Program-made: the position numbers and the translations under genes
Shown: piece after piece, positions 1-36,291 of the stretch
Numbering within the stretch: the stretch's first letter is position 1
Layout of the letters: each line of letters opens with the position of its first letter
NCBI GenBank assembly: GCA_004114245.1
Contig: QZWS01000034.1
Coordinates: forward strand, 1-36,291
Direction of reading: 5' to 3'
DNA from: Zoopage sp. CT-All
Lineage: Eukaryota > Zoopagomycota > Zoopagomycetes > Zoopagales > Zoopagaceae
Length of the DNA stretch: 36,291 nucleotides
The notes under the pieces: model-generated
Database searches by the model: none
The model's input: the letters and a program-made list of their open reading frames with translations, nothing else
Told to the model about the DNA's origin: nothing

Positions 1-192
1 ACACTGGTGTTGGCGCGACAAGGAGAAAAGTGGGCGCCAACCAAACCGGGCCGGATTGTTACCATTACAAGAGGCAGGATTGGAGTCAGGGTTGGGGACC
101 GCCGCGGCGGTGCTGTGAGCATGGTAGCTCATTGGGATCCGACCAAACTGTGAGGGCTCCAAGGTGGGTCTGGTGAAGCTAGTATGTATTGG

Positions 193-212
193 GACCAACA
201 CTGGTGTTGGTC
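193..212. repeat. Near-perfect palindrome
   Basis: Nine-base arms (GACCAACAC / GTGTTGGTC) surround a 2-nt centre. Part of the same core, ACACTGGTGTTGG, is also the first 13 bases of the window. Similar purine-rich sequence (GGAGAAAAG against GAAGAAAAG) follows both copies. It could be a protein-binding site or a repeat end; nothing nearby decides which. Confidence 0.45.
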
Positions 213-509
213 GGATGAAGAAGAAAAGAGTTGTCTGGCTAACCCTCACAGCCCCCAGCCTGCCTCCAGTCCTGCCTAGCCTAGCCCCATCCCTGCCACC
301 AACCCAGTCCTTGCATTGTCTGCCGAACCCAGCCCCGATTCCGCCCGGGCATCACAGATACTGATGCAAGGAATTTTACATTTTGGGCAGCAGTACTGGA
401 GCTGATCTGGCACTCTCAATGCAATGAGACAGTGGAATGGGAGCTAGCCAGGGGCATCACTGCTGAAGACAAGTGACAGCCTGCCCTGTGGTGCACAGCC
501 ATGACAGGG

Positions 510-634
510 GTTGTGACTGTGCTCTTTTGAATTTCATTGCTTTGGCAACGCCGCGTCCACTGAGCTACAATGTAAAGTCCAGCTAACTGGGCAAGTTCAC
601 CCTAGTGTGCTGCTAGTTGTGACTGTGCTCTTTT
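510..634 (-). repeat. SINE-like repeat unit flanked by 19-bp direct repeats (copy 1)
   Basis: A 75-bp core at 529-603 is the reverse complement of 1238-1312 with three transitions in 75 bases. The unit 529-615 is flanked by identical 19-bp direct repeats, GTTGTGACTGTGCTCTTTT, at 510-528 and 616-634. These look like target-site duplications of a short retroposon. On the minus strand the core contains TAGCTCAGTGG, a match to the tRNA A-box consensus, but I see no clear B box. A tRNA-derived SINE fragment is the simplest reading; a MITE-like element is the alternative. Confidence 0.6.
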
Positions 635-1237
635 CTCTTTGGTGTGTTTTCCGGGACCAGGGATACATAGACTTCCATTGTATTCCTGCCCAAGTCCCTT
701 TCACATCCACAAGTATAATATGCCCCACACCTGACATAAGCCAGCACCATAATGAATAATGACACAATTCCCACCCCGCCTCCTCCTTCTCCCCCCTTGA
801 ATTCTACACTGGTCACTCCTCCTCCTTCTTCTCCAAAACTTACACCAATGTGCCCTAGGCAAGCCCGTGCAGCCAAGCAAAGCCTTTGCATGTGTCAACA
901 CATCTGTGCCGTATAGGCTGTGGAGCGGCAATTAATTTAGTAGTGACTGTTTTGTATTTACCCCGATTACACAGCGTCCCACAGTGCACCTCGGGTGCAT
1001 TGCCCACACACCACCCCCACCTCACCACATAGGCCACATGGATGGATCGGGAGGGCCACGTGGCCCTCCGCATGAAAACTAAACCTCCCCGCCCGAACAT
1101 AGAATCTAGAGAATACATCATCTTAGCCCAAGGACCCCATCCTTGCCTGCTGTTCGTCAGCATAACATCACTCCGGGACCAGGGTGGATGGACTTGGTGG
1201 GCATGGCCAGTGTAATGCCCTGGCCCGGCAGCATGCC

Positions 1238-1312
1238 AGGGTGAACTTGCCCAGTCAGCTGGACTTTACGTTGTAGCTCAGTGGACGCGGCGTTGCCGAA
1301 GCAATGAAATTC
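1238..1312 (+). repeat. SINE-like repeat unit, inverted copy 2
   Basis: This 75-bp unit matches 529-603 on the opposite strand at 72 of 75 positions, and all differences are transitions. It contains TAGCTCAGTGG at 1274-1284, which resembles a Pol III A box. No matching target-site duplication is obvious around this copy. It lies about 50 bp upstream of the TATA-like element of the secreted-protein gene at 1468, so it may sit in that promoter. Confidence 0.6.
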
Positions 1313-1331
1313 AATTGAAAGCGTCATGAGA

Positions 1332-1368
1332 AGGCCACGCGGAGGCCATGCGGTCGCCTGAATAAAAG
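1332..1368 (+). promoter_or_regulatory. Probable core promoter of the 1468 gene
   Basis: Two adjacent 11-bp direct repeats, AGGCCACGCGG (1332-1342) and AGGCCATGCGG (1343-1353), precede an AATAAAAG TATA-like element at 1361-1368. The element is about 100 bp upstream of the chosen ATG. The spacing resembles the ATAAATA upstream of the small secreted gene at 18485. Confidence 0.4.
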
Positions 1369-1467
1369 CCGCGCCACCTCATCGACCCTCGTCATTTCCA
1401 CCTCAGCCTCCGCTTGCAACCACACAGCCACAGCAACGTCTACAACGAATCCACCATACACTCCACG

Positions 1468-2066
1468 ATGAAAACCAACGCTCTCCTTCTCTTCGCTGCC
1501 ACCATTGTCGCCGTTGCTGCAACCACGCTCACCTCTGTCTCAGCATCTGGCGTGCTTGAAGACAACTCCTGGCTTAAAACTCTGGTTGAAAAGGACGCAC
1601 AAACACTCGAAACGAAGTTTGCGCAATTAGACCCAAAAGATTTGCGCGCGCTAGCTCTTGGCAGGCTATTAAAAATGGGCCATCAAGGAACGATGACCCA
1701 GACGGTAGTGTCAGTGATGGGCAAGGTGTCGGATACAACCTTTAGTGAATTGGCAAATAAGGAAGTAGATTATAGCAGATCCAGGTATGGCCACAATACT
1801 GACTGGCTCTCCAGCAGTGATGAATGCTGGATGGCCATCGGCAACGTTATTCTAAAGAGAGGGGCACCCTCCAGCAACGCTGCTTTCAAGTATTTCAAGC
1901 GGACGACAAAGTATTTGTGCTAATTGCTGACTCCGAATTCGTGCTAAAGGATAGTGGCTACAGACATGTTGGTCATCACGATATGTATGGCGAGCAATGC
2001 AAAGATGTTGTTAACATGATTTATACTTTCATTGCTGCTGTGGCAGGTCTGTCCAAGCAACGATGA
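1468..2066 (+). CDS. Small secreted protein of unknown function, 181 aa
   Basis: Exons 1468-1910 and 1964-2066 are joined by a 53-nt intron (GTATTT...CTACAG) that reconciles two frames which otherwise look frameshifted. The start is the ATG before MKTNALLLFAATIVAV because it opens a typical signal peptide, with likely cleavage after SVSA. An ATG at 1414 is in frame but would add a polar leader. The mature protein is mostly helical by composition, ends in GLSKQR, and has two cysteines (in DECW and EQCK) that could form one disulfide. I recognise no domain. Its context, a repeat-rich edge next to housekeeping genes, resembles that of the other secreted genes in the window. The signal peptide is fairly sure; the function is unknown. 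Confidence 0.65.
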
Positions 2067-2229
2067 TGCAGCGCTTAGCCTTCCTTGCGAGCGTCACGTT
2101 ACCTGTTCCAGCCTATCCACGCCCTACCACGTCGCACAATTATAGGGGTCAGTACGATGTCCAACAGCACTGAGCATCGGACGACAAGTGGCAAGTAGTC
2201 TGCATTTATCTCGATAGCGCCGGCCTGTT

Positions 2230-2951
2230 TCACCTACCTTGAGGTGGCGGCGGCTGAAACGGCCTTGAGCCATGGGCTGCATACACTGCTCCACCTGGGG
2301 GCGGCATCATGCCACCGGGGGGTCCTGGCGGCGGATGCATCATCCCAAACTGCGAAAGCGGAGGTTGTGGGGGCATCGGGGCCCCCTGCATACCGGGCAT
2401 AAACGGCGGTGGCGCTCCCATATATGCGCCTGGAGGTCGCAGATGAGGGGGCAGCAGATGCGGCGGCAATGGCGTCGGACCACCTCCGGGCACAGCGCCA
2501 GGCCCGTGCATCATCCCAGGCCGCATCGGTCCCCCTGGCATTCCTTAATAGAGTTAGGAAGATGCCCAAGGAGAGCACAGCACATACCAAATGATGGCAT
2601 CAATGCTACATATCGTCCGTCAGCCGAATACAGCGAGAAACGCACATGACATACACGGGGGAAGCTCGTGGCCTTGATAGAGCAACATCAGCTTGTCAAA
2701 CACGGCCTGCAGCACCTCCGGCTGTAGTTCTACATCACCAAGCCGCGTCAGCATGTGCAGAGAGAGCAAGCGGCACGGTGCGGGACTGTACCGGAAAAAT
2801 ACTGCTTCACCTGGTTGATATGCTTCCACCCAGTGTTGTGCGCCTTGCGGACGGCAATCGAGTTGTGCGTCAAAAATATGTCGCAATAGTCTACTTATAG
2901 AGCATTTGGGCTCAGACGGAGAGCGGGCGCACCGCAGTAGTATCTTGGCAT
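2230..2951 (-). CDS. SNRPC: U1 snRNP protein C (174 aa, five exons)
   Basis: U1-C binds the U1 snRNP and stabilises 5' splice-site recognition. Reading the minus strand, exons are 2951-2933, 2890-2792, 2729-2655, 2605-2588 and 2543-2230. Introns are 42, 62, 49 and 44 nt. Exon 1 is only 19 nt and exon 4 only 18 nt. The joined start [17 protein letters not shown] followed by [11 protein letters not shown] is the U1-C C2H2 zinc finger (Cys6, Cys9 and the two His of HNTGWKH). A helical [14 protein letters not shown] segment follows. The C-terminal ~105 residues are the Pro/Gly/Met-rich tail typical of the family. Length fits family members of about 150-230 aa. The last exon ends in PPPPQGR just where a GTAGGT donor-like sequence occurs, so a further 3' exon is possible but unsupported. 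It is divergent to MTG2. Confidence 0.9.
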
Positions 2952-2986
2952 GTTGGGCGGGATTGTGTGACTGTCTGCCCCAGGCT
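2952..2986. promoter_or_regulatory. 35-bp divergent intergenic between SNRPC and MTG2 start codons
   Basis: Only 35 bp separate the SNRPC ATG (minus) from the proposed MTG2 ATG (plus). If the alternative MTG2 start at 3007 is used the gap is 55 bp. No TATA-like element fits in it. Transcription of each gene probably starts within, or overlaps, the other gene's first exon. Confidence 0.5.
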
Positions 2987-4466
2987 ATGTCCAAGATCCA
3001 CCACGCATGGCGTCTGCTGCGGCCACCCGCACTTCGAGGAGCGAGGCGCACCGCAAGCTTGGCACACGAAGCAGTGGCGGATGCCCCGACGCCTTCGCGG
3101 GTGGAGCCGCGGCTATTGCGGTGCACAAAGGCATCATCCCCATCCGCCCCGCTCCTCACGCAACAACTGTGAATAGAACTCGGAATTTATAGACGTGACG
3201 CGAGTATCATTCATCGCTGGTCGTGGCGGCTCTGGCTGCGTCGCTTTCCTGCCATCGTCTCGCCATGGCGTTGGCCCGCCTTCTGGAGGTGATGGTGGCC
3301 GCGGTGCCAGCATATATATTCGCGCCTGCGATAGTATGACTTCGCTGGCGCATTTAAAGAGGAAACTGGTGGCGGGGAACGGTGGAAACGGTATGGGCGA
3401 TGCGAGGCACGGTAGAAGCGGCGCCGATGTTGTCGTCACCGTGCCGCCTGGCACGCGTGTCGTTGAGGCGAGAGAGCCCTGCGCTGCAGACCAAGTAGAG
3501 ATTAACGACGAGGAGAGAATACGCAAGATGTACAAGCTGTATCCGGGATGGGAGGACCGCGGAGAAGTGTTGGCATGGGAACGCGAGGTCGGTCTGCATT
3601 CAACCCGTCATCGTCGACGCTCCACTCTCGCATCGCGTCATTTGAATCCGCTGCACCCAATGACGCGGCCCATGGAGCCGTTTGATCTTGACACATCCGA
3701 AACTCCTGCTGTCCTCGTCGCCCGCGGGGGAGCTGGCGGTCGAGGCAATATCCATTTTACTACCCGCAACATTCGCGATCCGCGTTTTTGCACCTACGGG
3801 CAGCACGGCGAATCTCGAGAATTAATCCTCGAGTTGCGACTGCTCGCGGAGGTGGGCTTTGTAGGGGCGCCGAACGCAGGCAAGAGCACGCTGCTTGGTG
3901 CACTCACACGCGCACGACCAAAAATCGCCGACTATGCCTTCACCACGCTCACGCCTCAGCTGGGAATGCTAGCATCGACGGAGGCAATATCCATGGCAGA
4001 TATCCCCGGGCTGATACAAGGTGCACACCAGGGTCGTGGATTGGGAATGGCCTTTTTGAGACACGTTGAGCGAAGTCGCGTCCTCGTTCATGTTGTCGAT
4101 ATATCGCTCGGCGCCAATGATCTTGACGAGACTCTTGTCGGCGATGTGGATACCGAGTTCGATGCCGTCGCGAAAGAGTTTACTACGATTCGCGACGAGC
4201 TAAAAGCCTATCGTGACGGGCTCTGCCAACGTGTCAAGGTTGTGGCCGCAAACAAGATTGATGCGTTGCCCGAAGATGTGGCGCTAAGACGACTAGCTGC
4301 GTTGCAGCAGACTGTAGCCGTGCAGTCAGGAGATGAGGTTGTCGTGGTGCCGATATCGGCGAAAAGCGGGAGCAATTTGGGGGCCTTGGTTGAGGCCGTA
4401 TCACTGGCAGTGCAGCGCGCACGAGCAACGTCCAAGGTGGTCGCGCATATGCAGGAAGAGGGATAG
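2987..4466 (+). CDS. MTG2: Mitochondrial Obg-family GTPase MTG2
   Basis: Obg GTPases act in large-subunit ribosome assembly; MTG2 does so in mitochondria. The main exon runs 3177-4466, after a TAG acceptor. It begins NSEFIDVTRVSFIAGRGG, the conserved start of the glycine-rich Obg fold. The GTPase domain shows GAPNAGKST (G1), DIPG (G3), NKID (G4) and SAKSG (G5). No ATG follows the in-frame stop at 3174, so a 5' exon is required. I favour ATG 2987 with a donor at 3101, because MSKIHHAWRLLRPPALRG is a good mitochondrial presequence. ATG 3007 with a GTGCAC donor at 3121 gives a more typical 56-nt intron. Both predict 467 aa. The Obg fold is split by a longer insert, about 85 residues, than in bacterial Obg. 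It is convergent with HSP90. Confidence 0.88.
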
Positions 4467-4597
4467 TGTGCAAATACATGGCGGCAGGCCTGCTTATAAT
4501 TAGACAGGCGCCTAAAAAAGCAGCCCTGCACGGCGGTCATCACGGACTAGCGCTGGCAAACATAGCAATTTGACTATTGAGTACTGTTGTTCACACA

Positions 4598-5665
4598 CTA
4601 GTCTACCTCCTCCATCTTGGACGCGTCCGCATCCTCGAGGTCGGGCATCTCATCGGCAGCAGCCTCGGCCTCGACGGTGTCCTCTTCCTCGTCGATGCTC
4701 AGACCGAGCCTGATCATGCGGTGGATGCGGTTGGAGAAGCCGGACGGATCCTCGAGCGAGAAGCCGGACGTGAGCAGCGCGGTCTCGTACAGCAGGTACG
4801 TTAAATCCTTGACGGTCTTGTCGTTCTTGTCAGTCTCAACGCGGGTGCGGAGCGACTTTACGATCGCGTGACGCGGGTTCAGCTCCATCGTCTTCTTGGA
4901 CATCATGTACGACGAGGTGGAGGCGTCGCGCAGCGCCTGGGCCTTCATGATGCGCTCCATGTTGGCAGACCAGCCAAACTGGCCGGTGACGAGCACGCAT
5001 GGCGAGTTGACGACACGCTGCGACACGATCACCTTCTCAACCTTGTCGCCGAGGATCTCCTTGATCTGCTTGCACAGGCTCTCGTGCGACGCCTTGAGCT
5101 GCTCAAAGGCAGCCTTCTCGTCGTCGTCGTCCTCGAGCTCGAGGCCCTCCTTGGTCACCGACACGAGCTTCTTGCCCTCAAACTCCTTGAGCTGCTGCGT
5201 GGCGTACTCGTCGATCGGATCAATCATGTAGATGACCTCAAAGTTCTTGGCCTTGAGGCGCTCGAGGAACGGAGCATTCTCGACGGCGGCCTTGGACTCG
5301 CCGGTGATGAAGTAGATGTTCTTCTGCTTCTCGGGCATGCGGGTGACGTAGTCCTTGAGCGAGGTCATCTCGTCGGCGGACTTGGTCGAGTAGAAGCGGA
5401 GGAACTCGGCGAGCTTGGGACGGTTCTGCGCGTCCTCGTGGATGCCGAGCTTGATGTTCTTGGAGAAGGCCTCGTAGAACTTGGAGAAGTTCTCCTTGTC
5501 CTCGGAAATCTCGCTAAACATCTCGATGCACTTCTTGACCAGGTTCTTGCGAATGACCTTGAGGATCTTGTTCTGCTGCAGGATCTCGCGCGAGATGTTG
5601 AGCGGCAGATCCTCCGAGTCGACGACGCCCTTGACAAAGCTGAGCCACTCGGGGATCAGGTCCTC

Positions 5666-5698
<33 letters not shown>

Positions 5699-6697
5699 CA
5701 GCTTGATGTTGTTGCGCTTCTTCTTGGTCTCGAACATGTCGAAGGGCGCGCGGCGCGGGAGGTAGAGAATCGCGCGGAACTCGAGCTGGCCCTCGACCGA
5801 GAAGTGCTTGACGGCCAGATGCTCCTCCCAGTCGTTGGTGATGGACTTGTAAAAGGCGCCGTACTCCTCGCTGGTGATGTCGTCGGGGTTGCGCGTCCAC
5901 AGCGGCTTGGTCTTGTTGAGGAGCTCCTCCTCGACCGTCTTCTCCTTGATGGTCTTCTTCTTCTTGTCCTTGGCGCCATCCTCCTCGTCCTCGACCTCCT
6001 CGATGAGCGGCTTGGCCTCGTCCTTGTCCTCGGCCTCCTCGTCGTCCGAGACCTCCTTCTCGACCTCCTTCTCGACCATGAGCTGGATGGGGTAGCCGAT
6101 GAACTCGGAGTGCTTCTTGACGACGTCCTTGATGCGCTTCTCCTCGAGGTACTCGAGCTGGTCCTCCTTGAGATGCAGACGGATGGCGGTACCGCGGCCA
6201 AGCGGCTCGCCGGTGGTGTCGAGCGCGATGGTGAAGGAGCCGCCGGCGGCCGACTCCCACACGTACTGCTCATCGTCGTTGTGCTTGGTGACGACCTCGA
6301 CGCGGTCGGCAACCAGGTACGCCGAGTAGAAGCCGACGCCAAACTGGCCAATCATGCTCACGTCGGCGCCCGACTGCAGCGCCTCCATGAAGGCCTTGGT
6401 GCCGGAGCGGGCAATGGTGCCGAGGTTGTTGACGAGGTCGGCCTTGGTCATGCCCAGGCCCGAGTCACGGATAGTCAGCACGTTGTTCTCGCGGTCGGGG
6501 ATGATGCGGATGAAGAGCTCGGGGCACGAGGCGAGCTTCTCGGGGTCGGTGAGCGCCTCGTAGCGGACCTTGTCGAGCGCGTCGGAGGCGTTGCTGACCA
6601 GCTCGCGCAAGAACACCTCCTTGTTGCTGTAGAACGTATTGACGATCAGCCCCATCAGCTGGGAGATGTCAGCAGCAAAGTTGAACTGTTCGGCCAT
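4598..6697 (-). CDS. HSP90: Cytosolic HSP90 chaperone (699 aa)
   Basis: This is the ATP-dependent cytosolic chaperone for kinases, receptors and other clients. It is a single exon of 699 aa, the normal length. The N domain starts [17 protein letters not shown] with the catalytic Glu in [15 protein letters not shown]. The ATP lid is present, including the [11 protein letters not shown] glycine segment. A charged linker rich in Glu/Lys lies around residues 215-265, then the middle domain ([17 protein letters not shown]). The protein ends in MEEVD, the TPR co-chaperone docking motif that marks the cytosolic form. The chosen ATG is that of MAEQF; the frame stays open upstream but that sequence is not conserved. 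Codon choice is strongly GC-biased, as expected for a highly expressed gene, unlike the secreted genes just upstream. Confidence 0.98.
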
Positions 6698-6816
6698 GGT
6701 GAAGAGCGTGCGGGGGCGAGCGGGGGCGGGCAGGGGCGTGCGGGAGCGTGAACAACGGAGGCTTGTCGCGGGGACCAACAAGTCGATGAGGCGAGGAGAG
6801 CAAGCGCAAAAAAGTG

Positions 6817-6854
6817 CTTTTAAAAACGCGCAAACCTTCTCTGGAGATCCAGAA
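6817..6854 (-). promoter_or_regulatory. HSP90: Possible heat-shock element and TATA-like box of HSP90
   Basis: TTC at 6837-6839 and GAA at 6852-6854 are spaced in the 5-bp register of a gapped heat-shock element, with a partial unit (ATC) between them. On the minus strand a TTTAAAA TATA-like run lies immediately downstream at about 6818-6825, roughly 125 bp before the ATG. The order (HSE, then TATA, then gene) is right, but the HSE is imperfect. Confidence 0.4.
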
Positions 6855-7068
6855 GAAGCGGCTGCCTGCAGACGCCGCTTCTGTTGGAATGCAGAATACA
6901 GGGCTGTTGGACAGATCATTGGAATGTAGGATGCAGGGCAGGAAGATGTACCGGATGAATGCTTTCTTTTGCAAAGCCATGTGGCGTCATACACAACATG
7001 TACTTCATATATGCCAGTATAAGCTACATCTTTAAGTACTCTACCTTTATAGCCTTGGTATAGATGCA

Positions 7069-7164
7069 TAGCACTGTAGATGGCTACAATACAAGCTTAA
7101 TACATAGAATTGTGGCTACAGAATGTAATGACTGCACAAGCACCCTACTACACAACAAGCTCTT
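7069..7164. repeat. Duplicated 3' flank, copy of 9315-9408
   Basis: Starting at TAGCACTGTAGATGGCT, about 95 bp just past the 3' end of the 7186-8718 gene match the corresponding sequence past the 9450-11009 gene. They include nearly identical stretches such as AATGACTGCACAAGCACCCT. It marks the tandem duplication that made the two paralogs and is better conserved than the coding regions. Confidence 0.75.
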
Positions 7165-7185
7165 TGCATTGGAACATTCCTCATT

Positions 7186-8718
7186 CTACTTGTCAAAGTT
7201 TAAAATATCAGCTACTTCATCGTAGTAAGCCTTGATCAGATCGTTGCCATCCACAGCATTTTGAAGAATAAACAAAACGCGTTGAGTACCATCGTGTAAA
7301 CGGGTAGGAATAAGATGAAAGTTCCCGATTTCCGTCAACCTCCAATGGGCTTCGGCGTAGGCCTTTTCATTGACTAGCATCAAAATCTGTTGAGCCTGCG
7401 TGTGCCAGCCCAGTATGCCGTTTGGAACCGTCTTGACATAGTCCGATTGCGAGCAATCAGGGTAGGTATGCGACTCTGGGTCATCGTTACATATGATTCT
7501 AAATCCCTTTGTGAGAGCATCATGTCGCAATTCCCTGAGTATTGAATGACCCAACTCCCCTGTCAACCACATCATATCTTCGGCGTCCATGGCTGCGAGA
7601 TATATAAACCCAAAGATGATACTTTTGAAGATGTCAAAATTCGGGTGATTGAAATTTACGTTTGGGTTGTCAAGTAGTCCACTTAGAGCATGCAATAACT
7701 GTATGGGGCTTGGACTCGGACTCTGACGAAGGTAGGCCTTGAATCCTGCTGTGATGTCAAATGTAGTTAACCGAGCGACTGGTCCCGGCACAAGCAGAAT
7801 CAGCTCCTCGAGTGAAGGTTTGTATTTAAGCTTTGTATAAATAGCAGTCAAAACGTTGAACATGTCGACTGTAATTGCGGTGAGGTCAGCCTGAGTCAGC
7901 GAGGGCTTGGGATTCAGCACCTGTAGTTTTGGATGCAAAAAGGTTATCAAGCCTAGGAATGAAGATATATCGTCGCGTGAGAATCGAATGGCGAGATGTG
8001 GATCATTAGGCAGGTACTCTTTCACAAACCACTCCAGGATACCGCCCTTCCATAATTTGCTGGTCTCGAGGTCATTGCTCCGTGAATTGTCGATTTCGAG
8101 GTTGTCAAGCCAATGTCTGCCGACACCGAGGCCGCCTTTAAATGCTTCAACATTTTGAGCAAAGAGAGCATCGAGAATAGGATCGGGTCCGGCTGCTCTG
8201 CGCAACTGGAGGAGGGTGTACGGGTCAACGGTAACAGTTACATCAGCTATGACATTTGCACCAGTACCACCAGAGGATGGTCGCAACAAGAGGAGTGCAA
8301 TCTCTTGTGCCAGTGCGGGTTCTTTAAGCAGCTTATCGTGACCAAAGTAATTGATGATGTGCCGGAGAAACAAAGTATGCCGATTGTTTGGATGCTTCAT
8401 GTGCTTGGCAAGGAACTGAAGTATTGCAATTCTGTCATCCCCAGTCCCCAGGCGCAAGGACTTGAACATCGTCTCTCCTTTCATGATTGGCAGTTTCTTG
8501 CAGAACTCCTCCACGATCTTCTTGAAACTGCGGCTGACTAGGGCACAGCTTCCCACGTCTTTTAGTGTAGGAAGCTTGGACAGAATTTCGGGAACGAGAC
8601 CAGAGGTGAGGACATCGTTGAGGCCACCTTTGGATTTCACGATTGCACCGCCTGATGCATGGGCGCCAGGGACGAATGCCGCGAGGGCAGCAAGGGTGAG
8701 GATAGGCAGAGCTTTCAT
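7186..8718 (-). CDS. Secreted or membrane-entering F-box-like protein, paralog A (510 aa)
   Basis: This intronless gene encodes 510 aa. The first 21 residues (MKALPILTLAALAAFVPG then AHAS) are a clear signal peptide with likely cleavage after AHA. Residues ~41-71 resemble an F-box: LVPEILSKLP, then DVGSCALVSRSFKKIVEE. The rest is helix-rich, Leu-rich and without a domain I recognise. Cysteines are few, which is unusual for a mature extracellular fungal protein. Paralog B (9450-11009) aligns along the whole length, with conserved blocks such as LLQLRRAAGPDP and HPKLQVL.PKPSLTQ. F-box proteins normally act in the cytosol or nucleus as SCF ligase adaptors, so an intact signal peptide is contradictory. 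An effector that enters another cell, an ER protein, or a non-F-box fold with chance similarity are all possible. Confidence 0.7.
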   Translation of the reverse strand: MKALPILTLAALAAFVPGAHASGGAIVKSKGGLNDVLTSGLVPEILSKLPTLKDVGSCALVSRSFKKIVEEFCKKLPIMKGETMFKSLRLGTGDDRIAILQFLAKHMKHPNNRHTLFLRHIINYFGHDKLLKEPALAQEIALLLLRPSSGGTGANVIADVTVTVDPYTLLQLRRAAGPDPILDALFAQNVEAFKGGLGVGRHWLDNLEIDNSRSNDLETSKLWKGGILEWFVKEYLPNDPHLAIRFSRDDISSFLGLITFLHPKLQVLNPKPSLTQADLTAITVDMFNVLTAIYTKLKYKPSLEELILLVPGPVARLTTFDITAGFKAYLRQSPSPSPIQLLHALSGLLDNPNVNFNHPNFDIFKSIIFGFIYLAAMDAEDMMWLTGELGHSILRELRHDALTKGFRIICNDDPESHTYPDCSQSDYVKTVPNGILGWHTQAQQILMLVNEKAYAEAHWRLTEIGNFHLIPTRLHDGTQRVLFILQNAVDGNDLIKAYYDEVADILNFDK

Positions 8719-9222
8719 TCTTAAAGAGGGTTATTGAGTGCTATTGAGGTTTTGACGGGGGGTGGAGCGGTGGAACGTGGTGGATGGCGGGCAGTTGAGC
8801 AAGGATGTGTGGCGGACCGATCTTCGAAACCGTGCCGGATCCAAGGAGCCCTGCCGCCCCCATCAACATACAGGTGGCGGCCTTGGGACATTCTATCACT
8901 CTGGTGCACATATGGGTTATAGTCGGACTGCAATTTGCATGTATACTCCTTAATGTTAGGCCCACTCAGCATTGAAAATGAAAAGGATTGATGGTGCCAA
9001 TAGTGGCTTTTGTATACTCACAGTATAATTTCATGCCCAAGTTTAGAGGGATAATGGAAACCCAATTCAAACCAAATGTGTACTGCATAGCAGTTGTGCA
9101 TATCAGACTTGGTAATATTAAGCATACTAAACTGTCTTACGGAGTTAGTTGCCACTATGAGATGGCCAAGTGGCAGCAAGATATTGTTGGAAGCTGAAGC
9201 ATTGGTCTAGTCTTGAGTGCAC

Positions 9223-9257
9223 TGATCAGGGTTTTCTTTTTCATTCAACCCTGATCA
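9223..9257. repeat. Perfect 11-bp inverted repeat with 13-nt loop
   Basis: TGATCAGGGTT (9223-9233) and AACCCTGATCA (9247-9257) pair perfectly around a pyrimidine-rich loop. It lies about 200 bp past the stop of paralog B and about 500 bp upstream of paralog A. It could be an RNA hairpin in the 3' region, an operator-like dyad or a transposon scar. Confidence 0.7.
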
Positions 9258-9314
9258 CCATCCAAGCAACAGATATCACACATGTCAGATGGTGAGAGGA
9301 GGCACAGACTAGTA

Positions 9315-9408
9315 TAGCACTGTAGATGGCTGCAATGCAAGTTTAATGCATAGAACCAGCATGGGAATGGAATGACTGCACAAGCACCCTATTACACAAC
9401 AAGCTCTT
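9315..9408. repeat. Duplicated 3' flank, copy of 7069-7164
   Basis: This is the partner of 7069-7164. Both copies start TAGCACTGTAGATGGCT and end at AACAAGCTCTT, close to the stop codons of the paralogous genes. Differences are mostly transitions. Confidence 0.75.
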
Positions 9409-9449
9409 GCAACATCCATGCATTGGATCATACATCATTCTTCCCGCCT

Positions 9450-11009
9450 TCAAAGCTCAAAAAATTCGGATATTGCCTCAAAGTCAGGCTTGCTCAGATC
9501 GTTGCCGTTCACAGCGTTTTGAAGAATGCGCAAAATGCTAGCAACACCACCGTGGAAGCGGTCAGGAATAAGATTAAAGTTCTTGGCTTCCGTCAACCTC
9601 CAATAGGCAGCGGTGTAGTCCTTCACATTGATTAGCATCCAAATCTGCTGACCCTGCGTGCGCCAGCTCAGTACGCCATTTGGGGCCTTTTTGTAATAGT
9701 CCGATTCCGAGCAATTAGGGACGCCATGTGCCATTGGATCATTGCCACATATGATTTTGAATGCTCTTCTGAGAGCGTCAAATCGTGCATTCCCGAGTAT
9801 CCAACGACCCCACGTCCCTGACAGCCAGAGCATATCCTCAGCGTTCATGGCTGCAATATGTGAAAAGCTGATGATGCTCTGTCTGAAGTTGCTTAAAATC
9901 GGGTGATAGAAACCCAGTGCTTGGTCGTCAAGTAGTCCGATCAGGGCATGAAATAGTGCCATGGAACTTGGGCGCCGATGAAGGTAGGCTTTGAATCCTG
10001 CTGTGATGGCAACTAGAGCTGGAGCATTCTTGAATGGTCCTGGCTCAAGCAGGAGCAGCTCCTTGAGAGAAGGCTTGTAGTCAAATTTTCTAATAATAGC
10101 ATCCAAAACGGTGAACATGTTGGCTGAAATTGCGGTGAGGTCGTGCTGAGTCAGTGAGGGCTTGGGGGTCAGCACCTGTAGTTTCGGATGCGAAAAGGTT
10201 ATCCAGCCCAGCAATGAACATACATCGCTGTGTGAGAATCGAGTGGCGGGGTGTGGATCCTTGAGCAGGTACTCTTCCACAAACCACTTCATGAAATCTC
10301 CTTTCCACAATTTGTCGGTCTCGGGGTCGCTACTCAGTGACTTGTTGATGTCGAGATTGTCAAGCCAATGTACATCGATCTTGAGGCCGCCTTCGAACAC
10401 TTGAGCATTTTGAGTAAAGAGCTTATCGAGAACAGGATCGGGCCCAGCTGCTCTGCGCAACTGAAGAAGGCTGCGCGGATCAGCAGCAACAGCTGCGTCC
10501 GTCACAACAGTTGCTCTAGCGTCATCAGAGGATGATTGTAGCGAGAGCCTTGCAAGCTCTTTTGCCTTTTTAGGGTGTTTAAGCAGCTCATCAGGACCAA
10601 TGAGCTGGATGACGGCTCCAAGGGGGATGTTTGGCTTATCGCCCGAATGCTTAGATAGCATGCCAAAGGCCTGAAGGATTTCAAACTTCCTAGTCTTGAT
10701 GTTTATATCAAAGAGCTTGAGCATCAACGTTAACTTTTTTGCTGGCAGTCTCTTGTGGAGGTCTTCCACGAGCTCGTTGAACCAACGACTGACCAGAGCA
10801 ACATCTTTGACATCCTTGGCGCTAACTTTGGACATTATTTTGTGGTGGAGATAGGGGTTGTTGACGACAGGGCTGGGATCGAATTGCAGATCCGGGATGA
10901 AGCGAGACGTGGGGTCGTCTTTGAATTTCTCGATTGCGTTTCCTGATGCATGGGCGCCGGGGACGAATGCCGCGAGGGCAGCAAAGGGAAGGATATGCAG
11001 AGATTTCAT
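9450..11009 (-). CDS. Secreted or membrane-entering F-box-like protein, paralog B (519 aa)
   Basis: Paralog of 7186-8718, also intronless. The frame is open further upstream, but the start is placed at 11009 because MKSLHILPFAALAAFVPG matches paralog A's signal peptide almost residue for residue, again ending AHAS. An insertion of ~15 residues follows the signal peptide. The F-box-like segment is at ~54-83 (LHHKIMSKVSAKDVKDVALV, then SRWFNELVE). Conserved C-terminal blocks include AAMNAEDMLWLSG, a PNCSESDY segment and ILQNAVNGNDL. The same caveat applies: an F-box behind a signal peptide is unexpected. The mature parts have diverged far more than the signal peptides and 3' flanks, consistent with an older duplication under changing selection, or with partial gene conversion. 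Confidence 0.7.
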   Translation of the reverse strand: MKSLHILPFAALAAFVPGAHASGNAIEKFKDDPTSRFIPDLQFDPSPVVNNPYLHHKIMSKVSAKDVKDVALVSRWFNELVEDLHKRLPAKKLTLMLKLFDINIKTRKFEILQAFGMLSKHSGDKPNIPLGAVIQLIGPDELLKHPKKAKELARLSLQSSSDDARATVVTDAAVAADPRSLLQLRRAAGPDPVLDKLFTQNAQVFEGGLKIDVHWLDNLDINKSLSSDPETDKLWKGDFMKWFVEEYLLKDPHPATRFSHSDVCSLLGWITFSHPKLQVLTPKPSLTQHDLTAISANMFTVLDAIIRKFDYKPSLKELLLLEPGPFKNAPALVAITAGFKAYLHRRPSSMALFHALIGLLDDQALGFYHPILSNFRQSIISFSHIAAMNAEDMLWLSGTWGRWILGNARFDALRRAFKIICGNDPMAHGVPNCSESDYYKKAPNGVLSWRTQGQQIWMLINVKDYTAAYWRLTEAKNFNLIPDRFHGGVASILRILQNAVNGNDLSKPDFEAISEFFEL

Positions 11010-11307
11010 GCTTTGAAGAGGATTGTTTGGAGTTTCAATTGGGGGGTGGAGCGGTGAAGCGGTGGAGTGGTGGAGCGGTGCAGCCCCGTGGATGAAAGAC
11101 CCGGTGCCAGCAGCCGTCTGGAGCAGGGACACTGTGGCCTACACGTGCAGGTCTTCCACAGTGCATCTCGAGAGCAGCATCGGCATTGCTCATCCCAGGA
11201 GGAGTGTCACGCTGCCAATGGTTGCGTTGCGATATAGGAGTAAACGCGCATATGCTATGGTTGAAAAGTTGCACTCGACTCCTGCACAGCATAGCTATTT
11301 ACATGCA

Positions 11308-12644
11308 TTACAAATTGAGCGCCTCCAGCATGCAGAAGGACTTTAGCCTGGCTTCGATCTCCGGCAGCCGACGAAAGTCATCCGTAGAACCGAACAAACC
11401 CTTCTTGATGGCTGCTACGCGTGTCGGGTAGTATAGCATAATGTCGTCGTATATAAGCTTGATCTCAATCAGCCTAGTGCAAGGTCGATTAGAATGGGCT
11501 GCGTATGCGACATACCCTGTTTCACTGCCGCGACGGCTTAGTGCGAATCCGACAAAGCTATATGCGCTGTTGACGACAATTTGCTCTACCACAGCCTTGT
11601 CAGACACGCCGTCTGTTTCATCCGGAGATTTCATTTCAATCAGTTCCTGCAACTGTTCCCTGCGAGAGATAAACGCCTGCATGTAAAGCTCGAGCTTTCG
11701 CACCACTATCTACGTTGCTATCAGTTCAGCCATCCATGGCACCTTGTATCACTACTTACCTTCAGCTCGCGCTCAGATAGGGAACCAGCATCGGAACCAG
11801 TCGTGGCCTCCGAACATGATGCGCTGACAATGTCATCCAGGGGCACAAATGGTGGCATCGTATGGCGATATATCAAGTACCGCCGGTCGCTCTCGCTCAC
11901 TGCAGCGCTCTCAACTGGCACGGCATCTCTTATAATGATATAATACGGCTCATAAAACTTCCCTAACACGCAGCGTAAGCAATGGAAGCCGAGGCAAGCA
12001 CCTGCCTCGATAAAAGGTTTCTATGCGCATTCCACTCAAATCCTTGCGCTGGTCTTGCCGGCGCAAAAAGAAGCGGGTGCTCCCTGTCAAGCGATATGCT
12101 CGTGCGAGGTCCTGTTGCTGCAGACACTCCTTCTCGTGCGCCAGGACTTGTGCAATGATCTACGCTATGGTAGGAGGCAGCATTACACCATAGGAATGCC
12201 CACGTCGTCATCAATATCCAAATCCAGTGGTGAGTCCGTTCCAGAATCTTTCACAGGATTAGCTCGCCTGGTTGAAGGAACTGTAAGGAATACGCTGCAA
12301 GGACGAGGAAAGTGTCGCAGCCGATTGGCTGATCGCAATCTTGGCATTCACATGATGGGTCTCCGATTGCAGCGCCGCAACTAGCGCATAAGCATTCATT
12401 CATTGTTTAATAAAGGGACGCTAATAGGAGCGGATATACGTTCGGATTCAAGGGCAGTGATATCGTCGCGCAGCTTGACGGCATTCGCCAATGCGGCAGA
12501 TAGCCTATCGCCGTCACGCGTTGATACTTCAGCACGATCGAATGAATCAATTCACCGTTTTGAATCCGCAGTGAGGCTGTCTATTTGAGAGATAGAGCCG
12601 CGGACGAGATTGACCGAGATGGCGGAGGTGGACACGTCCATCAT
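11308..12644 (-). CDS. CENPO: Kinetochore protein CENP-O / Mcm21 (347 aa, seven exons)
   Basis: CENP-O is a subunit of the inner-kinetochore COMA/CCAN complex. Exons on the minus strand: 12644-12556, 12504-12440, 12380-12294, 12247-12204, 12159-12006, 11962-11760, 11709-11308; total 347 aa, in family range. The N-terminal half is coiled coil (LRDDITALES, ELAALQSETHH). The core shows RAYRLTGSTRF, MRIETFYRG, KFYEPYYIIIRD and YRHTMPPFVPLDDI, which match the CENP-O tandem-RWD region. The last exon has YMQAFISRREQLQELIEM and IEIKLIYDDIMLYYPT. The intron at 11963-12005 must start GC (see separate entry). The intron at 12160-12203 has a weak GTGGGC donor; a 29-nt version starting GTGTAA is also in frame. 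The 5' exons are less certain than the core. Confidence 0.8.
11963..12005 (-). other. CENPO: GC-AG intron in CENP-O
   Basis: The frame of ETFYRG upstream and KFYEPYY downstream can be joined only with a donor GAG|GCAGGT and acceptor GTTAG, giving a 43-nt GC-AG intron. The nearby GTGCTT donor puts the next exon out of frame. Confidence 0.65.
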
Positions 12645-12752
12645 TATTGCTGCCAATCTCGTCACGCCACCAGGTGCAACCCAAACACAGACGTGTTATT
12701 CACAAACAAGCAAAGCGGCAATCCAATCCCATTGATGATCAAAGTCCTTCGA

Positions 12753-13683
12753 TTATGCCTCTTCATCGACCATCTCCTCGTCGCCCTCCAGCGCCATCTA
12801 ACGTAGAGCTGCATCAGTCTCCGACGACACGATGCATGCAGGCACACCTTGGCAGCCTTCCTTGCCTCGTCGAGCAGCTCTTTGGGTACCAGCTGATGCA
12901 CACCACCCGTCTCCTTGCCAACCCAGGACATCTCGAGCAAATAGTCCCGATCTTTTGTATCATCGTGCGCCACTTGAATACTGCAATTTAGCATACGGCA
13001 TCCGTCATCCGTCAATAAATGAGACCAAGCAAGACACGACGTACACTTTGGCGGCCTCAACGAGCGCCTCGCGCATCGACAGCTCCTCGAGCTTTAGCTT
13101 CTCAATCTCGGTTTTGGCCACCTGCCGACCCTTGCCGATCGCTATTCCCGTGTACCCGAGGAAATCGCCCGAGTTGTCGACCATGTAGAGATGCGGAGTA
13201 TCCTTTTCGGTGTCATACACGGCAAGGATGACACCGACCCCGAACGGTCGCACAGAGGAGTAGAGCGTGTAGGCATTCTCATACTGTCCCACGCGATCGG
13301 CAATCATGTTGGCGGGGATCGGAACCTTGTACAGATCGCGATACGACTCTGCTTCTTCACGGGCCCGCGCCACGATATGCTTCCCATCAGCGTAGACGCC
13401 GGCAAAGGCCATGCCGATGTGACGGTCCACGGAGAAAATACGGCGATTGGATCCAGCTAGGAGGAGCTTTGATTGCACTGGTTGCTCAACAGCGAGAAGA
13501 ATGCCGTCGCGGCAGCGCAGCCCAATGACAGTGCCCGAATTGTCGATTGCTTTTTCTGCGTACTCGATCTGAAACACGCGGCCCTCGGGCGAGTAGGTGC
13601 TCGGAGACAAGTCGTACTGAGGAAGGCGCGTCAGTGGCGATTTGGGACGAGGGGTGGGATACGCCGCTGCCGATAGCGCTCAT
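12753..13683 (-). CDS. PSMA3: 20S proteasome subunit alpha-7 (PSMA3/Pre10 type, 256 aa)
   Basis: This is an alpha-ring subunit of the 20S proteasome. Exons on the minus strand: 13683-13663, 13616-13045, 12980-12848, 12797-12753. Introns are 46, 64 and 50 nt. The joined N terminus MSAIGSGYDLSPSTYSPEG, then RVFQIEYAEKA, carries the proteasome alpha signature. Downstream, RPFGVGV and AIGKGRQVAKTEIEKL are typical of alpha-7. Exon 3 continues VIQVAHDDTKDRDYLLEMSW. The acidic tail GDEEMVDEEA in the last exon is an alpha-7 hallmark. No catalytic Thr is expected in alpha subunits. It lies head-to-tail between CENP-O and the dienoyl-CoA reductase, 108 bp from each. Confidence 0.95.
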
Positions 13684-13791
13684 GGTGAACGTGCTGGGAG
13701 ATGAGAGTTGGCGTCATCACTGTGACTGCCGATAGCCCCTTGCAGCGCTGAGAATGCATGATCGCCATTGGCAGTCCCAAAGCTACTCCTT

Positions 13792-14653
13792 CTACAGCTT
13801 GGACGCAGCAAAGTGGTCTGTGAACCAGCTTCCGCCGTCAACAACCAGCACCGTCCCGGTGACGTACGCGGCTGCAGCCGACACGATATACAGCGCGGCA
13901 TGCTCGATGTCCCTGATCTGGCCCATGCGTTGCACAGGCACCGAAGCAATCATGGCATCGCGGTAGCCCGCTGGCATCAGCCGCGCCATGCCCTCGGTTG
14001 CATCGATGGGCCCTGGTGCGATGCCAACGACGCGAACACCGCTGGGGCCCCACTCGGTAGCCATGGCACGCGTCAATGCATCCACACCAGCCTTGGCGGC
14101 AGACGCATGCGATTGAAACCGGATGCCTTTGTAGTGGAGGGTCGCCGAGATGTTGAGAATGACGCCGTGGGTCACGGCGAGGTGGGGGAAGGCCGCGCGG
14201 CTTCCGTTGAATGTCCCATTCAAGTCAATGTCCACTACCGTCTACACAGTAGTTCAGTTGGCGGAGAATCATGCAAAATCATTCCACCTTGAAGGCATTG
14301 GCCGAGAGCGTGTCCGCAGCGGCCAAGAAATTCCCGGCTGCCCCGTTCAAGAAGATATCCAAGCGACCGAAGCGCGCCACCGTGGCAGCGACCACCGCCT
14401 CGATGGCCTCGTAGCTCCGCACATCTGCCGGCATTGGAACGCAGACTCCGCCCTCTGCGCGCGAGATTTCCGCGGCGGCAGCTTCCAGTTTATCCTTCTT
14501 GCGCCCGACAATCACCACTGCGGCGCCGTGGCGCACAAACGCTGCGGCAATCCCCTTGCATATCCCGCTGCCTCCTCCGGTAACAATCGCAATCTTGCCC
14601 CGCAGCAGGCTCTTGACGAACACATCGGTGGTCGGCGGCGGCACGGCGGTCAT
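13792..14653 (-). CDS. DECR2: Peroxisomal 2,4-dienoyl-CoA reductase (SPS19/DECR2 type, 271 aa)
   Basis: This short-chain dehydrogenase reduces 2,4-dienoyl-CoA with NADPH, allowing beta-oxidation of polyunsaturated fatty acids. Exons are 14653-14288 and 14241-13792, with a 46-nt intron in the middle of the family block NAFK|TVVDIDLNGTFN. The nucleotide-binding motif reads TGGGSGIC, with Cys where the usual third Gly stands. NGAAGNFL and the K of HASAAKAGVDA match DECR2. It ends in SKL, a canonical PTS1 peroxisome-import signal, so import is likely. Start codons of this gene and mS23 (14704, plus strand) are only 50 bp apart. The enzyme call is strong; whether the Gly-to-Cys change affects cofactor binding is unknown. 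Confidence 0.93.
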
Positions 14654-14703
14654 GATGCTGGGAATGGCACGCGCGCTGACTGCTCAAGCCTCGCAGATCT
14701 GCG
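14654..14703. promoter_or_regulatory. 50-bp divergent intergenic between DECR2 and mS23
   Basis: Start codons of the peroxisomal reductase (minus) and mS23 (plus) lie 50 bp apart. The spacer is GC-rich without a TATA-like element. A shared bidirectional promoter, or promoters overlapping the neighbour's coding sequence, is implied. Confidence 0.5.
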
Positions 14704-15487
14704 ATGCCTGCTCCGCCTGCGTCAAAGACCATCCACGCCACGGCGGCCCGCTTGCTCCGCTCCGGGCTGCTCAAACGTTCCCCGGCATGGCTAAACGCGA
14801 TGCAGAAGCATCCGCCTGCGCCGGCCATTGCGCGCGAGCTCGCCCCGGGGTTTGTCCTATCACCGCCCGCCGGTCAGGCGCTTCCTCGGAGTCGACGCAC
14901 CCGCAAGCACCTCAAACTGCAGACACTCCGCTTGCCTCGCATTGAGTTTCCTGAGGACCGGTTGCGGCGGCGATTCCATCGCGATCACCCATTCGAGATG
15001 TTTAGGGCTGTGTCCATGTTGATGGATGCCCGGGAGTTGGCGCAACGCGAGTCCGTTGTGTGGACGTCCATTCTTGCCGATGGGACGGATCGCACCCGAG
15101 TCGATGGGGAAAAGTGAGACCTGCTCATACTCCTTCGATTCTCTCTTGCTGACGGCGGTCGATGTTAGTGTGGTCAAGCGACAGCTGCATTTGATGGAGA
15201 ACGACGGGCTCGCCGAGAATCCGGCATATGTCCAGGCCTGCGAGGAGTTCTATGCTGTTCGTGCCCGTGCAGCCACTGAAATGCGCATTGCAGATGAAGA
15301 GGCCAGGCACTATGGTGCTGTCGGTCAAAAGGTCTGGACAGAGATTGGGCTCAAGCAGGAGGAGCTGACCCTGCAAAAGTCCGCCGAGACGCTTCGTGCC
15401 CGCGACGAGATGTATTCTTTATTCGCCCAGCTCGTCAATATGCTCATATCTGATCCTAGGCGAGCAGCAATGCGTACATCAATATGA
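14704..15487 (+). CDS. RSM25: Mitochondrial small ribosomal subunit protein mS23 (Rsm25, 242 aa)
   Basis: Exons 14704-15113 and 15169-15487 are joined by a 55-nt intron (GTGAGA...GTTAG) that splits codon 137. The N-terminal part KTIHATAARLLRSGLLKRSP, then AW, and the later PRIEFPEDRLRRRFHRDHPF match the Rsm25/mS23 family. After the junction comes NVVKRQLHLMEN, then CEEFYAVRARAATEMRIADE, again typical (x-VVK-x-LxLME then EFYxLR). The C-terminal third is charged and helical. The ATG at 14704 gives a short presequence-like start; upstream in-frame sequence is not conserved. It acts in the mitochondrial matrix as a structural part of the small ribosomal subunit. Confidence 0.88.
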
Positions 15488-15560
15488 TGCAGTTTTTGGC
15501 AAAATTCAAACCAGTTCATGCTTTTATATCGTACATGTTACTATCGCACGACACTGGCTC

Positions 15561-17574
15561 TCAATCCACTTTAATGTTGCGATATATCCGTCTTACGAAC
15601 AGATTGGCAACATAGTACCCCACCGAGCCTGTACATTCAATATCAGTAATTGCCATGGTCATCACTCGTGCGCACCAAGGATGAGAAACATGGTAAAGCA
15701 TATCAGAGCCGTATGCCCAAAGTAGAATGCGGTCTGAAAGACTCCAGACATTCTATCCACAGTTCATCCCATTCTGCCGTCAATATGTCCTTACTTTGTT
15801 CGATGGTAGAAGAAATAGATCGAATAGGCGTAGACGTAAAAGGCGGGAGCGCCAGCAACGTATACGCACTTCCATCTCCATTCGTGGTCCTCGGCATTGA
15901 GCAAGAGATACATGGACACGATGGTAACACACGTGGTAACCGAAATAAGGATAAGGGATACCAAAAGGGCGAACCCGTAAACGTAGTAGACTCGGTAGGA
16001 CCAAAACGCCGCAAGAATCATGTACGTTTCAATAAAGATGGATGCGAACGGAAGCAGACCGGTGATGACGGAAAGCTGGAGCGGTTGCAAATACCACGGT
16101 TTCTCCGGGATTTGGCGCGGGAGGGGATGCACCCGACATGGATTCTGAGCGGCGCCTGCATAGTGTCTGCCAAGAACCGAACCAAGCAAGGTGAGTGGCA
16201 GACAGATCACGAGCCAGATGACAGCAAGCGCCAGCATAGTCATGAATGGTATCGCTCGCGTCGACGAGTAGTACATCGCAATTGCGTTCACCGGAAGCCC
16301 GACGATTGTGATGGCGAGCGGGAATATGCTGGCCGTGTTGAGCACATTCTTAACCCAATTCTTTCCGCCATTTTGCTTGTATATGCTTGCACTGACGTAG
16401 CCAGCAAAGCTCGAGCTGAATGAGTACGTTGCAATGAACATTGTCAGCATCGATGCGGGGCTAGTCGACCGGATCAGATTTGAAAGCGCTGAGGGAACTT
16501 ACTCCTCGTATAGATCCCAGTATACCGTGCCCAAAAGAAGCAACAAGACAGCGACGAGCAATTGCCGCCCGATGCCGACGAGCGCTGCCAAGTACATGCG
16601 ATGGACAGGCGTGCGAAATACATCGCCGTGAATCAGTTTCCACCCATACTCATCCGCGCCAAAGTCTGGCTCCAAGTCCGCGAGCATCAGTCCAGCTACA
16701 CTCGCACCATGTCCTTCGTATCGCGCGAGATCCTTCTTGAGCACGCGCATCATGACCATCAGGACGAATAGGGCCAGAAGGAAGACGAGAAGGAACGAGT
16801 TGGCAATCGAGAACCAGTGGATGCTGTGCTGAAAGAAGTGCTTATCGAGATAGCGATCGAACCTATTGGAAAAGTAGATCGAGGTGGTGGGTCGCCAGAT
16901 CGCCGAGTAGGTAAACTGGACGGGGTTCTGGCGCATTAGCTCGTGATCGACCACCACGGGATTGTATCCGGCAATATCGAGCTGGACGATGCGGTTATCG
17001 TTGTAGGTTAGGATGAATTCACGGTGCGTGAAAAGAAGCAGCTCGCTGGCGGCCGGGCGCTCCAGGCCCGTGGCGCCAACATAGCCCCAGGCCGGCAGAC
17101 CATCTGGTGCTGGTCAGTCCCGGCCAGGAGGAGGCCAACGACTTACCAACAAACACCTCGAACCAGTACAGATTGCGTATGGCATACTGGAATATATCGA
17201 TTTGATCCTCGTTCAGCAGAAGCGGCTGACACATGGTCACATTCTTGCGATCTTCGCCAAAGCGGACGTCGATCCCCGAGTGAATGAGCTCCATGCCCTG
17301 CAGCGCTTCCCCCAGCGACTCTTTTTTATGAACCACCGGAAGGCTGCAGTAGGGCATTTGGGTATAGGAGTATGTTTCGTAGCGATTTGCGTATGGGCCG
17401 ACGGTGCTGAACCACACGGCGACATCCTCACCGGGGTTGTACTTGCGACACAACGCGTCAGAGGCCTCGGCAGCTGGAGAAACAGCATACCTGGTGATTG
17501 TACTCGTCGGCGCGGCAGCAGGCGAAGCCGATTAAAACAAGATTGGTGACGACGAGTATCGGGAAGCCGCGCAT
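15561..17574 (-). CDS. TM9SF3: Nonaspanin TM9SF3-like membrane protein (596 aa, six exons)
   Basis: This is a TM9 superfamily protein of Golgi/endosomal membranes, involved in sorting of membrane proteins. Exons on the minus strand: 17574-17491, 17441-17147, 17103-16503, 16460-15795, 15752-15676, 15628-15561. Introns are 42-49 nt. A signal peptide precedes DEYNHQYNPGEDVAVW, the conserved N-terminal block. The luminal domain has VGPYANRYETY, GEALQGMEL and YWFEVFVDGLPAWGYVG. FFQHSIHWFS starts the first helix of the nine-helix region. LLPFASIFIE and NAEDHEWRWK follow. The C terminus RRIYRNIKVD carries the K-x-D COPI/Golgi-retention signal of the family. The pattern is closest to TM9SF3 rather than the EMP70/TM9SF2 branch. 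The upstream 50-100 bp is duplicated in the next region. Confidence 0.93.
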
Positions 17575-18056
17575 CTCGAGACGAGTGAGGCAACGGAGTG
17601 ATGGTCAATGCAATGGCCGTGTTGTGAACAGACGGCGGCCGGTCAACCTCGCGGTTCATGACCACGAACATTGCGCTTTAATTGGGCTTTAATTAGGCTT
17701 TTCATCTCTTCTATCAGCTGCATGTCTGCGTCTGCGTCTGCAACAGGGCTGTAGAGTGGTGCTTGTGATGACGTGGATTGACGTGTAATGGTTCCGGCTG
17801 CGCCAAGGCTGTGCCGCCATCGCCATTGCTGGGGCTTTATAGCATGGGAGTCCTGTTCGGCAGCCGAGTGTTGTCCATCTCTCTCATATCTTCCGAATCC
17901 CCAGTCCTCAGAGTTCTGGTAAATCGCTCTCAAGCAGTATACGGATGAGGCAAACAGCCACGGCATCCTATAGAATGCATTTACATCTTCATAAGTTTAG
18001 CCATAAAGTTCAGTACATATAGATAAATGTGCTGCATATGCACTTGGCAAAATCCT
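17575..18056. other. Intergenic region, first copy of a tandem duplication
   Basis: From about 17623, sequence beginning GTTGTGAACAG matches the region from about 18639 with many differences. Matching blocks include CAACCTCGCGGTTCATGACC and the ATGACGTG block. The blocks run through to the 3' end of the gene at 18057. No gene is supported. Confidence 0.5.
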
Positions 18057-18485
18057 CTAGTAGAAGAGCCTTGGAGCATTCCGACAACCATTCCTGGCAG
18101 GTTGGCAATTGACAAAGCCCTTGATACACGACCTCTCTGTTACCTCATCACCCGCCCGAGCACCATCCTTCAGAACACTATACTGATGGCACCACATCAT
18201 CCCGGGGAGAGTTCCCTTGCACAAATACAGAGCATTTGGTCCAGGAAGGTTGCAAACAGTACCGCCCGCATTCATATACAACCCACCGCTGCCACTATCC
18301 ATCACAGCATAATCGATAATAATATTCCGTCCAGCTTGTAAAATGTTGGATTCTCCTGCTGCATAGACATTGGGATAAATGAGGCCTGTACGAGTGCGAA
18401 CGAAGGCAGCACTGGCAGGAGCGGCAATGGCAGCAGCAAAGCAGAGAGCAGCAGTGGCAAGAATGGTGATGGCTGTATGGTTCAT
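18057..18485 (-). CDS. Six-cysteine small secreted protein, copy 1 (142 aa)
   Basis: Intronless. The start is the ATG of MNHTAITILATAALCF, because paralog 2 begins MNHTITAVLATAALCL and both run into a signal peptide ending near ASA. The mature part carries six cysteines spaced C-x10-C-x9-C-x20-C-x6-C-x6-C, identical to copy 2, with conserved GGLYMNAGGT, LPGPNALYLCKGTLPG and WCHQYS. The protein ends in LFY. The pattern suggests a compact three-disulfide secreted fold. I do not recognise the family. An ATAAATA TATA-like box lies on the minus strand at about 18586-18593, roughly 100 bp upstream. The surrounding kilobase is duplicated with it. Confidence 0.8.
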   Translation of the reverse strand: MNHTAITILATAALCFAAAIAAPASAAFVRTRTGLIYPNVYAAGESNILQAGRNIIIDYAVMDSGSGGLYMNAGGTVCNLPGPNALYLCKGTLPGMMWCHQYSVLKDGARAGDEVTERSCIKGFVNCQPARNGCRNAPRLFY

Positions 18486-19091
18486 TGAAAGCAGATCGTC
18501 AAAGGGCGTATGTTGCTGTTGTGGATAGCACAAAAAGTGACTGCTGTTGGGAGCAACGGTTGAAAGGAAACTTTACTTCTATCGGATATTTATGTCCGAG
18601 CAACCCCTATTGTGGACGAACCTATAGTTAATCAACTGTTGTGAACAGTCCCAGTCACTGCCTTACCAGAGTTTGGATGGCAGTCAGTTAGCCTCGCAGT
18701 TCATGGCCACAAATCTTGCACATTAGCTATATTTTCTATCTATCAGTTGCGTGTCTGTATCTGCAATAGGGCTATAGAGCTGGGCATTTAAGGGTGCATT
18801 GCTTGTTTTCCATGAATGACAACATGATGACGTGCATGCTGTGTATGGTTCTGGCGCAATGTCCTATGAATGTAACATTGGCTGAGCATAACACATTTGC
18901 TTGCCATGCCAAAAGGACACTTACCATCTCATTGGTCCTAGTATTTCCCTCTCTCGTATCCAGTGGCCACCCTTGGCAAGGCATTGTTGCTTGTGCATGA
19001 TATCTGAATGCATCTATATCTTCAGAAGGTTAGTCATAGCATTCAGTACATGTATAATTTAATGTGCTACATATGCGCTTGACAAAATCCT
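18486..19091. other. Intergenic region, junction of the tandem duplication
   Basis: The left part is the promoter of copy 1 (TATA-like ATAAATA inside CGGATATTTATGTCCG). From about 18638 to 19091 the sequence resembles 17623-18056, ending in the shared CCTCTAGTAGA at the stop codons. I see no further gene. Confidence 0.5.
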
Positions 19092-19541
19092 CTAGTAGAT
19101 CAGCTCTGGGGCATTTTGACAGCCATTCATGGCAAGTTGGCAATTGACAAAACCCCTAACGCACGGCCTCTTTGTCATCTCTTTATCTACCCGAGTACCA
19201 TCATCCAGAGCACTATACTGATGGCACCACATTGTCCCAGGGAGAGTTCCATCGCACACATACAGAGCATTTGGTTCAGGAAGGCTGCAGAGGGTACCGC
19301 CCGCATTCATATACAGCCCACCATTACCGATATCAATCACAGCGTGACTGAGAACAATACTATGTCTGTCCCTAAGATTGAGAGATTCTAGTGCCACATC
19401 AACAGTGGTGCGAACGTAGTGCATGTGAGTGTGAGTGCGAATAAGGGCAATACTAGCGTGAGCTGCATTGGCGGGAGCAACATTGGCAGCAACAAGGCAG
19501 AGGGCAGCAGTGGCAAGGACGGCGGTGATTGTGTGGTTCAT
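19092..19541 (-). CDS. Six-cysteine small secreted protein, copy 2 (149 aa)
   Basis: Paralog of 18057-18485, intronless, with the ATG chosen by alignment to copy 1. A signal peptide ends near NAAHA. It is followed by a seven-residue-longer variable stretch and then the same six-cysteine domain: GGLYMNAGGT, LPEPNALYVCDGTLPG, WCHQYSALDDG, and GFVNC. Cysteine spacing is exactly that of copy 1. Substitutions concentrate between the signal peptide and the first conserved block and between Cys3 and Cys4, while the Cys framework is fixed. This is what fast-evolving secreted proteins show. Function unknown; antimicrobial, adhesin or effector roles are all open. Confidence 0.8.
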   Translation of the reverse strand: MNHTITAVLATAALCLVAANVAPANAAHASIALIRTHTHMHYVRTTVDVALESLNLRDRHSIVLSHAVIDIGNGGLYMNAGGTLCSLPEPNALYVCDGTLPGTMWCHQYSALDDGTRVDKEMTKRPCVRGFVNCQLAMNGCQNAPELIY

Positions 19542-19897
19542 TGAAAGCAGATCGTTGCGTGGTGTATGCGCTGTTGTGGATGGCAAAGCTAGAAGAATGT
19601 GACTGTTAGTCTACCTGCTAACACTGCAGCCTATGACCATGAATTCTGCATGCATATGCTGTGTATTTGTAGTTAAGGATAGAGCAGCATTTGCTATGGA
19701 TGGCATGGCCAAGATGCATGCTATGAATGCTGTGACTGCACAGATGACTGTGTTTTGCTTACCATTGTCAATGCGTTGCAGGATCAGGTATTCTCCTCGA
19801 TGTAGTAGCGAATACAGCGACCTGCATAGTCCACACTTGGCACAGTGCCACTGCCTCTCAGCATCAGCCAACAAAAACGCGTTCTGCCAAACTCGCC
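19542..19897. other. Intergenic region upstream of PRI1 with a signal-peptide-like relic
   Basis: This 356-bp spacer between the secreted gene (minus) and PRI1 (plus) shows weak similarity around 19628-19665 to the duplicated promoter blocks at 17650 and 18700. It contains the fragment listed at 19611-19769. Confidence 0.45.
19611..19769 (-). pseudogene. Possible relic of a third secreted-protein copy
   Basis: On the minus strand this frame reads NTVICAVTAFIACILAMPSI, then ANAA, a good hydrophobic core and cleavage region of a signal peptide. After about 22 more residues it stops at GCSVSR. No ATG stands directly before the hydrophobic stretch, and no six-cysteine domain follows. It lies directly upstream of copy 2 in the duplicated region. 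It could be a decayed copy, an unspliced exon of an unseen gene, or chance. Confidence 0.3.
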
Positions 19898-21588
19898 ATG
19901 GACACCACCACCGCCCCTGTTGTCCGTGCATCCCGCCTCGGGCCTCTCCATTAAACACGGCCTAGATTAAGTACGACTTGAAGGACGAGGACACGCTGCT
20001 CCTGCTCCTGCGCACCTACTACAGCAGGCTCTTCCCGTTCAAGCAGTTCGTCTGGTGGTTGAACTACGGCCCGCGTGCGTGCGCTGCTTCCCGTCATCTC
20101 AACTCGCAGTGCTCAATGACCTTTTCCCAGGCATTGGCAACAACATCGTGTTCCGTGAGTTCAGCTTCACGCTGCACGACGACATCTACCTGCGCTATCA
20201 GTCGTTTCGCGACGCGGAGGAAATGCGCTCGGAAATCTTGCGGCTTTGTCCCATCAAGGTGGATATCGGCGCCATCTACAACGCTCGAGTGCGTCTCTGG
20301 ACTCGCTCAAAGCATGTGACTGACGAATTTGTGTGGGCAGCCCAAGGACAAGAAGAGTCTTCGGCCGCAGGCGTTCCAGCCGCAGCAGAAGGAGCTCGTG
20401 TTCGACATTGACATGACAGACTACGATGACATTCGTACCTGCTGCAGGTAGCTCCTATCCCATCCTGGCCTGGCCACATCCAACTCACCCCCTCACCTCC
20501 GCAGTGGCAGCGACATCTGCCGCAAATGCTGGGTATTCATGACCATTGCCATCAAGGTGATCGACCGCGCCCTGCGAGAGGATTTTGGCTTCCGGCATCT
20601 GATGTGGATCTACAGCGGCCGGCGTGGTGTGCATTGCTGGGTGTGTGATCCCAGGGCGCGGGCATTGTCGAATGAAGCCCGCAAGGCGATTGTCGGCTGG
20701 CTCGAGGTGGTGAAGGGCGGATCGCAGCAGGCCCGGAAGGTCGATTTGCGCTATGACCTGCAGCCATCTCTCAAGTATGGCTGCCGTTGTCGTTGTGGCT
20801 GCGTGCGATCAACGGTCATTTAGACGCGCCGCTGAAATCTGCGAGCCATACTTTTACGAACGCGTTCTACCCGAACAAGGCATTCTTGCGTCAGAAGCGC
20901 AGTGGAAGAAGGTGCTGCGCATCATCGAGGATGCAGGCGCGTCCGTCCCTCGACCTCACCTCGACTAAGCGCCACCCATAGATGTTTGTCGTGAAATGGA
21001 GAACGCGTGGGCAATGGAAGAGGACGCGGATCCTATCCGCCGATGGAAGCAGCTCAGAGCTGCCGTCAAGGCCAAAACTGCCAAAGGCAGCAAGCAGGTA
21101 GTGTGGCTGTCCAAAGATGGACATCGCCAACGCCGCTCTGTAGTTCTCACTGATGACGAGCGCGCGTGATGCGATGCTCCAGTACACGTACCCTCGCCTG
21201 GATGACAAGGTGACGACACAGCTCAACCATCTGCTCAAGAGTCCATTCTGCGTGCATCCCAAGACTGGTATGAAGGCCGACTTTTTCAACTCGCTGATGT
21301 CCCGCTGCAGGCCGAATCTGCGTTCCAATTGATCCTACACGGTGCGACGACTTTGACCCAATGAGCGTTCCCACCATCGTCCAGCTGGTGGAGGAGCTGG
21401 ATGCACAGATCGGCGGCACCGACCTCGACAAGGGTAACCGCGAGCCACCTCTCTCCACTCGTCCAACGTCTCTTCCAGGAAAGCCGAACACCAGCCTTGA
21501 TGCACATGTCGAGTACTTTGCCAGGTTCGTGCAGGATCTCTGGCGTGCACATCCGCAGGACAGTGGCACAGACCCCCTGGACTTCTAG
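19898..21588 (+). CDS. PRI1: DNA primase catalytic small subunit (437 aa, nine exons)
   Basis: This subunit makes RNA primers within DNA polymerase alpha-primase. Exons: 19898-19921, 19972-20074, 20110-20288, 20341-20447, 20505-20774, 20824-20936, 20982-21097, 21144-21267, 21311-21588. Introns are 35-57 nt. Landmarks in order: [57 protein letters not shown] with the catalytic Asp pair near residues 124-126; the zinc Cys cluster [46 protein letters not shown]; and FDPMSVPTI. The first exon (8 codons) and its GTCCGT donor are the weakest part. The intron at 20937-20981 must begin GC. The C terminus is polar and short, as in fungal primases. Confidence 0.92.
20937..20981 (+). other. PRI1: GC-AG intron in PRI1
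   Basis: RIIEDA upstream and [10 protein letters not shown] downstream join in frame only with donor CAG|GCGCGT and acceptor CCATAG, giving 45 nt. GT dinucleotides at 20941 and 20945 leave the wrong phase. A branch-like CGACTAA is present near the 3' end. Confidence 0.6.
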
Positions 21589-21710
21589 TGACAAATGTAC
21601 ATTTTGCCTCAATAAACAGCCAGCCGCCGCCCTCTTGCGATGGTGCTGTAGCCCGCATCGCCCTCATCCTTGACCACACCCCGCTCCTATCGCCCATCCC
21701 ACCGTGCCGC

Positions 21711-23243
21711 ATGTCGTTTGCGCCAGACTACTGGGCCCCAGGGCTTGAAAACAATGCGCGGCGCAGGCAACAGCCGTCTTCGCGTCCCCACACCGCCGTC
21801 CCCACATCCTCTGCCGCCTCGTTGTCTCCCGCCCCGATTGGTGTCAGCCGGTCCAAAAGTGCCCGCGAGGGCAGCGGGATGCTGTCTGTGGATACCGTCG
21901 GAGTAAATGGGTCTCCGCGCGGCGGTGAACTGGTGATGAGCCCAGCGACTGTCGAGCATAATGGCGAGAGTGTGGCGGTGGTGCTATCGAACCCGCCTAG
22001 CCTTCCGGTCAAGAAGCCCGGGTTCATGCGCCGCTTCTTCCGTTCTGGCGGCAGTGGTGGTGCGGACAAGAGCATGGATCATTCAACCGCATCGAGCAAC
22101 AAGTCCAATGATTCCGACGATGAGGAGGATCCGTGGGGCGAGGCGCCTGATGGGCTGGGAAAGAGCCCCGCAGAAAAGCCCAAGCCCTCGCGCATGGCGT
22201 CGCTGCGCCGTGGGGGTAGTGAATCGGTGCAGCAGGAGGTGACGCTGACAAACGGCGTGGTAGTCGTCTCGCTCAAGAAAAAGTACGGTGTGGTGGCACG
22301 CTACGGCGAATGCATCGGTCGTGGTGCCACCGCGGTGGTGCTGCTCGCTCACAAGCTGAACGGCAACGAGCACGACAAGCTGTACGCGATCAAGGAGTTC
22401 CGCAAGCGGCGCAAGGACGAGGCCGAGAAGGAGTATATCAAGAAGCTGACGAGCGAGTTTTGCATCAGCTCGGCGCTCGAGCATGCCAACGTTGTGCGCA
22501 CCGTGGATCTGGTCTTTGATGAGCACCATCACTGGTGCGAGGTGATGGAGTATTGCGGCGGTGGAGACCTGTATAATGTTATCAAGACTGGACGGATGGG
22601 TCGCGAGGAGATCGACTGTGTGTTCAAGCAGCTCATCCAGGGCGTCGCGTATCTGCATCGCATGGGAGTTGCACATCGCGACCTGAAGCCGGAGAATCTG
22701 CTGTTGGACGATAGCGGCGTGGTCAAGATCACGGATTTTGGTGTGTCGGACGTGTTCCAAATCTGCTGGGAACAGGACGCGCACGCTTCATCGGGTGTCT
22801 GCGGCTCCGAACCCTACATGGCCCCGGAGCTCTTCAGCCACCGCGACTACGACGCACGCGCAGTCGATATGTGGTCGTGTGGCGTGGTGTACTACGCCAT
22901 GACGTACAAGGGCGTGATGTGGCACCGGGCAACGCGGCAGGATTCGCACTTTGCTGCTTTCCAAGAGCGCCGGCCTCGCGGCGCCTACGAGCCATTCAAC
23001 AAGCTGCCACAAGGATGCCGCGAGCTGATGTACGCCATCATGGATCCGAATCCCCAGCAACGGATAAGTGCGGCCGAAGTGCTCGAGGACGCGTGGTACC
23101 AGTCTGTGGATGTGTGTGCCGATCTGAAATCAGCACACGGGAGCACACATCGGCACTTTTCAGTTGATTACGAGAGCCGGCATAAAGTTGTCGCCGACGC
23201 TGCCACGCGCAACACAAATGGAGAGGTTGCCGTTGTGCCATAG
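21711..23243 (+). CDS. HAL4/SAT4-like Ser/Thr protein kinase (510 aa)
   Basis: Single exon. The N-terminal ~190 residues are low-complexity, rich in Ser, Pro and basic residues, and include SRSKSARE. The kinase domain follows: IGRGATAVVLLAH glycine loop (~200), YAIKEF with the ATP-binding Lys (~227), EYCGGGDLY hinge, HRDLKPEN catalytic loop (~322), DFGVSD (~342), SEPYMAPE, and WSCGVVYYAM. This layout and the GVMWHRATRQDSHF stretch match the fungal HAL4/SAT4/NPR1 group, which regulates plasma-membrane transporters and ion homeostasis. The ATG at 21711 is chosen because in-frame sequence before it has no ATG and overlaps the PRI1 3' end. It follows PRI1 by 122 bp on the same strand. Kinase certain, subgroup likely. 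Confidence 0.92.
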   Translation: MSFAPDYWAPGLENNARRRQQPSSRPHTAVPTSSAASLSPAPIGVSRSKSAREGSGMLSVDTVGVNGSPRGGELVMSPATVEHNGESVAVVLSNPPSLPVKKPGFMRRFFRSGGSGGADKSMDHSTASSNKSNDSDDEEDPWGEAPDGLGKSPAEKPKPSRMASLRRGGSESVQQEVTLTNGVVVVSLKKKYGVVARYGECIGRGATAVVLLAHKLNGNEHDKLYAIKEFRKRRKDEAEKEYIKKLTSEFCISSALEHANVVRTVDLVFDEHHHWCEVMEYCGGGDLYNVIKTGRMGREEIDCVFKQLIQGVAYLHRMGVAHRDLKPENLLLDDSGVVKITDFGVSDVFQICWEQDAHASSGVCGSEPYMAPELFSHRDYDARAVDMWSCGVVYYAMTYKGVMWHRATRQDSHFAAFQERRPRGAYEPFNKLPQGCRELMYAIMDPNPQQRISAAEVLEDAWYQSVDVCADLKSAHGSTHRHFSVDYESRHKVVADAATRNTNGEVAVVP

Positions 23244-23482
23244 GATGTGCTGTAGAGGCGGAAGATTGTCGCTATGTACTATCTATACGTTGTGAACGAG
23301 ATGATGCCAGGAGTGCAGTAGTGCCTTGCGGTGATCCCTCCGGAGATAGGTGGGTCACCAATTGGTGGGTAACATTTGCCACCAAACTTTGCTTGGACAT
23401 CGCCAAACTCGCTGCCGCCGCGCAGCATTGCATGGAAACAGCGTTCCTCCTCGTCTCCATCTTCCGCCCCGCTCTCTCTGGA

Positions 23483-23818
23483 ATGCTCGGACGCCTCGTA
23501 CACTTTGCTGTCGACGCCATGTTTGTGTCGACCACCCTAGCCGGCATCCACCGTTCCTCCGGCCTGGCGTACGTTTCCCACCGCCCGTACTTTCATCGCA
23601 GCATCCCTTTCTGACAACACTCTTATGCTAGGATCCAGACAGATACGATACAGAGTGAAGACGCGCGGCGGCTGGTACGGAGGTATTTGGATGCCGGCGA
23701 GTGGGCACTGGACTATGGGATTGCATTGGCCGGGTCGTCGGCGTGGTTCAAGCGTACCGGTGGCTTTGATCGGCGAGGCGGAGGCGGTGCGGGATCCGGC
23801 AGCGCGCCGTCTGGCTAG
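23483..23818 (+). CDS. DUF1748 small protein (90 aa, two exons)
   Basis: Exons 23483-23568 and 23632-23818 with a 63-nt intron (GTACGT...GCTAG). The N-terminal MLGRLVHFAVDAMFVSTTLA, then GIHRSSGL, is the conserved first half of the fungal DUF1748 family. Exon 2 supplies SEDARRLVRRYLDAGEWALD and GSSAWFKR, the second half. A Gly-rich tail (RRGGGGAGSG) is extra. An upstream in-frame ATG at 23432 would add METAFLLVSIFRPALSG, a possible membrane or targeting segment; I prefer 23483 because family members begin at this point. The family has no settled biochemical role known to me. Confidence 0.82.
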
Positions 23819-24024
23819 TGCTAGTGTTGCCGTTGTGCCGTCGTGCCTATACATACACGTATGCTTATTTTGCGGGTCCACTCTTGCCAAGCACTGGGGA
23901 TGATCAGCAACAGTGCACCATTGCAGAGGTGGATGATGCTTTAGGCGATGGATGGAGTGGTTACTAGCCTGATAGGAAGGGCTTGATTGCAGCGTGTGCG
24001 CCCATTCAGCCATCCCACCTTGTC

Positions 24025-24912
24025 ATGCTCGCCATCATTCTTTGTCGCCTCTCCGCCGCATTCCTCTGCTTCCTCCTGTGTGTTGCAGGCACTCCTCAGC
24101 CTTCTCCTAGTGGTCGCTCTGCAGTGCGGCTGGAGAGGCGCCAACTTGTCACATCCATCGCCACAGAGTCCACAACCTCTGCCCACGGCGATGTCCCGCC
24201 CGCTACCGGATCGTTTCGAGATATGGCCCGCACGCTCTCCCTCGAGCTCGCCTCCGTCTCACTTGACGATTTTAAGCGACGGAACCAAGCAGAATCGAAG
24301 CTCAACGCCATCCTCGCCCATTATCCCTCCCCAATGCCAAAAGTGCTCAAGTTTGCCGAGGATTTGATCAACTTTGCGCTGTGGATTGCCGCCGAGGAAG
24401 ACCGCAAGTTTCGCTCAATCGTCGTCGCGCAGTGGTTTCTCGATACGTATGCGGGTGCAGCCGCATCACCGCCCACTGACGCCGAGCAGGTCACTCATAC
24501 CGACTCGTACATGACGTATCTCGGCACAGTTCCTAGCAAGGCATGGGAGCCGCGGTATATGGCACAGTCGGTGATGAGCTGGGCACTGAATGATCCCCTC
24601 CTACGAACCCTCTTTAAAAAGACTGGGTTTGTGGATACTCTCCGTGCGCGTTATCACGAGCTTGATGCTGCTGATGCCAATGTCGCTTCTGTCGTGGATA
24701 AGACTCTGGAGCAGTGGAAGGATGTGAAGAGGCGCTCTGGCTTTGAAAAGGCTGATGCACATGCAACGTACGGAGTGTCAGACTCGCTGTCACCGACAGC
24801 ATCCAATGATAGCAAGGCGCTGGTCGTCATGCCAAGAATGCCGGCATTAGAGTTGTTTGTAAATCGTCACAGTGGTGATCAATATGCCGCTAATGGCGTG
24901 GTACTTCTGTGA
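24025..24912 (+). CDS. Orphan secreted protein (295 aa)
   Basis: Single exon. ATG 24025 opens a strong signal peptide (MLAIILCRLSAAFLCFLLCV); an in-frame ATG 42 nt upstream would precede it with a polar leader. Predicted cleavage is near AGTPQ. The mature part contains no repeats and almost no cysteine. It is rich in helices: LINFALWIAAEEDRKF, then VVAQWFLDTYAG, and later MAQSVMSWALNDPLLRTLFK. I do not recognise a domain. Base composition is like that of its housekeeping neighbours, unlike the AT-rich island that follows. Confidence 0.65.
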   Translation: MLAIILCRLSAAFLCFLLCVAGTPQPSPSGRSAVRLERRQLVTSIATESTTSAHGDVPPATGSFRDMARTLSLELASVSLDDFKRRNQAESKLNAILAHYPSPMPKVLKFAEDLINFALWIAAEEDRKFRSIVVAQWFLDTYAGAAASPPTDAEQVTHTDSYMTYLGTVPSKAWEPRYMAQSVMSWALNDPLLRTLFKKTGFVDTLRARYHELDAADANVASVVDKTLEQWKDVKRRSGFEKADAHATYGVSDSLSPTASNDSKALVVMPRMPALELFVNRHSGDQYAANGVVLL

Positions 24913-26228
24913 TGAATAGTTGGGACTAGTTCCCAGTAGCAAGTGGCAGTGAGATGATGATCATTGCTAGTCCTTTGTTGTATATAATGGGTCAAGTCAA
25001 ACGGCAGCGCCAAAAGACTATTTCAGTTGCACTACAAGTAGTTCGCCCATACACTACCAGGGCTTGATGGGGTCATGCATTTGTTTCACACCATGATGCC
25101 TGGAACCAATATTTTACACTGTAAACCGAGAGAGCACAGCTTTAGAGTGCTTCATTCTTGCTATGCGCATGTTGGAAGTGCTCCTCGATAATGCAGGAAA
25201 AAGTGCCCACGCTGTGGATTGAACACAGGACCTTCTGTTTACAAGACAGATGCTCTACCACTGAGCCACGAGGGCTTCGTATTTTAGCAATTTTTATACC
25301 TCTATAGTTAATAGCCACCAAAATGCCGTTTTTTGCTTAAATTTTGCCCCGAAATTTTTAATGCCGATATTGGTCTCTATATAAGCACACAATAGCTATG
25401 CTACTGTACCCTTGCATATCTGAGCACAAAAAGCATTCTGCCAGAGAGACAGAATACCCAAGATTGCTGCCATGTATACAAGTTGTATCATATATGCATG
25501 AGGATTTGAGCAGAAATCCTATGGATGTCAATGTATTCCTTGTCTAGAAATGTATGGTAAAGAGAAAAGATAGAGTAATTGTAGCATCTTTTATACAGAT
25601 ATAATGTGTAAAATGCAGTAGATTTCTATAACTATTATATTGGCTTATGATTATGGACTTCTCAGGAATATTAATAGAATCTATAGACATATTAATTAAT
25701 ATGATGTATATGATGTTAATAAAAACTTATAGATGTATTGATTAACATAGTAAAGGGAGATTACTACAACCAAAATGCCTATTATTACTATACTTCTAAT
25801 ACATTATATTCACCTTATGCATTGACTACATACTTTATAATCAAGTGATCTATCCATCTATAGCATTCTCTAAAGAATTACAACACTGCATCCTCCATTC
25901 CTATACCCTATACAGTCTTGTACTAATCCTGCCTTTTGCTGTTTTATATAGCACAGATGCTATAGAGTACTATATGCTTTTGTAGACTGTCTAAAACCTA
26001 AGCAACCTTATTCCAGAATATCATATACTGGTCAAAGTCATCTTTATCCAACCCTAATCCTATTGGAATACAGAGCAGAAAGATGCAGTGTAGCTGCCAT
26101 ATCTCAACAGATCATTGCCCCAGCAATAGCATCCAGATATTTATTGAGAATAAGAGTGATGTATACAACCATAAGCATCATTGAAACACTACAAGTTGAT
26201 ATAATACAGCATCTGAGACATGCAACAG
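24913..26228. other. AT-rich island containing a tRNA gene, otherwise no supported gene
   Basis: Composition shifts sharply to AT-rich from about 25250, with TATA/TTAA runs, for roughly 950 bp past the tRNA. It ends abruptly at the DUF202-like gene. Short internal repeats are visible: CTATAGACATATTAATTAAT near 25680 resembles TTATAGATGTATTGATTAAC near 25727, and AGGATTT/AAATCCT form a small hairpin at 25501-25520. All frames are interrupted except a 66-codon frame ending inside the next gene, which I do not believe. Decayed mobile-element sequence next to a tRNA is the likely origin, but I recognise no transposon domain. Confidence 0.5.
25204..25275 (-). tRNA. tRNA-Thr (anticodon UGU)
   Basis: On the minus strand the 72-nt sequence folds as a cloverleaf. 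The acceptor stem is GCCCTCG/CGTGGGC (one T-T mismatch) and the D arm GCTC...GAGC. The anticodon arm is TCTGT/ACAGA with loop CTTGTAA, so the anticodon is TGT. The T arm CTGTG/CACAG has loop TTCAATC. The A box (TGGCTCAGTGG) and B box (GTTCAATCC) are present. The discriminator is A, followed by CTTTTT, a Pol III terminator. No intron. Confidence 0.93.
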
Positions 26229-26681
26229 CTAATACAGCCCTGTCAGCACAACAAACACCATAACATAGGCCACGAGTGCTGCTATCGCGCTTGCCATGAC
26301 AAATGCACCGCTGCTAACAAAAGGCCTTTGTAGGTCCATATCTCGAGTGAAATCATGCTCGCGCAACACACCCAGCAGCAACATAAACGCTGCTAGGGCC
26401 ATAAACGCTACCCCACACAAGAAGAACTCGTGCGAGAACAAGCGGAGAATGATGAGAGAAGAAGAGAGCGCGTTGATGGCGGATCTTGTGTAGGCGCCGT
26501 TGAAAGTGCGCTCGCGAGCGCGGATTTCCAGTAATTCTGCGTCGGTGATCGGCGGAGCGTTTGATGTAAAGCTGGATTTACGCTGAAGTGGGGCACTGGT
26601 GATGCTGATCGCAGGCGAGGTTTGTTTTGGGTCCTGAGAGAGTGAGCGGCCGAGGCCCAACAATCGCGGCGGCAGCGACAT
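26229..26681 (-). CDS. DUF202-like three-helix membrane protein (150 aa)
   Basis: Single exon. A polar N-terminal ~50 residues precede RARERTFNGAYTRSAINALS, which has the R-x-R-x-R-T-F start of DUF202 (YidH-like) domains. Three hydrophobic helices follow: ALSSSLIILRLF (weak), FFLCGVAFMALAAFMLLLGV, and GAFVMASAIAALVAYVMVFV. The protein stops at LTGLY. The family is found in bacteria and fungi and is related to the membrane part of VTC polyphosphate proteins; its function is not settled. Its ATG overlaps, on the palindrome CATG, an upstream ATG of the opposite-strand gene; the preferred SAP30BP start is 25 bp away. Confidence 0.7.
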   Translation of the reverse strand: MSLPPRLLGLGRSLSQDPKQTSPAISITSAPLQRKSSFTSNAPPITDAELLEIRARERTFNGAYTRSAINALSSSLIILRLFSHEFFLCGVAFMALAAFMLLLGVLREHDFTRDMDLQRPFVSSGAFVMASAIAALVAYVMVFVVLTGLY

Positions 26682-26706
26682 GTTGCCGCTACATCACGTG
26701 CCTTTT
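26682..26706. promoter_or_regulatory. 25-bp divergent intergenic with an E-box
   Basis: Only 25 bp separate the start codons of the DUF202-like gene (minus) and SAP30BP (plus). The spacer contains CACGTG at 26695-26700, a palindromic bHLH (Cbf1-type) site that could serve both directions. Confidence 0.5.
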
Positions 26707-27489
26707 ATGGCGCTTGTCGCGTATGGCAGCGATGCATCCTCCGAGGCCTCCGATCAACCGCCCACTGTCCAAAGAACCGCTGAACACAGTGGCGTGAAAG
26801 ATACGACCGCCGATCGTGGCGAAAGAGTGCGGGGTGACGACCTGATGGAGCTGAGGCCACAGGCGACAAACGATGAGTTGGCCGCACACTCGCCGACGCA
26901 GAGTCATCCAGATATCGAAATGCCTCAAATAGGCAATGCTGCGAAGCAGAAGGAGTCAGGAGAGGATGAATTTCTCGAAGAATGGGAGATTCGCCGCGCC
27001 CTTCTTCCACTCCCACCTCCCAACCCATCCTTAGCATTTCACACCCCCGAACCGTCCGCTGCCTGCGATCCAGCTCTTAATGTACTTCCCCCACTTGATA
27101 AGCCCGAATCCAACAATAATATGACGCTGTAGGCCAAGGTGCAGCGATTTCTGGAACTAAAATCACGGGGAACACACTTCCATGCACGGCTTGTGGCATC
27201 GCAGTCCTTTCACAACCCACGCATCCTCACCAAACTGGTCGAGTTCACATCCATCCAGCCGTTTGGCTCAAACCTCCCTGCTAATATATATGATCCTCAC
27301 GGGAGCGGCTTCGCCGAGGAGAGCTACATGGAGAGTCTGGCAAGGCGACAACGCGAAGATGCCGAGGCACGAGCCAGGGCGGCAGCGGCGAGCCAAATGC
27401 AAGCTCGGCATCAAGTGGCGTTTGTCAATGAGTGGGATCAGAAACCCGGAGAACAGAGTGTTCAAGAACGTAAAAGTAGGTGGGGATAG
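26707..27489 (+). CDS. SAP30BP: SAP30BP/HCNGP-like nuclear protein (243 aa, two exons)
   Basis: Exons 26707-27081 and 27133-27489 with a 51-nt intron (GTACTT...GCTGTAG). The start MALVAYGSDASSEASD matches the family's N-terminal LxxYxxDSxxE motif, which is why ATG 26707 is preferred to 26680. A long acidic disordered middle follows. Across the splice, CDPALNAKVQRFLELKSRG, then FHNPRILTKLVEF, GSNLPANIYDP, and EESYMESLARRQ match the conserved HCNGP domain. The C terminus ERKSRWG resembles the KRKSKWD end of relatives. Human SAP30BP works in transcription repression and in splicing of short introns; here the genome is full of short introns. That link is suggestive only. Confidence 0.88.
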
Positions 27490-27528
27490 CGAGCGATTCT
27501 GTAATTATCACACAAAGGATGCATAGCA

Positions 27529-28750
27529 TCAGCTAAGCAGCCGTTTGCGTCGGTTCTTTGCCGCCTCTTTGGCCTTATTCTCAGCAGCCTCCCGCACGAG
27601 CCGTTCCTGCAGTGCTATCCTTCGCGTTACTTCTGCTTCGGCTTCCACCGCGGGCCGGTGCCTGCTTGGTGGGGACACTGGGGGTCGCTGGGATGGCTGA
27701 ACGAGGACGTGAGGCGTAAGAACTAATTCTGGGCTTGACGGTTGTGGATAGGCGGCGCCATCATCGTCGTCTGTTGTGGCATCTGATAGATTGGCATCTG
27801 TATCCTGTGCCTCGACAGGTCGATTCGACACCATTGTCGTAGGTATAGGTGAAGATGGCAACAGAAGCGAATTTACCGAGTCGGTCATTAAATCCATCGG
27901 TCTGTCATGGTTATACGCTTTCCAAGGAATGGCATCCGGTTGCAGCGAGTCCACTTGCGACGAGTTTAGCAGTATTTGCTGCTGCAAAGTCCCTGGCCGC
28001 TGTGTGGCGCCATCCCGATTCGCATCAGGCGGTAATGCAGCTTCCGACGTCAAGGCTTGGTAGAGACCACGCACATCGTGTGATTGAAATAAGAGCGAAG
28101 CCACAGCATCGGGAGCTCCTGGCGCTTCGGACATCTGCTCTCGCCTCCTATCTTGAAACCCCACAGCATCGAATCTGTAATCAAGAGCCTTCAGACGGTT
28201 CGTCAGCTCCTTGACCTGATCGGCAAGCTCCTGTGCAATGGCCAAGGTGGGCAAATATAATTGATCACGAAGGACATCGGATCGTTGGGCGGGGTCGTAG
28301 ATACGCTTTGGTCGAAACGTCCAGGAGAAATCCACGCCAAATGATCCAAACACCTTTGTTAGCGTTAGCTCGGCCACGTCTAGAAAATGACAGAGGTGAG
28401 ATATTCGGAGAAGCGCTGGACTTACGCTCGCTAATGTCAAACGTAACTGGCCTGCCCGCACCACCTCGACTATTCCCTTCAACAACCTCCTCCGTCAACG
28501 ACGCCACCATGCCCGCCAATACCCCGACCTGTCGTTCATCGTACGGCTGAAACACGCATCGTATTTCGCGCGCCCGGTTCCGGAGCCGCCCATCGCCGAG
28601 CGTCTCGAACCAGACCTCGGTGAGGTCGGTGACGAGAACCGCATATGAAGTGCGCGTGAATTTCGACTTTACAAGGAGAAACCGCGGCGTGGGATACGTT
28701 GCGTGAATGGACTGCCAGGGCACGGCAGCAAGAGATTGGAGGTCCAGCAT
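27529..28750 (-). CDS. NHEJ1: NHEJ factor XLF/NHEJ1-like (391 aa, two exons)
   Basis: XLF bridges DNA ends with XRCC4-Lig4 in non-homologous end joining. Exons on the minus strand are 28750-28426 and 28379-27529, with a 46-nt intron (GTAAGT...TTCTAG). The head domain shows FLLVKSKFTRTSYAVLVTDL, then TEVWFETL, matching the XLF head. FGSFGVDFSWTF ends it. LAIAQELADQVKELTNRLKA starts the coiled-coil stalk. A long disordered tail follows, longer than the human protein's. The last residues KNRRKRLLS resemble the basic C-terminal Ku-binding motif of XLF. The ATG follows MLDLQSLAAVPWQ, with the family Trp. Its start codon is 40 bp from that of NARS2. Confidence 0.85.
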
Positions 28751-28790
28751 CTTGAGAGTCGTGGTCAGGTGACTTGCAGCGCAGGGAGAG
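28751..28790. promoter_or_regulatory. 40-bp divergent intergenic between NHEJ1 and NARS2
   Basis: The two start codons face away across 40 bp, too little for two separate classical promoters. A TCAGGTGAC (E-box-like CAGGTG) lies in the middle. Each promoter probably overlaps the other gene's coding exon. Confidence 0.5.
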
Positions 28791-30438
28791 ATGGTGTATC
28801 GACACACGCTATCAGCGGCTTCTCGCCGGCTCAGAGGATTTCAGCGCGTCGGCAATGGGTGTGTAAACAGAGCCATGTCCAAAGCGGTGGACCCGGACGC
28901 AGGAATGCGCTCATTGCCAGCGACGATCAGCAACATATATGAAGCATCCGCCCGGGCATCCTCCCCAGCATCCTCCCCAGCATCCTCGGCAGATTCTTCA
29001 CGCACCCCACTCAGCCCGGAAACAAAAGATGCCAAAATAACAGTCTACGGCTGGGTGAGAGCATTGCGGAAGCAAAAGAGCGTGCGATTTGTAGAGGTGT
29101 GCGATGGCTCGACGTTGCGCGGCCTGCAGGTCGTTGTTGCCTCGCCCGACATCTCCGCAGGGTTCGTCACTTCCTTTTATTTCACTATTAACGCGTTTAT
29201 CTCATATGGCCGAAAGTCTCACGCTCGGGTCATGCGTTCGCATCGCTGGGACGCTTGCAATCTCGCCATCGCCGCAGCAACCTGTCGAGCTTCACGCCAC
29301 AGATATTTGTGTTCTTGGTGCCTGTGATCCGCAATCCTATCCCCTACAGAAGCAGCACCAACCGCTGGAAACCCTTCGCGACGTTCCACATATTAGGCTG
29401 CGCACGAGAACGCTTGCGGCCGTCGCCAAAATTCGCAGCGAAACACTGCATGCAATGGGTGCATTTTACAAGAGGCACGGGTTCACAATGGTGCATTCGC
29501 CCATTCTGACTGGTCACGACTGTGAAGGGGCTGGAGACGTCTTTTCCGTCCATACAGACACCCCGGCCAGCCCGCCCACGGCTTCGCCATTCTTTGGAAA
29601 GCCTGCGTATTTGACCGTTTCGGGACAATTGCATCTCGAAGCTGCCATGCACTCGCTCTCCGGTCGCGTTTACTCCCTGACTCCGGCGTTCAGGGCCGAG
29701 CGGCATTCGAGGACGCCACGGCATTTGGCCGAGTTTTGGATGCTTGAGGCCGAGATAGCATTCGTCGATGACATCAATCAAGTCGCTGATGTTGCCGAGG
29801 CATGTGTGCGAGATGCCATCAGTCGAGTGCTAAGCTGTTGCTCCGAAGAGCTTGCACAGTGCGAAAAATGGGGCGGCGATGGGGGCGTTGGTCTGCGGGA
29901 ACGACTGAACAGGCTTGCGCGATCGCCATTCCTGAGAATGACCTACACCGAGGCCGTGAACAAGCTTCAGCATGCAGCTGCTAATGGAGCCGCGTTTCAA
30001 TCCGTGCCAGCATGGGGAGATGACCTGCGCGCCGAGCATGAGCGGTATCTTGTCGATACATACTGCAGCAACATCCCAGTTGTGGTCACCGACTATCCCG
30101 CCGAGTTAAAGCCCTTCTACATGCTTCAAGAGTCTGATACGACTTGTCCCTCATCGACCGCCGCATGCATGGACATTCTTATGCCATATGGCGTCGGCGA
30201 GCTCGTTGGTGGTAGCCTTCGTGAGCACGACCCTGCCCGTCTTACACAGCGTATGCTGAAAGCAGGACTAGACCCACACGGAGAATACCGATGGTACGTG
30301 GAGCTGCGGGAGATGGGCGGGTGTTCGCACGGCGGGTTTGGGCTTGGCGTCGAGCGGTTAGTCAGGCTGCTGACCGGAGTGGCAGATGTCCGCGAGGCCG
30401 TAGCCTTTCCCCGAGTCGCCGGCAAGTGCGTAATGTGA
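28791..30438 (+). CDS. NARS2: Mitochondrial asparaginyl-tRNA synthetase (530 aa, two exons)
   Basis: This class IIb synthetase charges mitochondrial tRNA-Asn. Exons 28791-29161 and 29217-30438 with a 55-nt intron (GTTCGT...CGAAAG) joining DISAG|LTLGSCVRI. The N terminus MVYRHTLSAASRRLRGFQR is an Arg/Ser-rich mitochondrial presequence. A repeated PASS (from CCCCAGCATCCT repeats) forms a linker. The OB fold has VYGWVRALRKQKSVRFVEV. The catalytic core shows motif 2 (TPAFRAERHSRTPRHLAEFW) and motif 3 (GGFGLGVERLV). The end VAFPRVAGKCVM resembles the FPR-x-PGRC end of organellar AsnRS. AsnRS is preferred to AspRS by the HTPRHLxEF-type motif 2. Confidence 0.93.
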
Positions 30439-30617
30439 CAGACGATGACGCTGCATGGAATAGCATTCATACATTAAGGATAGTTAGAGTAAGAATTGGG
30501 TTGGATACGGTATTGGCTGGTAATTCCTCCATCAGAAGCAAGTGCTGTGCAGCCGTTGGCGCTGGAAACCTGCACCGAAAGTGACGTCATCGTCGATCGG
30601 GCACCCCTCACTCTCCC

Positions 30618-32668
30618 ATGCTCCGCTTCCTGCAGCGGCCGAGCGCCTCCTTTCTGCTCGTGCATCCAGCTTGTGCCCAGTATCCCTACTCCACGCGTAA
30701 TCTCTCTTCTGCACACACTTGAAGCCTTCATCGGCTTTACGGGGCAGATGCAAGGCTTCCGCAGATCCCGATTTTGTCACGCGCCGCCGACCATAGCCGC
30801 CGCGAGCCCACACGCTCGGCCATATGCGATGCTTCTGGCGCAGAATATAACTATCGTGACTTGCTTGTTGGTGTCTCAGAGTTGAAGGGACAGCTGTGCA
30901 ACGCGTATCCATCGGCTCTCATTCCACGTCCACGGACTGATTCCTGGTAGCGACCGCGGTTTAGAGGAATCGCGCGTGGCGCTTTTGTTTCCAAACTCAG
31001 CAGAATATGTCCGGGCGCAGTGGGGGGTATGGGCCGCTGGTGGCGTGTGCGTTCCTCTGCGTTGGTTCCAGCCTCCAATGACTAAAATCTTGAGCACTGC
31101 AATCCTCGTAGATCTCTCACATTCGTTTGCGGAGAAGGATTATATCATTCGAAACGCGTCTGCCAATGTCCTGATATCGGACCCGAAATACTCCGACGAT
31201 GCTCAGGCTTTAGCAGATGCAACAGGGGCTCGCCTGCTCGCCCCTCAACCCATGGCCTCCTCTATTAGCGGCTCTGGGCATGTTGATGTGTCGGACGCAT
31301 TTGACGAGTCGCGTCGCGCGATGCTGATCTATACCAGCGGAACTACTGGGCATCCCAAAGGCGTCGTGGTGACCCATGCAATGCTGCGAGCGCAGGTCGA
31401 AGCCCTCGTCGAGTCCTGGAGCTGGTCTCGCATGGATCGGATCCTGCATATCCTGCCGCTTCACCACACTCACGCAAGAATCGCCTGTGACATGTTCTCC
31501 TCCCTCATGGCTCATAGGGCATTGTGAATGCGCTGATGTGTGCATTGTGGTCGGGCGCCTGCGTGGAGTTCATGCACAAATTTGATCCCGCCAAAGTTTG
31601 GGCGCGATGGCTCAGCCCCAGCGCAGAGAAGCTCTCTCTTTTTATGGCGGTTCCAACCATGTACGGTACATGCCTATACTCGGTCGAATCGCCGTTGTGA
31701 TGCTTCATATTAGCCAAATTATTGGAGCATCTAGAGCGCAATCCATCACTTGATGCTCGCCTAGCCTGTGTGCAGTTCCGACTCATGATTTCGGGATCGA
31801 GTTCTCTCCCTACTTCCGTTCGGCAACGCTGGCTTGACACGACCGGGGTTACGCTGCTGGAGCGCTATGGCATGACTGAAACAGGCATGATCCTAGGCCA
31901 GTCCGTCCCAGACAGGGCCAAGCGCGTCGAGGTTTGTCCTTTAACATCAGCAGTGCGGGATTCATGAAACAATTCCAGGGGTGTGTTGGGTGGCCATTTC
32001 CCGGAATGGAAGTGCGACTGGCTGCTGAGGATGGCAGCGATATTGCAAAATCGGATATGCAAGCTCCTGGAGAGGTTCAAGTGCGAGGTGCCGCTGTGTT
32101 CTCCGAGTTTGCTCTCATTTTGCTGCGAATCTTACTGACCATTGTTATAGATACTTGGGCAATCCAAAGGCAACGAGGGAAGCATTTTCATCGGATGGCT
32201 GGTAGGCTGCTGCTCGTGCCAAATAAGCTTATGCAGTTCAGGTTCCGCACTGGAGATACTGCAGTCTACGAGAGCGATATGGCCGGCTACCGTATACTCG
32301 GACGTACCAGTGTTGACATCATTAAAACTGGTGGATACAAAGTATCGGCGATTGAGGTTGAACGTGCACTACTCGCCACCGGCATGGTCCACGACTGTGC
32401 TGTGATCGGAGCTGCAGACGACGTCTGGGGTCAGCGAGTGCACGCAATAGTAGTACCGAAGCCAGAGGAGGCATCCTCTGATCGCAGCCAAGCCAAGCCT
32501 GCCACCACTTTGACAATATCGCTGGAGGGCCTGAGGGTAGCCTGCAGAGACTCGCTGGCCTCGTACAAGCTGCCGACGCGACTAACAGTGATCCCCTTCA
32601 CGCAAGGCTTGCCTAGAAACGCGATGGGCAAAGTCGACAAGAAGAAGCTGGCTGCCGCGCTGCTGTAA
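30618..32668 (+). CDS. ACSF3: ACSF3-like malonyl-CoA synthetase (559 aa, nine exons)
   Basis: ACSF3 activates malonate (and methylmalonate) to the CoA ester in mitochondria, feeding lipoate synthesis and clearing malonate. Exons: 30618-30696, 30748-30904, 30951-31060, 31112-31473, 31518-31665, 31714-31931, 31979-32106, 32151-32201, 32242-32668. Introns are 40-51 nt. The N-terminal MLRFLQRPSASFLLVH is presequence-like. AMP-binding motifs: LIYTSGTTGHPKGVVVTH, LPLHHTHGIVNAL, MAVPTMYAKLLEHL, LLERYGMTETGM, WFRTGDTAVYE, GRTSVDIIKTGGYKVSAIEV, and the catalytic Lys in RNAMGKVDKKKL. These match ACSF3 more closely than other acyl-CoA synthetases. The intron at 31474-31517 is GC-AG. Two introns are a multiple of 3, so the frame alone hides them. 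Confidence 0.92.
31474..31517 (+). other. ACSF3: GC-AG intron in ACSF3
   Basis: HHTH upstream and GIVNALMCALW downstream form the family motif HHxHGxVNAL only if intron 31474-31517 is removed. It begins GCAAGA, close to the GC-AG donor consensus, and ends CTCATAG (44 nt). No GT donor in reach keeps the frame. Confidence 0.8.
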
Positions 32669-32735
32669 TGCACGACGCTCTGTGAAGCAAACCGACTTGT
32701 CACCAATCTGACTTTTCCGCAGGCATCCGCGCGAG

Positions 32736-35700
32736 ATGTATCAGGCGCCGCCAGCTTCCGGCGCGACGCCGCCTCCGCCGCACATGCATCACCAGCAGAA
32801 CCAACAGCAGCAGCAAGGTTCGCTGAATGGTCCGCCGCCACCAGGAAGCTATGGACGTGGACAGCAACAACAATCGCATCATCCGAACAATACCGGCCAG
32901 CCACCGCTTGGCTATCCACCCCATCTGCCCCAGCAGCAACACAATCCACAGAACCAGTATGTTCAGGCTCCGATGGGTGGTGTGCAGGGTCTGCAGCCGG
33001 GTCCCTATGGAACACAGCAGCCTCACGTGCCTGGCCCACCATCCGGTTCACATCCAGGTAAATTTGACGTGCAGTACGTGTCAAAATTAACATTCATCAA
33101 GGTATAACGCCTGTGTTTCCGGGAGCAGAGCCTATGGCATCGCCTCCACAATTCCAGCAGCAGTACAATCCCAGTCTCGCCGCACAGATGCAGGGTATGA
33201 ATATCGGTGGTCCTGGCGCACCTCCACGACGGCGGCATTATCCACAGCAGCCTGGCGCAGTGCAACCACCTCAAGCCGTTGCGCCAACAATGTCTTCTGC
33301 TAATGCCCAGCATCCTCAAGCGATGCAGGCTGGATTTGCGCCTGGAGTGATTATGCCCCAGCAGCACGGGTACGCATCTCAGGCGGCCCCGGTCCAACAG
33401 CACGGCTACCCATCCCAGCCACAGCAGCAACAGCGACAGCAGATTCCTGGAATGTCACCAGCACCCGGTTATCCTTCAATACAGTCACAACCACAACCAC
33501 AGCCACAACTACAGCAGCCTCCACGTCCGCGCATTGATCCGGATCAGATCCCATCTCCTGTCGCTGTTCAAGAACAGGACCAGCGCGCATTTGATTCGGT
33601 ACCTTACGGAACCATGTCGCGTAATCTGCCTCCGCTGGCGAGTTCCGACTTCCGTGCTATCGATGAAGGCAATTCGAATCCCAGGTTTATTCGTTCCACT
33701 GTGTATCAAATTCCCGCTACCGATGAAATTTTGGCTTCTTCAAAGATTCCGTTGGCGTTGGTGCTTCAGCCCCTTGCTGAGCTGCGAATGGACGAGGTAT
33801 GAAATATGCAATGATCATTCCCTGCCAAACTGATGGCATGGTCTAGATGCCGGTGCCGGTGCTAGATTTTGGCGAATCCGGGCCGATTCGTTGCGCCCGC
33901 TGTAAAGGGTATATCAACCCGTTTGTGCAGTTCACAGAGGGAGGCCGCAAGTTCGCCTGTAATCTGTGCCAGCATTTTAACGATGGTGTGTCTCGCTCGT
34001 GTCAGTCGCCGATACTTACCCTTGTAGTGCCCGATGCCTATTTTTGCAATCTTGACATGGCTGGAAGACGCATGGATTTTGATATGCGTCCCGAGCTTAA
34101 GCATGGCACTGTTGAATTCGTCGCAACCAAAGTGCGCATCCTTTCTAATGCCCAGTCAACTCATTTACGCTAGGAATTTCAAATGCGTAATCCCGTTACC
34201 GCTTCGTACCTGGTGGCCATTGATGTGAGCTGGCATGCTATGCAAAGCGGCATGGTTGCTCGTGCAGTTCGCGCGATACGCTCTGCTCTTTTCGGTCCTG
34301 ATGGCACTGGCGCGAGTCTATTGCCTTCTGGCGCAAAGTTTGGCATCATGGCGTTCGATCGAAGCATTCACTTCTTCAACCTCTCCGTAATGAGCAGTTC
34401 CGCATCCAGCTTGGACTGACCCTTTATCCCCTAGTCACAACTTGAGCAAGCACAGATGATGGTCGTTGCGGACGTCGATGACGTCTTTGTGCCGCTCAGC
34501 GAGGGCTTCCTCGTCGATCCAGCCGAATCAAAGGACCAGATTCTCGGCCTTCTCGATCAGCTGCCAGCCATGTTCGCGCACAATCGCACCGCTGATCCTG
34601 CATTTGGTGCGGCCATGACGGCAGCTCAAATGGCGCTGAAGGACATCGGTGGCAAAATCATGGCGTTTCTGTCGTCCCTCCCGCTTTACGGCCCGGGAGT
34701 AGTCAAGAATCGAGAGGACATGACCATCGTCAACACAGATAAGGAGCGTGCACTGTACGCTCCCCAAGACACATACTATACGAAGCTTGCCGAGCAATGC
34801 GTCGATTCTGGCGTCAGCGTGAACTTGTTCCTTTGCCCTCAGACGTATATTGATGTTGCCACTATCGGTAGAGTGACTGTCCTTTGTTGGCGGCTACTCA
34901 CCTAGATTAGGCGCTCTCGCGGGGATCACTGGCGGAGAAAACTTCCTGTACTCCAAGTTCAATGACAGCAAGGATGGTGTTCGTCTTGAAGGCGACGTCA
35001 ACGCCGCGATGAAGCGCACTTTTGGCTTTGACGCTATGGTGCGTCTTCGGTGTTCAGATGGTAATGCCGTTCATCATACACCCCGTGCTGCATAACGCGT
35101 CATAGGTCTTCGCGTTGGGGAGCATTATGGCAATATTTTCATGCGCAACTCGACGGATGTAGCGATGGCGGGTATCGATGCCAACACCGCGTTTGCAGTG
35201 TCGTTTGTTCACGACGATAAATTGGATGAGCGCCGTGAGGTCGGCTTTCAGTGTGCCTTGCTATACACTACGTCTCAGGGCGACCGGCGCATTCGCGTGC
35301 ATAATCTTAGTCTGCCGGTTACGACAAGCGTTCAGCAGATCTTCCGTAACGCAGACATGGATGTTGCCGTCAATTATCTTGCCAAAGTGGCGTGCATGGA
35401 GGCAATCACGACACCACTGAAGTCAGTGCGTGAACAGCTTCAGGACCGATGCTGCAAGGTTTTGATTGCGTATCGGCGACACTGCGCCTCGTCAACTTCT
35501 CCCGGACAACTCATCTTGCCCGAGTCGTACAAGCTGTTTCCCCTGATGACGATGGCACTGGTCAAGTCGGCAGCGCTGCGGGCAGGAGCGGATGTTAGTG
35601 TGGATGCGCGAGTTGCGTGCATGCGGACGCTCAAGTCGATGTCGGTGGCGGACACGATCAGCTATCTGTACCCACGCGTTGCAGCGCTTCATGCATTGCC

Positions 35701-36148
35701 CGAAACGTCTGGGCTATTGGATGAAAGCCGTGGTGTGCGGGCAATGCCACCGTTTATGCGCGCATCGTACACGCGGCTTGACCCAGCGGGGATGTACGCA
35801 GTGGAAAACGCGCAGACGATATATCTGTGGGTTGGGCGGCAAGCGCCTGCTTCGTTGCTTGAGAGCGTATTCGGGGTAGCACGCTTGGAGGATGTGAATT
35901 CTGGAATGAGCGAGTTGCCCGAGCTTGCCAATAACGTGAGTGGACAGATACGAGGATGTGTTGCGGCGCTGCGAATGCGTCGGTCCACGCGGCACCTGAC
36001 ACTGCGAATCGTCCGGCAGAGTCTCGAGCCTTTGGAACTGGAGATGGCCAACGCATTGGTTGAAGACAAGAACTGTGGTGAGATGAATTACGTCGACTTT
36101 TTGTGCGCGGTGCACCGGCAGATCCAGACAGTGGTAGGTGTGCGATAA
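32736..36148 (+). CDS. SEC24: COPII coat protein SEC24 (1032 aa, eight exons)
   Basis: SEC24 is the cargo-binding subunit of the COPII coat at ER exit sites. Exons: 32736-33057, 33102-33796, 33847-33985, 34028-34131, 34174-34386, 34435-34867, 34911-35060, 35106-36148. Introns are 42-50 nt. The N-terminal ~230 residues are Pro/Gln-rich and disordered. Then come NPRFIRSTVYQIPAT; the zinc finger with Cys at 355, 358, 377 and 380 (CARCKGYINPF, CNLCQHF); the trunk (SYLVAIDVS, FGIMAFDRSIHFF, VPLSEGF); the beta-sandwich and helical domain (HYGNIFMRNS, GFQCALLYTT, YLYPRVAALH); and the gelsolin-like end (YAVENAQTIYLWVGR). It ends QIQTVVGVR. A GTAGGT donor at 36134 with TAG at 36177 would instead give 21 new codons ending at 36240. 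It starts 67 bp after ACSF3. Confidence 0.95.
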
Positions 36149-36291
36149 AGACTGAACCCGACTTACATCTGGGGTAGCTGACGAGCAGCGAGAAGGCAGC
36201 GCCAACGAGCATTACCCCGCGCTGGCAACAGATGTACTGAGAGGCGAGACGGATGCACCTGGAGCCAATGCAACCCATGATTACCACCTTT
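36149..36291. other. 3' flank of SEC24
   Basis: The last 143 bases hold either the SEC24 3' untranslated region or, if the 36134-36177 intron is real, its last coding exon (36178-36240). A minus-strand frame here has a hydrophobic run, but it would need to continue inside SEC24, so I do not call a gene. Confidence 0.4.

What the first reader, a model, noticed from the sequence alone, without database searches (positions are those of the whole stretch)
7186..11009. Two paralogous proteins with a signal peptide followed by an F-box-like motif
Seen: both genes open with near-identical signal peptides ending AHAS, then a segment with the F-box spacing (L..I.SK......DV...ALVSR.F..LVE), then ~420 residues of shared unrecognised sequence. 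Known: F-box proteins recruit substrates to SCF ubiquitin ligases inside the cell. Inference: if both parts are real, the proteins may be exported and then act inside another cell, as F-box effectors of some pathogens do, or they may work in the ER. This is the best candidate here for an undescribed system.
Basis: partly seen in the sequence, partly recalled or inferred. Interest (0 to 1): 0.78.

Follow-up and report, generated by a model that had tools for sequence, protein, structure and literature searches.

The report
Expanded family of secreted F-box-like proteins
Two neighbouring genes, probably fungal, belong to a large family, found so far only in this genome, whose proteins start with an export signal and then carry a ubiquitin-ligase adaptor motif (F-box) that normally works inside cells, which suggests proteins sent out to reprogram protein destruction in another cell.

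Summary
A (7186-8718, -, 510 aa) and B (9450-11009, -, 519 aa) are tandem paralogues, 51% identical, signal peptides identical at 18 of 22 positions. They belong to a family of 40 loci in the same 8.6-Mb assembly, several broken. All 26 members examined with a complete N-terminus have a signal-peptide-like start. No relative was found in three searches of a 5.8-billion-protein database. The F-box-like segment is real at family level: its profile scores 27.8 against ordinary F-boxes of the same genome (300 column shuffles: at most 12.9), and no other part of the protein does so. Four of seven PDB profile hits are F-box proteins, none significant singly; control segments match no F-box. Single members score weakly, and A and B lack the usual LP start. 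The genome is probably that of a fungus without a flagellum; the species is unknown. Closest analogues are Hessian-fly SSGP-71 and Ralstonia RipG/GALA effectors, but no LRR is recognisable here. Best reading: exported F-box mimics acting on another cell's SCF ligases. Export, uptake and Skp1 binding are inferred. Both structure models were too poor to decide (pLDDT 38.8 and 49.3).

The parts
7186..8718 (-). Protein A, 510 aa, single open frame with signal peptide, F-box-like segment and ~420-aa family region
8653..8718 (-). A: signal-peptide-like N-terminus, residues 1-22, ending AHAS
   Evidence: rule-based test and hydropathy; SignalP not available
8500..8598 (-). A: F-box-like segment, residues 41-73
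   Evidence: Pfam F-box 41-73, under cut-off in the whole protein; segment alone 21.2 bits over the cut-off of 20.5
7189..8499 (-). A: family-specific C-terminal region, no known domain
9450..11009 (-). Protein B, 519 aa, tandem paralogue of A
   Evidence: 51% identity
10944..11009 (-). B: signal-peptide-like N-terminus, residues 1-22
10752..10844 (-). B: F-box-like segment, residues 56-86 (weak singly)
   Evidence: Pfam F-box-like E 0.017; family profile
9453..10751 (-). B: family-specific C-terminal region
7068..7164 (-). A 3' flank holding two blocks (7068-7109, 7121-7164) close to blocks in the 3' flank of B
   Evidence: 90% and 95% identity
9314..9408 (-). B 3' flank, partner blocks (9314-9355, 9365-9408)

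Best explanation
A and B belong to an expanded, fast-diverging family, probably fungal, of exported F-box-like proteins. A cleavable signal peptide takes each protein into the secretory pathway (supported by sequence). Outside the producing cell the mature protein reaches the cytosol of another cell, most likely that of a host or prey organism (inferred). There its N-terminal F-box-like helices dock on the recipient's Skp1 (inferred from the motif), and the variable C-terminal ~420 residues choose a target, so that a recipient SCF ligase ubiquitinates it, or is occupied and blocked (inferred). The family grows by duplication, recombination and loss.
For: Signal-peptide-like start in 26 of 26 members with complete N-termini, against 100 of 5200 shuffles; 9 of 10 genome hits (up to one mismatch) to a signal-peptide DNA pattern lie in family genes, and the pattern read backwards has none. 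F-box: profile-profile score 27.8 versus at most 12.9 in 300 column shuffles; of 21 tiled windows along the family alignment only the three that overlap the segment score; the hhalign tool on the same alignments gives P 2.1e-5 versus 0.21 for a control segment; Pfam F-box matches 9 and F-box-like 6 of 26 segments at E up to 1, best 1.3e-5, and no control segment of 26 matches either; 4 of 7 PDB profile hits are F-box proteins (FBXO4 twice, Cdc4, cyclin F; E 0.096-1.8), the control profile has no hit. 24 of 26 have no Met between signal peptide and F-box, so a downstream start giving a cytosolic F-box form is unlikely. No KDEL-like C-terminus in 26 of 26. N-glycosylation sequons are fewer than in shuffles (40 vs 62.7, z -3.2) while the reversed motif is not (63 vs 62.8). 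dN/dS of the part after the F-box is 0.50-1.01 in 15 pairs. Four of 40 loci have stops inside the match, and a fifth has one in a second piece; dS differs between segments of the same pair, as in a birth-and-death family. Precedent: SSGP-71 and RipG7 effectors join an N-terminal F-box to LRRs and interact with host Skp proteins (PMC4617103, passages).
Against: A and B lack the LP start; 6 of 26 members lack any [LIVF]P there. Most single-member Pfam scores are weak; none of the 13 genome places over the F-box-like cut-off is a family member, and only 4 of the 17 over the F-box cut-off are; the readable part of one further member matched no Pfam family. The PDB E-values are not significant singly, and a uridylyltransferase ranks above Cdc4. 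dN/dS of the F-box segment (0.30-1.38 in the same 15 pairs) is not lower than that of the rest, so no stronger constraint on the F-box is visible; the 15 pairs share members and there is no housekeeping control. AlphaFold2 with two sequences gave pLDDT 38.8 (whole protein) and 49.3 (F-box region; there the segment is drawn as two helices and a short turn, not three helices). The sequon depletion weakens in 15 representatives (25 vs 39.0; reversed 32 vs 39.4), and one control motif, D-x-S/T, also departs from shuffles (110 vs 88.2, z 2.5). No uptake motif, host, expression or Skp1 binding is known.
Confidence: 0.5

Rival explanations
1. The proteins are secreted but stay outside cells or in the cell wall; the F-box-like helices are inherited from a cytosolic F-box ancestor, or converge on it, and no longer bind Skp1. 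The family is a set of helical adhesins, binders or toxin-like proteins.
For: Signal-peptide-like starts in 26 of 26; LP lost in A, B and others; no stronger constraint on the F-box segment than on the rest; no Pfam or PDB match for the rest of the protein that would place it in the cytosol.
Against: The F-box pattern is still detectable across members with 5-35% identity to A in that segment, and among 21 tiled windows only those over this segment match the F-box set. Few cysteines (1-7 in the mature part) and reduced N-glycosylation sites, which I take as untypical of wall or extracellular proteins (recalled).
Confidence: 0.25
2. The proteins act in the producing cell, in the ER lumen or after retro-translocation to its own cytosol, for example in quality control or self/nonself conflict between nuclei or strains, joining the fungus's own SCF through one of its two Skp1-like proteins.
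For: The genome has a canonical Skp1 (161 aa) and a divergent Skp1-like gene.
Against: No ER-retrieval C-terminus in 26 of 26; neither Skp1 has an evident signal peptide (by eye); a 40-locus fast-diverging family would be unusual for housekeeping quality control (inference).
Confidence: 0.15
3. The F-box similarity is a chance resemblance of two short helices in an unrelated helical secreted family.
For: Weak single-sequence scores, non-significant PDB E-values, low-confidence models with two rather than three clear helices.
Against: None of 300 column-shuffled profiles came near the observed score, and other regions of the same alignment do not score; none of 26 control segments matched an F-box model.
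Confidence: 0.1

Closest known systems
Hessian fly SSGP-71 effector family (Mayetiola destructor)
   Same: Effector family of a eukaryote; N-terminal F-box, then a long target region; one named member lacks the F-box; interacts with host Skp proteins (PMC4617103, passages read). That the family is secreted and very large is recalled and from a reference title seen.
   Different: C-terminal part of SSGP-71 is LRR; here no LRR was recognised. Producer here is probably a fungus, and Skp1 binding is untested.
RipG/GALA F-box effectors of Ralstonia solanacearum
   Same: N-terminal F-box plus target domain, seven paralogues, positively selected sites mostly in the target part (PMC4617103, passages).
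   Different: Bacterial type III effectors (lack of a Sec-type signal peptide is recalled); LRR C-terminus.
F-box and BTB families of Parachlamydiaceae
   Same: Large birth-and-death families of ubiquitin-related proteins, proposed effectors (PMC4209131, abstract and outline only).
   Different: Bacterial, type III secretion.
Rhizophagus clarus effector candidate NLS_30765
   Same: Fungal effector candidate with an F-box-like domain (PMC4746824, passages).
   Different: One candidate in the passages read, no expanded family described there; relation to this family not tested.
Ordinary cytosolic F-box proteins (FBXO4, Cdc4, cyclin F)
   Same: F-box motif spacing.
   Different: No signal peptide and different C-terminal domains (recalled).

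Membership tests
F-box domain (PF00646 / PF12937) | Profile match over the curated cut-off | tested here: inconclusive
   Whole A 16.7 (cut-off 20.5) and 18.7 bits (cut-off 24.3), B 15.3 (cut-off 24.3); A segment 21.2, over 20.5; in the genome scan 4 of 17 places over the F-box cut-off are family members, two of them only with their neighbours in the frame, and 0 of 13 over the F-box-like cut-off
F-box domain (PF00646 / PF12937) | Family-level similarity to known F-boxes beyond chance | tested here: met
   Score 27.8 vs at most 12.9 in 300 shuffles; P 2.1e-5 vs 0.21 control
F-box domain (PF00646 / PF12937) | LP at the start (recalled consensus) | tested here: not met
   Not met in A and B; LP in 12 of 26, [LIVF]P in 20 of 26
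F-box domain (PF00646 / PF12937) | Three-helix fold | tested here: inconclusive
   pLDDT 49.3 with two sequences; two helices and a short turn drawn in the segment
F-box domain (PF00646 / PF12937) | Skp1 binding | not testable with these tools
   No complex prediction or assay available
Secreted proteins | N-terminal cleavable signal peptide | tested here: met
   Rule-based only: 26 of 26 vs 100 of 5200 shuffles; SignalP not run
SSGP-71-type F-box-LRR effectors | C-terminal leucine-rich repeats | tested here: not met
   No LRR family among the Pfam matches of 21 members at E up to 1; none in the PDB profile search; degenerate repeats could be missed
SSGP-71-type F-box-LRR effectors | Binding to host Skp proteins | not testable with these tools
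   Host unknown

The most novel reading that the evidence does not exclude
A fungal lineage has independently built a repertoire of about 40 exported F-box substrate receptors with a new target-binding region, used to redirect the SCF ligases of another organism: a eukaryotic counterpart, without recognisable LRRs, of the Hessian-fly and Ralstonia F-box effectors.
Probability: 0.42. Interest if true: 0.8.

Novelty: new variant of a known kind. Interest (0 to 1): 0.62.

Why it matters
F-box mimicry is known in bacterial effectors and in one insect family. A multigene family in a probable fungus, with an unknown target region and no relatives found, would show that eukaryotic parasites or predators can also evolve such repertoires from scratch. 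Its variable C-terminal parts would be a ready panel for finding which proteins of the recipient are marked for destruction.

Tried and rejected
Homologues: A alone, the 21-member profile A2 and the five-member subfamily profile A7 gave nothing at E 0.001 or better. Each time only the 7,995-7,998 candidates sharing most words were scored, so distant relatives are not excluded, and the share of eukaryotic genomes in that database is unknown to me. Viral contigs with A and prokaryote genomes with B gave no relative; the tool adds that records near the window's own genome may be left out there. Structure: both AlphaFold2 models were too poor, so no fold search was run on them. ATP transporter PF03219: no match, but the tool says this shows nothing because no control rang. 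Species: Hsp90 scores higher with human HSP90-beta (up to 1086.5 bits) than with yeast HSC82 (1038.8), which names nothing; the 18S search failed. A link of the secreted ORF 24025-24912 to the family is not significant. Leucine-rich repeats and ER-retrieval signals were looked for and not found. Literature: nine searches listed no fungal multigene secreted F-box family that I could recognise. These were listings, several of them capped (25 of 389, 15 of 22, 10 of 75), in a library without most subscription papers. I read passages of PMC4617103, PMC4746824, PMC6892190, PMC10406608 and PMC6784888 and the abstract and outline of PMC4209131.

Rows dropped: 28 loci were read; one was dropped because it runs into a masked stretch; its readable part was scanned later and matched no Pfam family. 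The other 27 ORFs plus 5 make 32, of which the 26 with a complete N-terminus were used; L036, L038, L041, L042, L043 and L044 were left out for lack of a readable start. A2 holds 21 of these 26. The F-box reference set A6 holds 8 segments, out of 25 and 26 genome matches; a ninth that I extracted (L016) was left out because its flank has a stop.
Full report
What is there. A is the ORF 7186-8718 and B the ORF 9450-11009, both on the minus strand and both single open frames. They are 51% identical over their whole length, and their first 22 residues match at 18 positions. The spacing of 2.24-2.29 kb between their matching blocks and the similar 3' flanks (90% over 42 and 95% over 44 bases) mark them as a tandem duplication.

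A family, not a pair. Four of them (C91, C28, C351, C389) have stop codons inside the match, and C270 has one in a second piece; the search ignores introns, so a stop need not always mean a dead gene. A midpoint-rooted tree of 26 members shows 20 rows including A and B apart from six rows, L021, L057-L060 and the long-branched L061, whose place is unsure. A and B are each other's closest relatives, next to L003 and L004. 17 of the 35 loci that I entered lie within 2 kb of a contig end, against 7.8 expected. That may mean subtelomeric placement or merely assembly breaks at repeats.

Signal peptide. SignalP was not available. A simple rule of mine (no acidic residue before a 10-residue hydrophobic stretch free of charges, then a small-x-small site, a recalled pattern) is met by 26 of 26 members with complete N-termini, by 100 of 5200 whole-protein shuffles, and by 6 of 61 other ORFs of at least 100 aa in the window. 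A signal-peptide DNA pattern with up to one mismatch finds 10 places in the genome, 9 of them in family genes, and none when read backwards. From residue 31 on, 23 of 26 proteins stay below a mean hydropathy of 1.6 in every 19-residue window; L046, L049 and L051 reach 1.84-2.07.

F-box. Whole A matches Pfam F-box-like (E 0.0015) and F-box (E 0.007) within residues 41-73, and B matches F-box-like (E 0.017), all under Pfam's cut-offs. Of 21 whole members only 4 match F-box and 3 F-box-like at E up to 1. Taken as a family the signal is clear. Of 26 segments, 9 match F-box and 6 F-box-like at E up to 1 (best 1.3e-5), and A's own segment passes the F-box cut-off; 26 control segments from further downstream match neither, though six other families match one control segment each. 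The family profile aligned to eight F-boxes of other proteins of the same genome scores 27.8, while 300 column shuffles reach at most 12.9 and the reversed profile 6.1; of 21 windows along the family alignment, only the three overlapping this segment score (the same comparison with the other tool). Against the PDB, four of seven listed sequences are F-box proteins (FBXO4 twice, Cdc4, cyclin F), with E between 0.096 and 1.8; a uridylyltransferase ranks above Cdc4, so this is suggestive only. The control profile finds none. LP is present in 12 of 26 and [LIVF]P in 20 of 26, but in neither A nor B. So A and B are among the more degenerate members. In the genome scan 4 of 17 places over the F-box cut-off are family members, two of them only with their neighbours in the frame, and none of 13 over the F-box-like cut-off.

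The rest of the protein. The remaining ~420 residues have a conserved core (GLGID..W around A residues 196-203, WF at 230-231, and a later VL.W.TQ motif) and no recognisable domain in Pfam or the PDB. They draw helices only; in the second the F-box segment is two helices and a short turn. They prove no fold either way.

Evolution. In 15 pairs of closer paralogues the part after the F-box has dN/dS 0.50-1.01 by Nei-Gojobori counts. That is high by recalled standards, but there is no housekeeping control and the pairs share members. The F-box segment has 0.30-1.38 in the same pairs, so it is not visibly more constrained, which counts against a strict binding role. Synonymous distance varies between segments of the same pair: in L039, L045 and L047 the F-box segment has dS 0.03-0.10 while the rest has 0.34-0.38, and in A and B the F-box has 1.21, the rest 0.40 and the signal peptide 0.12. 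This points to recombination or gene conversion. N-glycosylation sequons are fewer than in shuffles (40 vs 62.7 in 26 members) while the reversed motif is at expectation (63 vs 62.8); of four other control motifs three are at expectation and one, D-x-S/T, is in excess (110 vs 88.2). In 15 representatives the contrast is weaker (25 vs 39.0; reversed 32 vs 39.4), and five cytosolic-type window proteins show no depletion (10 vs 8.2). I read this as a hint that the proteins pass through the ER but need bare surfaces, no more.

Organism and machinery. Two matches to Chitin_synth_1 (PF01644) and only one confident dynein heavy chain plus one match under the cut-off suggest a fungus without a flagellum; that these markers mean so is recalled, and it holds only if the assembly is reasonably complete. 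The genome has a canonical Skp1 and a second, divergent Skp1-like gene, neither with an evident signal peptide by eye, and a dozen or more other F-box genes.

Mechanism. Shown by sequence: a signal-peptide-like start, an F-box-like segment at family level, family expansion, fast divergence, no relatives found. Inferred: secretion, entry into another cell, Skp1 docking, target choice by the C-terminal part. I give this reading 0.5. The arrangement of F-box plus target region in an effector family is that of SSGP-71 of the Hessian fly and of the type III effectors RipG/GALA of Ralstonia (PMC4617103, passages); Parachlamydiaceae show similar birth-and-death expansion (PMC4209131, abstract). Unlike SSGP-71 and RipG, no LRR is recognisable here, so I do not file it in those families; it may work like them.

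Novelty. No fungal multigene secreted F-box family that I could recognise appeared in the listings of nine literature searches, several of them capped. Rhizophagus clarus has one effector candidate with an F-box-like domain (PMC4746824, passages). I therefore rate it a new variant of a known kind.

Noticed in passing
window 18057-18485 (-) and 19092-19541 (-): A second neighbouring pair of small secreted-looking proteins (142 and 149 aa), alike by eye, with no Pfam match.
   Followed up: no
window 1468-1923 (+): Another orphan of 151 aa with a signal-peptide-like start and no Pfam match.
   Followed up: partly
window 24025-24912 (+): Secreted-looking 295-aa orphan with a faint, non-significant resemblance to the VL.W motif of the family's C-terminus (probability 1.85%).
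   Followed up: partly
L056 (G000 C254), 540-1130 (-): A divergent second Skp1-like gene, good match in the Skp1 dimerisation domain and weaker in the POZ part.
   Followed up: partly
family loci across G000: 17 of 35 family loci entered lie within 2 kb of a contig end, 7.8 expected: subtelomeric placement or assembly breaks.
   Followed up: partly
window CDSs 7186-8718 and 9450-11009 versus 4598-6697: The 13 family genes measured have GC3 of 0.44-0.55, far below Hsp90 (0.92) and below four other housekeeping-type genes of the window (0.58-0.72).
   Followed up: no
window 7068-7164 and 9314-9408: 3' flanks of A and B hold blocks 90-95% identical, more alike than the coding blocks listed (76-85%); recent conversion or a shared mRNA element.
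   Followed up: no
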